From a candidate division BRC1 bacterium HGW-BRC1-1 (GTDB lineage: Bacteria > Sumerlaeota > Sumerlaeia > Sumerlaeales > Sumerlaeaceae): a stretch of 52,148 nucleotides of DNA. Below are positions 1-52,148 of this stretch, piece after piece (position 1 is the stretch's first letter; each line of letters opens with the position of its first letter). The notes under the pieces were generated by a model. That model searched no databases and was not told the DNA's origin. It saw only the letters and a program-made list of their open reading frames with translations. Location: NCBI GenBank assembly GCA_002842095.1, contig PHCB01000016.1:1-52148 (forward strand). The letters are read 5' to 3'. A program made the translations under genes and the position numbers.

Positions 1-98
1 CCGCCTACAACAAGAGCGCCGCTCCCTTTGAATGGACAAAGAAAGAGGTCGGACCTAAAATGCTTAAGGATACTTACGGCTGAAAGCGCAAGGGAGTA
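1..98 (+). mobile_element. Right end of an insertion sequence (partial)
   Basis: The first bases of the window encode the last residues of a transposase-like protein and are fused to the middle of a comF-like gene read from the other strand. The comF-like reading frame keeps its normal character down to about position 100 and then runs into the transposase tail. A TA dinucleotide lies at 97-98, the target used by IS630/Tc1-type elements, so the element may end there. The exact boundary and the left end cannot be seen. Confidence 0.5.
3..83 (+). CDS. Transposase C-terminal tail (partial, 5' end outside window)
   Basis: An open frame enters from the left edge and stops with TGA at 81-83, giving 26 residues. 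It contains the segment YNKSAAPFEWTKKEV, which resembles the C-terminal ends of DDE transposases of the IS630/Tc1-mariner kind (pattern YN-x(2,3)-PF-x-W-x-K). The family assignment rests on this short tail only. The frame overlaps, on the opposite strand, the artificial stop of the interrupted comF-like gene, which supports an insertion event rather than two intact neighbours. The catalytic DDE residues lie outside the window. Confidence 0.5.
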   Translation, partial: AYNKSAAPFEWTKKEVGPKMLKDTYG

Positions 99-280
99 CG
101 AGTGTCGGGAGCGCCGCAAACCGGGCAAAGTGGATCGCGCAGCGGTTCCATGGCTTTAAGACAATCGATACAAACGAGCCCCTCGCGACCGATAATCCGT
201 TCATCGCAACCGGGGCAGATGCGCGGCAGAAACAAATCCGCCGCTGCACCTGCCCACAGTCTGATGTTACGCGTTAACAC
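74..280 (-). pseudogene. comF: comF-like phosphoribosyltransferase gene, truncated after the zinc-ribbon domain
   Basis: The 68-residue frame carries the N-terminal double zinc-ribbon of ComF/ComFC proteins: Cys pairs C22-C25, C37-C40 and C52-C55 in the spacing CPGC, CIDC, CPVC after the typical hydrophobic start (ADLFLPRICPGC). Intact ComF proteins are about 220-250 residues and continue into a phosphoribosyltransferase domain used in DNA uptake. Here the frame ends just after the third Cys pair, where it meets the transposase tail at the left window edge. The last residues are probably read from insertion-sequence DNA. It lies 51 bases downstream of pgk on the same strand and was probably cotranscribed. 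The protein is presumably inactive. Confidence 0.65.
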
Positions 281-331
281 GTTTGCTCACTCGGCTATGT
301 AGCTCGTGGTTCACACGAAAACCGGGAACGA

Positions 332-1528
332 TTATTTCTCGTTCAGGGCTTCAATGCCGGGCAGCTTCTTGCCTTCGAGGAACTCGAGGGAAGCACCGCC
401 ACCCGTGGAGATGTGCGACATCTTGTCGGCCAGCTTGAACTTCTTAACCGCCGCTGCGCTGTCGCCGCCGCCGATGATGGTCACCGCGTCGCTCTCTGCC
501 ATGGCCTGCGCAACGGCCTTGGTACCCGCGGCAAACTCATCGATTTCGAACACGCCCACAGGGCCGTTCCAAACCACGGTCTTGGCGGAAGCAATGATGT
601 CGCAGAACTTCTCGATGGTGGCCGGGCCGATATCGACACCCATCCATCCGTCGGGAATCTCACCGCTCTTCACCACCTTGCGGGCTGCGGTCGGGTCGGG
701 CCTGTCCGTGCTCTCGCAAATGAGCGAATCCACCGGCAACACCAATTGCTTGCCCGCAGCCTGCGCGTCGACGAGGGTCTGCTTGGCAACGTCCAGCGTT
801 TCCAACTCGAACAGCGACGAGCCAATCGTTCCGCCCTGGGCCTTCGCGAAGGTATACGTCATGCCGCCGCCCAGCAGAAGCACATCCACCTTCTTCAACA
901 TGCTCGAAATCACATCGATCTTCGACGACACCTTAGACCCACCGAGAATGCCCACGAACGGACGCTCCGGGTTGCTCAGCGCCTCGTCCAGATACTTCAG
1001 TTCCTTCTCCACCAGAAAACCGGCAACAGCCACAGGCAGATGCTTTGTGATGCCCTCGGTGCTGGCATGGGCGCGGTGCACGGAACCAAAAGCGTCCTGC
1101 ACAAAGATGTCCGCCAGAGCCGCCAGCTTCGCGGCGAAGTCCGCATCGTTCTTCTCTTCCTCGGGATGAAAACGAACATTTTCCAGCATCAGAACTTCGC
1201 CCGGCTTCAGGTCGGCGGCCAGCTTTTCAACTTCCGGACCTATGCAATCGGGCGCCATCTTGACAGGCTTACCCAGCAACTTGCCCAGTTGTTCGGCCGC
1301 CGCGGACAGGCTCATGTCAGTGCAAACCTTCCCCTTGGGGCGTCCCAGATGCGAAGCGAGAATGACCGAAGCCCCCTGCTCCAGCAGAAACTGAATGGTA
1401 GGCAACGACGCCTTGATGCGCTTGTCGTCAGTGATCGCGCCATTCTCCATCGGCACGTTGAAATCCACACGAACAAAAACTTTCTTCCCCTTAAGGTCTG
1501 CCAGGTCCTTCACGGTTTTCTTGGCCAC
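332..1528 (-). CDS. pgk: Phosphoglycerate kinase
   Basis: Catalyses 1,3-bisphosphoglycerate + ADP to 3-phosphoglycerate + ATP in glycolysis. The 398-residue protein has all the family signatures: VRVDFNVP near residue 19, SHLGRPKG, MLENVRFHPEEEKN, DAFGSVHRAHAS, GGSKVSSKI, LLLGGGMTYTF, VVWNGPVGVFE and the nucleotide-binding GGGDSAAAVKKF with HISTGGGASLEFLEG near the C-terminus. I place the start at the GTG at 1528, giving (V/M)AKKTVKDLADLKGKKV as in other PGKs, with a GAGGAG Shine-Dalgarno sequence 11 bases upstream. An in-frame ATG at 1588 would add 20 residues unlike the family. The truncated comF-like gene follows on the same strand. Function is certain. Confidence 0.97.
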   Translation of the reverse strand: MAKKTVKDLADLKGKKVFVRVDFNVPMENGAITDDKRIKASLPTIQFLLEQGASVILASHLGRPKGKVCTDMSLSAAAEQLGKLLGKPVKMAPDCIGPEVEKLAADLKPGEVLMLENVRFHPEEEKNDADFAAKLAALADIFVQDAFGSVHRAHASTEGITKHLPVAVAGFLVEKELKYLDEALSNPERPFVGILGGSKVSSKIDVISSMLKKVDVLLLGGGMTYTFAKAQGGTIGSSLFELETLDVAKQTLVDAQAAGKQLVLPVDSLICESTDRPDPTAARKVVKSGEIPDGWMGVDIGPATIEKFCDIIASAKTVVWNGPVGVFEIDEFAAGTKAVAQAMAESDAVTIIGGGDSAAAVKKFKLADKMSHISTGGGASLEFLEGKKLPGIEALNEK

Positions 1529-1804
1529 GGTGTGCGAGTCTCCTCTGAGATGCTTGATATTTAACGGGCTTCTGCAAACAGATAACACGCACCGGCAAAC
1601 CGGGATTCAAATGGAAATCGTCCGACGTCGGACATTTGACCCGGAAAAGTGGCGATAAGGTTTTGTAGCTTCCCGGCGAACCCGTGCGCGCATAAAAGAA
1701 AGCAATTCCAACCCGACATTGCCGACGAATACCCCCTGCCCGCAAGAGTATGAAAAGTGGCGCTAAGCAGCCTCGCCCGCGAGCCTGCCCCAAGCACCCC
1801 CCGT

Positions 1805-1891
1805 GGAGGGGTGGCCGAGTGGCTAATGGCAGCAGACTGTAAATCTGCCGCGCTCCGCGCTACGGAGGTTCGAATCCTCCCCCCTCCACCA
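1805..1891 (+). tRNA. tRNA-Tyr (anticodon GTA)
   Basis: Class II tRNA with a complete cloverleaf. The acceptor arm GGAGGGG (1805-1811) pairs with CCCCTCC (1881-1887). The discriminator A and an encoded CCA follow at 1888-1891. The anticodon stem GCAGA/TCTGC encloses the loop CTGTAAA with GTA at 1839-1841, and the T arm is GGAGG-TTCGAAT-CCTCC. A long variable arm (about 1849-1863) is expected for bacterial tRNA-Tyr. It stands alone between divergent neighbours. Confidence 0.97.
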
Positions 1892-2053
1892 CTTCTAAAC
1901 TCTATAAAATCAAGTCTGATTGACCCCACACGCCGTTGCGCGGGAGGAGACCATATGGTTTCGCATGCGACGCGCCGTTGAGGGGTCGCATAAAATTGTA
2001 AGTTTCCTAGCGAAACGGCGGCCGCTGGTCGTTCGCAAATTCCTGTTCAAGTC

Positions 2054-2414
2054 TTAGAGCGGTTTTGATGTAAGTGTTAGCACATCCTGCAATCTTGAAA
2101 TAGTTGGAGCATTGGGTCAGGATCGGTTGTGCGTGCAGGGCAAACTGGAGGCCGGGTGGAGGCCTGAGGTAGACCCCTGTACGGATAATGGCTTTCCGAT
2201 TGCGCGCCAGTTGAACCGCTTGCACACCGCTTGCACACCGGTTGCACGCCGGTTGCACCGGGGTTGCCATCGCCAGCAAGTGGGCAAGCGGGGGGCGGTA
2301 GAATCGGGCGCCCGGGCGAGGCCGTGGGTGCCACCTACCACAGGAATGGGCGGTCACAATTCGACATCCCAGCGCACCACGATTCTGTAATCATTTGAAT
2401 CGAAATCGCTCTGA
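2054..2414. repeat. Dispersed non-coding element with terminal inverted repeats, copy 1
   Basis: This 361-base unit recurs at 20528-20900 in the same orientation with high similarity along its whole length. Its ends are imperfect inverted repeats: TTAGAGCGGTTTTGAT at the left, and TCAGAGCGATTTCGAT when the right end is read on the other strand. Inside, at 2216-2268, are about four tandem 11-base units of the form CCG(C/G)TTGCACA. It sits 54 bases past the stop codon of the secreted hydrolase gene. Short frames cross it on both strands, but none resembles a known protein. The structure fits a MITE-like or REP-like mobile non-coding element. The 1892-2053 stretch before it holds nothing I recognise. 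Confidence 0.8.
2216..2268 (+). repeat. 11-bp tandem array inside repeat element copy 1
   Basis: Units start at 2216, 2227, 2238 and 2249, with a degenerate fifth at 2259. The consensus is CCGSTTGCACA. The 11-base period is close to one helical turn, so the TTGCAC cores would face the same side of the DNA. The second element has one more unit. Confidence 0.8.
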
Positions 2415-2467
2415 GCGGCGGGGGGAGAGGGCATTCGACGGCGGGGTTTGGTCACAGCCGACGAAGG

Positions 2468-4669
2468 TCAGTACTTTGCCCAGTGACCGACGGCGGCTGC
2501 GCCGAGGTTCATGTTCACCGTCACCACGCTGCCGGGGTCCACCATCGTGGCTGATGCGATCGTTGTTTCCGACCCGCCCGGCGGCGTGGCGCGCAGGGTG
2601 TGGTTCCCCGGTGGCACGTTCAGGATTCCGAACCATCCGCTGCCGTCGGTCACGGTCGCACTGCCGGGCAGTCCCACCACTTCCACGGATGCGTGGTCCA
2701 CCGGCTCGCCGCCCATGGTCACGGTGCCCTCCAGGATGCCGACGGTTGGCGCATATTTCCACGCAGGCTGGGGCGGATCGAGCCATGACGGGTAAACCTG
2801 CGTGCGCAGTGCGTCATAGAATTGCGCACGCGTGGCACCCTCTGTATTGCCCGTCACTTCACTGCGCCAGGCGAACAGGTTCATTCCGCCTCCATTGTGG
2901 CGCACCCACAGAAGTTGATCTATCGTGCCACCGATGGACACGTGTCGATACGGGCTGATGCCGATGATGGTGCCGCGCCCGTCGTCGGCTGCGAAAGACA
3001 TATTGGCGCATGCGCGGAAGGCCACTGTTTCGGTCTCTGCCTTGTAGTTCATGGGCATGCTGTAGTCGATTATCCCCGCCCGCAGCCAGCCGATCCAGTC
3101 TTGAAATACGGATCGATACGTCGATGACGATGTCCAGTTCTCCAGCGTGGTGCCGGCACCGGTGGAAATGCCGCACGTGGAAAATACCACACGTGGTTTC
3201 ATCTGCCACGCTTTCACATAACCCTTCCTCACTTCCAGCGTCACGCACTCGCGCCGCCAGTCGCTCCAGGCGGTATCGGTGGTGGCGGGGTCTCCCGTGC
3301 GGCCGTTCAACGCGTTAAAGCGGGCGAGGCTCGTGGGATTATAACCGTATTCCGTTCCACCGGGATAGCGGATGTAGTCGAGGTTGATGCCGTCGATGTC
3401 GTAATTGGCCAGGCAGTCGAGGATGACCGATGTGTTGTGATCCACGGCGCCCGGATGCCCGGGGTCGAGGTAGGATGTTTGCGGATCCTCGGTGCCATCC
3501 GCGCGGAGCATGGCATATTCCGGATGGCGCGACAGCACATGGCCGGGTGCGAGCGTTTCGCCGTTCCGCACGCGATGCGATACGAACCACGCATGCACCT
3601 GCAGGCGACGTTTGCCGCCGGAGGTATCGTGGGCCAGCGCAATCACGCGCGCCAGCGGATCGAAACCGGGTCCGCCGGTGATATTCGTGCCGCGTGGCTC
3701 CAACGCCGAGTTGTAATAGGCGTCGCCCACTTTGCGCACCTCCAACAACAGCGTGTTGATGTTGGCCGCGCGGCAGGTGTCGACCAGATCCTGCGCCTGT
3801 GCCTCGTCCAAGAATCCCACTCCCCACGAGGTGACCCAGATGCAACGCCACTCGGCGGTTGGGTGGGCCTGCACGTGGAAACCGCCCGCGCGGGGCAGTG
3901 CGTTGCGGGCGGCGTCGTCAGTGGCACGGAGCACGAAGCTCACCTGCGCGTCCGCCGCGAGAGGGTCGAGTTGCGCCGCATAGGTACCATCGTTTGCGGC
4001 GCCGTCGTTGTGGGCACCGTCGTCATACAGGACAAGCGTTCGGGTGGTTTCGCCCCACACGGCCACATCGACGGTGGCCGAAGTGATGGCGGCACCCATG
4101 CATGGTGTGATGCGACAGCGCAAGGTGACGGCCTGTCCGGTGAAGGCGTATCCGGGATCCTGGGAGATGTCGCCGATGATGGGCGGCCCCGCAGGCGCGG
4201 GACGAAAGATCATTGCGTCTGCGATGTGCGCACCGGGGTCGCCACCCCCCGTCAGCGTAACCTGGCCCGCCGTACCCTCGGCGAAAGGATACACACCCAG
4301 AGACACCTCGCGGATGCCCGTACCGACCTGGCTGATTTCCGCTTCGGCGGTGCCACCGGCAAACGCCACCGTGTGCGGCGCGCGCGGGGTGCGGTTGGCA
4401 CTGGCAAGAAAAGCCGCCAGCACCTCGTAATTGCCGGCCGCCGGCAGCGTGGGATGCCACGTGGCGGTCAGCGAAGGATTGCCCCCGCCCACGAATACGT
4501 ACGTGCCCCCGTTCCAACCCGACGAGACGCTCTGTGTCCACGTGCCGACGGTGGTGAAGCCAGGGGGGCCGGCGTCGTTATCCACGACCACATCTTGGGC
4601 AAAAGCAGGGCCGACGGACGTCGCAATGAGTGTCGCGGCCAAAACGAAAATCCGCATCGAGACGTGCAT
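2468..4669 (-). CDS. Secreted GHL10-family glycoside hydrolase-like protein with carbohydrate-binding-like modules
   Basis: Predicted exported polysaccharide-active enzyme of about 733 residues. A signal peptide (MRIFVLAATLIATSVG...AFA) is followed by a domain of about 130 residues resembling the golvesin/xanthan-lyase C-terminal module, then an Ig-like domain with the pattern DDGAHNDGAANDGTY. Next comes a GHL10-type (PF02638) TIM barrel starting at EWRCIWVTSW, with the signature DGINLDYIRYP carrying the likely catalytic acid. A carboxypeptidase-regulatory-like beta domain (GILEGTVTMGGEPVDHASVEV) ends the protein. I use the ATG at 4669 because GGAG lies 9 bases upstream; an ATG at 4711 is also in frame. 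The substrate is unknown. GHL10 proteins are usually implicated in peptidoglycan or exopolysaccharide cleavage. Repeat element copy 1 follows the stop. Confidence 0.85.
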   Translation of the reverse strand: MHVSMRIFVLAATLIATSVGPAFAQDVVVDNDAGPPGFTTVGTWTQSVSSGWNGGTYVFVGGGNPSLTATWHPTLPAAGNYEVLAAFLASANRTPRAPHTVAFAGGTAEAEISQVGTGIREVSLGVYPFAEGTAGQVTLTGGGDPGAHIADAMIFRPAPAGPPIIGDISQDPGYAFTGQAVTLRCRITPCMGAAITSATVDVAVWGETTRTLVLYDDGAHNDGAANDGTYAAQLDPLAADAQVSFVLRATDDAARNALPRAGGFHVQAHPTAEWRCIWVTSWGVGFLDEAQAQDLVDTCRAANINTLLLEVRKVGDAYYNSALEPRGTNITGGPGFDPLARVIALAHDTSGGKRRLQVHAWFVSHRVRNGETLAPGHVLSRHPEYAMLRADGTEDPQTSYLDPGHPGAVDHNTSVILDCLANYDIDGINLDYIRYPGGTEYGYNPTSLARFNALNGRTGDPATTDTAWSDWRRECVTLEVRKGYVKAWQMKPRVVFSTCGISTGAGTTLENWTSSSTYRSVFQDWIGWLRAGIIDYSMPMNYKAETETVAFRACANMSFAADDGRGTIIGISPYRHVSIGGTIDQLLWVRHNGGGMNLFAWRSEVTGNTEGATRAQFYDALRTQVYPSWLDPPQPAWKYAPTVGILEGTVTMGGEPVDHASVEVVGLPGSATVTDGSGWFGILNVPPGNHTLRATPPGGSETTIASATMVDPGSVVTVNMNLGAAAVGHWAKY

Positions 4670-4906
4670 GGCATTCATCTCCAGAAATGAGAAACCGCCC
4701 ATGGGGCGCAAAAAAGGCTAAAGATGAACCAGCAAGGCTCCAGAACACGAAGAAATGCAATGGCAACGAGACGGTGCGCTTTTCAGGGAGACGTTGCCTG
4801 GCTCATCCGGCTGAGGCGTCCATGCTGCGGGTGGCAGGGCACTGGCTTCTTGATGTCGGTTTTACACAAATGACATTTTAAAAGCTGGTGCCTGCCGGTG
4901 CAGATT

Positions 4907-5833
4907 TTAATGGTCGCAGATGTTGGTTCCCGCCTCAAGGGTACCGGCCAGGTATTTGCCTACCAGGTCTTCGGGGGTCTCGGCGGGGGCGCCTACGAGG
5001 ACTTGGATTCCTTGTTCTGAAAATAGGGTTTGTGCGCGCTGGCCCATGCCGCCGGCTATGATCATGGTTACTCCACGTTCGGCCAGCCAGGGGGGAAGCA
5101 GGCCTGGTTCATGGGGTGGGGCGGCGATGTCTTCGCGCTTGATGGCTTTTTTACTCTGCGGGTCCACATCGACGAGCGCGAATTGGGCGCAGTGGCCGAA
5201 GTGTATGGCGAGTTTGCCGTCTGCCAGTGGTATTGCTATTCTCATGTGCTTGTCCTCTGCCTTCATTTTGGGTTGTTTGAAATCTGTGTCGGTTTGAGTT
5301 TGATTCACGGGTGCGTCGGACCGCGCTGCGGATTGCGGGCCGGCCTGATTTTTCTCTTTGCTCTCGTGCGGCTTGTGGCCGCCGTGCTGACAATCGCTGC
5401 TTCCGCAGTTTGAGCGCGGCTCGCCCCAGGCCGGCTCGCTGTAAAACGCCTGGCCTCGGGTCATGGAATCTTCGCAGGCCGCTTGTAGGGTGATTGCTGC
5501 AAGGAGGGCGCAGTGCTCAACCTCGGGCGGAAAGCCGCCGAGGGCGTCGAGGATGTCTTGTTGTCCCAACGGTTCCGCACCTTCAAATTGGCGATCCGTT
5601 GCGAGACAACTGGCCATGCTGCCGGCGGCCCGAGATGAGCCGCAGCCGTCGGTGACAAACGATACTTTTTCGATCTTGCCGCCGCGCAGGCTGACCCAAA
5701 AGACCATGCTGTCGCCGCATGGTCCGGTGATGTAGGCGCGTCCGTTGAACTGGTCCAGCGGGCCATAGTTGCGTGCCTGCGAAGCGTGGTCGCGTGCCAC
5801 TTCCGAGAATCCGTTGAAATCATTACAGCTCAT
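4907..5833 (-). CDS. IscU/NifU-like scaffold fused to a NifX/NifB-type cofactor-binding domain
   Basis: This 308-residue protein joins two iron-sulfur handling domains. Residues 20-125 match the IscU/NifU N-terminal scaffold, with the three cluster-ligating cysteines C39 (GPCGD, including the conserved Asp41), C64 (DGCGSS) and C108 (EHCAL). Residues 197-308 match the dinitrogenase iron-molybdenum cofactor family (PF02579: start MRIAIPLADGKLAIHFGHC, later IIAGGMGQRA). The linker of about 65 residues is rich in Cys and His (C143, C148, H150, H153, H156) and could bind metal. Its ATG overlaps the stop of the MinD-like gene (ATGA), so translation is probably coupled. It is the last gene of the operon. 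No nitrogenase genes are near, so a general iron-sulfur or metal-cofactor role is more likely than nitrogen fixation. Confidence 0.85.
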   Translation of the reverse strand: MSCNDFNGFSEVARDHASQARNYGPLDQFNGRAYITGPCGDSMVFWVSLRGGKIEKVSFVTDGCGSSRAAGSMASCLATDRQFEGAEPLGQQDILDALGGFPPEVEHCALLAAITLQAACEDSMTRGQAFYSEPAWGEPRSNCGSSDCQHGGHKPHESKEKNQAGPQSAARSDAPVNQTQTDTDFKQPKMKAEDKHMRIAIPLADGKLAIHFGHCAQFALVDVDPQSKKAIKREDIAAPPHEPGLLPPWLAERGVTMIIAGGMGQRAQTLFSEQGIQVLVGAPAETPEDLVGKYLAGTLEAGTNICDH

Positions 5834-6825
5834 GATTTTGCTTCCGTCCTATGTATTAGCGTTCCCATGCCATTGTGCATTTGTTCGTTGATCGGGCGGC
5901 TCTCCCGCTCCATGTTTTGAAACTGCTCGGTCAGGTGCTGCCAGATTTCACGAATGTCCTGCGCGCAACCGTCGCTCTGGAATTCCACCACGGCCTGCTC
6001 GTGTATTTGAGCCAGCGTGACGGCACGATCGTAGCGTATCCGTCCGGCCACGGTGGCACCTTGTTGTTGTGCTGCGTCTTCTATTTTCTTCGCCATTTCG
6101 GGGTCGATGTCCCATTTGTTGACGCAGACCGTGGTGGGGATATTGAAGTGTCGGGTGAGGGCGAGGACACGTTCCAAGTCGTGTTCGCCCGATACGGTGG
6201 GCTCGGTGACGATGAGGACGAGCGTCGCGCCGGTGACCGAGGCGATGACCGGACAACCGATGCCGGGAGGGCCGTCCACGATGATCAATGGGTGGTTTCC
6301 CTCACGGGCGATCCGCTTCGCTTCCTGGCGAACGGTGGAGACAAGCTTGCCGGAATTCTCAGCGGCAACTCCCAGACGGGCGTGGACCATGGGTCCGCAG
6401 CGGGTCTGAGAGACCATCCATTCGCCACAGAGGCTTTCGGGGAAATCGATCGCGTGTTCCGGGCAGAAGCGCACGCAAACACCGCACCCTTCGCACGCAA
6501 CCGGGTCGATGCGAAATTTCCGGACGCCGCTGTCACTCTCGCTCATCTCCACGGCACCATAGCGGCAGAGTGTGTGGCAGACCCCGCAAGCGTTGCATTC
6601 GTCTTGTCGTATCACTGCCTCGTGACCCGCCAGAAAATCGTGAGACTCGGTCATCCGGGGAGAGAGAACCAGATGCAGGTCGGCCGCATCCACATCGCAA
6701 TCGGCGATGACCGGACGATTAGCCAGACACGCAAAAGAAGCCACCACGCTGGTCTTGCCCGTGCCTCCCTTGCCGCTGATGACGACGAGTTCTCTTGGCT
6801 TGCTGTTGGTCGATTCCATTGTCAT
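5830..6825 (-). CDS. MinD/Mrp-superfamily P-loop ATPase with inserted 2[4Fe-4S] ferredoxin domain (second copy)
   Basis: Cytoplasmic ATPase of 331 residues. The deviant Walker A motif GKGGTGKT is at residues 18-25. An inserted bacterial ferredoxin carries two CxxCxxCxxxC motifs (C77-C80-C83-C87 and C111-C114-C117-C121). The Walker B-like IIVDGPPGIGCPV follows, and the segment VNKWDI fits the nucleotide base-binding motif. Related proteins occur in pairs in anaerobes, next to NifX-like genes, and are thought to act in iron-sulfur cluster or redox cofactor assembly. The ATG overlaps the upstream MinD-like stop by 4 bases and its own stop overlaps the IscU-NifX start by 4 bases. It is paralogous to the gene just upstream. 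Confidence 0.9.
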   Translation of the reverse strand: MTMESTNSKPRELVVISGKGGTGKTSVVASFACLANRPVIADCDVDAADLHLVLSPRMTESHDFLAGHEAVIRQDECNACGVCHTLCRYGAVEMSESDSGVRKFRIDPVACEGCGVCVRFCPEHAIDFPESLCGEWMVSQTRCGPMVHARLGVAAENSGKLVSTVRQEAKRIAREGNHPLIIVDGPPGIGCPVIASVTGATLVLIVTEPTVSGEHDLERVLALTRHFNIPTTVCVNKWDIDPEMAKKIEDAAQQQGATVAGRIRYDRAVTLAQIHEQAVVEFQSDGCAQDIREIWQHLTEQFQNMERESRPINEQMHNGMGTLIHRTEAKS

Positions 6826-7700
6826 CTCGACCCGCCTTTCGCCGCCACAAGCTGGCCGCGCACCTCGTGCACCATAGCGGTCACCTTGGCCCGTAACCTC
6901 TCGAAGAGGTTGCGATATTGCGGGAGTGCGTCCACGATCAGGCGGCCACGTGAGTATGCCTCGGCGATTTGTCGATCGTCCGGGATTTCCAGGAGAACAG
7001 GGATTCCTTCACTGAGGCAGAATGCGTGCACGCGATCGTCGCCAACTCCCATGCGATTTACCACCACCCCGAACGGGATGCCGAGTTGCCGGACCATGTC
7101 CACTGCAAGCGTCAGATCGTGAAGCCCGAACGGGGTCGGTTCTGTGACCAGCAAAACGAAGTCAGAACCTCCAATCGTGGATATCACGGGACATGATGTG
7201 CCGGGAGGTGCGTCGAGAATTATGGGCAGGTTATCAGTTGCCCGGTCTTTGACTTGTCGAATCAGCGGGGGAGCCATCACCACGCCAATGTCAAGGCGTC
7301 CCTGGATCAGCGTGATGTTCCCCGCCTGCAAGGTTTCGACCGTGCCGATGCGCCTGTCGACCTCACGAATGGCGTGTTGGGGGCAGACCAACATACAGCC
7401 GCCACACCAGTGACACATTTCGGGGAACACGAGAGGCTTCGTGCCGAATGAGACGATCGCATGGTATTCGCAGAAGCGGCCGCATTCGCCGCAACCATCG
7501 CACAAGGCCTCGTCCACTTCGGGAACCGGAATGGTTGCGATATCCTGAGAGATCAAATCGCTATTCAGAAATAGATGTGCGTTCGGCTCTTCGACGTCGC
7601 AGTCCAGTAGCTGAACTTGCGACCCGAAGACTCTTGCCAGGTTTGCAGAAACGGTTGTCTTGCCTGTTCCGCCTTTTCCCGAGGCGACCGCGATTCTCAT
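6822..7700 (-). CDS. MinD/Mrp-superfamily P-loop ATPase with inserted 2[4Fe-4S] ferredoxin domain (first copy)
   Basis: The 292-residue protein starts MRIAVASGKGGTGKTT, with the deviant Walker A at residues 8-15, and carries an inserted ferredoxin (C67-C70-C73-C77 and C96-C99-C102-C106). Walker B lies in IILDAPPGTSCPV, followed by VNRMGVGDD. I chose the ATG at 7700, which overlaps the DUF89 stop as ATGA. The frame stays open to 7796, but the extra 32 residues look non-coding and lie inside the DUF89 gene. Two such paralogous ATPases in tandem may form a heterodimer; that is inference from the arrangement and known MinD-family dimerisation. The first half-cluster has Glu where Pro usually follows the fourth Cys. 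Confidence 0.9.
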   Translation of the reverse strand: MRIAVASGKGGTGKTTVSANLARVFGSQVQLLDCDVEEPNAHLFLNSDLISQDIATIPVPEVDEALCDGCGECGRFCEYHAIVSFGTKPLVFPEMCHWCGGCMLVCPQHAIREVDRRIGTVETLQAGNITLIQGRLDIGVVMAPPLIRQVKDRATDNLPIILDAPPGTSCPVISTIGGSDFVLLVTEPTPFGLHDLTLAVDMVRQLGIPFGVVVNRMGVGDDRVHAFCLSEGIPVLLEIPDDRQIAEAYSRGRLIVDALPQYRNLFERLRAKVTAMVHEVRGQLVAAKGGSR

Positions 7701-8581
7701 GACATCCGCTCCGACGGTGCTGAATTCGCGGCGCTGGGGCCAACCAACACATGCGCGCCAAGCGGTACTCCGGCATGGTCTGCGATGACGGAGCATTTGG
7801 CCTTGAACAGGAAAAAGATATTACCCGGTTCCTCGCTGAGTGTCTCGAAGTTACCTTGTCCCTTGGCTATGATCAGGTCGGCCTCGGAGAACCTCCGGTT
7901 AAACTCTTCGCTGCAATCGTTGAAGATCGTGCCCGGTGCATCTGAACCGTTGTTGATGAGTTCGGCTATTTCATGGATGCCCACGGCCCGCGCGTCGATC
8001 TCCGTTGCGTCATTGAGAATTGGGGCACCTCGCACCGCCACGGTCACCCGCCCCTGGGGGAGTTGCTCGATCAGCAGACGATCAAAGGCAATCTCTCCGG
8101 CGTTGTCGGCGAGATACAAAATAGTTTTGGCCGCGGCAATCGCCCGGCGAAATCTTTCAAAGTCGCCCACGATGGGCTCGTCCAGTGCCTGTCGAACGGC
8201 CCGCATCATATCTGATTCATCCACGCTGCCGTTAACCCCCATGTCGATCACATTGCCGGCAATGGCCAGATGAATCGCCAGCAGCAGGGGATCGTGCGCG
8301 GATGCGAGTTCACGTCTCAGTTCGGGCAACAGGGCCAATGCCATGCGGTTCTGCTCTTCCTTGGCTCGGTGATAGGGGTCGCGGACGCCGGTGATCTCGC
8401 GCAGGCGTCGGTGAAATCGCTGGCCCATGGCCGGAGGCGGCCGGTTCATGTCTATCTCGTCTGCCCAGCCAAGCACCTCGCGGATGATGCGCTCGTGCAC
8501 GGCAGGATCGGGCGACACCATGCGGGCCGCATTCAGTGACTGGCGCAGGAAACAGGGTATGCAGTCGAGATATGTCTTCAT
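7697..8581 (-). CDS. DUF89 / ARMT1-like metal-dependent protein
   Basis: The 294-residue protein starts MKTYLDCIPCFLRQSL, with an N-terminal CxxC (C7, C10) typical of the prokaryotic DUF89 branch. It has the family's metal-site signature LADNAGEIAFDRLL (D159, N160, E163, D167) and the later IIAKGQGNFETL. Family members are metal-dependent hydrolases acting on phosphorylated metabolites; the physiological substrate of this branch is not known to me. DUF89 genes recur beside MinD/NifX clusters in anaerobes, which links them to cofactor or damage-control metabolism. I use the ATG at 8581 rather than the 8743 one, because the extra 54 residues overlap the neighbouring NifX-like gene and have no family similarity. 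Confidence 0.85.
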   Translation of the reverse strand: MKTYLDCIPCFLRQSLNAARMVSPDPAVHERIIREVLGWADEIDMNRPPPAMGQRFHRRLREITGVRDPYHRAKEEQNRMALALLPELRRELASAHDPLLLAIHLAIAGNVIDMGVNGSVDESDMMRAVRQALDEPIVGDFERFRRAIAAAKTILYLADNAGEIAFDRLLIEQLPQGRVTVAVRGAPILNDATEIDARAVGIHEIAELINNGSDAPGTIFNDCSEEFNRRFSEADLIIAKGQGNFETLSEEPGNIFFLFKAKCSVIADHAGVPLGAHVLVGPSAANSAPSERMS

Positions 8582-8621
8582 GACTCGGTGGTTTCTCGCC
8601 GGTATGTAACCGGGGTATTCA

Positions 8622-8984
8622 TCATGCCCAGTGACCGTCTTTGTCAGCAGAAGTGCTTGGAGTGAGGTTGCCCAAACGGAATTGTTCGAGGGCTTCTGCA
8701 GCGGTGGTTGCCTCCGTGGTGTAGACCTTGACGCCGGCGGCATTTAGTACGCGAAAAGCCTTTGGCCCGCAATGGCCGGTCACAAGACATTCCGCTCCGA
8801 GACGCGCCACGGTTTCGGCAGACTGAATCCCTGCGCCCTGGGCAGCGTTAAGGTTCTGCTGATTGTCAACCACCTCGAAGGTCTCGGTAACCAAATCGTA
8901 AACAAGGAATTTGGCGGCGCGACCGAAGCGGCTGTCGATGGGGGAGTCGAGGTCAGTTTCAGATACGGTGAAGGCTATTTTCAT
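8622..8984 (-). CDS. NifX/NifB-type dinitrogenase iron-molybdenum cofactor family protein
   Basis: A single-domain 120-residue member of PF02579. It starts MKIAFTVSETDLDSPIDSRF, followed by GRAAKFLVYD, and has the conserved SAETVARLGAECLVTGHCGPKAFRVLNAAGVKVY region. Such proteins bind iron-sulfur or iron-molybdenum cofactor intermediates in the cytoplasm. This is one of three NifX-type domains in the operon. An AAAGAG Shine-Dalgarno sequence lies about 5 bases upstream of the ATG. The preceding intergenic stretch of 108 bases contains a hairpin (9039-9060). The DUF89 gene starts 40 bases downstream of its stop. Confidence 0.9.
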   Translation of the reverse strand: MKIAFTVSETDLDSPIDSRFGRAAKFLVYDLVTETFEVVDNQQNLNAAQGAGIQSAETVARLGAECLVTGHCGPKAFRVLNAAGVKVYTTEATTAAEALEQFRLGNLTPSTSADKDGHWA

Positions 8985-9038
8985 GAGTTCTCTTTCGTTA
9001 AATTGAATCTGTCATTATGTCTGATTATTGCAGATACG

Positions 9039-9060
9039 GGCGGTTGGGGGGGGAACCGCC
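9039..9060 (-). other. Intra-operon hairpin with homopolymer loop
   Basis: GGCGGTT (9039-9045) pairs with AACCGCC (9054-9060) around a run of eight G on the given strand (C in the transcript). It sits between the DUF5320 and NifX-like genes. No T-rich tail follows on the minus strand, so an mRNA processing or stability element is more likely than a terminator. Confidence 0.45.
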
Positions 9061-9092
9061 AACCACCCGTTCGGGAGTGATTGTTGCCGCGC

Positions 9093-9443
9093 TCAACCGG
9101 CGGAATTGCCGCCTTCAAGCTCGGAAAGGCGTTTCTGAATTTCGTCCAGCTGCGACTGAATTGCCGTGGCCTGGTTCTTAAGGACCTGTTTCTCGGCCAC
9201 GAGATCGGGTTCTTGAACGGGGAGTTCGTTGGCGCGAGCCCGGTTCTGGCGTCCGACACCGCCGCCGCCACGACCTCGACCCCGACCGCCACTTGATCCA
9301 CCGCCGCGTCTGAGTCCCATTCCTTGTCCACCCCCGCGGGCTGACTCTGCAGCTCCGGGTGTATTGGTGTCTGCGCAGTTTCCTGCTGCACGTCCGCTCA
9401 TTGGACCCGATCCCATGGGTCCCGTTCCGTCTTTTCCTGGCAT
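9093..9443 (-). CDS. DUF5320-like small glycine-rich protein with coiled-coil end
   Basis: A 116-residue protein beginning MPGKDGTGPMGSGPMSGR, the start typical of the DUF5320 family found beside NifX and MinD-like genes in anaerobes. The middle is low complexity, rich in Gly and Arg. The last 40 residues (AEKQVLKNQATAIQSQLDEIQKRLSELE in part) form a predicted coiled coil. A strong AGGAGG lies 9 bases before the ATG at 9443, which decides the start against an upstream ATG at 9521. The function is unknown. The genomic association suggests a role with the neighbouring iron-sulfur ATPases. Confidence 0.8.
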   Translation of the reverse strand: MPGKDGTGPMGSGPMSGRAAGNCADTNTPGAAESARGGGQGMGLRRGGGSSGGRGRGRGGGGVGRQNRARANELPVQEPDLVAEKQVLKNQATAIQSQLDEIQKRLSELEGGNSAG

Positions 9444-9475
9444 GATTTCATGCCTCCTTTCAATTTTGGTCATCG

Positions 9476-10003
9476 TTATATTAAACATTCCCTTGCCATC
9501 GGGGTGCCGCATTTCGGGCACAGCTTTTCGACGCAGGGGAAGGCGCGCTCATGAGGTTCGCGACATCCGCAGTTGGGGCAGACGCAAGCGCCCACATCGG
9601 GTCCGCCCATTCGCCCCCGTCGCATTCTGTCCTGACCCTGACGCCTGCCACGTCCGCAGCAGCCGGGCATGGCAAATTCATCGCGCTCGAGTTTGCCCTC
9701 AAGGAACGCCTGAATGATCTCGTCGAGATCCCCGGCAATGAACGGAATCACTTTGATCCCGTAGGCGGTAACCGTCTCGTGCAATGGGCTCGAAATCGCG
9801 CCGCATACAAGCACGCCGATTCCCAAACCTGCCAGTCGTAGCGCTTTTTGTACGGGCAGGTCGGCTGTTATGACTTCTGCCGTTTCCGAAACTATTTGCG
9901 CGGCATCGAACTCAACGACCTTTACCTGTCGTGCGACATCAAAGACCGGAGCGATCCGACTGTCCCAGCACGCAAATGCAGTTTTAATAATCGCATGATC
10001 CAT
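9476..10003 (-). CDS. NifX-type cofactor-binding protein with C-terminal zinc-ribbon
   Basis: First gene of the operon, 175 residues. Residues 1-110 form a PF02579 domain (IIKTAFACWDSRIAPVFD, then LGIGVLVCGAISSPLHETV). After an Arg/Gly-rich linker with a CC pair (C115, C116), residues 140-172 carry two cysteine pairs, C142-C145 (CPNC) and C162-C165 (CPKC), with extra C140, C147 and C157, like a zinc ribbon or rubredoxin-like knuckle. This could bind zinc or iron. The ATG at 10003 has no clear Shine-Dalgarno sequence and lies only about a dozen bases from the -12 element of the putative sigma-54 promoter. Translation may therefore be leaderless, or may use a rare start slightly downstream. Confidence 0.85.
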   Translation of the reverse strand: MDHAIIKTAFACWDSRIAPVFDVARQVKVVEFDAAQIVSETAEVITADLPVQKALRLAGLGIGVLVCGAISSPLHETVTAYGIKVIPFIAGDLDEIIQAFLEGKLERDEFAMPGCCGRGRRQGQDRMRRGRMGGPDVGACVCPNCGCREPHERAFPCVEKLCPKCGTPMARECLI

Positions 10004-10015
10004 GACCCATGCTAT

Positions 10016-10032
10016 TGCAACAATCGGACCAA
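10016..10032 (-). promoter_or_regulatory. Putative sigma-54 (RpoN) promoter of the MinD/NifX operon
   Basis: On the minus strand the sequence TTGGTCCGATTGTTGCA has the invariant GG and GC dinucleotides exactly 10 bases apart and a perfect TTGCA -12 box. The -24 box TGGTCC departs from TGGCAC at two positions. It lies just upstream of the first operon gene and downstream of a sigma-54 activator gene, which supports the call. Confidence 0.65.
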
Positions 10033-10114
10033 GGAAATGCGCGTTTCAGATTGATGTTAGATGACTGAAATTACGAGGCTTGAGTTGGATCGCCAGAAAA
10101 TAGAAGGTCCTGTT

Positions 10115-10134
10115 CAGTAGCTCGAATGCTACTG
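10115..10134. promoter_or_regulatory. Putative enhancer (upstream activating) palindrome for the sigma-54 activator
   Basis: A perfect inverted repeat, CAGTAGC - six bases - GCTACTG, lies about 85 bases upstream of the putative -24 box, a usual distance for an activator binding site. A further GCTACT half-site lies at 10161-10166. It is the clearest palindrome in the 205-base gap between the activator gene and the operon. Confidence 0.55.
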
Positions 10135-10208
10135 TCTCTGGGTGCGACCGGTGCGCTGTCGCTACTCTTTAAGCTGTAACGATTCCCTGTATAACTGGAA
10201 GCGCGGCG

Positions 10209-11588
10209 TTACATCTTTCGCCGCTGGCGGCCGTCCTGCTCTGGCAGCGAGATGCCAAGTTTCTTCATGCGGCGAAAGAGCGTGGTCTTGTGGATTCCAA
10301 GTTCTCTTGCGGCTGCGAGGCGGTTGAAGTCGTTGTGTTCAAGGGCGGTGCGGATTGCCTGGGTGTCGAGAATGTCGTGGACGGAGCCGCCCGGCGACTC
10401 TGCAGTTCCGAGCGTGCCTCTCAGTTCCTCGGGAAGGTGCCCGATCCCGATGATTCCGTCGGTGCAGTGGATAAAGGCGCGCTCGATGGCGTTTTCCAGT
10501 TCGCGAATGTTGCCCGGCCAGTCATGCGCCATAAGAAGCGATAGCGCCTCGTTTGCCATTCCCTGAACGGATTTGCCGTGAAGGCGGTTGAAGCGTGCGA
10601 TGAACTGTTCAACCAAAAGGGGAATGTCTTCTTTTCTGCGGCGCAGTGGCGGCAGTTCGACCCGCACCACATTTACGCGGTAGTAGAGGTCTTCGCGGAA
10701 GCGCCCCTCACGCATTTCCCCGGCAAGGTCGCTGTTGGTGGCGACGATGATTCGTGCGTCAGTTTTTTCAGAACGCGTGGAACCCAGCGGTTCGTACGTT
10801 CTTTCCTGCAGCACACGTAACAGGCGCACCTGGAGCGCCGGACTTACTTCGCCGATTTCGTCCAGAAACAGTGTTCCACCTTTTGCCAGCGCGAAACGGC
10901 CGGGCTTGTCTTTCTGCGCCCCGGTGAATGCCCCCGCCTTGTAGCCGAAGAGCTCCGACTCCAGAAGCGTGTCGGGGAGGGCACCGCAGTTCACTGCGAT
11001 AAACGGTCCGCGGTTGCGCGGGCTGAGAGAATGGATTGTTCGCGCGATCAATTCTTTGCCCGTTCCGGTTTCTCCCAGAACCAGCACCGTGCTGGGGCTT
11101 GCCGCCACCGCTGGCAGCACTTCGAAAACACGTTTCATCAGAGAGCTTCGGCTCGTCAGGTCGCCAACGCGGTACTTCCCCTTCAACTCCTGGCGCAGCG
11201 CCTCCACCTCGGAAAGATCGCGAAATGTTTCCGCCCCGCCGGTGACATTACCCACTGCATCGCGAAGCACGGCGGTGGAAATACTAATCGGGATACGGTT
11301 CCCCTCGGAGTCGATAATGTAGCACGACTTGCCCACGATGGGCCTGCCCGTTTCGAGCGTCTGGTTGAGAGCGCAATCGTCACCGCAGATGCTGGACCGG
11401 AACACCTCGGAGCATCGCCGTCCGATCGCCTCCTCACGCGGAACACCGGTAATCTCCTCGGCCGCGCGATTGAACGATGTGATGCACCAGTCAGCGTCCA
11501 CCGTAAACACGCCGTCCGAAATGCTCTCAAGAATAGCCTCAGTCGGGCTGAGCAAAACAGGCTTCGCGCTCTTCTTGCGCCCCTTCAC
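10209..11588 (-). CDS. Sigma-54-dependent transcriptional activator (PAS - AAA+ - Fis-type HTH)
   Basis: The 459-residue enhancer-binding protein has a PAS domain (about 15-135), a central AAA+ domain with Walker A GETGTGKE, the sigma-54-contacting GAFTGA loop, Walker B GGTLFLDEIGE and R-finger region FREDLYYRVNV. It ends in a Fis-type helix-turn-helix (ALEHNDFNRLAAARELGIHKTTLFRRMKKLG in part). The PAS domain holds four cysteines (C35, C59, C68, C72); the cluster SSICGDDCALNQTLETG suggests a redox or iron-sulfur sensor. It starts with GTG at 11588. It lies immediately upstream of, and codirectional with, the NifX/MinD operon, whose promoter it probably activates. Confidence 0.92.
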   Translation of the reverse strand: MKGRKKSAKPVLLSPTEAILESISDGVFTVDADWCITSFNRAAEEITGVPREEAIGRRCSEVFRSSICGDDCALNQTLETGRPIVGKSCYIIDSEGNRIPISISTAVLRDAVGNVTGGAETFRDLSEVEALRQELKGKYRVGDLTSRSSLMKRVFEVLPAVAASPSTVLVLGETGTGKELIARTIHSLSPRNRGPFIAVNCGALPDTLLESELFGYKAGAFTGAQKDKPGRFALAKGGTLFLDEIGEVSPALQVRLLRVLQERTYEPLGSTRSEKTDARIIVATNSDLAGEMREGRFREDLYYRVNVVRVELPPLRRRKEDIPLLVEQFIARFNRLHGKSVQGMANEALSLLMAHDWPGNIRELENAIERAFIHCTDGIIGIGHLPEELRGTLGTAESPGGSVHDILDTQAIRTALEHNDFNRLAAARELGIHKTTLFRRMKKLGISLPEQDGRQRRKM

Positions 11589-12191
11589 GACAGCGGCCTG
11601 TTACGAATCGGGCAGGCATTCGCCGGTACGGATCCGGCTTCAAACAGCGCTCTATCGTCTCTCTCGGCAACCATGGTGCGTAGTACAGGATCGGCTGCGA
11701 AGTTGTTCCACAAGGCTCTCTTCAAGGTGTTACGATTTCGTTTGACACCACCACAAGAGAAACCTATGCGCTCTAAACAGGGTAAACCTGTAACCCCCCG
11801 AGGTTCGTCGGATTTTGGCCTGAGAGTGAACATTGAACCAAGAATGAATGTTCGCACCTTACGCGCCTCGCAGATCGAATCTCTGGCGGTTACAGGGGGG
11901 CTTTAGCGATGCAACCGCCTTTCGAGGAGGCTGCGCACAAGTGTGAAGTGTAGGTGAGTCCGCTCCGGCGGGCTCACTGGGAAAACACAAGAGCCGCTGA
12001 AGTTGTGGTGAATTTCAGGAGTAGTCCTGTCCAACTCAAGTGATTTCCTTCGGGGCAATGCGCTGTATCAGGCGTCCAATGGATGCGTGTTCACGCAAGT
12101 TCCGCCATACACATTTAACACTGTGCCTCCCTCCCCCAGACGGCTCACCGCCAAACAAAACATGTAAACCATACCTGGGGAGGAAAACCTT
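11589..12191. other. Intergenic region upstream of the beta-helix/dockerin gene
   Basis: This stretch of 603 bases has no convincing gene. Two weak frames overlap: a plus-strand frame of 46 codons (11766-11906, AAGAGA before its ATG), and a minus-strand frame of 90 codons (11585-11857) whose stop overlaps the activator GTG. Neither has recognisable similarity. A 9-base inverted repeat CCTGTAACC/GGTTACAGG is at 11787-11795 and 11888-11896. A hairpin with a 10-base stem (one G-U pair) and TCCG loop is at 11954-11977. A GGGAGG Shine-Dalgarno sequence precedes the next gene at 12192. The promoter of the secreted-protein operon is presumably here, but I cannot place it. Confidence 0.5.
11954..11977 (+). 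other. Leader hairpin upstream of the secreted-protein operon
   Basis: GTGAGTCCGC (11954-11963) pairs with GCGGGCTCAC (11968-11977) around the tetraloop TCCG, with one G-U pair. No T run follows. It lies 214 bases upstream of the large secreted-protein gene and may shape its 5' leader. Confidence 0.4.
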
Positions 12192-15100
12192 ATGAAGTCT
12201 TTTCGCAGTATTCTTTCGCTTATCGCCTGTGCGCTGTTAGCGCTCGGTGCCAGCCAGTCCGCCCACGCGGCAAACACCGTGTCGGCATCCGTCGCAACGC
12301 CCCTGCCCACCGGGCCGGGACAGACATTCGGGGTGTCGCTGGACATCAGTACGGATTCGCCGACCCAGCATGTCAGCGGCTTCTATTTAAAAGTGTATTA
12401 CGATGACACCCAGGTGACGTTAACGGGCTGTTCCAATAACACGGGTGAGGCGTCAACTGGTTACTTCTTAGACGCACCTATCCCAAGTCCTCAGATTGCA
12501 GGCTTAAACGCCTTCAAATATATTTTGATGTCCACGCTGCATGATTTGATTGGCCCGGGACCGATCGGGCAGGTGAACTTCACGACTCGGCCGGGTTTCA
12601 CGGGAACCGTGCGCATAGCGGTTCTGCCGGGTGACGAACCTGACTCAGAAGAAGGGCTGACCGATGAAATCTTCCATGTGATCCCGGTGACTTACAGCAT
12701 CCCTGATCCGCTTTTCGATGGCCCGGCCAATGTCTATGTTTACAAGGGCTGGGCGGGGGCGACCGCAGGGGACAGTGTAATAACACCCGCGCCCGACAGC
12801 ATCACCGCTGTTTATGGCGTGAACGCCTTCGACACAGTGCAGGGCGGCGTGAACGCGGTAGACGCGGGCGCCAAGGTGATGGTTTATGACGGCGGGTTTG
12901 AAGCCGAGGCAGTGACGATTGCCAAGTCGCTGATCTTCGAGGGCCGCGCACCGGCACCCCCATCGCCAACTGTTAGTTCCATCGACCTCGATGCCGGCGC
13001 TGTTGTTACCGACTCAATCGGCGTAACCGCCGACACGGTGAACGTGAACGCAAACAACGTGCTCATCGCCGACGGTATCCTGGTGGCGAAAAACGATCCT
13101 CTGAACCGCGCAACTGTGACCATCGCCGATGACGTTTATGCCCAGTCCAACGTGGTCGTGGACAAGGCCATCATCTTGGCCGGTCAGAGCCGAGCAGGAG
13201 CGATCATCGTCCCGGCGGCAGAGGACGGCAATAAGGATAACGCTTTCGCCGACAGTGCTCAGAATGGTATTATTATCAAGTCCAGTGATGTGATGATCAA
13301 AAACCTGACTCTCAACGGGCAGGGGAATCCTGGTCTGACACCCGGCAAGAACAACTTCCGCATCGGCATCGTTTCAGCTGATGCAAGCTATCCGGGTGGC
13401 GGCACCTGGAACAACCTGCATGTGGATGGCGTTGATGTCCGTCATCCCTATCGTCGAGGAATTTCAGTGTGGCCTCCCGCAGTCTCGGGCACTCTGATCG
13501 AGAACTCGTTGATTGACGATGTCAGGTTCAATCAAGGAATGGCTGTGGCGGGACAAGGCGAGATTCTCAATAACACGATCAACCACGCTTTCCAGGGTAT
13601 TGTGTTGGGTCCGGACCCCACAACCCCCGCTGGTATCTGCAAGGTGAATGGTAACACGCTGACAGACATCGGAAACTCGGCGGGATGCTGGGGCTATCCG
13701 AACGGCCAACCAAGAGGCATCCAGTTCAACAATAGCGATTCAGTTGGACGCGAAGTCGAGATTAAGAACAACACCATCTCTGACAATGGTCTCGAGCAGT
13801 ACAGTGGCGCGGTTGGAATCTACACTCGTCTCCCCAACTCGGATTCAGTCGTCGAGGGCAACAATATCACGCTCTCTTCGGGTGTTTCATGGGCCGAACC
13901 TGGAAGCCAGGCGGTTGGCATGCTGCTGGGATGGTCTTACGCCAAAGGTTTCTTGGCTAAGAACAATCAGATTAACATGACCAAGTACGGTATCGGCGTG
14001 ATGGTGCACGGAAGCGGCAGCACGGCCAATCCGCTTGTGCTGGAAGGCAACACAATCACGAGTACCCTAAGTGCGGCGCTCGAAACAGGCGACGGTACCG
14101 GTATCTACATTGCCAACGAGTACCTGTTTGCCCCGACCGACAGAAGTCTATCTCATGTGATACTCCAGAACAACAACGTCATCAGTGGATTCGTGAGGGG
14201 CGTCGCGATCGAAAAGCTCCCGGCAGCATCCCAAGCGCTTACGCTGATAGCTGACGGTAATAGCATCTCCGGTAACTCCGGTGCGGGTATTGCATCCGTG
14301 GGATCCGGATCCGGCGTCATCACGCTCAGCGCAACAAACAACACCATCAACGGCAACGCCACCGGCCTCTCCGCTTCCGGAGCGGCACTGGCAACCGTTA
14401 CTGGCAACACGATGTACGGCAACCCGGTGCAGTTTGCATTCGATTCCGGCGTCGGCACGGCTGCGACGGTCAACACCTTCGCGATGGCAGACCGCCTGCC
14501 TGCAGACCTGGAGTTGATCATCGACGCCAACACGCTGACGGGCAAGGTTTACATCGGCGAGGGGTCGCCTTTCACGCTCGTTCGCGCTGAGAGCGGTTAC
14601 CTAAACGTCCGCAATAGGATCCAGCCGTCGGCGACAGCTGCCACGGAAGGCGACACGGTGCGCTGCCCCGGTGATGCGGTGGCAGCACGGGTGACTTACC
14701 CGGAGCAGGTCTCGGCGAACAAGGCCCTGACCTTCCTCGGCGAGCCGGGCGACACGACCGTCGCCGGCCCTGCAGCCACGGCTCCTATTGTCGACGGACA
14801 AAATGTCGCTGGCAACGGGTTCTCCATGGTCAGCGCGGCAGACGATGTCGCGGTGCGCGGGTTCTTTGTGCGCAACCATGCCTCGGGCGGCGACAACGCA
14901 ACCGGTGCAGGAGTCTGGACTTCGACCGACAGCGACCGTATCACGGTCGCCGACTGCGATATCCAGGCATGTGCCAACGGGGCGGTCTTCGGCTGGGTGG
15001 ACTCATCCACCACGCTTGACGGCTGGAACATCGCCTACAACACGATCAATGTCCCGACCACTAGTATTAACGGGGCAATTGACCTCACGAACATGATCAA

Positions 15101-18100
15101 CACCACGATCAACCATAATACAGTGGTTGGCGGAATCAGTAACTTGACCCTTGCTTCGGACTCCAACTCAGCTGGTCCCACTGGCTTGGGATCCGTTGTC
15201 AGCGACAACTCCTTGAGTGGGGCCCCGTTTGGAAAGAACGCCGTATCACTTTCGTCGTTCAATCTGCAACCACTGATGGGAGTCGTCATCAAGTCGAACA
15301 ATATCACGCCTCCGGCGAGTGGATATGGAGTGTACATCTCCCCGAACAATGCAACCTTCCCGATTTCCGACATAACCATCGGCGGAACTGGGCCGGGTGA
15401 TGGCAACATAATCAGCGGGTCGTGTAATACGGCGGTTTATGGTTATGGCGGATACGGCCCCCTGTCGAATCTGACCGTCTCCGGCAACACCATCGCCATT
15501 ACCAATTCGAACTCGCTTGCCAGTGCCGTCAATTTCTACAACGTCGCCGGCTCGTCCATTATGGAAGCAAACACGATCAGCAAATCTGGCTCCTCGGTCG
15601 GGGCGTGGTATGGTGTGCAAGTCTCAAGAAACGGGACAGGCGCCATACAGATTCACCGCAATACCATTAACGGTGGCTCTTCCGCCGGGACAAGCGGCGC
15701 TGGCTTATACCTGGCCAACACTCTCACCGCAAGCGCCAGCATCACCGCCACGGAGAACATTATCACCGGGTTCCTTGGCACCAGCGGACGCGCGGTCCGA
15801 ACTCAGGCTCTTGTCAACAGTTCCGTCCTCACCCTCCATGGGAATGATCTGTCCGGAAACACCAGGTCCGTGCAAAATGGCGGCTCGGCGGTCCTCGATG
15901 CCTCATCGAACTGGCATGGCACAAACACCGAGGCGGGTGTCCAAGGTCAGGTCCTCACGCTGGTGGATTACACCCCCTGGCTGGATGTGGCGACCGACAC
16001 CGATGCGGTGACGGCCGGCTTCCAGGGCGACTTCAGCTACCTGCATGTGGCAGCGGCCAGCCCGCAGACCGGCGCGATCGGCCGCATCCAGGAGGGCGTG
16101 GATCTCTTGGCAGACGGCGCGTTGACGGGAAATGCCAGGACGGCCTACCTTCACAACGGCACGTTTGTGGAGTCCAACTGCACGATCGGCCGGGCCTGCA
16201 CGGTGCAGGGCGAGTCGCGCGCGGGTGTGGTTATTGCTCCGGCGGCGGAAGACTCAAAGGAAGATTCTGCATACGGCGGGTCGTCTCAGAGCGGCCTGAT
16301 CCTTTCCTCCGGCGACATCACGGTGCTAGACCTCACCGTGGATGGTGAGGCGAACAACACTGCCTTGGGCCGCCCAGCGGACGAGAACAACTTTCGCAGC
16401 GGCATCATCGACTTTGCGCCCGCCATCCACAACAACCTCCAGATCCGCAACTGCGTCGTGAAGGGTATTGTGCGGCGCGGAATCCAGCTCGGCACATGGG
16501 TCCGGACGCTCCCCAGCCTTTCTACAGGGCACCTGGTGCAGGATTGCGTCATCAGCGACGTCATGTACCGGCACGGCATCGCCATGTCGGCGGACGGTGT
16601 CATCCGCCACAACGAAGTCAGCAATATTAACCAAACCAGCAGCTTCGTCGGAAGCGCGATCTATTTCGAAGGCGACAACATGACCGTCGAGAACAATACG
16701 GTTACCGACTTCGGCCTTGGTGGCATCTGGTTCGCGCCCAACTACGGGGCTGCAGACGTGCTCTCAATCCGCGGCAACTCTGTGTCGCAACCGAAGAGCA
16801 GCCTCACGTTGTGCGGCCTCTACCTGCCGGGCCTCGACTCGCCGAGTGTCATCGGCGGACCGAGCCCGTTGGATCGCAACACCATCGACATGCGCGGTGG
16901 AGATGCGTTGGTGGACGAGCGCATCGGCGTCCTCCTCACTTGGGTAGGCACCGGCGTGGTGTTCGAGAACAACCTTGTACGGACGGAAGGCATCGGCACG
17001 GGCCTAATGAGCTACATTGCGGCCAGCGCTAGCAACCGCCCTGTCCTTCGCAATAACCAGTTTGTCGCCGACCTCGGCATAGCTGGTTCTCGGCCTGAAT
17101 TCGGGTCGGGCATCCTTGTGACCGACGACGGCGAGTACATAAATGGGCCGGGTTCCAGCGGTGCCACTTACCTCACATTGGAGAACAACGAGGTCACGGG
17201 CTTTGCCCGCGGCATCGATGTTCTCAACTCGGGTGCAAGCGCAGCCCGTCCGGCGGTCGCTATGATCGGCGGTTTGGACTCGACCTTTTCGAATGAGATC
17301 GTAAACTGCGAGACGGGCGTGCTGGTCCATGGTCAGTTCGCCAACGCGACCATCCCAAACAACTCGGTCTATGACAACGAAACCGGTATCGGTCTGGCAG
17401 CTAGCGCAACGGCTACCATCGAGTCGAATGACTTCGACGATGCGGCGGACAACCTGACCGACATCCGGCTGGACGCGGATGCGGGCCTGGCTACCTTCGC
17501 AGGCACGACTGCACTCGCGGGCGACACCTATTTGGTGGACAACCGCGCGGCACAGGCGATTGACGCCACTGGCTTCACCTTCGATGTGACGGGCGACTTC
17601 AACATTGAAGACCATATGTTCCACGCGCTGGATGCCTCGGCTTCCGGTCTCATCACATGGGTTGCGAACAATGTGTTCGTGACCGACCCGGCACGCAACG
17701 CACCGGGCGTACTTGCTTCGACGGACTCGGTTGTCCAGCGCGGCGTGGACGCATCGGCGGCGGGCTTCACGGTTAATGTGGAAGCTGGCAGCTACGCACA
17801 GAGCGCCACGGTTGACAAGGCCGTGACGGTCGTAGGCGCGCTGGCTGGTGTGGATGCACGCACGCGGTCGGGCGCTGAGAGCACGCTGACCGGTGGGTTC
17901 TCGGTGACGGTTGACGACGTGACGCTTGACGGCCTCAAGGTGGCGGGTGCCGCGAACGCGGTGACCGTTGCCGGCGGCTTGACGGGCGTGACGGCGAAGA
18001 ACATTTCCATCGACACCGTGTCCGGTAACGGTATCTACGCCGGTGCGGCGGGCAACCTGTCCGAGCTTATTGCTGACAAGAACCTGGTCGTCGGCGTGGG

Positions 18101-19133
18101 CGGCGTGGGTATTGGCGGTTATCTGGCCAACTCGATCGTAACGAACAACCTCGTCAGTTCCAGCACGGTGGAGGACGCCACAGGCATCGGCGGGCAGTTT
18201 GCGGTAGCAACCATCGAAGGCAATGAGGTCGACTCGATCACAAGCGGATCGGCGTTTGCTCTGCTGTACGATCAGAGCACCGGCACCCTGGTGCAGCTCA
18301 ACCGTTTCAACCACTCTGCACATGGTGTGTATGTTGACGCGGCAGCCCCACCCGACCCAAGCGTGTTACTGACGCGCAACCACATCAGCGAGGAAGTAGC
18401 TGGCGGATTCGGTGCAGCAAACATAACTGCCAGCACCCTGACGGCTAACGGTAACTGGTGGGGCCATGTATTCGGCCCGCTGGCGACCGCAGCCTCGCCG
18501 CTCAACAACGCCACAGGCCGCGGAACGGAAGTGACCGGCGCGGTTGCCTTCGACCCGTGGTACATCGAGCGTGACCTCGCATTGACTACACAGGCACTGC
18601 GTGCACTGAATGACCGCGATGGCGACGGCATCTGGGATGCGGACGAGGACGACAACCTTAATAATGTCTTGGATGCGGGTGAGACCGATCGTGCGGTGAA
18701 AGACACCGACGGCGACGGCGTGGAAGACGGCGTGGAACGTGTTGCAGGGACGGACCCGCGCAACAACCTGAGTGTTCCCGCTGGCTTGGATTCTGACGGT
18801 GACGGCCTACCGGCGAGCATAGACCCGAACGACGGATTGGCTGACACCGACGGCGACAGATTCCTGGACGGCTATGAGTACAGTCATGGAACCGACCCGT
18901 CGATCGCGGCGAGCAAGCCGGCGTTAGGTGATGTTAACAACGACGGGGACATCACAATCTTCGATGTCTCGCGTCTGACCCAGGTGCTTGTGGCATCACG
19001 GCCTGTCACCGATGGCACAATGTACCTGGACTATGCCGACATGAACCGCAACGGCAATGTGAGCAACGCCGACGCGACCATCCTGCGCCGCTTCGTCGGC
19101 GGACCCACTCTCCAGCCGACGCTCCCGTTCTAA
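12192..19133 (+). CDS. Giant secreted beta-helix protein with N-terminal cohesin-like and C-terminal dockerin domains
   Basis: 2313 residues with a signal peptide (1-26, cleaved after SAHA). Residues 27-172 resemble a cohesin: a GPGQTFGVSLDIS strand, the VSGFYLKVYYDDTQV motif and a GPIGQVNFTTRPGF edge. Residues 180-2130 are right-handed beta-helix repeats with many N-N-x-I/V turns, in about four modules that each begin with a pattern like VNAVDAGAKVMVYDGGF. Residues 2140-2235 hold DxDGDG calcium-binding repeats. Residues 2246-2305 form a type I dockerin with two calcium loops (DVNNDGDITIFD and DMNRNGNVSNAD). No catalytic site is visible. GGGAGG lies 8 bases before the ATG. The protein is probably extracellular; carrying both a cohesin and a dockerin, it could bind itself or the two small cohesin-like proteins encoded next. 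Confidence 0.85.
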   Translation: MKSFRSILSLIACALLALGASQSAHAANTVSASVATPLPTGPGQTFGVSLDISTDSPTQHVSGFYLKVYYDDTQVTLTGCSNNTGEASTGYFLDAPIPSPQIAGLNAFKYILMSTLHDLIGPGPIGQVNFTTRPGFTGTVRIAVLPGDEPDSEEGLTDEIFHVIPVTYSIPDPLFDGPANVYVYKGWAGATAGDSVITPAPDSITAVYGVNAFDTVQGGVNAVDAGAKVMVYDGGFEAEAVTIAKSLIFEGRAPAPPSPTVSSIDLDAGAVVTDSIGVTADTVNVNANNVLIADGILVAKNDPLNRATVTIADDVYAQSNVVVDKAIILAGQSRAGAIIVPAAEDGNKDNAFADSAQNGIIIKSSDVMIKNLTLNGQGNPGLTPGKNNFRIGIVSADASYPGGGTWNNLHVDGVDVRHPYRRGISVWPPAVSGTLIENSLIDDVRFNQGMAVAGQGEILNNTINHAFQGIVLGPDPTTPAGICKVNGNTLTDIGNSAGCWGYPNGQPRGIQFNNSDSVGREVEIKNNTISDNGLEQYSGAVGIYTRLPNSDSVVEGNNITLSSGVSWAEPGSQAVGMLLGWSYAKGFLAKNNQINMTKYGIGVMVHGSGSTANPLVLEGNTITSTLSAALETGDGTGIYIANEYLFAPTDRSLSHVILQNNNVISGFVRGVAIEKLPAASQALTLIADGNSISGNSGAGIASVGSGSGVITLSATNNTINGNATGLSASGAALATVTGNTMYGNPVQFAFDSGVGTAATVNTFAMADRLPADLELIIDANTLTGKVYIGEGSPFTLVRAESGYLNVRNRIQPSATAATEGDTVRCPGDAVAARVTYPEQVSANKALTFLGEPGDTTVAGPAATAPIVDGQNVAGNGFSMVSAADDVAVRGFFVRNHASGGDNATGAGVWTSTDSDRITVADCDIQACANGAVFGWVDSSTTLDGWNIAYNTINVPTTSINGAIDLTNMINTTINHNTVVGGISNLTLASDSNSAGPTGLGSVVSDNSLSGAPFGKNAVSLSSFNLQPLMGVVIKSNNITPPASGYGVYISPNNATFPISDITIGGTGPGDGNIISGSCNTAVYGYGGYGPLSNLTVSGNTIAITNSNSLASAVNFYNVAGSSIMEANTISKSGSSVGAWYGVQVSRNGTGAIQIHRNTINGGSSAGTSGAGLYLANTLTASASITATENIITGFLGTSGRAVRTQALVNSSVLTLHGNDLSGNTRSVQNGGSAVLDASSNWHGTNTEAGVQGQVLTLVDYTPWLDVATDTDAVTAGFQGDFSYLHVAAASPQTGAIGRIQEGVDLLADGALTGNARTAYLHNGTFVESNCTIGRACTVQGESRAGVVIAPAAEDSKEDSAYGGSSQSGLILSSGDITVLDLTVDGEANNTALGRPADENNFRSGIIDFAPAIHNNLQIRNCVVKGIVRRGIQLGTWVRTLPSLSTGHLVQDCVISDVMYRHGIAMSADGVIRHNEVSNINQTSSFVGSAIYFEGDNMTVENNTVTDFGLGGIWFAPNYGAADVLSIRGNSVSQPKSSLTLCGLYLPGLDSPSVIGGPSPLDRNTIDMRGGDALVDERIGVLLTWVGTGVVFENNLVRTEGIGTGLMSYIAASASNRPVLRNNQFVADLGIAGSRPEFGSGILVTDDGEYINGPGSSGATYLTLENNEVTGFARGIDVLNSGASAARPAVAMIGGLDSTFSNEIVNCETGVLVHGQFANATIPNNSVYDNETGIGLAASATATIESNDFDDAADNLTDIRLDADAGLATFAGTTALAGDTYLVDNRAAQAIDATGFTFDVTGDFNIEDHMFHALDASASGLITWVANNVFVTDPARNAPGVLASTDSVVQRGVDASAAGFTVNVEAGSYAQSATVDKAVTVVGALAGVDARTRSGAESTLTGGFSVTVDDVTLDGLKVAGAANAVTVAGGLTGVTAKNISIDTVSGNGIYAGAAGNLSELIADKNLVVGVGGVGIGGYLANSIVTNNLVSSSTVEDATGIGGQFAVATIEGNEVDSITSGSAFALLYDQSTGTLVQLNRFNHSAHGVYVDAAAPPDPSVLLTRNHISEEVAGGFGAANITASTLTANGNWWGHVFGPLATAASPLNNATGRGTEVTGAVAFDPWYIERDLALTTQALRALNDRDGDGIWDADEDDNLNNVLDAGETDRAVKDTDGDGVEDGVERVAGTDPRNNLSVPAGLDSDGDGLPASIDPNDGLADTDGDRFLDGYEYSHGTDPSIAASKPALGDVNNDGDITIFDVSRLTQVLVASRPVTDGTMYLDYADMNRNGNVSNADATILRRFVGGPTLQPTLPF

Positions 19134-19148
19134 GCAACAACCACATCC

Positions 19149-19183
19149 CCCGCTGGGGCGGCCCAACACGCCGCTCCAGCGGG
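19149..19183 (+). other. Strong hairpin between the dockerin gene and the next cohesin-like gene
   Basis: Arms of 14 bases (19149-19162 and 19170-19183; CCCGCTGG...CCAGCGGG with one G-U pair) enclose a 7-base loop, 15 bases after the stop codon. The T tract is weak, so it may be a partial terminator or a 3'-end stabiliser that lowers or separates expression of the downstream genes. Confidence 0.65.
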
Positions 19184-19239
19184 ACAAGTTTCAATCCAAC
19201 TAACCAACCACACACACATGAACCAAGAGGAGAGAACCC

Positions 19240-19752
19240 ATGAAGAATCTCAGCAAGGCTCTGGCTATCGCCACCATTCTATGCGCCAGTGCCTCAATGT
19301 CACAGACCACCACCAACACCATCGTCGGCAAGTTCGGTAAAGCGCCCGGCGGCGCCAATTTCACCGTCCTGCTGGAGAACAAGGGACCCGCCCAGACCGT
19401 GTCAGGCTTCGCTTTCAAAATCGGCTACGATCCGGCCCAGGTATCACTCGACACCGTAGCCAACAGCACGGGGCAGGCGGCGAGCAGCGTACAGTACACC
19501 ATCGGCCCGGTTAAAGACACCGAGGTTCCGCAGGGTGCCAAGGCATATCGCATCCTCACCATGACAACAATGAAGAACCTTGAGAAAGCGTCCTCGCTGG
19601 TGGAACTCAAGTTCACCAAGAAGAGTGACGGGCCGTTTATGGTTGTGGTCGATGACCGTGAGAAGGATCCTGTGGACGGAGTGCAGGACGCTTCATTCGA
19701 GAACATTCCCCACGAGTTCGACCTTTCGGCAGTCGCCGGGGCGGCTCTCTGA
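19240..19752 (+). CDS. Small secreted cohesin-like domain protein (first)
   Basis: 170 residues: a signal peptide (MKNLSKALAIATILCASASMS) and then essentially one beta-sandwich domain. It shows cohesin family traits: PGGANFTVLLENKGPAQTVSGF, the FKIGYDPAQVSLD strand and the SSLVELKFTKKSDGPF strand near the end. There is no membrane anchor or dockerin. GAGGAG lies 7 bases upstream of the ATG. It follows the beta-helix/dockerin gene by 106 bases and is very likely part of the same transcription unit, separated by a hairpin. A free cohesin-like module could occupy or bridge dockerins of the large protein. Cohesin versus a related PEP-CTERM-type beta-sandwich cannot be settled by eye. Confidence 0.75.
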   Translation: MKNLSKALAIATILCASASMSQTTTNTIVGKFGKAPGGANFTVLLENKGPAQTVSGFAFKIGYDPAQVSLDTVANSTGQAASSVQYTIGPVKDTEVPQGAKAYRILTMTTMKNLEKASSLVELKFTKKSDGPFMVVVDDREKDPVDGVQDASFENIPHEFDLSAVAGAAL

Positions 19753-19794
19753 GCCGAAGCGTTGGTTTGCAGACCCGGATTTGTGAGATTGGCG

Positions 19795-19834
19795 CGCCGG
19801 GGGTTGTCCTCCGAACTGGGGGGAATCCCCGGCG
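19795..19834 (+). terminator. Terminator-like hairpin after the first small cohesin-like gene
   Basis: CGCCGGGG (19795-19802) pairs with CCCCGGCG (19827-19834), followed by the T-rich TAATTGTTTTG. It may terminate transcription partially before the next gene, which begins 57 bases later. Confidence 0.5.
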
Positions 19835-19891
19835 TAATTGTTTTGAAACGGATGACGGCCTGATCGGCCGACTATGAGAAGGAGCGTTATG

Positions 19892-20515
19892 ATGTCGAAG
19901 TCATTGGCAGCAAATTTGGGACTGTGGAAGATCGGATGCATGTCCATTGTGGTGGGATGCATTCTTGCGCCGGGCGCCGGGCGGGCGCACGCGGCACCAA
20001 CCTATGTGCTGAGGCCTGACTTTGTTACCACACCCACGGCGGCGAATGAATCGTTTTCAGTCATCCTGAAGCTCGATGGACCCGCCGAGCAGATGGAAGC
20101 TTACAGCCTGTACTTCTACTATAATAGTGCCGTATACACGATCAACAGCGCGATAAACAACACGAATTCGCCGTATGCTAATGTTGGTCTGGACGGTACA
20201 GTAGACGACTCCGCAAATGACGACGGCGATACCAGCACGGACAAGATAGCGATCATCCAGGCGGCCGAATCGGGCCTGACGGGGTGGAGCGTGCCGGGCA
20301 ACGTGGCACTATTGAACTGCACCACCAGCGCAACCTTTACTCCAATAGACCGGATTCTCATCACCGTACGGGACAATCCGGGAAACGGTTTCTATGCGAC
20401 CGATGGCAAACAATATCTTAACGACGCCGTGAGCCCACTTCCGCCCAGCGTGGATGGCACCTGGACGCAAACCTACTTCCTGCCGGTCGGGTTGAGTTCG
20501 TTCTCTATCGAGTGA
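19892..20515 (+). CDS. Small secreted cohesin-like domain protein (second)
   Basis: 207 residues with a signal peptide (long positively charged start, hydrophobic core MSIVVGCILAPGAG, cleavage near AHA-A). One beta-rich domain follows, with features shared with the two preceding cohesin-like domains: a NESFSVILKLDGPAEQMEAYSLYFYYN strand pair (in part), a gain of Asp-rich loops (DDSANDDGDTSTDK) and FTPIDRILITVRDNPG. AGGAG lies 7 bases before the ATG at 19892; ATGs at 19889 and 19874 are also in frame. It has no anchor. The stop codon is 12 bases from repeat element copy 2. It is the most divergent of the three cohesin-like proteins, so the assignment is weaker. Confidence 0.65.
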   Translation: MSKSLAANLGLWKIGCMSIVVGCILAPGAGRAHAAPTYVLRPDFVTTPTAANESFSVILKLDGPAEQMEAYSLYFYYNSAVYTINSAINNTNSPYANVGLDGTVDDSANDDGDTSTDKIAIIQAAESGLTGWSVPGNVALLNCTTSATFTPIDRILITVRDNPGNGFYATDGKQYLNDAVSPLPPSVDGTWTQTYFLPVGLSSFSIE

Positions 20516-20527
20516 TCGCCGCTTCGT

Positions 20528-20900
20528 TTAGAGCGGTTTTGACGCAAGTGTTAACAGATCCTGCAATCTTGAAATAGTTGTAGCATTGGGTTAGGGGCGA
20601 CTGTGCGTGCATGGCAAACTGGAGGCCGCGTGGAGGCCTGAGGCAGATCGTTGGATGGATAATGGCTTGCCGATTGCGCGCCAGTTGTACCGCTTGCACA
20701 CCGCTTGCACACCGGTTGCACACCGCTTGCACACCGGTCGTACCGAGGTTGCCATCCTCAAGCAAGTGGGCAAGTGGGAGGCGGTAGAACCGGGTGCCCG
20801 GGCGAGGGCGTGGTAGTCACCAACAACAGGGATGGGCGGTCACAATTCGACATCCCAGCGCACCAAGAGTCTGTAATCATTTGAATCGAAAATGCTCTAA
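20528..20900. repeat. Dispersed non-coding element with terminal inverted repeats, copy 2
   Basis: This 373-base unit matches the element at 2054-2414 in the same orientation. The ends are TTAGAGCGGTTTTGAC and, read from the right, TTAGAGCATTTTCGATTC. The internal array at 20690-20753 has one more 11-base unit than copy 1, which accounts for the size difference. The copy begins 12 bases after the stop of a secreted-protein gene, a position comparable to copy 1. The preserved ends and the internal indels limited to the array suggest recent spread. Confidence 0.8.
20690..20753 (+). repeat. 11-bp tandem array inside repeat element copy 2
   Basis: Units of consensus CCGSTTGCACA start at 20690, 20701, 20712, 20723 and (degenerate) 20734. 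The array has about five units against four in copy 1. Confidence 0.8.
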
Positions 20901-20964
20901 TGGATAAAAAAGCGGTTATCGCTCCCCTGTATCTAAATCATTCCTCGCCCTCAGTTCCGAATAT

Positions 20965-21564
20965 TTAGTCGGTCGACAAAATTAATCTGAACAGTCGAAA
21001 AGAGAGCGGTCGATCATCCGTGCCCAAAAATGCCCGGGCCGAAGAGAGGGTGCGGCCTGGAATCAATGTGAGAATTGATGGGCCGGAGCTGTCTTCATCG
21101 GGAGAATCAAATTCGAAAGTCTGGGGTTGGAGCGTTTGGTCTTCTCGAAACAGAAGGCGTTTTATGGGCACCTCGTTAAATTGGATATCCAACGTTGGCG
21201 ACGGGAGCTTCGTGGTTTGGATAGTCAATAAACCGGAGGGAAGGGGGGATTCCACAGTATCTTCGGACATGTCTGCTTGATCACAAGCGAAGGTTTCCGT
21301 ATGGATTACTTTGCCTTTGAGGGTGACTGTGAAGACTTGCAGGGGAGCGTTGTGCGGGGAAAAGGGCGTCGCTTCCAGATTTGCGTGGTATCTCTGGCGG
21401 GGCTTAAGCCACCCGGCTGGAAGGACAATCCACGCCGGTGAGTCTCCAATCCAATTCCATCGGAGGGTTTGGTCATGCTCCGGCCCGTGGAAGCTGCCGC
21501 CTAAAAGTGCCTGGTCACGTGCGGACCCAAATTCAATGATGAGTGATGAGGCATCTGGAGTCAT
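20965..21564 (-). CDS. Hypothetical beta-rich protein
   Basis: 199 residues with no signal peptide or membrane segment. I do not recognise a named family. The N-terminal part has the pattern GGSFHGPEHDQTLRWNW followed by AWIVLPAGWLKPRQRYHANLEATPF (in part). That resembles the beta-sandwich domains with G-x-GPE/RW motifs found attached to glycosyltransferases and polysaccharide proteins, so carbohydrate-surface metabolism is a guess. The C-terminal part (TLIPGRTLSSARAFLGTDDRPLSFRLFRLIL in part) is also beta-rich. It lies 33 bases downstream of a lipoprotein gene on the same strand, at the end of an envelope gene group. No clear Shine-Dalgarno sequence precedes the ATG. Confidence 0.6.
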   Translation of the reverse strand: MTPDASSLIIEFGSARDQALLGGSFHGPEHDQTLRWNWIGDSPAWIVLPAGWLKPRQRYHANLEATPFSPHNAPLQVFTVTLKGKVIHTETFACDQADMSEDTVESPLPSGLLTIQTTKLPSPTLDIQFNEVPIKRLLFREDQTLQPQTFEFDSPDEDSSGPSILTLIPGRTLSSARAFLGTDDRPLSFRLFRLILSTD

Positions 21565-21597
21565 AATGTTGGGAGATGAGCGCTGGCCAGTTTGTGC

Positions 21598-22089
21598 TCA
21601 GCGTGAGGTGGCCGAAATGGGCCCTTTGATAAGAGCGAAGCTTCCCTGATTGTCTGGCTTGTACACCAGGCGGCTACCTTCGGGGGTGTCGAAATTCCTG
21701 AAGATGGCGCGGCCCCGGGCAACTTCGCCGGGCCTCACCGAGGCCGGGACGTCGATGGTGGCGAGGGTCGGTTTATACGGATAAACTTGGCGTGAACCAG
21801 AGGGGATGATGGCAAAGTTCGCCGGATCGATGAGGATATCGACGTCACCGTTGTTCCGAATGGCAAATTCAATGCAGTTACCGCGGGCTTCGGCGGTGAG
21901 TGAGTAGGGCGTTTGGGGGGAGATGGCAGCGGCTGCCAGGGTATCCGGTTGTTGAGGGAATTGCCCGGCAGCGAGGTTGGGTTCGGGTGCATCAGGTTTC
22001 TTTTTGAAAGGATTGAGACCCGAGCTTGCGGTGGACGAAGAGCATCCAACAAGCATTGCGGCGGCGATTACACTGGCGAAAAGACGCAT
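21598..22089 (-). CDS. Predicted outer-membrane or periplasmic lipoprotein
   Basis: 163 residues starting MRLFASVIAAAMLVGCSSS, a clear lipoprotein signal with lipobox LVGC; the mature protein would begin at the lipidated Cys. A low-complexity Pro/Asn/Lys stretch follows. Then a domain of about 100 residues (GNCIEFAIRNNGDVDILIDP, later VRPGEVARGRAIFRNFD) has the pattern of extracytoplasmic immunoglobulin-like DUF4352-type folds. I chose the ATG at 22089 because it places the signal peptide at the N-terminus; ATGs at 22122 and 22158 are in frame. It follows the TolC-family gene on the same strand, so it may be an accessory of that envelope system. The specific role is unknown. Confidence 0.7.
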   Translation of the reverse strand: MRLFASVIAAAMLVGCSSSTASSGLNPFKKKPDAPEPNLAAGQFPQQPDTLAAAAISPQTPYSLTAEARGNCIEFAIRNNGDVDILIDPANFAIIPSGSRQVYPYKPTLATIDVPASVRPGEVARGRAIFRNFDTPEGSRLVYKPDNQGSFALIKGPISATSR

Positions 22090-22198
22090 GGGCGAAACGG
22101 TCCTCTGCAGGAATTGAGTCATGCATTCACGATGAAGAATCCCCGCAGGGGATTGCAAGCCGTAAGCTTTGAACTTGGCAGGTGGGGGCGAGAATTTG

Positions 22199-24010
22199 TT
22201 AATCGCTGATGATTCGCCGCTCGGTGAAGACCCGCTTGGGAAGCTTCTCAGGGACTTTCATCTCACCGCATCGTACGTCGATGTTGAAGCGGTTGAGCAA
22301 TGTGCCCTTTGCTTGTTCCAGTTGGACGATCGCCTTGTTGTAATCGACCACGGCACGCAAAAGGTTAATGCGTGCGGTTGCCAGATCGCTCTGGAAGGCG
22401 AGCACGTCGAACGTCGTGGCGAGGCCCACAGCCTGGCGTTTTTGACCGGTGTCGACTTTGGACTTGTTGAATTCCACGGTTGAGCGGCCGAGGGCTACCT
22501 GTTGAAGGTTCGTTTGCACATTTCGGAGACCCGTGAGCACTTCGAGAGTGACCACGTCCTCGGTTTGGGCGAGACGCAGGTGGCTCGCATCAAGATTTTT
22601 TTCGGCCTGATGAAAACGGTAACGCGCGGCGCGGTTTTGCAGTGGATAGTTGAATGAGAGCCCTGCCTGCCAGTTGCCGTTTTTGTCATCGTAGACATCA
22701 CCGACTCCCTTGGACCAGCTCTCGTTGGCGCCGATGCTTCCATAATCAGCGAAGGCATCGAGCTGTGGCAGTGTCCGATTATCGGCAACTTCAAGGTTGA
22801 GTTTGCTTTGCTCGATAGTCCAGCGAACCTGTTCGAGTTCCGGGCGGAAGCGCCGGGCTTCACTCAGAAATTGCGTTTGATCGATTTGGAATTCCGGCAC
22901 GGTTGGTTGATCGCGCGGCATAAGACCGAGATCAGGGTTGTCGCTGATTTCAGCCAGTTGCGTCCGGAGTTGATCACTGGTTATGTCCACCTGCTTCAGG
23001 GCCTGAATGAGACCCTGCTGACGCAGAGCCACATCGGATTGCGCCTGAAGGACATCCAATTCGGGCAGGACGCCAGCGCTGAATTTGGCATTGTTGACGC
23101 GCAGAAGCTCTTGTGCCTGCGCCAGCGAAATGCGCGTGATGTCGACGTTACTCACTGCATAAATCAGATCGAAGTATAGCTGCATGGAAACTGAAATCTG
23201 GTTCATGACTTGTTCGCGGAATTGCGATGCGCTGATCTGGTTGGCGTATTGCGAGATGATGATGTTCGATTGGGTTACCAGGGGGCCGGCATTCCGCAGT
23301 AACGGGTGGGTGACCGAGAGGGTGGTGCTGGCGCGATAATATGGCGACACCGTGCCTGCGTTATTGTTTTTAATGCGGGCGTCGTCAAATAGCAGAGAGA
23401 CCACACCGCCAGTGGGGAGAAGCTGGCTGACGGATGCATTGGCGGAAACCGTTTTGTTTGTGGAGTTGCTTTTGACGGTTCCGCCCGGCGTATCGACAAG
23501 AATGGGCTCATCGGTTGAACGGGCTGAAACTCCACCAGAAATCTGAAGATCGAAGATGCCTTCCTGCACATGGAATTCGTCGTGCTGGATACGATTGGCG
23601 ATGTCGCTCAGTTTGATATTCAGGTTTTTGGCAACGGTGCAAAGCACCACGTCATTAAGGCTTATGCCGGTGGAGGGGCGATTGGGGTCGCCATAATAGC
23701 CTTGGGAAATTTCGCGGCCAATCACATCATCGGGATCAATGTTGGTGATGAAGTTTTCGATGGTCAGCTTTTCCAAACTGGCCGAAGTTTCCACGACGGG
23801 GGGAGGGAATTGGGTGATTTCCAGGCTGTTCATCTCGTCAGAAGCAGTTGTGACAGAATTGATGGAAGGAACAGGCTGAATCGTCAGCGTCGCTGTGGTC
23901 GGCTCAATGGCCGAAACAACCGCCACATCTTGGGCGAATGCGGCAGGTTGAAGAATCGCCGTCAGAAGGATAGCGCTCGCGATGCGTGAAAAGCTCAGAG
24001 GCGTGCTCAA
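22199..24010 (-). CDS. TolC-family outer membrane channel protein
   Basis: 603 residues with a signal peptide (ILLTAILQPAAFA). An unusual N-terminal stretch of about 90 residues, rich in Thr/Ser/Pro, precedes the channel domain. Two long helical repeats typical of outer-membrane efflux proteins follow, including the DIYSL-like repeat pattern (SMQLYFDLIYAVSNVDITR; LRVNNAKFSAGVLPELDVLQAQSDVALRQ in part). The second repeat has NYPLQNRAARYRFHQAE and VGLATTFDVLAFQSDLATARINLLRAVVDYNKA (in part). The start is TTG at 24010, supported by AAAGGA 7 bases upstream. No inner-membrane pump or membrane-fusion protein is adjacent, so the transported substrate is unknown. It follows the FlgT-like gene by 46 bases. 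Confidence 0.9.
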   Translation of the reverse strand: MSTPLSFSRIASAILLTAILQPAAFAQDVAVVSAIEPTTATLTIQPVPSINSVTTASDEMNSLEITQFPPPVVETSASLEKLTIENFITNIDPDDVIGREISQGYYGDPNRPSTGISLNDVVLCTVAKNLNIKLSDIANRIQHDEFHVQEGIFDLQISGGVSARSTDEPILVDTPGGTVKSNSTNKTVSANASVSQLLPTGGVVSLLFDDARIKNNNAGTVSPYYRASTTLSVTHPLLRNAGPLVTQSNIIISQYANQISASQFREQVMNQISVSMQLYFDLIYAVSNVDITRISLAQAQELLRVNNAKFSAGVLPELDVLQAQSDVALRQQGLIQALKQVDITSDQLRTQLAEISDNPDLGLMPRDQPTVPEFQIDQTQFLSEARRFRPELEQVRWTIEQSKLNLEVADNRTLPQLDAFADYGSIGANESWSKGVGDVYDDKNGNWQAGLSFNYPLQNRAARYRFHQAEKNLDASHLRLAQTEDVVTLEVLTGLRNVQTNLQQVALGRSTVEFNKSKVDTGQKRQAVGLATTFDVLAFQSDLATARINLLRAVVDYNKAIVQLEQAKGTLLNRFNIDVRCGEMKVPEKLPKRVFTERRIISD

Positions 24011-24056
24011 ATTTCTATTCCTTTAGCCATGATTCAACGAGTTAAGGCGGGACTTT

Positions 24057-25214
24057 TTATGGACGAACTTCGACGGTGATTCTCTTGCCACGTCGGTCCG
24101 TGATGCGCAAATCGAATTCCTGGTAATCTTGCAAGGCGCGCTGGAGCGCCGCGTATTGCCGTGGTGTCGTGATTCCCACAATGGCCACATTCCCGTAATA
24201 GCTGCGCAGAATGACCTTTGTGCCGTGGCCGAGGGTTTGTTCGAGGTAAGTGCTGACGTTGTGGATTTCCGTGGGAAGCACGTTGGATAGCATGACTTCG
24301 AACTGGCTGGAGTTCAGGTAATGCTTTCGCCATTCTGAACGATTAACGGGATAAGCTTTTTCCAAGGCTCCCTTGATTGCCGCGGTAATGCTCTGGTCAC
24401 GAGCAGCGTTTGCGTCCTTGTCGCTGGCTCGTTGAACAACAATTTCCTTCGCCATGCTCTCGCCATCGGCAGCATGGATAAATTCAATCATGGCGGTTGT
24501 TTCATATGTCGTCAGGTTGTCGTATAAGATTTCATCCTGCGCGACCTTGCGGGTTCCAACCTGTCCGGTCACGATGATGTCGGCACCGATTCGGGTTGCG
24601 GCCTCGCGTGCGGCATCGAAGACGGCGGGATTGGCCATGGCATTTACGCTGTTATGGGGAGATTCAACGCCGCTTTCGTAGACTTTGCCGCCTTGCTCAA
24701 TAATCGAGTCGATCAACGCACGACGGCCGTAGGGAACGGGAGCAGACTGCTGGTCAACGACTTCGTTGAGAAACACATAATAATACGGCGATCCCTGGGG
24801 CAGGATAAGGAAACGCTTCTCGCGCAAATCGCGGGCCATTACTTCCGGAAAAGTCTGCACACGGATTCGAGTGCCGAACCCGTTGCGGTCCTGGCGCCGT
24901 TCGAGCACGTAAAAAGACGCCACGAATTTCTGATAGTTTTTTTGGATGTAGGGGTCAAGCAGGTCAGTGGCCTGAAGTTTGAAATCCGAGAATAGAAGGC
25001 GTCCCACCGTGGCCTTTACCGCACGGATGCAGGCGAGGCGCACAGCCTCTTCTTCGTTGGCACCGGTCTGCTGGTATTCCATCGTTAGCAGATCGTTAGT
25101 TTCCACGGCCACGCCGGCATGTGCCCGAGGGGGTGGACATGCGACAATGCAAAACAGGGGAATCGCAATCTGGAGCAGTTTCAGACCAAAGCGGCGTATC
25201 ATCGTAGTGGACAT
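24057..25214 (-). CDS. Secreted FlgT-like protein
   Basis: About 385 residues with a signal peptide (IRRFGLKLLQIAIPLFCIVACPP...AHA). The first mature domain (MEYQQTGANEEEAVRLACIRAVKATVGRLL in part, then VLERRQDRNGFGTRIRVQTFP) has the pattern of the N-terminal domain of flagellar assembly protein T and related LPP20-type proteins. The middle domain (AREAATRIGADIIVTGQVGTRKV) resembles the TolB/CsgG-like nucleotide-free fold often paired with it. There are no flagellar genes nearby, so an envelope assembly role with the adjacent TolC-family channel is more likely. The start is ATG at 25214 or 25202; upstream frame to 25304 does not look like protein. Confidence 0.65.
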   Translation of the reverse strand: MSTTMIRRFGLKLLQIAIPLFCIVACPPPRAHAGVAVETNDLLTMEYQQTGANEEEAVRLACIRAVKATVGRLLFSDFKLQATDLLDPYIQKNYQKFVASFYVLERRQDRNGFGTRIRVQTFPEVMARDLREKRFLILPQGSPYYYVFLNEVVDQQSAPVPYGRRALIDSIIEQGGKVYESGVESPHNSVNAMANPAVFDAAREAATRIGADIIVTGQVGTRKVAQDEILYDNLTTYETTAMIEFIHAADGESMAKEIVVQRASDKDANAARDQSITAAIKGALEKAYPVNRSEWRKHYLNSSQFEVMLSNVLPTEIHNVSTYLEQTLGHGTKVILRSYYGNVAIVGITTPRQYAALQRALQDYQEFDLRITDRRGKRITVEVRP

Positions 25215-25403
25215 CCCATGACCCGATGGAAGTGTATTGATCGCCGGCTTAAATCGGCTTCTCGAAATGAGAAGACATCGGGCAGGGAATTCGTTTAATT
25301 CCAATGGGTTACACTGGAATTTCCGTCCTTCACGCCACCCACAACCTCAGCCGTTGATCGTCAGGCAAGTACGCAAAGGATCATGGGGCAGAGGGTTGTA
25401 TGG

Positions 25404-26291
25404 TCAAGCGGAAACCTGCGAAGAGATGCTCTGGGATTTTTCAGCACCGGTCGCCGCTTTTTTGTCAGGTAACTGGAGGGTGCAGACAACAGGTCGGTGG
25501 TCTGATGCCCGCGAGGCCTCGCCATCCCGGATGACATCGCAGCTGCGTATGCTCACGTCGCGCGATGTAAAAATATAATCCAGGCAAAGATAATTGAAAA
25601 ATTTCCCAAAAGTGCGCAGTCGCTTCTGACCCGTTACCACGCATGCGTTGTGAAAATGGGTATGGACGTAGCGGGCTGACTTTACCGGCCACCAATTATT
25701 GAAGTCGCCCAGGAGAATCTTTGGCCCTCCATTGTAACGCGCGTGGTTTATGATCTCTTCGCTCAACAGTCGTTCTATCTGATAATTGCGTTCTCGATAA
25801 CGCAGCCCGAGATGAACGCAAAAAACGTGGAGCCCGATGCCGTTCACATTTAACCGGGCATGGAGAACTCCCCGGGGCTCATTGGCGGAACCGAAGGATA
25901 TGTCAAAATGCTCGCGGGACGTGATGGGATACCGACTCAGAATGGCGATGCCATATCTGGAGCGGGAACTTTTATCGATATTACTAAAATTACAGACTGG
26001 TGCAAAGGAATAGTGCATTCCCAACTTCTTGGCAAGAACGGACGGTTGGTTGTCGTTCTTCGTGCGTGGACGAAAACGCTCAACTTCCTGAAGCGCCACC
26101 ACGTCCGGATTGTTATTTCGGATGACCTCGGCAATGCGGTTGAGGTCATATCTGCGGTCCATCCCCACGCCGTGATGAATGTTATAGGTCATGGCCCGCA
26201 GGATGGGGCCGTTAGCAGTTCCTGGAGGGGAAACATTTGCCTCTGCGGGGTCAAAAATGAGTGGATTGGATTGCGATCGCGATTTAGTCAT
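25404..26291 (-). CDS. Endonuclease/exonuclease/phosphatase (EEP) family protein
   Basis: About 295 residues with the complete EEP active-site set: MTYNIHHG, DVVALQEVERF (metal-binding Glu), VHLGL, GDFNNWW (catalytic Asp and Asn) and ASDHRPVV (catalytic His). The family hydrolyses phosphodiesters in nucleic acids, phospholipids or inositol phosphates; the substrate here is not predictable. No signal peptide is visible, which points to the cytoplasm. The start is uncertain: I use the ATG at 26291, but the frame is open to 26363, and that longer form would reach further into the shared leader with the divergent thioesterase. It ends 189 bases before the FlgT-like gene on the same strand. Confidence 0.85.
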   Translation of the reverse strand: MTKSRSQSNPLIFDPAEANVSPPGTANGPILRAMTYNIHHGVGMDRRYDLNRIAEVIRNNNPDVVALQEVERFRPRTKNDNQPSVLAKKLGMHYSFAPVCNFSNIDKSSRSRYGIAILSRYPITSREHFDISFGSANEPRGVLHARLNVNGIGLHVFCVHLGLRYRERNYQIERLLSEEIINHARYNGGPKILLGDFNNWWPVKSARYVHTHFHNACVVTGQKRLRTFGKFFNYLCLDYIFTSRDVSIRSCDVIRDGEASRASDHRPVVCTLQLPDKKAATGAEKSQSISSQVSA

Positions 26292-26472
26292 CTCTTTGTT
26301 GGATAGAACCGCCGGCCTCAAGGTTCCCTTCACCCTGAATTGTATCGTCACAAACGGCACCATGCCCGGGGGGAAGCGGTTGGTGTGGTTTGTGCAAAGC
26401 GGGGGACCGGTTTTTTACAAAATGAGTGAAGGCGGTTTTTGCGTAATGACGAAATCAAAAGGCACGATTCTC

Positions 26473-26886
26473 ATGTCTATGCCTTTGGAAGCGGCACCCC
26501 GGGTGCGGGTTACCTATCGCGACACGGATCAGATGGGGCATGCTTATTATGCGAATTATCTGGTCTGGTTCGAGATTGGCCGCACGGAATTGTTGCGCTT
26601 CATGGGTCGGCGCTACCGCGATTGGGAGCGGCAGGGTGTGCATCTGCCGGTTTCTTCGTGTTGGATCGACTACAAACGCGGCGCGCTGTACGATGATCTC
26701 GTGCGGATCGAACCGCGGGTCACTGCCATTAGCCGGGCCTCAATTACTTTTTCTTACGATATCGTGGACGATGAGACTGGCGAGCTGTTGGCCACTGGAG
26801 GAACGAAGCACCCCTTCATGAGCAATGACCGCCGCATCGCGCGGGTCGCCGACCAAATGCTCCCCGAGTTGTTTCCGGAATCTTAG
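26473..26886 (+). CDS. Acyl-CoA thioesterase of the YbgC/FadM hotdog family
   Basis: 137 residues with the 4HBT signature VTYRDTDQMGHAYYANYLVWFE, in which D of RDTD is the catalytic acid, and RTELLRFMG; the C-terminal part has FSYDIVDDETGELLATG. It hydrolyses short-chain or aromatic acyl-CoA thioesters in the cytoplasm. I start at the ATG at 26473 (AAAAGG about 10 bases upstream), which gives the usual family length; the frame is open back to 26191 but that overlaps the EEP gene. Its TAG stop overlaps the TAA of the convergent histidine kinase gene on the other strand (26883-26886). The link to the neighbours is unclear. Confidence 0.85.
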   Translation: MSMPLEAAPRVRVTYRDTDQMGHAYYANYLVWFEIGRTELLRFMGRRYRDWERQGVHLPVSSCWIDYKRGALYDDLVRIEPRVTAISRASITFSYDIVDDETGELLATGGTKHPFMSNDRRIARVADQMLPELFPES

Positions 26887-28910
26887 GTGTTGGCTCGCGC
26901 TAAAGCCTTTTGAACCATTCGGAGCAGGTCATTCGCACGGAAGGGTTTATGGATGAACCCGGCAATGTCGGATTGGGAGAAACGTTGAATGGATTCTTGC
27001 TCGTCATACCCACTGGTTATGAGAACGCTGACAGTGGGGTTCAACTCTCTGAGGCGGACAAAAGTCTGCTCACCGTTGAGGTGGGGCATGGTTAAGTCGA
27101 GAATGACGAGATTGAAAGTTGTCGGTTTTTCAGAGAACATTACCACCGCTTCGAGGCCACCGGGTGCGCACGTGGTGGTGTAACCGGCTTTGTTAAGAAT
27201 CCGGCTGGTTACGTTGAGGCACGTTGCGTCGTCGTCGATGATGAGAATGTTGGTTCCCGGCGGAGCTGCACGGGGGTTCGACTCATGGTTGAGGTGAGGT
27301 TTTGCTTCATCTTTAGTTACCGGAAACAAAACCTGAAAACGGGTGCCGAGATTGGGCTTGCTGAAAAATCTGACGATGCCGTGGTGGCTGCGCACGATGC
27401 CCAAAACAGCAGCCAGTCCCAGACCCCGTCCGGTTTGCTTGGTGCTGAAGAACGGATCAAATATTCGTTCGCATACATCCGGGCCCATGCCCTTTCCGGT
27501 GTCGGCCACTTCGAGACATAACCATGGCCCCGGGCCGGTGGCGGGGGCCGGATGGGAGCGACCCGTGAAGGGTTCGTTGGAATCGGTCAGTCGAGTTGTG
27601 ATGGAGATTGTGCCGGGCTTTTCCTGCAACGCATCCGATGCATTGATCATGAGGTTCATGGCCACCTGTCGAATCTGAGTGGCATCGCCCTGAAAGTCCG
27701 GCAGGTCGGGGACGAGATTTATATCCAATTGGGCAGACTTGGAAATGCTCAGCTTTAGCAATTCCAGCATCTCTTCGACGATCCGGGAGAGATTAATCCG
27801 CTCGACCACGAATTGCCCTTTGCCCGAGTAGGCGAGCATTTGCCTTGTGAGATCGGCCGCGTGCATTGCGGCACGCTCAATTGCCTGAAGAGAGCAGAAT
27901 AAGTCTGATTTGGGATCGATTTCCGACAGTGCCAGAGAGGCATTGCCCATGATTCCCACCAGGATGTTATTAAAATCGTGAGCAATGCCGCCAGCAAGCA
28001 GTCCCAGGCTTTCGAGTTTCTGGGTTTCGAGTAACTGCTTCTCCATCATGAGATGTTCTTTTTCCACCCGGACGCGTTCGCTCACGTCCTGAACCAACGA
28101 GATGACGCCAACCGTGTCGCCATCTTCATCCAGCAGGGGGGAATTGTACCACTCGCAATAAATGGTCTGCCCGTCTTTGGTTGTGTTTTCGTTGGTGCTT
28201 CGCAAACCGCCGTGCTGGTCGAGGAGGGATTGAAAGACAAATTCGATGGAGGGCCTCATGCGTAACGGTACGATGTTCAGTGTGCCCCGCGTTACGCTCA
28301 TTTCTTCTTTCGTATAACCAAAAATCTCCTCTGCGGCAGGGTTCCATTCCAGAGCCTGGAATTCGTTGTTCCAGAGAATCACTGCGAGGGGAGATTGGTC
28401 CACAAGGTGTCGCAGCATTTGTTGCGAGGCGAGCAAATCACGTTCGGCATTCTTGCGCTCGGTGATGTTTCGTATGATGAACAAAGCTTCATCAGGCCCG
28501 CTGGGCGTGACTCGCGCCTCAAAATGTCCGGAGTAGCCTTCTCGTTTAATCGTATATTCTGCTGTGGCGACATTGTTGTTTTTCAGGGCGTCATTCAAAA
28601 GCGACATCGCGAGTTGCGAGAGTTCCGGAGGCAAAACGGAATCTACGTTACTGCCGATAATTTCATCCGGAGGCACCAGAGGCCGGGTGAGAGCGGAGGA
28701 GTTGAAATCTCGAAAAATACCATCTCTGCCGAGAACCAACATCAGGTCCGGAATGGAATTGATCAGGGCGCGGTTGCGGAGTTCGAGGCGGTGAAGTTCC
28801 TGCAACGCAGCAATAGGCAAGCCCATGGGTGTCACCAAGTCTTCCGGTAAAATCGGATTGTTTGGGTCACGTGTCTCTTTAGTTTCATCATCCGGAGTCT
28901 GGATGGGCAT
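26883..28910 (-). CDS. Hybrid sensor histidine kinase (PAS-PAS-HisKA-HATPase-REC)
   Basis: About 675 residues, cytoplasmic, with no transmembrane segment. Two PAS domains (about 45-155 and 165-285) each end in the linker pattern ITER/DVSERV. The HisKA motif LLAGGIAHDFNNIL carries the phosphorylated His (residue 311). The HATPase has N box MNLMINASDAL, G1 DTGKGMG and F box FDPFFSTK. The C-terminal receiver has ILIIDDDATC and phosphoacceptor Asp in VILDLTMPHLNG, with Lys in FIHKPF. The H-x-DFNN form belongs to kinases related to the NtrB/AtoS type. No separate response regulator is adjacent. ATG at 28910; a GTG at 28922 is an alternative. It is divergent from polA. Confidence 0.93.
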   Translation of the reverse strand: MPIQTPDDETKETRDPNNPILPEDLVTPMGLPIAALQELHRLELRNRALINSIPDLMLVLGRDGIFRDFNSSALTRPLVPPDEIIGSNVDSVLPPELSQLAMSLLNDALKNNNVATAEYTIKREGYSGHFEARVTPSGPDEALFIIRNITERKNAERDLLASQQMLRHLVDQSPLAVILWNNEFQALEWNPAAEEIFGYTKEEMSVTRGTLNIVPLRMRPSIEFVFQSLLDQHGGLRSTNENTTKDGQTIYCEWYNSPLLDEDGDTVGVISLVQDVSERVRVEKEHLMMEKQLLETQKLESLGLLAGGIAHDFNNILVGIMGNASLALSEIDPKSDLFCSLQAIERAAMHAADLTRQMLAYSGKGQFVVERINLSRIVEEMLELLKLSISKSAQLDINLVPDLPDFQGDATQIRQVAMNLMINASDALQEKPGTISITTRLTDSNEPFTGRSHPAPATGPGPWLCLEVADTGKGMGPDVCERIFDPFFSTKQTGRGLGLAAVLGIVRSHHGIVRFFSKPNLGTRFQVLFPVTKDEAKPHLNHESNPRAAPPGTNILIIDDDATCLNVTSRILNKAGYTTTCAPGGLEAVVMFSEKPTTFNLVILDLTMPHLNGEQTFVRLRELNPTVSVLITSGYDEQESIQRFSQSDIAGFIHKPFRANDLLRMVQKALARANT

Positions 28911-29050
28911 CCGTTTCTTCACCCCACAGAGAATAATTCTGATAAAAGTTTAGATTCTCCGGGGAAACAAGTCCACCAGATTTTCAATTTCAGGAGACTT
29001 GGTCGGACAAACAGTTGACCCTTGATGCTGAAAAGAGACACACAATACTC

Positions 29051-31729
29051 ATGAAATCCGAAGCGCTCTATATTGTGGATGGCCACTCGCAAGTTTTTAA
29101 AGCTTACCATGCCATCCAGCAACTCTCGAACAGCAAGGGTGTGCCTACCAACGCGGTGTTTGGTTTCACGCAGATCATGCATCGTCTGCTGAAGACCCGC
29201 GAACCGAAGCGTCTTGTCGTCACCTTCGACAGCCACGGCCCCACGTTCCGTCATGAAATGTACGATCTGTATAAAGCAAACCGGTCCGAGGCACCCGAAG
29301 ACCTGGCTCAGCAGATGGAATACATTGTGCAGATTCTGGAAGGCATGCGCATTCCCATCCTGAGATTGCAGGGCTATGAGGCTGACGACATCATCGCCAC
29401 CCTGGTGGCTCGCGCGCGGGAAAATGACGAAGATGTCGTTGTCGTTACGGCTGACAAGGATCTGTTTCAGCTCGTGGATGAACATGTTCGCGTGCTGCGT
29501 TTGGATCCAGACAAAGAAACCGAATTTGACCGCGAGGCCGTTCTGGCAAAGATGGGCGTGTATCCTGATCGCATTTTGGATCTGTTGGCCATGGTGGGGG
29601 ATACGTCCGATAACGTGCCGGGAATCCATAAGGTCGGGCCAAAAACTGCAATCACCCTTTTGCAGCAGTTCGACACATTGGAAGGGGTGCTTGCCAACAC
29701 CGATAAGCTAAAAGGTAAGCAGAAAGAAAATGTGGAGAACGGGCGGGAAAATGCGCTGCTTTCCAAGCGTCTGGTTATGCTGGATGCGCAAGTGCCCCTC
29801 GACTTTGAGATGGAAGCGTTCGACCGTCAACCACCGGATGTAACCGTTCTCGCAGACTTGTATAAAGAGTTGGAATTCCGACGGCTTCTGGAGGAATTGC
29901 CCGTAACTCGGGTTGAATGCGAAACGATTTATAGCGCGGTTTGTGATGAAGACACGCTTCGCCGTGTTTGTGAAGAATTGCGTGCAGCGGGTGAGTTCGC
30001 CATCGACACAGAAACTACGGGTCTCGATCCGATGCGTGCTGGTCTGGTGGGCATATCGCTAAGCGCGAATCCCCATCACGGGTATTATATACCGATCGGA
30101 CATGCCGCTCGACTCGATAGTTTCACGCCCCAACTGTCGCTTGAGACGGTTTATGCGCACCTGGCACCATTACTGAGCGATCCGGCTATTCTAAAGGTGG
30201 GGCACAATCTGAAGTTCGATCGCCGTATGCTGCGCAATCATGGGATGGAACTGGCCGGACCGATGTTCGACACCTTGCTCGCATCCTTCCTGCTGAGCGC
30301 CGATCGTCGGAATCACGGATTGAAGGCGTTGGCCGGAGATATGCTGGGTATAACCATGACTCCGATTACCGACCTGATCGGCACGGGGCGCAACCAGATC
30401 TCCTTTGCCGATGTGGATGTGGATAGCGCCGTAAAGTATGCCTCGGCGGATGCCGACTGCACGCTGCAACTCTACAAAGTTCTGGCACCCCGTCTGGTTG
30501 AGGCGGAGTTGCAGGACTTGTTCGAAAAGATAGAGATGCCCCTGATGGACGTTTTGATGGAGATGGAAATGGCGGGGGTGGGGATCGATGCAGACCATTT
30601 CAAATCATTGTCGCAGGAAATGCAGGCGGAACTTGCCAATTTGAGTGAGAAAATTTTTGCTCTGGCAGGACATCCTTTCAATCTCTCTTCGCCGAAACAG
30701 GTGGCGCAGGTCTTGTTCGAAGAGCTTAAATTGAAACCGGTGAAGGAAAAGAAGACCGGCTGGTCCACGGATGTGGAAGTTCTTGAGGAACTCGCCCCGC
30801 AGCATGATCTGCCCCGCCTGCTTCTCGATTTTCGACAGGTTGAAAAACTGCGCGGAACCTACGTGGACGTGCTGCCAACGCTGGTTAATCCGAGCACGGG
30901 ACGCATCCACACGACGTTCAACCAAACCATTGCGGCCACCGGTCGTCTCTCCTCAACCGATCCCAATCTGCAAAATATCCCGGTGCGCACCGAACTGGGA
31001 CGGCGCATCCGCGAGGGCTTCCACCCTGCGCGACCTGATAATTTTCTTCTGTCGGCGGATTACTCCCAAATCGAGTTGCGCGTTCTGGCCCATGTGACGG
31101 GAGATCCGGCGCTGGTGGAAGCTTTTCGTCTGGAAGAGGATGTTCACACCCTCACCGCCAGCAAGGTGTTTGGCGTGGCCCTGGATGCAGTGACTTCGGA
31201 ACAACGCGACAAGGCAAAGGTCGTTAACTTCGGCATCATTTATGGCATCAGTGCGCACGGATTGAGCACACGCTTGAAGATGTCCATGGAAGATGCGCGC
31301 CGGTTTATCGATGAGTATTTTGCGGCCTATTCGGGCGTCAAATCCTGGGTGGCGACAACGCTGGAATCGGCCCGCGAGAAGGGATACGTAACCACGGTTT
31401 CCGGGCGCAGGCGTTATCTTGCAGACATCAATTCCCGCAATTTTAACGCCCGGTCGGCCGCGGAGCGCGTTGCCATGAATGCACCCATTCAGGGCACCAG
31501 CGCGGACATGATCAAGATTGCCATGATCGAAATCCACAAATGGCTGAGTACGAGTTCGCTGCGAACAACGATGCTCATGCAGGTTCATGATGAGTTGATC
31601 TTCGATGTCCCTGAAGGGGAACTTAAGGAAGTCGAGGCGACCGTACGCGAGATGATGGATAACGCGTTGCCCCTGGACGTGCCCGTTAAAGTGGAAACCG
31701 GGTGGGGAAGAAACTGGGCCGAATGCTGA
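29051..31729 (+). CDS. polA: DNA polymerase I
   Basis: 892 residues starting MKSEALYIVDGHSQVFKAYHAI, typical for bacterial Pol I. The N-terminal 5'-3' exonuclease (1-270) has VVTADKDLFQLV and VGDTSDNVPGIHKVGPKTA. The proofreading domain (about 310-470) keeps all catalytic motifs: AIDTETTG, GHNLKFD and YASADAD; many bacterial Pol I proteins have lost them. The polymerase domain has motif A LSADYSQIELRVLAH, motif B RDKAKVVNFGIIYG and motif C MQVHDELIFDV. It removes RNA primers and fills gaps in replication and repair. I use the ATG at 29051 rather than a TTG at 29015. It is followed by a bidirectional terminator. Confidence 0.97.
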   Translation: MKSEALYIVDGHSQVFKAYHAIQQLSNSKGVPTNAVFGFTQIMHRLLKTREPKRLVVTFDSHGPTFRHEMYDLYKANRSEAPEDLAQQMEYIVQILEGMRIPILRLQGYEADDIIATLVARARENDEDVVVVTADKDLFQLVDEHVRVLRLDPDKETEFDREAVLAKMGVYPDRILDLLAMVGDTSDNVPGIHKVGPKTAITLLQQFDTLEGVLANTDKLKGKQKENVENGRENALLSKRLVMLDAQVPLDFEMEAFDRQPPDVTVLADLYKELEFRRLLEELPVTRVECETIYSAVCDEDTLRRVCEELRAAGEFAIDTETTGLDPMRAGLVGISLSANPHHGYYIPIGHAARLDSFTPQLSLETVYAHLAPLLSDPAILKVGHNLKFDRRMLRNHGMELAGPMFDTLLASFLLSADRRNHGLKALAGDMLGITMTPITDLIGTGRNQISFADVDVDSAVKYASADADCTLQLYKVLAPRLVEAELQDLFEKIEMPLMDVLMEMEMAGVGIDADHFKSLSQEMQAELANLSEKIFALAGHPFNLSSPKQVAQVLFEELKLKPVKEKKTGWSTDVEVLEELAPQHDLPRLLLDFRQVEKLRGTYVDVLPTLVNPSTGRIHTTFNQTIAATGRLSSTDPNLQNIPVRTELGRRIREGFHPARPDNFLLSADYSQIELRVLAHVTGDPALVEAFRLEEDVHTLTASKVFGVALDAVTSEQRDKAKVVNFGIIYGISAHGLSTRLKMSMEDARRFIDEYFAAYSGVKSWVATTLESAREKGYVTTVSGRRRYLADINSRNFNARSAAERVAMNAPIQGTSADMIKIAMIEIHKWLSTSSLRTTMLMQVHDELIFDVPEGELKEVEATVREMMDNALPLDVPVKVETGWGRNWAEC

Positions 31730-31784
31730 CAGGGTGACTGAGGCTTAACGGAAGAACCTGATATTGGAAGTTGGTATAAAAGAG

Positions 31785-31818
31785 GAGCGGCCACCCGGTG
31801 AGACTTGAGTGGCCGCTC
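31785..31818. terminator. Bidirectional terminator between polA and the hsp70-like gene
   Basis: Perfect 10-base arms GAGCGGCCAC (31785-31794) and GTGGCCGCTC (31809-31818) flank a 14-base loop. The A-rich left flank (TAAAAG) and T-containing right flank (TGATTATT) suit both convergent transcripts. Confidence 0.8.
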
Positions 31819-31851
31819 TGATTATTCTGCGGTTGAACGTCTGGCGAAAGA

Positions 31852-33606
31852 TCAGCCCGCTGATTCGAACTCCGTCAGCGTGCGCATGAGATCGTCCATC
31901 TTGTCCTCGATGTTCGTGCGGTCGCCCGAATCGATCATATCCTGAAGTTCGGTTGTTTGTTTCCGCATTTCCTTAACCAGAGGGTGGTCTGAATTGCCGT
32001 GTATGAGAGCCTCGGCGCGGGACATCAAACCACGAACTTCATCGGCCACGCCCTCTGACATCCGATCGCGAAGTATGCGTGAGGTGCGCTCGCGGGCCTC
32101 GGAGGTCATGCGGCTCTTCTCTTTTTCGCTCAGTCGGGTTCCTGTGGCGGCGATGGTAATTTTCTTTTCCACACCGGTTGCAAGATCCTCGGCCCGTGCT
32201 TCAAGAATCCGGTCAGGGGTCAGCTTGAACGTAACCTCGATGCGGGGCACACCGCGAGGAGCCGGGGTGATGCCTTCAATGCGCAGCAGATCGAGGAAGG
32301 TGTTTTCCGACGCTATCTGGTCTTCGCCCTCATAGATCGGGAAACTGATCGCTTCCTGGAAATCCCTCGTGGTGGTGAAGATGTCCTTCGCCTCGGTGGG
32401 ATAGGTTGAGTTGCGCTCGATGATGACGCCGAACTGGTCGGCCTGCAAGCCAACGCCAAGAGAGAATGGTGTCATGTGGATGATGACAGGCTTCTCCTTG
32501 CCATAGCGTGCCGCTAGAGTGTCTTCGATGTCTCCACCCACGGGCGCCAGGACCAGCGATTGAACGGCAGCACCCATGGCAACCACTTCTTCCGGAGAAA
32601 TGTCGCGGTGGGGTGGACGCCCAATGATTTCCTTCACGGTGCGTTGAACCGCCGGTATGCGCGTGGTGCCGCCCACGAGCAGGACGGTGTTGATTTTGTC
32701 TGCAGTGAGATTGGCATCAGCAATGGCCTTGGTCATGGGCTCCATTGTGCGTTGGAATAAATCGATGTTCATTTCTTCGAAGACCTGACGCGAAAGAACG
32801 GCGTCGAGGGTCAGGGGACCTTTGTCCGTCATGGCAATGGCCTCGACGAGGACATGCGTCTCGCGCAGTTCCGACAACTCGATTTTGGCCTCTTCCGCGG
32901 CTTCTCTCAGACGTTGCATGGCAATGGGGTCGTCGGACAGGTCGAGTCCGTGCTGCTTCTTGACCTGCTCAAGCAACCACTGTTGCACGCGAGCATCGAT
33001 ATCGTCGCCACCGAGGGAGGTGTCGCCTTGGATGGCAAGCACCTGAAAGACGCCCGAGATTACCTCGATGATGGAAACGTCGAAAGTACCGCCGCCGAAG
33101 TCATAGACCAGAAGGACTTGATCCTGATTCTTGTCCATGCCGTAGGCAAGGGCCGCAGCGGTTGGCTCGTCGATGATTCGACGCACATTCAGACCGGCAA
33201 TCTCGCCCGCATCCTTCGTCGCCTGGCGCTGAGCGTCGGTGAAGTACGCAGGAACGGTGACGACGGCCTGATTGATTTCCTCGCCGAAATAATCCTCGGC
33301 GTCCGCTTTCAGCTTCTGCATGATCATGCCCGAGATTTCTTGCGGCGTGTAGGTCCGTCCATCCACGTTCACCCGGTGATTTGTACCCATGTGGCGCTTG
33401 ATGGAGAAGATCGTGCGGCCCACGTTCATCACGGCGCCGCGCTTGGCTTTTTTGCCAACCAGAATTTCTCCGCTTTTAGTGAAGCCCACAACCGATGGCG
33501 TGAGGCGCTCGCCCAGGCTGTTGGGTATGATCATTGGGCCATTCTTTTCGTATATGGCCACCACAGAGTTCGTCGTACCCAAGTCTATCCCCAGAATCCG
33601 ACTCAT
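31852..33606 (-). CDS. Hsp70 (DnaK-family) chaperone with short C-terminus
   Basis: 584 residues, against about 630-640 for housekeeping DnaK. The ATPase domain is complete: GIDLGTTNSVVAIYE, IDEPTAAALAYG, VYDFGGGTFDVSI and LLVGGTTRIPAVQ. A substrate-binding beta domain (TPFSLGVGLQADQFG; EVTFKLTPDRILEARAEDLATG in part) and a helical lid follow. The acidic/disordered tail of DnaK (ending EEVD or FEEV types) is absent; the protein ends TEFESAG. The start has AAAGGG 7 bases upstream, inside the grpE-like end. The gene is last in an operon after a J-domain/TPR gene and grpE. I think it is an accessory Hsp70 with its own co-chaperones rather than the housekeeping DnaK, but this is inference. Confidence 0.93.
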   Translation of the reverse strand: MSRILGIDLGTTNSVVAIYEKNGPMIIPNSLGERLTPSVVGFTKSGEILVGKKAKRGAVMNVGRTIFSIKRHMGTNHRVNVDGRTYTPQEISGMIMQKLKADAEDYFGEEINQAVVTVPAYFTDAQRQATKDAGEIAGLNVRRIIDEPTAAALAYGMDKNQDQVLLVYDFGGGTFDVSIIEVISGVFQVLAIQGDTSLGGDDIDARVQQWLLEQVKKQHGLDLSDDPIAMQRLREAAEEAKIELSELRETHVLVEAIAMTDKGPLTLDAVLSRQVFEEMNIDLFQRTMEPMTKAIADANLTADKINTVLLVGGTTRIPAVQRTVKEIIGRPPHRDISPEEVVAMGAAVQSLVLAPVGGDIEDTLAARYGKEKPVIIHMTPFSLGVGLQADQFGVIIERNSTYPTEAKDIFTTTRDFQEAISFPIYEGEDQIASENTFLDLLRIEGITPAPRGVPRIEVTFKLTPDRILEARAEDLATGVEKKITIAATGTRLSEKEKSRMTSEARERTSRILRDRMSEGVADEVRGLMSRAEALIHGNSDHPLVKEMRKQTTELQDMIDSGDRTNIEDKMDDLMRTLTEFESAG

Positions 33607-33610
33607 GGAA

Positions 33611-34150
33611 TCACCCTTTCAATCTTTCGTTGTATGCCACGACGACTTTGGCGTCGCGGATGAGCTTGTTGCGGAAAACATAACCTTTTTGTCTTTCACT
33701 GATCACAACATCATTGGGATGATCTTCCGATGCTCGATACTCCACCACTTCGTGCATATCTAAGTCCACCGATGTTCCTATGGTTTTCAACTGGTAAAGT
33801 CCATAACCTTCAAGCATTGATAACAATCGATAATGAATTGATTCCACGCTCTTGAGCCAGTTGTCGATCTCTTCGCTTTTTTCATAGCTCCGCGCCAGGG
33901 AGAGAATGCGGTCGAAACTATCCAGAGTCGGGAGAAGGTTTTTCATAAACTTCTCCATTTCCTCCGGCGAGGAGGATAGGGTTCGCAGTTCCTCCGCCAT
34001 ACCCTGCAAACGTTCATTGTCGAGCATGACGGAACTGATGGATTGCACCAGATCGTACGTGCCCGCGTCTTCCTGTCCCAGATATACGGGGACAGGTCGA
34101 GCTTCCACTTTGAATGCATTGGTGAGGAGGTTTCCGAAAAGTCGTATCAT
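33611..34150 (-). CDS. grpE: GrpE-like nucleotide exchange factor
   Basis: 179 residues. GrpE features are visible: a helical central part (MKNLLPTLDSFDRILSLAR, then SVESIHYRLLSMLEGYGLYQLKTIG in part) and a beta-wing end (DLDMHEVVEYRASEDHPNDVV, YVFRNKLIRDAKVVVA in part), like GrpE's FDPxxHEAV...GY and LRPAxVxV motifs. The N-terminal region (1-60) lacks the usual long acidic tail and coiled coil and is not typical. It would promote ADP release from the adjacent Hsp70. The ATG overlaps the stop of the J/TPR gene (ATGA), and its stop lies 4 bases before the Hsp70 ATG, so the three proteins are made together. Confidence 0.85.
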   Translation of the reverse strand: MIRLFGNLLTNAFKVEARPVPVYLGQEDAGTYDLVQSISSVMLDNERLQGMAEELRTLSSSPEEMEKFMKNLLPTLDSFDRILSLARSYEKSEEIDNWLKSVESIHYRLLSMLEGYGLYQLKTIGTSVDLDMHEVVEYRASEDHPNDVVISERQKGYVFRNKLIRDAKVVVAYNERLKG

Positions 34151-35439
34151 GAACGCATCCGGATGTCGGAGACTGCCTTTCGCGCTACTTTGTTTTTCGG
34201 ATCCAGCTCCAGCACTTTTTGAAATGAGATCAAGGCGTTGCGCTTATCTCCCCTCCTCAAGAGTGTGTCACCCAGTTCAAAATGAACCTCCCATTCGTTG
34301 GGAACGATGCGGTGAAGTTCCTTGAAGTGAACGAGGGCCTGCGTGAAGTGTCCGGCCTCTTTGAGCTTTTTCCCCACATTCATGCGAGCCGAGATTACAG
34401 AGGTTCGAATCGTATAATTTTTCGGATCGCGTGCCAGACCACGGCGCCAGGTGCTGAAGGCCATTTCAAACTTGCCGGCATTGAGGTAGGCCCAACCGAG
34501 AAGATTCACGATTTCGAGATTCTTCGGGTGTTGAAGGGCCAGTTTCTTCAGTTGTTCAACAGCCTCGTCAAATTTCGCCTCTTCCATGAGGGCATTGGCG
34601 ATATTGAATTGGGCGTCGAAGTCGGAGGGATCGAACTTGAGAATTTCACGATATTGTTCAATGGCCTCCTGCTTTGTTTCCGAAGTCTGAGCCCCGGACA
34701 AGGCCCGTCCACCATGGTGCTTGTGAACTTCGATGATGCAATTTTTCAGGTATTCGTCATCGGGTGTTTGATCGAGTAGGAGTTTCCAGCGCCGAACCGT
34801 TTCCGCCCAATACTTTTGCGACTTCTCGGGGTCTGGAAGGCGGTCAGTGGAAAGGGCGAGGTTATGGATGAGGGGGATGTTATCCGGATCCATCCGCAGG
34901 GCCTTTTCCCATAGGTCGATGGCCTCTTCTAACAGGTCGTGAACGGCATAGTAATAACCGAGATAAAGGTAGCTGAAGAGCAGATTGTTTTTTGCCCGCT
35001 GATGGGTCGGGTCCACCTGCGTCACCGCCACCCAATCCTTGATGGCTTCCGTCCACAGCTTTTTCATGGCGTGGCGGTAGCTGCGTTTCATCAGTTCGAG
35101 AATCAGGCCGGTACGTTTTTCCGGATCAGCAGGAGCGGCTTTAACCTGCTCAACCATCTTCATGATGCGGTCGTTCAGTTCCGGCAGACCATCCTCCACC
35201 TTTTCTTCGGGCGTAAAATGGAAGTCACCGCTGACGTAATTGAAGTTAAAAACATCTTCATGAGCCCGTTTCACCGGATTCCGAAGCCGCTCGTAGGCGT
35301 CCTGGATCTTCATGAACATGTCGGTGTGTTGTTCCGGGTCGTACTGTCTCACCATCTCGACGTAGGCTTTTTTAATCTCCGTCTCGTTGGCGCCCTTGCG
35401 CAAATTGAGTGTGACGTAAGCGCTTTTATCTTCTGACAT
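34147..35439 (-). CDS. J-domain-like protein with TPR repeats; HPD motif replaced by DPE
   Basis: About 430 residues. Residues 1-60 resemble a J domain (NLRKGANETEIKKAYVEMVRQY, then MKIQDAYERLRNPVKR), but where J proteins have His-Pro-Asp this one has D34-P35-E36 in QYDPEQH. The rest is tetratricopeptide repeats, with clear units such as AIDLWEKALRMDPDNIPLIHNLA and ALISFQKVLELDPKNKVARKA (in part). J proteins stimulate Hsp70 ATPase through HPD, so loss of it is remarkable in an operon with GrpE and Hsp70. TPRs probably bind client or partner proteins. I use the ATG at 35439; a GTG at 35466 is in frame. Its stop overlaps the grpE start. Confidence 0.82.
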   Translation of the reverse strand: MSEDKSAYVTLNLRKGANETEIKKAYVEMVRQYDPEQHTDMFMKIQDAYERLRNPVKRAHEDVFNFNYVSGDFHFTPEEKVEDGLPELNDRIMKMVEQVKAAPADPEKRTGLILELMKRSYRHAMKKLWTEAIKDWVAVTQVDPTHQRAKNNLLFSYLYLGYYYAVHDLLEEAIDLWEKALRMDPDNIPLIHNLALSTDRLPDPEKSQKYWAETVRRWKLLLDQTPDDEYLKNCIIEVHKHHGGRALSGAQTSETKQEAIEQYREILKFDPSDFDAQFNIANALMEEAKFDEAVEQLKKLALQHPKNLEIVNLLGWAYLNAGKFEMAFSTWRRGLARDPKNYTIRTSVISARMNVGKKLKEAGHFTQALVHFKELHRIVPNEWEVHFELGDTLLRRGDKRNALISFQKVLELDPKNKVARKAVSDIRMRS

Positions 35440-35574
35440 GTTTTTTCGCAGCCCCGGGGAGGGCACTCCCTTTCAACTTGGAACCATTCGGTAGGCACGC
35501 TTCGGGAAACCATCAAGGCAAAAACAACAATTCAACTGAACAAGGCCCATTTCCTTTAAGGTGTCAGAGGAAGA

Positions 35575-36294
35575 TCAGCGGCGTGCAGCGCTTACCAAGG
35601 CCTCGAAGAGAGCCAGATGGGGAGCCTCGTCCACGAGATACTCGGGATGCCACTGAATTCCGAGACCGAATGGATAATCGACCATTTCAACGGCTTCGAT
35701 TATGCCATCGGCTGCCCGCGCGCTTACGCGTATGTTTGCGCCGGGTTGGCGGATCGACTGGTGGTGGGCGCTGTTAATCTCCAGAGTTTCGCATTTTACA
35801 ATAGTGTTGAGCAGTGTGTCCGGTTCGATGCTTGCCGGGTGCCGGGTGACGAAGGGCGCCTGTTTGGAAGTGTGCTGTATCCCGCCGGGGGCTTCGTCAT
35901 AAATGTCCTGAATGATCGTTCCGCCAAGCAGGAGATTCATCTCCTGACATCCGAGGCAAATGCCCATCAGCGGTTTGCGGGCCGCGATGACTGCATCCAT
36001 CAACGTCCTGTCCATCGATTCGCGTTCGGGTGGCATGACGGAGGCCATCGTGTGAAGCTCTTCCCCCAACCATTCAGCCGAGATGTCGGGGCCGCCGGTA
36101 AAGATGAACCCATCGCATGTATCCACCATACGCTCCACGATATCGGCATCGCCACCGGGCGGGAGCAGCAGAGGCACCCCGCCTGCTCGCAGCGTTGCGT
36201 TAACATAGGTATAACGCAACGTGACGGCGGGCAACTCCAGTTCGGGACGGGAGAACCCGGTGTTGATGCCGATGATGGGAAGTCGTAGCGTCAA
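35575..36294 (-). CDS. Gamma-glutamyl-gamma-aminobutyrate hydrolase-like class I glutamine amidotransferase
   Basis: 240 residues of the PuuD type (PF07722). The nucleophile elbow is GICLGCQEMNLLLGGT, where the first Cys is the catalytic one. GFIFTGGPDISAEW is the substrate-binding glycine loop, and the catalytic His and Glu are in GIQWHPEY. Family members hydrolyse gamma-glutamyl amides, such as gamma-glutamyl-GABA in putrescine breakdown; the substrate here is not certain. The likely start is the TTG at 36294, which overlaps the serA stop (TTGA) and gives the family length. A longer frame to 36420 would overlap serA. It follows serA immediately, so it is coexpressed with serine synthesis. 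Confidence 0.85.
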   Translation of the reverse strand: MTLRLPIIGINTGFSRPELELPAVTLRYTYVNATLRAGGVPLLLPPGGDADIVERMVDTCDGFIFTGGPDISAEWLGEELHTMASVMPPERESMDRTLMDAVIAARKPLMGICLGCQEMNLLLGGTIIQDIYDEAPGGIQHTSKQAPFVTRHPASIEPDTLLNTIVKCETLEINSAHHQSIRQPGANIRVSARAADGIIEAVEMVDYPFGLGIQWHPEYLVDEAPHLALFEALVSAARR

Positions 36295-37877
36295 ATACGG
36301 ATGCACCGGGCTGAGATGATATCGTCCGACTCCGCAATTTCGTCGAGCACCGCTTTCGGGACGTCCTGATCCACGTTGATAACGGTGATTGCGTCGGCGC
36401 CCGGATGGGTGCGACCCCACGTCATTTGCGCGATGTTGATTTTGTGGTGACCGAGGATCGTGCCAACGCTGCCGATGATGCCGGGAACGTCGTGGTTTTC
36501 AATGACGATGAGATTGCCGTCAGGCACCACGTCGAAGAACTTGTCGTTCAACATCACGATACGGGCATTGTTGCTCGATAGCAGGGAACCGCCGATCCAG
36601 GCCTTGGTGCCGTCATCGGCTATGATTTCCAATGTAATGAGATTGGCGAAATCATAAATCTTGGTGGACTTCATTTCGGTGACTTCAATGCCGCGATCTT
36701 TGGCAATGGAAGGTGCGTTCACGAAGTTGACAGATCCTTCGGTCAGAGGTTCGAGGAAACCGATAACCGCTGCGGTGGTGATGGATGCCACGGGGTAATC
36801 CAGCACGGTTCCGCTGTAATAGACCTTCAGTTCTTTTGCAGCGCAGTTCATGAATTGCGCCATGAAGGTGCCCATGCGCTGGGCGAGATTGATGAAGGGC
36901 CGAATCTGCTCGAGGATGGCAGGATCAACCGAGGGGGCGTTGGCCGCATTGCGAATGGTTTTCCCACTTAGCGCATCTACGATCTGTTCGGCCACTTCCT
37001 TTGCGACACCTTCCTGGGCCTCACTGGTGGAGGCACCGAGGTGGGGGGTCAGGATAACATTGTCAAAGCCGCGGAAGGGGGAATCCGTTGCGAGCGGTTC
37101 CTGGGTGAACACGTCCAGTGCGGCGCCTGCGACCTTGCCGGATTTGACGGCTTCGAGTAAAGCCTCCTCATCGATGATGCCGCCGCGGGCGCAGTTGATA
37201 ACCCGCACACCGGGTTTCATCATTTCGAATTGCTTCGCTCCGACAATGCCGCGGGTGGCGTCATTGAGGGGGCTGTGAACGGTGATGAAATCCGCCTTCG
37301 CGGCGATTTCATCCACGGTTGCCTGAGTGATGCCGAGCCGCTTGACCACCTCCTGCGAGATGAACGGGTCGTAGGCCATGATCTGCATGCCGTATGCCTG
37401 GGCGCGACGCGCAACTTCGCCACCGATGCGGCCCATGCCGATGATACCCAGCACCTTGTTGTGCAGTTCCACACCAACATACTTTTTCTTGTCCCACTTG
37501 CCTTCGTGCATCGAGGCGTTCGCTTGGGGGATATTGCGGGCGAGGGACGTGAGCATGGCAAAAGAATGCTCTGCCGTGGAGATCGTGTTCCCGCCCGGCG
37601 TGTTCATCACGATGACGCCCTTTTTGGTGGCAGCGGCAACATCCACATTGTCCAGCCCTACGCCTGCTCGTCCCACGACCTTCAGGTTTTTGGCCGCTTC
37701 GAAAACTTCAGCGGTCACCGTGGTGCGACTGCGGATGACCAGGCCATCGTATTTCCCGATTTCTTTCACGAGATCCTCGGGAGTGATGTCGGGAATATAG
37801 TCGACTTCGAAGCCCCCCGATTTAAGAATATTGAGACCTTCAGAAGAGATGGCGTCGCTGACTAGAATGCGTGTCAT
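36291..37877 (-). CDS. serA: D-3-phosphoglycerate dehydrogenase
   Basis: 528 residues, the long form of the enzyme that oxidises 3-phosphoglycerate to 3-phosphohydroxypyruvate in serine synthesis. It begins MTRILVSDAISSEGL. The Rossmann glycine motif is GIIGMGRIGGEVA, and the catalytic His is in TPHLGAST with Arg/Glu in NCARGGIID and FTQEPL. After residue 315 comes the allosteric substrate-binding domain, and the C-terminal ACT domain (HDVPGIIGSVGTILGHHKINIAQM in part) suggests serine feedback. I use the ATG at 37877 with GAGG 10 bases upstream, not the frame back to 38099. The adjacent amidotransferase overlaps it. The promoter region up to 38118 is shared with namZ. Confidence 0.96.
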   Translation of the reverse strand: MTRILVSDAISSEGLNILKSGGFEVDYIPDITPEDLVKEIGKYDGLVIRSRTTVTAEVFEAAKNLKVVGRAGVGLDNVDVAAATKKGVIVMNTPGGNTISTAEHSFAMLTSLARNIPQANASMHEGKWDKKKYVGVELHNKVLGIIGMGRIGGEVARRAQAYGMQIMAYDPFISQEVVKRLGITQATVDEIAAKADFITVHSPLNDATRGIVGAKQFEMMKPGVRVINCARGGIIDEEALLEAVKSGKVAGAALDVFTQEPLATDSPFRGFDNVILTPHLGASTSEAQEGVAKEVAEQIVDALSGKTIRNAANAPSVDPAILEQIRPFINLAQRMGTFMAQFMNCAAKELKVYYSGTVLDYPVASITTAAVIGFLEPLTEGSVNFVNAPSIAKDRGIEVTEMKSTKIYDFANLITLEIIADDGTKAWIGGSLLSSNNARIVMLNDKFFDVVPDGNLIVIENHDVPGIIGSVGTILGHHKINIAQMTWGRTHPGADAITVINVDQDVPKAVLDEIAESDDIISARCIRI

Positions 37878-37992
37878 GAAAAGGGTGACCTCGAGCTTCC
37901 TTGATATCCGGTTATATTTGAGAAGCCGGATTAGCTCCGGTTTCCCTTCGTGAAACAACGCGCAATAGTCCTCCTTCGCACTGGACTGCTGT

Positions 37993-38021
37993 AAAGTGGA
38001 TTTTAATCTTCGGCCCACTTT
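37993..38021. promoter_or_regulatory. Inverted repeat in the serA/namZ divergent promoter region
   Basis: AAAGTGG (37993-37999) and CCACTTT (38015-38021) are perfect 7-base arms with a 15-base spacer, lying 115 bases upstream of serA and 97 bases upstream of the muramidase gene. It could be an operator or a transcript hairpin. No promoter boxes are obvious. Confidence 0.35.
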
Positions 38022-38118
38022 TGATTGCCATGACCTGCTGAAGGGGTCAGACAGTGTATTACCCAATCCGGCTGCGGGAGAATGGCCGGGCATCATCATG
38101 GAATAACGGGAGAAACAG

Positions 38119-39702
38119 ATGAAGGTTCATTTGATGGTTTCCGGTGTACTCATGGCTTTATTGGCCGCGACACCCATTCTGTCCGCAGAGACAGGCACTT
38201 CGAAAAATCCAACGCAGGGAGATCAGGCAATGAAAATGCCCGCGGGTAAGGCAATGACCGAGGCTGACGACGAGGATTATGTTCATCTTTTCACCGACAC
38301 GTCGGTGTTTGAAGGGCGCAAGGAATCCTTTTTCCAAGACGAATTTGCCGGTGTCACCATTCCAAAGGAAAAATCGGCGGATCTCAAGAAACGTTTAGAG
38401 GCTCAGGCCCAAAAGGCCGATGCCATTTCCACCGCTGCCAATGTAAAATGGCGCGAGGAACATCGCAACGATCCCCCCCTACAGATCCAACTGTCCGACG
38501 TGAAAGTAAAACTCGGCGACGAGGTTTTGTTTGAAGACCCACAATATGCGAATCTGCTGAAAGGCAAGCGAGTCGGGTTGATCACAAACCCCACGGGGAT
38601 GGACTCAAAGTTCGTTTCGACGATCGATAAACTTTATCTCAGCAAGGACATAAAGCTAACGGCTCTTTTTGCCCCCGAGCATGGCGTTCGTGGTGAGAAA
38701 GGTGCGGGCGACAAAGTTCAAAACGAAGTGGATCCGGTGACAGGCGTGCAGATTTACAGCCTCCACGGTTCCGACAAGAAGAAGCGCGGACAGGGCAAGC
38801 CCCGTCCATCCATGTTGGCTAATGTGGACACGCTGGTTTACGATCTTCAGGACATTGGAAACCGCAGCTACACCTTCGTTGGAACCATGAAGTTGGCGAT
38901 GCAGGCCGCCAAAGAGAACGACAAGGAATTCGTCGTGCTCGACCGTCCCAATCCCATGGGTGGCAACCTCGTGAGCGGCAATGTGCTGGATATGCGTTAC
39001 GTCACCACTGTCGGTTGGGGCCCCGTGGCCTATCTCTACGGATTGACTGCGGGGGAGACCGCAAAGTTGCTCAATGAGCAGATAGGCTGCAAGCTTACCG
39101 TGGTGCCCATGAAGGGCTGGAAGCGGAACATGACATGGGAAGACACGGGCCTGCCCTGGATTCCCCCCTCGACGCACATGCAACATGCCGAAGATTGCTG
39201 GTTCATCGGCATCACAGGAATGTTGGGCGAATGGACCTTCCTCAATGTGGGTGTTGGTTACCCCGCCCCATTCCGTTATGTGGCGGCGCCATGGATGGAC
39301 GGTGTGCGACTGGCAGCAGAACTTAACAGCCGTAAACTCCCCGGACTGTTTTTCCGCCCCGCCTATTACGCTCCTTACTATAATGCTTATATGGACAAGC
39401 AGGTCAGTGGGGTGGGTATCATCATCACAGACCGGGAAAAGGTTATGCCGGTGGAAGCGGGCATCCACCTGATTGAGGCCATCAACACCATGTATCCCGA
39501 GCAAAAACTCCTCACGGCGGGACCTGACGCCGACACCACCAAGAGCAGGTCGCGCGTGTCGATGTTCAACAAGGTGATGGGTGGCAACAAGGTTCGGCAG
39601 GCTTTGCTGGCAGGAAAGTCGGCCGAGGAAGTTATCGTCGAATGGACCCCAGAACGAGACAAGTTTGCCAAGGATCGGGAGAAGTTCTTCCTGTACGAAT
39701 AG
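38119..39702 (+). CDS. namZ: NamZ-type exo-beta-N-acetylmuramidase (DUF1343), with N-terminal extension
   Basis: 527 residues with a signal peptide (MKVHLMVSGVLMALLAATPILSA). The NamZ domain starts near residue 146 with LLKGKRVGLITNPTGMD, then LFAPEHGVRGEKG, DLQDIGNRSYTFVGTM, DRPNPMGGNLVSG and PTTHM-like PPSTHMQ, all family signatures. NamZ removes terminal MurNAc from muropeptide glycan ends in peptidoglycan turnover. The first 120 mature residues are an extra region rich in Asp, Glu, Lys and Gln (including DDEDYVHLFTDTSVFEGRKESFF in part and a helix KKRLEAQAQKADAIS) that NamZ proteins normally lack. GGGAG lies 6 bases upstream of the ATG. It is convergent with argS; a strong terminator follows. 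Confidence 0.9.
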   Translation: MKVHLMVSGVLMALLAATPILSAETGTSKNPTQGDQAMKMPAGKAMTEADDEDYVHLFTDTSVFEGRKESFFQDEFAGVTIPKEKSADLKKRLEAQAQKADAISTAANVKWREEHRNDPPLQIQLSDVKVKLGDEVLFEDPQYANLLKGKRVGLITNPTGMDSKFVSTIDKLYLSKDIKLTALFAPEHGVRGEKGAGDKVQNEVDPVTGVQIYSLHGSDKKKRGQGKPRPSMLANVDTLVYDLQDIGNRSYTFVGTMKLAMQAAKENDKEFVVLDRPNPMGGNLVSGNVLDMRYVTTVGWGPVAYLYGLTAGETAKLLNEQIGCKLTVVPMKGWKRNMTWEDTGLPWIPPSTHMQHAEDCWFIGITGMLGEWTFLNVGVGYPAPFRYVAAPWMDGVRLAAELNSRKLPGLFFRPAYYAPYYNAYMDKQVSGVGIIITDREKVMPVEAGIHLIEAINTMYPEQKLLTAGPDADTTKSRSRVSMFNKVMGGNKVRQALLAGKSAEEVIVEWTPERDKFAKDREKFFLYE

Positions 39703-39719
39703 GCAACGCCGTAATATCG

Positions 39720-39757
39720 AGGCCGGGCAGTCTGAGATTAATGAGGTCGCCCGGCCT
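39720..39757 (+). terminator. Rho-independent terminator after namZ
   Basis: AGGCCGGGC (39720-39728) pairs with GCCCGGCCT (39749-39757), a 9-base GC-rich stem with 20-base loop, followed by TGTTGTTTGTT. It is between the convergent namZ and argS genes and may serve both. Confidence 0.85.
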
Positions 39758-39773
39758 TGTTGTTTGTTGGGGA

Positions 39774-41498
39774 TTACATCTGTTCCGGTGACTCAATGCC
39801 GAGAAGGTCCAGCCCCAGAGCCATGGTGCGGGCGGTCAGACTGCACAAGGCCAGACGGGTGGCCCGCAGCGGCTCGGGACTTGTGAGCACGTGGCAGTTC
39901 TCGTAGAATGCTCCGAAGCGTGTCGCAAGGTCATAGAGGAAGATGCAAAGGTAGTGGGGCTTGAGTTCCCGCGACACCAGATCAACGATTTCGCCCAAGC
40001 GAAGGATGTGCTTTGCGAGAGCCTGCTCCTGGGGTGTGGATAGTTCCTCGATGGCTGCATCTTCCGGGTGAGAGGACGAGTCTGCTTTCCGAAAGATGCT
40101 CATCACCCGGGCATGGACGTATTGCAGGTAGGGCGCTGTGTTGCCGTCCATGGCGAGCATTTTATCCCAGGAAAAAACGTAATCGCTGATGCGATCCTTG
40201 GAGAGATCGGAGTATTTCACGCCACCAATTCCCACCGCGTGTGCCACAGAGCGGCGGGTGGCCTCGGGCATCTGGGGGTTCTTCGCGGTGACGAGGGCCA
40301 GTGCCCGATCCTCCGCTTCTTCCAGTAGATCCTTTAATTTCACGGTGTCGCCACTGCGGGTTTTGAAGGGGCGATTGTCTTCCCCCAGCATGGTTCCGAA
40401 GGGGGCGAAGTCGAGTTGCACGTCATCCGCCCAGCCGGCCCGTCGCGCCGTGGCGAAGATCATTGCGAAGTGTTGCGCCTGGCGCGCGTCGTGCGTGTAA
40501 ATGATTCGTGTCGCCTTCAGCGTGCCGGTACGATAGCGAATGGCAGCCAGGTCGGTGGTGGCGTACAGGTATCCGCCGCCGGTCTTTTCAATGATGATCG
40601 GGTTTTCGTGCCCCTCCACAAAAACGACGATTGCTCCCTCGCTTTCTTCGGCGATGCCTGCAGCCTTCAAATCCGCGACGACGGGAGCCAGGAAGGGATT
40701 GTAAAACGACTCGCCACGTTCGTCGTCGCGGGTCAGTTTCACACTGAGATTTATATAGATGGGCTGATAGTGGGCACGGGTTTCCTCAAGGATACGCTCC
40801 CACAGAGCCAGTTCTGCGGCTTCTCCTGCCTGTAACCGCACAACCGTTGCGCGGGCTTCATCCTGAAAAGCAGGGTCGTCGTCGAAGTGCTTCTTCGCCT
40901 CGCGATAAAATCCTTCGAGGTCTTCAATGTGCGATTGCTGTTCCTGACCCAGATGTCGCAGGTGGGCGATGAGCATCCCGAACTGTGTGCCCCAGTCGCC
41001 GATGTGGTTCTGGCGCACCACCTCGTGGCCTTGAAATTCGATGACGCGGCTCAGGGCATCGCCAATGATGGAACTGCGTAAATGGCCCACGTGCATTTGT
41101 TTGGCCACGTTGGGTCCCGAATAGTCGATCACAACCTTCTGCGGGGAAAACGCCGGCTCCACTCCCAGTCGGGAGTCCTGGCGCAGGGCATTTAAATTAT
41201 CCGCCAGCCACGCGGGGGAGAGGCGGACGTTTATAAAACCCGGACCCGCGATACTGACCCCACTCCACATGGGGGACTCGCCGAGAGACTCCACAATGGC
41301 CTGAGCTACGGCGCGAGGATTCGATTTCTGTCCGGACTTCTCTGTAACGGAACGGACAAGACTCATGGCGCAATTGCTCTGGTAATCGCCGAAATTCTCA
41401 TTCAGTGTAACGGCGATCTGGGGATCTGCGTCCAAATCAAACGCTTTGCGAATTGCTGTGCGGAAAGCCTGCTCGAGCTGGCTTGGAATGGTTTTCAT
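39774..41498 (-). CDS. argS: Arginyl-tRNA synthetase
   Basis: 574 residues. Charges tRNA-Arg with arginine in the cytoplasm. The HIGH motif is KQMHVGHLRS (H136-H139), inside VVIDYSGPNVAKQMHVGH. The KMSKS position has the family's degenerate FKTRSGDTVKL, as in many ArgRS. The C-terminal anticodon-binding domain has APYLQYVHARVMSIFRK and ends GIESPEQM. The N-terminal Add-1 domain recognises the D loop. I use the ATG at 41498, which gives MKTIPSQLEQAFR; the frame to 41552 has no family support. It is divergent from the kinase gene, with 238 bases between them that show no clear element. Confidence 0.96.
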   Translation of the reverse strand: MKTIPSQLEQAFRTAIRKAFDLDADPQIAVTLNENFGDYQSNCAMSLVRSVTEKSGQKSNPRAVAQAIVESLGESPMWSGVSIAGPGFINVRLSPAWLADNLNALRQDSRLGVEPAFSPQKVVIDYSGPNVAKQMHVGHLRSSIIGDALSRVIEFQGHEVVRQNHIGDWGTQFGMLIAHLRHLGQEQQSHIEDLEGFYREAKKHFDDDPAFQDEARATVVRLQAGEAAELALWERILEETRAHYQPIYINLSVKLTRDDERGESFYNPFLAPVVADLKAAGIAEESEGAIVVFVEGHENPIIIEKTGGGYLYATTDLAAIRYRTGTLKATRIIYTHDARQAQHFAMIFATARRAGWADDVQLDFAPFGTMLGEDNRPFKTRSGDTVKLKDLLEEAEDRALALVTAKNPQMPEATRRSVAHAVGIGGVKYSDLSKDRISDYVFSWDKMLAMDGNTAPYLQYVHARVMSIFRKADSSSHPEDAAIEELSTPQEQALAKHILRLGEIVDLVSRELKPHYLCIFLYDLATRFGAFYENCHVLTSPEPLRATRLALCSLTARTMALGLDLLGIESPEQM

Positions 41499-41736
41499 GG
41501 TGTTAATGGGGATGGGGTGACAGGGGCGAGCATGCAAACGGAAAGACGACACCTCACAGGAGAATCGGATTTATTGATGATATCGGGACCCTCGATTTCC
41601 AGAAAGGCGCAAATCGGGCAGAATCTGGAACGTAAATTTGCGATGGTTTGATTAAATCTACTTGTGCCGATGGCTTCTCTTTTGCACTCTCACGTGACGT
41701 TTTTGTTGTGTGAACGTCTGTTGAAAAATTATTAAC

Positions 41737-44700
41737 ATGTCCACCCCTGACCCCAAATATACCTCAAACCGTCACAAGGACGGTGCTCCCGATTCAGAGG
41801 AAACCATCGGTTCCTTTCATGAATCGGATAACGATCCTATCGTCCCGGATGTGGACGAAACCATGTCGGGGTTTCCGGGGGGTGTGACTCCTGATTTAGC
41901 ACTGCGGTCGGCGCTTGGCTTGGAGACGCATCCGGGCGTTTTCGTCGTTCACGAGATGGGCGAAAAAAGCCCCGAAGAACAGTACCCTCACATGCATGGT
42001 GCCCCTGCTTTCACTTTGTTGCGGCGCGTCGGTAGTGGTGGCATGGGGGAAGTCTGGGAAGCGATTCAATCGTCCCTCCGACGGCGCGTGGCTATCAAGC
42101 GATTGCGCCGAGACCTTACTGTCGACGTCCACCGGGCGAAGGAAGCCGATGCTCTTTCCCGGATGTTCTTTCAAGAAGCGCTGACGACCGCCAATCTTCA
42201 GCACCCGAATATCGTTCCGGTGCATGATCTTGGCATCGATGAAAAAGGGAACCCGTTACTCACGATGAAACTCGTGCGCGGAGTTCCCTGGACAGATCAG
42301 ATTCTGGCCGATGCTGAATTGCCGCCGGCCGAATACTTTTCCAAGCATCTCGGAATTTTGATCGATGTGGCACAAGCCATTGCCTACGCCCACTCAAAGG
42401 GCATCATCCATCGCGACCTGAAACCCTCTCAGGTCATGATCGGCGAGTTCGGCGAAGTTATGGTGATGGATTGGGGGCTGGCCGCTCCCTTTAATCTGCC
42501 GAAGGATGCGACGCCAGAAATTGAAGGAATCGGTCTTGGTTCACTTTTTGGTCGGGCCTCGTCCCCTTCCGGAACGCCCTCTTACATGGCGCCCGAGCAG
42601 ACGTTGACAGATCCCGATTCCCTCGGACCCTGGACAGATGTTTTTCTGCTGGGCGGCATCCTCTATTTCCTGCTGACGCGAACTGCTCCTTATTCTGAAT
42701 CGGATCGTTCGCAGGCCTTCCAACAGGCGAAGGGTGGCGAGATCGAGCCACCGGAATTTCGAGCGCCCGAGGCACAAATCCCGTCGAAACTATCCTCTCT
42801 GGCAATGGCCGCCATGGCCCGAGAACCCGCGGATCGCGTTCCCACCGTTCGGGTATTTATTGATGAACTGAATGCTTATCTTTCAGGTGCGGACAAGCGT
42901 CGTGAATCTTTGCAAATTGTTCAGGAAGTCGAGGAGCGCTATCAGGCGGCCCCGTCGTCTTATGGTGTCTTGTCGGACTGCCTCGTTTCCCTCGCACGGG
43001 CGCGAGGTTTGTGGCATGAAAACCCGCGAATTCAGGAATTGCACAATCAATTGGTGGAGTCCTATGCCAATGCGGCATTGCTGAATAATGATCTGACCCT
43101 TGCGCGCTCGCTGGCCGAGCAATCTTCTTCGATAGAAGATAGCCGTGTTTTGCTGAATCTGGTTGAGCTGGCTCAGGAAAAAAATCAACGCACTGCCCGC
43201 GAACGCCGACTGGCCATACGTCTCGCCGTTATCACCATGCTTCTGCTCGTTTTCGGTGGAATGAAATATGCCCGAGACCAGAATTGGGCACGTGAAAAAG
43301 CGGAACAGGCCAGAGAGGCGGCCACCCTTCAGCGAGACGCGGCGGAGAAGGAACAATACTTTTATGGCATCCGGTTTGCGGATATTTACTTGTGGGAAGG
43401 AAGACTGGCCCAAGCTGTGTCTGTAATGCTCGACGGTGTTCCAGTTCGTTTGCGGGATTGGGAATGGGGAATTCTGATGGCCCGTTATGCGTCTGATGAC
43501 ATGATTCTCACCAAGGCGAATCCTCTACAAGAGATTTATCATGCGAGTTTTTCTCCGGATGGGAATCGTATTGTTCTTGGTCATCGGGGTGGCCTTATCT
43601 CCCTTTGGGATGCGAATACGGGAGCCCGCATACTCAGACGCGAATTGAATAACAGGGGAATCTGGACAGCCCGATTCAGCCCGGATGGAAGTAAAATTCT
43701 GGCGGGCTCCACCAGTGGCATGGCAAACATTCTGGATGCATCAACGCTGGATGTTCTGACCACGTTGACCGGCCATATTTTCTCCGCTCCTGTGATGCGG
43801 GGAGCAGCGTTTTCTCCGACAGGGGATCGGGTCATCTCAACCGGTAACGATGGTTTTGCACGGTTGTGGGACGTCAAAACAGGCGCTTCAATTTGGGCGG
43901 AAAGATTGCCCAAGGCGACATATAGCGCCGAGTTTTCTCCTGATGGTAACACCGTGGCAGTGGCCATGGTTGGGGCAGCGCAGGTTCAACTTCTCGATGC
44001 CACTTCCGGCTCATTGATTCGGACCTTTCAAGGCCATACGAAATCGGTCTATGGCGTGTGTTTTGGTCCGGATGGAACACGACTTGCCACGGCATCCACC
44101 GACCAGAAGGCTCGTATTTTCAATGTGGTCACGGGAGGACTTCTCTTTGAAATACCCCACCCGAAAACCTATCCGAACAACCTTGCCTTCAGCCCTGACG
44201 GAAAACTTCTCGCAACGGCCGGTGAGGACGGGACATGCAGGGTCTGGGATTCGTCCACTGGTGCCCTGGTGGAGCAGTTGTACGGCGGCGCGGAAATGCA
44301 GAGGGTGGAATTCTCACCTGATGGCCAGCGAATCATTACGACATCGCTGGGGGAAGTAAAGGTTTGGAACATCAGAAATATGCTTCAGCCCGCTTCAGCT
44401 GTTGCTAAAGAAGATGTGCCTGCTACCGCGACCCTGGAGGTTCTCCGGACTGTAGGCTTCCCTTATGACCGCAAGGGCTCATGGGCCGGTAATGACGAAG
44501 CATGGTTGGCACCGGCAGGAAGAAGTTTTTATAAATCCCAAAACCGTTGGGTCGCGGTGGATTCTTACTACTCTGTCTATAGCGCCGATAATAAACAACG
44601 TTTAGACATCGCTTTCAACGGTTCCAAGGTTACGGCATGGGACAATGAAACATCGCAAGTCCTCGCTGAACTTGCACCCAATGGTGGGTTCAATGCTGCG

Positions 44701-45414
44701 TTCAGCCGTGATGGACATCTGGCGGCCACGGCCTCTCAGAGAGGAGAGTTGGTCGTTTGGGATACGAGGGATTGGAAGTCAATTGGGAAGGGAATGCAGG
44801 GAGCGGATAAGACGGCTCTGTGGAGTTTAGACTTCAGTCCGGATGCAAAGTACATCGCCCTCGGATGGCTGAACGGCGATTTGTCATTATGGGATGTGGA
44901 CGAACAACGCATCGTCTATAATATCAAGGCTCACATCCCCATGAGGCCCGTGGTCACTGTGAGATTTTCACCTGATGGTAAACGTATCCTGACCAGTTCG
45001 TCCGACACGACCGCTAAGATTTTTAAAGCTGATTCAGGGCGTCTTCTTATGACGTTGTCGGGACATGATAAATTTTTGGTGGGGGCCGAATTCAGCAGAG
45101 ACGGCAGACTGGTGTTGACAGCTGGCAGCGATGGGAAGGTTAAGCTCTGGGAAGCTTCCTCGGGACGGGAACTTATGACGTTAAGATCCGAAGGCCCCGA
45201 TCGAATGATCATGGGTGCACACTTCACTGCAGATGGGCTGGGCGTTATAGCCGTTACTTCCAGAAACACGATTTCGCAAATTGAAGTGTTTCCGTGGGAA
45301 CTTTCGGATTACCCTGGTTCCTCCGATATTCCCTTCGAAAAACGTCTCGAATTATACAAACGCCGTGTGAGGATGAACCCGAAGGCGCAGTTTTCGGACA
45401 TCGTTTGGGAATGA
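41737..45414 (+). CDS. Transmembrane Ser/Thr protein kinase with WD40 repeat domain
   Basis: 1225 residues. After an N-terminal acidic region, the kinase domain spans about 92-370: Gly loop VGSGGMGEVW (98-107), VAIK with K121, Glu147, catalytic loop HRDLKPSQ (225-232), DWGLA (245-249) and the APEQ box. At position 232 a Gln replaces the Asn that normally coordinates magnesium. A single membrane segment lies near 493-510, followed by a coiled coil (AREKAEQAREAATLQRDAAEKEQ in part). About 13 WD40-like units follow (FSPDG...LWD patterns; about 7 to residue 890 and 6 after), making two probable beta-propellers outside the kinase. No Shine-Dalgarno sequence is visible before the ATG. The domain layout is common in planctomycete-like bacteria; ligand and targets are unknown. 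Confidence 0.9.
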   Translation: MSTPDPKYTSNRHKDGAPDSEETIGSFHESDNDPIVPDVDETMSGFPGGVTPDLALRSALGLETHPGVFVVHEMGEKSPEEQYPHMHGAPAFTLLRRVGSGGMGEVWEAIQSSLRRRVAIKRLRRDLTVDVHRAKEADALSRMFFQEALTTANLQHPNIVPVHDLGIDEKGNPLLTMKLVRGVPWTDQILADAELPPAEYFSKHLGILIDVAQAIAYAHSKGIIHRDLKPSQVMIGEFGEVMVMDWGLAAPFNLPKDATPEIEGIGLGSLFGRASSPSGTPSYMAPEQTLTDPDSLGPWTDVFLLGGILYFLLTRTAPYSESDRSQAFQQAKGGEIEPPEFRAPEAQIPSKLSSLAMAAMAREPADRVPTVRVFIDELNAYLSGADKRRESLQIVQEVEERYQAAPSSYGVLSDCLVSLARARGLWHENPRIQELHNQLVESYANAALLNNDLTLARSLAEQSSSIEDSRVLLNLVELAQEKNQRTARERRLAIRLAVITMLLLVFGGMKYARDQNWAREKAEQAREAATLQRDAAEKEQYFYGIRFADIYLWEGRLAQAVSVMLDGVPVRLRDWEWGILMARYASDDMILTKANPLQEIYHASFSPDGNRIVLGHRGGLISLWDANTGARILRRELNNRGIWTARFSPDGSKILAGSTSGMANILDASTLDVLTTLTGHIFSAPVMRGAAFSPTGDRVISTGNDGFARLWDVKTGASIWAERLPKATYSAEFSPDGNTVAVAMVGAAQVQLLDATSGSLIRTFQGHTKSVYGVCFGPDGTRLATASTDQKARIFNVVTGGLLFEIPHPKTYPNNLAFSPDGKLLATAGEDGTCRVWDSSTGALVEQLYGGAEMQRVEFSPDGQRIITTSLGEVKVWNIRNMLQPASAVAKEDVPATATLEVLRTVGFPYDRKGSWAGNDEAWLAPAGRSFYKSQNRWVAVDSYYSVYSADNKQRLDIAFNGSKVTAWDNETSQVLAELAPNGGFNAAFSRDGHLAATASQRGELVVWDTRDWKSIGKGMQGADKTALWSLDFSPDAKYIALGWLNGDLSLWDVDEQRIVYNIKAHIPMRPVVTVRFSPDGKRILTSSSDTTAKIFKADSGRLLMTLSGHDKFLVGAEFSRDGRLVLTAGSDGKVKLWEASSGRELMTLRSEGPDRMIMGAHFTADGLGVIAVTSRNTISQIEVFPWELSDYPGSSDIPFEKRLELYKRRVRMNPKAQFSDIVWE

Positions 45415-45449
45415 GGCGTTAAAGGTTTGCCTCACCACGAATAAAAGGT

Positions 45450-46439
45450 TTACCGGGCGATCACGCAGTTTCTGCCCGATTGCTTCGCTTTGTACAAATT
45501 CTCATCTGCTGCTTTGGAGAGTGCGGCCCAATCCATCTCGGGAAGCTTGAGACCGGCCACCCCTATGCTGACCGCAAACGGAATCAATCCCATCTCTACA
45601 GCACACGGAGTTGCTGCGATGTCCATGCAAAGCTTCAGCATTGTGGTATAGGCATCGTTCAGGTCTGCTCCCGTCAGAACAATCCCGAACTCGTCCCCCC
45701 CTAAACGACCAACCACATCGCTGTTTCGGACAGAAAGGAGAAGCATGGAGGCAAGGTGACGCAGCACTTGGTCACCGGCCGGATGACCCCATTTGTCATT
45801 AATATCCTTAAAAATATCGATGTCGATCAGACAGAGTGACAACGGTTGCTTGTGGCGGTCAGCCGCATTTACGGCATGGATACCGGCCTCTTCAAACGAA
45901 ACGCGGTTCGCCACGAAAGTCAGGCTATCGGTTGTGGCACGGTAGAGGATACGACTGTCGTAATCGAGTTCCTGTGTGTCCTTCACCAGATAAGCGAGAA
46001 GGGTGGAGCCAATAACGACGCGATCCCCGTCGGATAACGGTTCATTCTGAATCTTTTTCCGGTTTACGAAGGTGCCATTCCGGCTTTGCCCATCGAGGAG
46101 TATGCAGCGGGGAAATTCGTTTGGATGATCGCTGTTTTCCCAGACGACTTTTGCATGGAAGCGTGACACGAGTCCATCAGTCAGTTGGATTTCGGCATGG
46201 GTGGAACGCCCTATCCAGGTCTCTTGCTTGTCCAGAATGTATAATTTCTCGGAGGTGATGCCTCGCAAGGGGAGCAACACGGGAATGCGAGCACCGCCCA
46301 ATGGCATGTTCGTTGCAAAATGCACATCGGTTTGGGGACCGAAAGGTGCCGTGGGAACTCCATTCGTATCCGTTGGTTCGGTGCCATCGGGGGTCTTATT
46401 TTCAGCCAGTGGTTTTTGATCGGACGAGTTATCTGACAT
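45450..46439 (-). CDS. FHA-domain GGDEF protein (predicted diguanylate cyclase)
   Basis: About 329 residues. After a low-complexity hydrophilic N-terminus, an FHA domain (IGRSTHAEIQLTDGLVSRFHAKV, later DGQSRNGTFVNRKKI, in part) binds phosphothreonine peptides. The GGDEF domain (about 170-329) keeps the catalytic loop RLGGDEFGIVL with substrate-binding IDIDIFKDINDKWGH and NLYKAKQSGRNCV, so it can make c-di-GMP. The start of the GGDEF domain is degenerate (TDSLTFVANR rather than TDxLTGLxNR). Such fusions couple Ser/Thr kinase signalling to c-di-GMP. It lies convergent with the WD40 kinase, with 35 bases between stops. The start is the ATG at 46439; the frame runs on to 46529. No clear Shine-Dalgarno sequence. 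Confidence 0.9.
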   Translation of the reverse strand: MSDNSSDQKPLAENKTPDGTEPTDTNGVPTAPFGPQTDVHFATNMPLGGARIPVLLPLRGITSEKLYILDKQETWIGRSTHAEIQLTDGLVSRFHAKVVWENSDHPNEFPRCILLDGQSRNGTFVNRKKIQNEPLSDGDRVVIGSTLLAYLVKDTQELDYDSRILYRATTDSLTFVANRVSFEEAGIHAVNAADRHKQPLSLCLIDIDIFKDINDKWGHPAGDQVLRHLASMLLLSVRNSDVVGRLGGDEFGIVLTGADLNDAYTTMLKLCMDIAATPCAVEMGLIPFAVSIGVAGLKLPEMDWAALSKAADENLYKAKQSGRNCVIAR

Positions 46440-46514
46440 AATGTTGGGATCAGCTCTGATAATAAAAGTACGTTCTTGCAACTCTTTGTATGGGCGGCGT
46501 GAAAGAAAACGAAG

Positions 46515-46540
46515 GGCTTCCCTCCACACGGAGGGAAGCC
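46515..46540 (-). terminator. Rho-independent terminator of the redox operon
   Basis: GGCTTCCCTCC (46515-46525) and GGAGGGAAGCC (46530-46540) form a perfect 11-base stem with ACAC loop. On the minus strand it is followed by a T-rich stretch (CTTCGTTTTCTTTC). It lies 23 bases past the aldo-keto reductase stop. Confidence 0.9.
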
Positions 46541-46562
46541 ACGTATGATTTGAGTGCGTGAT

Positions 46563-47810
46563 TTATGCGAGAACTTCCATCGCTTCTTTTAAAACGGCCG
46601 CAATGTTCAGTCCGCGGGGACAAGCGTTGGTGGCCTCAGAAAGGTTCATCCCAGAGAGGCCGGAACGGACGGATAGAGGAAGTTCAGCGAAAGCCATGCG
46701 TGCCTGATGCGTATCGCCGAAGCTCGTGTGATACATCATCATGCGCATGACATCCGCTATGCCTTCGGAGCATCCCGGTGCGCGCTCGCAGTTCATTGCG
46801 CAACCGGCACAATAGGCGGAGCCGGTCGTTTCCGCATAGGTTCGCAGGGCTTTCCAGTCACCGGCGGTGAGCTTGCGTTCATCCAGCGCCGCTTGAGTAT
46901 TGGCGGTCAGCACGGTCAAATTCGGCATTTGGCTGCAAACCGCAGATATCTGGTCATTGGCCCAGACAGCTTTAATTTTGGCCTGGAATGGCGTTAGACC
47001 TTTTTCCAGAAATCTACCGGCAAGGGCCAGTTCAGCATCGCTGTCTGTTTTCACGGCTCCGCCGCCCTGGGTTTTCATGGCGGTCATTCCGATTCCGGCC
47101 TTGGCGCAGGCGTCGGTTGCGGCCTTCATGGCGTCACCGTGCATGAGGCGATAGTTGTAGGTGAACATGATGCCGTCAATATAGCCCAGAGCAGGGGCAG
47201 CGGCGAGGCAACTCTCCATGTTTTTGTGGGTGCTGAACCCAAAGAAGCGAATCTTGCCCGCTTTCTTCATCTGATCGGCCCATTCCTTCACGGCGGGCGA
47301 GGAAACTTCACTGATGTTGCTGATGCCGTGGACGAAGAAGAGATCGATGTGGTCGGTCTTCATCCGTTCGAGGGAAAGCGTGAGATGGTCCGTCATCCCC
47401 TTCGGGTCCCGCGATCCGGACTTGGTAACCAGAAAAATGTTCTTACGGGTTTCCGGGAATTTCTCGAGGTAAAGACCAATGCCTGTTTCGCTCTTGCCGT
47501 TGTGGTAGCTGTTCGCGGTGTCCCAATAGGTGATGCCGAAATCGAGGGCCTTCTTCAGCATCATCTGGTTGTTTATGATGTCGAAAATTCCTCCGAGGGA
47601 GAGGATGGAAACCTTTTCTCCGGTCTTACCGAACTGGCGACTGGGCACGTCGCCCAAGCCGACTTTGGGAGCTGAAGCAGCAGACTCCGTTGTCGAGGTC
47701 TGTCCTCCGGCCATGGTCGTTGAAAGGATGGTTCCCAGCCCGGCCAGGCTGGCGCCGGCCATGAAACCTCGCCGACTCAATTGCTGATTGTCTGACTTGC
47801 GATCTTTCAT
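46563..47810 (-). CDS. Tat-exported aldo/keto reductase-family protein with C-terminal cysteine cluster
   Basis: 415 residues. A Tat signal (SRRGFMAGASLAGLG) is followed by an AKR TIM barrel: GFGITYWDTANSYHNG-like segment FGITYWDTANSYH with catalytic Asp and Tyr, FLVTKSG (Lys) and LFFVHGI (His). The last 70 residues hold CAGCAMNCERAPGC and a later ACPRG, a Cys pattern like the ferredoxin-like end of AKRs that bind a [4Fe-4S] cluster. Tat export suggests folding with a cofactor in the cytoplasm. The natural substrate is unknown. It is the last gene of the redox operon: its start overlaps the polyferredoxin stop by 4 bases, and a strong terminator follows. Confidence 0.88.
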   Translation of the reverse strand: MKDRKSDNQQLSRRGFMAGASLAGLGTILSTTMAGGQTSTTESAASAPKVGLGDVPSRQFGKTGEKVSILSLGGIFDIINNQMMLKKALDFGITYWDTANSYHNGKSETGIGLYLEKFPETRKNIFLVTKSGSRDPKGMTDHLTLSLERMKTDHIDLFFVHGISNISEVSSPAVKEWADQMKKAGKIRFFGFSTHKNMESCLAAAPALGYIDGIMFTYNYRLMHGDAMKAATDACAKAGIGMTAMKTQGGGAVKTDSDAELALAGRFLEKGLTPFQAKIKAVWANDQISAVCSQMPNLTVLTANTQAALDERKLTAGDWKALRTYAETTGSAYCAGCAMNCERAPGCSEGIADVMRMMMYHTSFGDTHQARMAFAELPLSVRSGLSGMNLSEATNACPRGLNIAAVLKEAMEVLA

Positions 47811-49561
47811 GCGTCAACCCTCCGTATTTTCATTTTGCTTCGTTTGTTGCGTGATTCATTTTCTGATGAGACTCGAATGGCTCTCAGCCCCGACACAGGA
47901 CATTCATGTTCGCACACTCCGCAACCAATGCACAAATCCGGATCCACAACGGGACCGCCAAGTTGCACCTGAATCGAAACATTTATGCCGGGATCGAGGA
48001 TGGTTGCTTCGGCTACTGAAACAGTCTCTGCACTGTTGGCGGTGATTCGCAAGGGTGGAGTGCTGGTTCCTTCAACCCGCAAATAATAGTCGCCCGTCGC
48101 AAGCCCGGAGGGCGTCAGCGAAGGTCCATCAAGTTTTATACCTTCAGCGCTTGCGGAGAGAACTTTCCGTCGGCCATGGCGGATGGTGTTCATGAATTCG
48201 TGCACATGGATGGCTTTCGGAGTGACCGGACAATTCTCTTCGCACACCAGACAGGGGGTTTCCATGGACCACGGCAGGCAGCGTCCACGATCCACGAAGG
48301 CTGTACCCAGACGAATCGGGCCCGATTCTTTGAAGCTACCGGTCCCGTGTTTTTCGTCCAGTGTGAGGGGACGAATGGCTGCTGTTGGGCAGACGTGGCT
48401 GCAGGCCACGCAGTTAAGCTGACAGCCGCTCGTACCAATTCGGAAGTTCAGCACGGGGGTCCAGATGCCCTCAAGGCCCGTCCCCAAACCAGCAGGCATT
48501 ATGATATTCGTTGGGCACACCTTCATGCACTGTCCGCATTTGATGCACCGCTGCACGAAATCTTCCTCCGCTAACGAGCCCGGGGGGCGGATCGTTTGGG
48601 GAGAGTAATTACTTCCAAGGTGGTCACCTAAGTGAAGCATCGGCAGCGCTATGGCTCCCGACCCCATGGCAAGAAGCAGGCCGCGGCGGGAAATTTGCGG
48701 GGCGGGAATATCGCCCTCCACGCTTTCCTCGTTGCGGTAAGTTATCAGGTCGCGGTTGCAGTAGTTGTCGACGCAGTTCATGCAAACGAGGCACTCGGAA
48801 ATGCGTGGCTTCAGGGCGGGGTCCGCTGCGCCTTCGCAGTAACTTTCGCACATCTCGCAATGGTTACATCCGGGAGATTTCTTGGCGATACGCCACAAAG
48901 TGAAACGGCTGAAAATCCCGAGGAGAGCCCCGGTAGGACAAAGGACCCGACAATAAAACCGCGGAATAGCAAGGTTCGCCAGGAGCGCCGTGAGGAACAG
49001 AAGACCTATCAGCGTCGCGTGATCATAGTGGCGCGGGCTGGCGGTGGTGCGAAGACCGAAACCGTCTGCAATCGGCATCAAGCTGAGATTGGTGGCCCGG
49101 GTTACAAAGGGGATGGGGTCAAGCAGGCCCGTGATCAGGGTTGAAGAGGTGGCGATGGGAAAAGCCGCCATGACAAGGAATGCCGCGAGTATATAATATT
49201 TGAGAGCCTGCCATTTGCGGTAGCGGTTCTTCTCCATCTTCACGCGGGCACCGCGTTTGTATGAACCAATCCACCCGAAGAAATGGTGCATGGTGCCGAA
49301 CGGGCAAACCCAACCACAGAAGACACGTCCGAAGACAATGGTCACGAGAAGCGTGAGAAGCGCCCAGAGAAGGCCCTTATATATCGTTTGCGTGGTGAGC
49401 AGCGTGCCGATGGCTACCAGGGGGTCGAGTTCGAGAAACAGATTAATCGGCCAGCCACGCAGTTGAAACCACTTGGTTCCAAAAACCGTGGCGAAGCTGA
49501 ACCAGAAAAAGAGGATCAGGAAAAAGACCTGTGAGATGCGGCGGGTCCAAACGATGTTCAT
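47807..49561 (-). CDS. NapH/NapG-like fused membrane polyferredoxin
   Basis: 584 residues joining two proteins that are usually separate. The N-terminal half (1-270) is NapH/MauN-like: several membrane segments, CGWVCPFG and YCRVLCPTG loops, and CNHCEMCESYC and CLVCMNC ferredoxin motifs. An internal twin-arginine segment SRRGLLLAMGSGAIALPML near residue 288 then starts a NapG-like polyferredoxin with CIKCGQCMKVCP, CVACSHVCP, CLVCEENCP and CIGCGVCEHECP clusters. It would move electrons from the quinone pool or cytoplasm across the membrane to exported partners. Its start overlaps the DUF362 stop by 4 bases. The internal Tat motif suggests exported ferredoxins, or a relic of gene fusion. Confidence 0.92.
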   Translation of the reverse strand: MNIVWTRRISQVFFLILFFWFSFATVFGTKWFQLRGWPINLFLELDPLVAIGTLLTTQTIYKGLLWALLTLLVTIVFGRVFCGWVCPFGTMHHFFGWIGSYKRGARVKMEKNRYRKWQALKYYILAAFLVMAAFPIATSSTLITGLLDPIPFVTRATNLSLMPIADGFGLRTTASPRHYDHATLIGLLFLTALLANLAIPRFYCRVLCPTGALLGIFSRFTLWRIAKKSPGCNHCEMCESYCEGAADPALKPRISECLVCMNCVDNYCNRDLITYRNEESVEGDIPAPQISRRGLLLAMGSGAIALPMLHLGDHLGSNYSPQTIRPPGSLAEEDFVQRCIKCGQCMKVCPTNIIMPAGLGTGLEGIWTPVLNFRIGTSGCQLNCVACSHVCPTAAIRPLTLDEKHGTGSFKESGPIRLGTAFVDRGRCLPWSMETPCLVCEENCPVTPKAIHVHEFMNTIRHGRRKVLSASAEGIKLDGPSLTPSGLATGDYYLRVEGTSTPPLRITANSAETVSVAEATILDPGINVSIQVQLGGPVVDPDLCIGCGVCEHECPVSGLRAIRVSSENESRNKRSKMKIRRVDA

Positions 49562-50583
49562 GTGTTTACCTCCGCAAGTTTGAGGGAGGCGAAATCGGCG
49601 GTCCCGCAGCCTGCAGCTTCTGCCATGGCGATGTATGGGAAATCCGCCGCAGTTTGGTCCAGGAGCGTTGCACCGAACGCATCGGCCGCCACCTGATCGG
49701 TGCTCACGATGAGCGTGTTGGTCGCCTTGAGATCCGCCACCGACCCGCCGGTGGGACCGTTGGTCATCATGGTATTAGTTCCATCGAGCACCACGAGAGT
49801 TGGTCGCACCATGCGCGCCAATTCGGCGATGATGTTATTGATGTCCTGATGGAAAACGTTTCGTCGACCTCCCAGAAGTCCGTACCAGTTTTTCATGGTC
49901 ATGGAAGCGCCGCTGCGCTGGTGGTCTTTGACCGGTGCCAGCCCGATCACCTTATTAATGCCCGCAAGGGGAGCGGTGAGAAGGGGCCAGTCGACAATCA
50001 GTCGGCCCTGTGGAAGCGTGAAAGATTGAAAGGCGGAGGGGGTTGGCATCACCAGTTTCGCGCCGGCCTTGGTTGCGGCCTGAGCAATTCCGGTTAGTCG
50101 AAAACAGGAATCCGGATCGTTGATTGAATTATCCGACACCCGAACTTCGGCGGCACCCACTTTGAGGCATTCGGTAGCCAGCGCCTCGACGAGCGTTGGG
50201 TGGCTTGTGGCATTGAGGGACGGGGGAGTGGCGAACGCAGCGTTTACTTTGAGAAGGACACGATCGCCGGGACGGATGAATTGGTCCAACCCTCCCAACG
50301 CTGCAAGCGCCGCAGAAAGCGTGACGGCGCGGTCAGATCCATGGGCAATAGCCATTCGACTTCCGGCGCTGGAAACAGAGAAATCTGGCATGAGGAATGA
50401 CGCGGCCTGGTCGCCGCCTTCGCTCTCTTGAGGACCTTGTGCATCATAGGCAAGATAAGCTATACTCGCGGTTGCTGCCGCCGTCGCCCCGGCCCATGCT
50501 GCCCGTTGCAGAAATCGCCGACGGGAAATTTCTTCTGTGAGCGGAAAGGCTGGAGGTAATGGTTTGGATTTTGGTGGGTTCAT
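49558..50583 (-). CDS. Tat-exported DUF362 protein
   Basis: 341 residues. A Tat signal (SRRRFLQRAAWAGATAA) is followed by the DUF362 domain: DRVLLKVNAAF, TSHPTLVEALATECLKVGAAEV in part, DNSINDP, KNWYGLLGGRR and TNTMMTNGPTGG. DUF362 proteins are often found with ferredoxins and are thought to be involved in iron-sulfur or redox functions, but no reaction is established. Unlike many relatives it lacks a ferredoxin domain of its own, and may depend on the adjacent polyferredoxin. It overlaps the genes on both sides by 4 bases. It probably acts on the periplasmic side. Role inferred from context. Confidence 0.85.
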   Translation of the reverse strand: MNPPKSKPLPPAFPLTEEISRRRFLQRAAWAGATAAATASIAYLAYDAQGPQESEGGDQAASFLMPDFSVSSAGSRMAIAHGSDRAVTLSAALAALGGLDQFIRPGDRVLLKVNAAFATPPSLNATSHPTLVEALATECLKVGAAEVRVSDNSINDPDSCFRLTGIAQAATKAGAKLVMPTPSAFQSFTLPQGRLIVDWPLLTAPLAGINKVIGLAPVKDHQRSGASMTMKNWYGLLGGRRNVFHQDINNIIAELARMVRPTLVVLDGTNTMMTNGPTGGSVADLKATNTLIVSTDQVAADAFGATLLDQTAADFPYIAMAEAAGCGTADFASLKLAEVNT

Positions 50584-51623
50584 TTTTCATTCTCTCGGAT
50601 GGATTCGAGAAGCCTTTGCGCCAGCTTTTCAGCGGCCTCACGGTTTTTTGCGGTGTGAATTCCCGCGGTCACAGAACCCTCGGAGAAAACCAGTTCTGTG
50701 TCGCCGAGCATATCGGCTCCCTTCAGACCGGAGATGGACGAGGACGTCAGATCGATATTGTCCGCACCCATGCCATCAACCAACATGGAGTGATAACCGG
50801 CGGCTAATTCGGCAGCCTCCTCGGCAGATTTTCGAATCGTGAGAAAAGCGGTGGTTGTTGTGCCGTCGATCAAATAATCCGCTGCAAGCACCTGGGTGAA
50901 TTTGTCATAGCCGTAAGCGTCGGTGAGCATCAGGTTCACCGACGAAGACAACATCCCTTCCTCGGGCAGCAGTGCCAGTTCCGATGATTCGCCCTGAGCC
51001 TTGGCCGGCACCAGTCTAACCAAACCGCGAGCTGATTCGACCACCGCGCTGGCGAGTTCCGAGTCAGCGTCGCTGGCTATTGCTTCGACGTAATATTTGC
51101 CATGGGCAAAGAAAAGGGACCCCCCGCCTCCGTAGGCGAAGGCGGTAACATCAGAGGCTTGGGCATCGCTGCGACGCTGATTGCTGAACACCGCAAAAGC
51201 GTTCATGGGCTTGCCCATGTTATAGACGTATAATTCGAACCATTTGTCAGGATTGGTTTTCAGCGCGTAACGTTGACTGACGAGGCGTTCGAACCCGGCC
51301 TCGAGATAAAGCTCTGCCTTTCCGTCGATTTTATCAGAGAGGCTTTCGCGATCGAAGGATTCGGGCGGTCCCATGGGCTCGGCTGACGGGGGTGCGAACT
51401 GGCTTGGAGCAACGCCCGCAATGGTCGTCTCGTTTGATGATTGTTCAGGGCCGGAGGTTGCGCTTTCTTTCAGGTCCATCACTCCGAACAGCGCCGAGTC
51501 ATAACGGAATTGCTTCAAATACACCGCCCCTGCCACGGCCGCCATGAGCAGCAGAATGGCTATGGAAACCGTGGTTTCCCTGGCGGAGATGCGAATCTTT
51601 TTTTGGCGGAGTTTGGAAGCCAT
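50580..51623 (-). CDS. Membrane-anchored DUF6599-like protein
   Basis: 347 residues. A basic N-terminus (MASKLRQKKIRISARE) precedes one membrane segment (TVSIAILLLMAAVAGAVYL) and a large periplasmic domain. The core has AELYLEAGFERLVSQRYAL, FELYVYNMGKPMNAFAVFSNQRR in part, and FFAHGKYYVEAIAS. That pattern matches uncharacterised DUF6599-type proteins, which in my recollection often lie beside DUF362 and ferredoxin genes; I could not check this. The start is the ATG at 51623; the frame to 51800 overlaps the next gene and is not protein-like. It is the first gene of the four-gene redox operon. Function unknown; perhaps a partner or sensor subunit. Confidence 0.7.
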   Translation of the reverse strand: MASKLRQKKIRISARETTVSIAILLLMAAVAGAVYLKQFRYDSALFGVMDLKESATSGPEQSSNETTIAGVAPSQFAPPSAEPMGPPESFDRESLSDKIDGKAELYLEAGFERLVSQRYALKTNPDKWFELYVYNMGKPMNAFAVFSNQRRSDAQASDVTAFAYGGGGSLFFAHGKYYVEAIASDADSELASAVVESARGLVRLVPAKAQGESSELALLPEEGMLSSSVNLMLTDAYGYDKFTQVLAADYLIDGTTTTAFLTIRKSAEEAAELAAGYHSMLVDGMGADNIDLTSSSISGLKGADMLGDTELVFSEGSVTAGIHTAKNREAAEKLAQRLLESIRENEK

Positions 51624-51732
51624 GGATATAAACGATCTTAAGGTCAGCTTCTTAGGGGCCGGATGGTCTTGGCAAGGTTTTCTGAGAGAGGGTTGATGCA
51701 AAAAATTGCGCTTCCTCTGTGAGGCCTGGGCA

Positions 51733-52148
51733 CTATTGAAGATTCTGTGATTCGAAAGCGATGATTCCCAGATCGGGTTCACCATTTGTATTTGGAACAA
51801 CTCCGAACACCACGCGGGTGACGCGTGTCGTTTCAGGCCGCAAGCCCCGTTTGCGAATTTCGCTCTCTTCGAGGATGCTCATTTTAGCGACGGATTCCCG
51901 AGACATTTCGAAGACGCTGTAGATTCCCGGTCGCGGCGCGCGGGTTGCGTAGTATCGGTCGTTGTCAGCAGTTGATGCACTGCTGAGGAAGGATTGACTG
52001 TTTTTCCCCGACACAAATTTATCCACGATCCTCATGCGATACTTGCCCATGATCCCGTCTATGATATGCTGCGGTTGCCCCGTAAGTTCGAGCTCACGCA
52101 CCGTGCCCAACGCCACGGGCTTCTTTCTGGGGGAGGGGGGGGGGGGGG
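51733..52148 (-). CDS. Hypothetical protein, 5' end missing at contig end
   Basis: The frame is open from the window edge to the stop at 51733. The visible part (MALGTVRELELTGQPQHIIDG from a possible GTG at 52116, then KYRMRIVDKFVSGK, ESEIRKRGL, VVFGVVPNTNGEPDLGIIAFESQNLQ in part) is unfamiliar. The last residues upstream of 52116 are read through a run of G and cannot be trusted, so the true start is unknown. The sequence is hydrophilic with no membrane segment. It overlaps nothing else, and its stop lies 109 bases before the DUF6599-like ATG on the same strand, so it may belong to the same operon. Confidence 0.55.
   Translation of the reverse strand, partial: PPPPSPRKKPVALGTVRELELTGQPQHIIDGIMGKYRMRIVDKFVSGKNSQSFLSSASTADNDRYYATRAPRPGIYSVFEMSRESVAKMSILEESEIRKRGLRPETTRVTRVVFGVVPNTNGEPDLGIIAFESQNLQ
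52129..52148. other. Poly-G contig end, probable sequencing artefact
   Basis: The window ends with five G, one A and fourteen G in a row. A homopolymer of the no-signal base of two-colour sequencing chemistry at a contig end is a familiar artefact. I would not treat these bases as genomic. Confidence 0.6.

Follow-up and report, generated by a model that had tools for sequence, protein, structure and literature searches.

The cohesin-dockerin pair ranks with the strongest protein fasteners in nature. In the clostridial cellulosome, a CipA-type scaffoldin is matched with type I dockerins that are borne by enzymes. Non-cellulosomal cohesin-dockerin genes have been described in Archaeoglobus fulgidus (Bayer 1999, as cited in PMC9012536), and for dockerin/cohesin proteins of ANME archaea and their sulfate-reducing partners, a role in the matrix of the consortium has been suggested (PMC9012536, PMC10553843). 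Paenibacillus guangzhouensis has 28 monovalent adaptor scaffoldins, each with a single cohesin-dockerin pair (PMC11557425). In the locus described here, the question of what cohesins and dockerins do outside cellulosomes comes down to a single dockerin and three cohesins within the same gene cluster. The host belongs to the candidate phylum Sumerlaeota, which is uncultivated and frequently encountered in biofilms; neither module is mentioned in the Sumerlaeota papers that were searched, and a literature search for dockerins in the phylum found none.

The window, i.e. the whole stretch of DNA that was analyzed, is one entire contig (C22; 52,148 nucleotides) of a 3.77-Mb genome (G000) that is about 95% complete. 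Three open reading frames, located exactly where a preliminary description of this DNA had placed them, form a cluster spanning 8.3 kb (Table 1). The ATG of the first, P0001, is preceded on its 5' side by a ribosome-binding site, GGGGAGGA. P0002 and P0003 each consist of a signal peptide and one domain of the kind found at the N-terminus of P0001. The P0001 signal peptide was assigned from its sequence pattern, which shows a positively charged n-region, a hydrophobic core and a cleavage site at AHA; the secretion proposed earlier for all three proteins holds at this level of evidence. Elsewhere in the window (41737-45414), a 1225-residue protein joins a protein kinase to long WD40-repeat arrays.

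Table 1. Positions of the cluster genes, their domains and the intergenic hairpins in the window
Feature	Positions	Strand	Evidence
P0001, 2313 aa, secreted: signal peptide, cohesin-like domain, beta-helix rods, TSP3 stalk, dockerin	12192..19133	+	open frame, ribosome-binding site, Pfam and NCBIfam matches
P0001 signal peptide, aa 1-26, MKSFRSILSLIACALLALGASQSAHA	12192..12269	+	sequence pattern
P0001 N-terminal cohesin-like domain	12276..12698	+	relatives' profile, E 1.9e-9; A4 profile (rows include this domain); AlphaFold2 model
P0001 right-handed beta-helix region	12732..18596	+	NosD-family match, E 5.6e-11 (NCBIfam), partial
P0001 TSP3 repeat stalk, calcium-type, aa 2138-2240	18603..18911	+	TSP3_bac, E 6.3e-5, 2 stretches, just under cut-off
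P0001 C-terminal type I dockerin	18924..19097	+	PF00404; PDB dockerins
RNA hairpin in the P0001-P0002 gap, 14 pairs, no T-run	19149..19183	+	-32.6 kcal/mol, z -6.3
P0002, 170 aa, secreted, single cohesin-like domain	19240..19752	+	PF00963, 20.7 bits (below cut-off); relatives' profile, E 1.3e-10
GC-rich RNA hairpin in the P0002-P0003 gap	19794..19834	+	fold of 19753-19860: -47.7 kcal/mol, z -2.9
P0003, 213 aa, secreted, single cohesin-like domain, tail PVGLSSFSIE	19874..20515	+	BLASTP, profile, AlphaFold2 model

Most of P0001 is a beta-helix of about 1950 residues, rich in asparagine and glycine. It was divided into blocks at aa 181-860, 861-1270, 1271-1790 and 1791-2135, the first and third of which are homologous duplicates (E = 9.5e-38); further repeats are present besides. 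No enzyme family in Pfam matched this region, and no catalytic domain was recognized in any of the cluster proteins, as the preliminary description had also concluded. A cohesin-like match inside the beta-helix (aa about 1990-2054, E = 5e-5 to 9e-5) was judged to be a chance match to beta repeats and was set aside.

The C-terminus of P0001 was identified as a dockerin by Dockerin_1 (PF00404), which matched aa 2245-2301 at E = 2.9e-9 (37.4 bits, compared to a cut-off of 22.9) and, in the genome-wide search, at E = 4.0e-11 (45.3 bits). The crystallized dockerins 4fl4, 2ccl and 1ohz align to the same stretch. Both calcium loops of this two-loop module, claimed earlier from the translation, are complete: D2247-V-N-N-D-G-D-I-T-I-F-D2258 (18930-18965) and D2283-M-N-R-N-G-N-V-S-N-A-D2294 (19038-19073). 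As read from the translation, they fit the F-hand pattern D-x-N-x-D/N-G-x-I/V-x-x-x-D. The only other dockerin match in the genome is a 19-residue partial one (E = 0.02), located elsewhere. Could this be a partial cellulosome on which polysaccharide-degrading enzymes dock? The dockerin belongs to type I, its nearest PDB counterparts being those of clostridial enzymes, and lyases may have a beta-helix fold; however, the sole full dockerin sits on a beta-helix protein with no enzyme-family match, and no multi-cohesin scaffold was found in the genome, in which the subfamily is represented by three single domains. This reading is highly improbable. A cellulosome proper was rejected, there being neither a multi-cohesin scaffoldin nor a dockerin on polysaccharide-degrading enzymes in the genome, and the earlier statement that the locus is not a cellulosome is upheld. 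Because roughly 5% of the genome is absent from the assembly, a further dockerin or scaffold may exist.

Whether the other three domains are cohesins was less readily settled by Pfam. Cohesin (PF00963) did not match the P0001 N-terminus or P0003, and its score for P0002 lies under the 24.1-bit cut-off. Searching the PDB sequences with P0002 and with the P0001 N-terminus (phmmer) gave no match, no relatives were found when GTDB contigs were scanned with P0002 alone, and an alignment of the three sequences (A1) was too narrow as a query, with matches in 2 of 61 genomes. The three domains are paralogues of one another (BLASTP E-values of 1e-13, 2e-7 and 4e-5, with 2e-7 for P0003 against the P0001 N-terminus). 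Relatives were gathered by searching whole genomes, and a profile was built, with the window sequences excluded, from tandem repeats of giant proteins in other genomes; it retrieved P0002 and the P0001 N-terminus (E-values in Table 1) and, in the next round, P0003 (E = 4.8e-4). One such giant, L056, matches PF00963 above its cut-off (7.7e-15).

Structure prediction gave a concordant picture. The P0001 N-terminal domain, a beta-sandwich of 140 residues, was modeled with AlphaFold2 at a pLDDT of 71 and a pTM of 0.68; the best 21 Foldseek matches to this model were all cohesins (E down to 5.7e-5), and its VIA Z-score to 2vo8 was 11.0. The best 24 VIA matches of the P0003 model, which is of lower confidence (pLDDT 61), were likewise all cohesins (Z up to 10.4). 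Both models were calculated from an alignment containing the relatives' repeats. P0003 is the weakest of the three members of this fold. We conclude from profiles and models that the three domains have a predicted cohesin fold and are a divergent subfamily that lies under the Pfam cut-off. The earlier assignment of all three as cohesin-like stands with respect to profile and, for the P0001 N-terminus and P0003, model; in Pfam, none of them reaches the cut-off. The window domains are 14-28% identical to their relatives; in the tree, the three group as a separate clade (95/95) with long branches, most likely the product of local duplications.

In other Sumerlaeia, relatives of the subfamily are repeated in tandem, with 5-9 copies in a giant scaffold protein; the closest named relatives of the scaffold repeats are from the same-class genomes G026 and G036. 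The gene neighborhood recurs. In G013, G033 and G036, a TSP3-dockerin protein is followed by a small secreted cohesin and a giant with 5-9 cohesins; G019 has two dockerin genes, then a small cohesin and a giant with six; and in G037 a small cohesin precedes a dockerin gene and a giant with six. The contig of G026 ends beside a small cohesin and a nine-cohesin giant. In relatives, the proteins carrying P0001-type dockerins include beta-helix, GSDH, PA-domain and LamG/cadherin-like proteins, not cellulases. A cohesin and a dockerin share one chain in L070 (469 aa), L057 (658 aa), and L108 and L103 (476 aa).

Several other features of the relatives' loci were observed. At L057 2275-5426 (in G013), a 658-residue protein, whose dockerin and TSP3-like region are combined with three cohesins in another all-in-one layout, adjoins a 384-residue cohesin-like protein. 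Small secreted cohesin-like proteins of the relatives share a C-terminal tail, roughly S-V-D/A-D/E-W-x-x-L (L056 8955-9533, L062 108-977, L060 8504-9325, L061 4724-5362, L057 2275-3426), possibly a sorting or interaction tag, which is absent from P0002 and P0003. P0003 (20482-20512 of the window) and the small cohesin of G019 (L103 8155-8844) end within PVxLSxFSxE; in L057 (2275-3426), a similar stretch runs on into a further domain. Cohesin-dockerin-cohesin triplets with short linkers, mostly at the protein C-terminus, were found at L064, L065, L066, L067, L073 and L075, that is, in six of the fetched genomes, in the phylum plus one genome outside it.

Co-occurrence was assessed in 39 genomes of the class. 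P0002-type cohesins are present in G000, G011, G013, G019, G026, G033, G036 and G037, and P0001-type TSP3-dockerins in exactly the same genomes when counted at E = 1e-6, a line that was set post hoc at a gap (the next genome is at 1.3e-4): eight genomes have both and 31 have neither (Fisher p = 1.6e-8). When stratified by family, p was 1.2e-4, or 9.5e-4 with the window genome left out. Looser dockerin lines gave unstratified values of 7e-7 (E = 0.001) and, more weakly, 1e-4 (E = 0.01). Generic PF00404 and PF00963 matches were not associated in the class genomes (p = 0.83). Physical linkage alone could make both subfamilies travel together; in G011 and G013, many P0001-type dockerin genes lie elsewhere in the genome. 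The co-occurrence and the recurrent clustering with scaffold genes lend good indirect support to the idea that the subfamily cohesins and the P0001-type dockerin are partners. Across Sumerlaeia, this co-occurrence points to a matrix-building system whose giants have as many as nine cohesins and whose dockerin-bearing proteins are other than cellulases.

These results bear directly on a reading in which no pairing takes place, the domains being a lineage-specific beta-sandwich with another role (e.g. carbohydrate or surface binding) and the dockerin a leftover or a calcium clasp. Of the same-family genomes, 6/7 have cohesin-like proteins with no detectable dockerin. Since such proteins occur in dockerin-less relatives, having a cohesin fold does not in itself establish that a domain binds dockerins. 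The position of the subfamily below the Pfam cut-off and the resemblance among cohesin, CBM and integrin-like sandwiches in fold searches also speak for this reading. However, both subfamilies co-occur exactly and cluster across several families, the dockerin loops are complete, and the relatives' tandem repeats do exceed the Pfam cohesin cut-off. We regard an absence of pairing as unlikely.

The reading toward which we lean, with fair but limited confidence, is that the cluster encodes a small, self-contained, non-cellulosomal cohesin-dockerin assembly set whose dockerin docks onto the cluster's own cohesins and which builds an extracellular layer of rods. Since both the cohesin and dockerin halves are present without cellulose-degrading enzymes, the set probably joins rod proteins outside the cell. 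Subfamily cohesins number exactly three in G000, all of them in this cluster, and docking within the set of one dockerin and three cohesins is likely. After secretion, the P0001 dockerin would dock, with calcium, onto these cohesins. If the N-terminal cohesin of another P0001 were engaged, chains would form; binding to P0002 or P0003 would end a chain or link the rod to something else. The outcome would be an adhesive or matrix layer of beta-helix rods outside the cell. The set is probably a cut-down version, lacking the scaffold, of a Sumerlaeia system whose TSP3-dockerin proteins would dock onto the giants with 5-9 cohesins.

A more specific proposal, put forward in the preliminary description with the small proteins as caps or adaptors, is that P0001 forms a head-to-tail polymer, the dockerin of each copy binding the N-terminal cohesin of the next in a calcium-dependent fiber, with P0002 and P0003 as caps or branch points. 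Such a fiber is a plausible realization, one of those possible, of the assembly set favored above, but as a claim in its own right we hold it only tentatively. The chain that bears the genome's one full dockerin also bears a cohesin of the subfamily; with no second full dockerin in the assembly, this N-terminal cohesin is left without an alternative dockerin partner. The rod-like beta-helices would hold the two ends apart, and the end-to-end layout recurs in L070. In adaptor scaffoldins, though, the cohesin and dockerin of one chain usually differ in specificity, so that same-chain pairing is normally avoided; the relatives instead appear to dock onto multi-cohesin giants, and the missing part of the genome may hold additional partners.

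Alternatively, P0001 may be a monovalent cargo that is displayed through P0002, P0003 or cohesins encoded on contig C33, its N-terminal cohesin either having lost dockerin binding or serving the dockerin of a partner species. P0002 and P0003 are free secreted cohesins, and C33 encodes two proteins of about 520 residues (L078 8643-10253, L079 8101-9720), each with at most two cohesin-like domains, whose cohesin domains score above the Pfam cut-off. A precedent for partner species exists in ANME-2c and Seep-SRB2, both of which express cohesin/dockerin proteins (PMC10553843). Against cargo docking, no membrane or wall anchor was recognized on P0002 or P0003, and proteins of the C33 type are widespread in the class, including genomes in which no dockerin is detectable. 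This arrangement is possible rather than probable.

The two intergenic regions of the cluster encode RNA hairpins (Table 1); a terminator-like scan match (19816-19832) lies inside the second, and hairpins of this kind are common near such clusters. They are possible attenuators or mRNA stabilizers. In Clostridium, stem-loops are reported to set the dose of cellulosome subunits (PMC4423207, PMC8219983). By analogy, the two window hairpins may resemble such dose-setting elements. The promoter scan gave 7 matches compared to 3.8 +/- 2.2 in shuffled sequence and the terminator scan 9 compared to 9.3; neither is clearly above expectation, and hence no promoter or operon is claimed. That the cluster makes a one-component, calcium-switched fiber in which a single rod protein polymerizes through its own two modules, the free single-cohesin proteins terminate chains and the hairpins set their dose is a doubtful elaboration of the assembly set.

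In having cohesin and dockerin modules without a cellulosome, G000 falls on the non-cellulosomal side of the known systems, and it can be compared with each of them. Like A. fulgidus, whose cohesin and dockerin genes are adjacent, it combines a very small set of these modules with the lack of a cellulosome, and the A. fulgidus cohesin 2xdh matched the P0001 and P0003 models with VIA Z-scores of 8.2 and 8.6, respectively. Unlike that system, the window has beta-helix rods and a TSP3 stalk between the modules as well as two free single-cohesin proteins, and its relatives have giants with 5-9 cohesins. The ANME proteins are similar in being non-cellulolytic, in carrying cohesin and dockerin on one chain and in their proposed role in extracellular adhesion, but they combine as many as five cohesins with a dockerin, and what they dock are solute-binding proteins or S-layer domains, whereas the window has one rod protein and single cohesins. 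The P. guangzhouensis scaffoldins share the arrangement of one cohesin and one dockerin per polypeptide; they differ in often being fused to glycoside hydrolases and in being accompanied by SLH anchoring scaffoldins, neither of which was found in the window system. With the clostridial cellulosome, the window shares a type I dockerin and the cohesin fold, but its genome set comprises neither dockerin-bearing enzymes nor a scaffoldin, and no cellulose-binding module was seen in the three proteins. What is new here is the phylum, the rod between the modules, the minimal set lacking a scaffold and the co-occurrence at the level of subfamilies. The cluster is a stripped-down relative of these known systems, not a new kind of machine.
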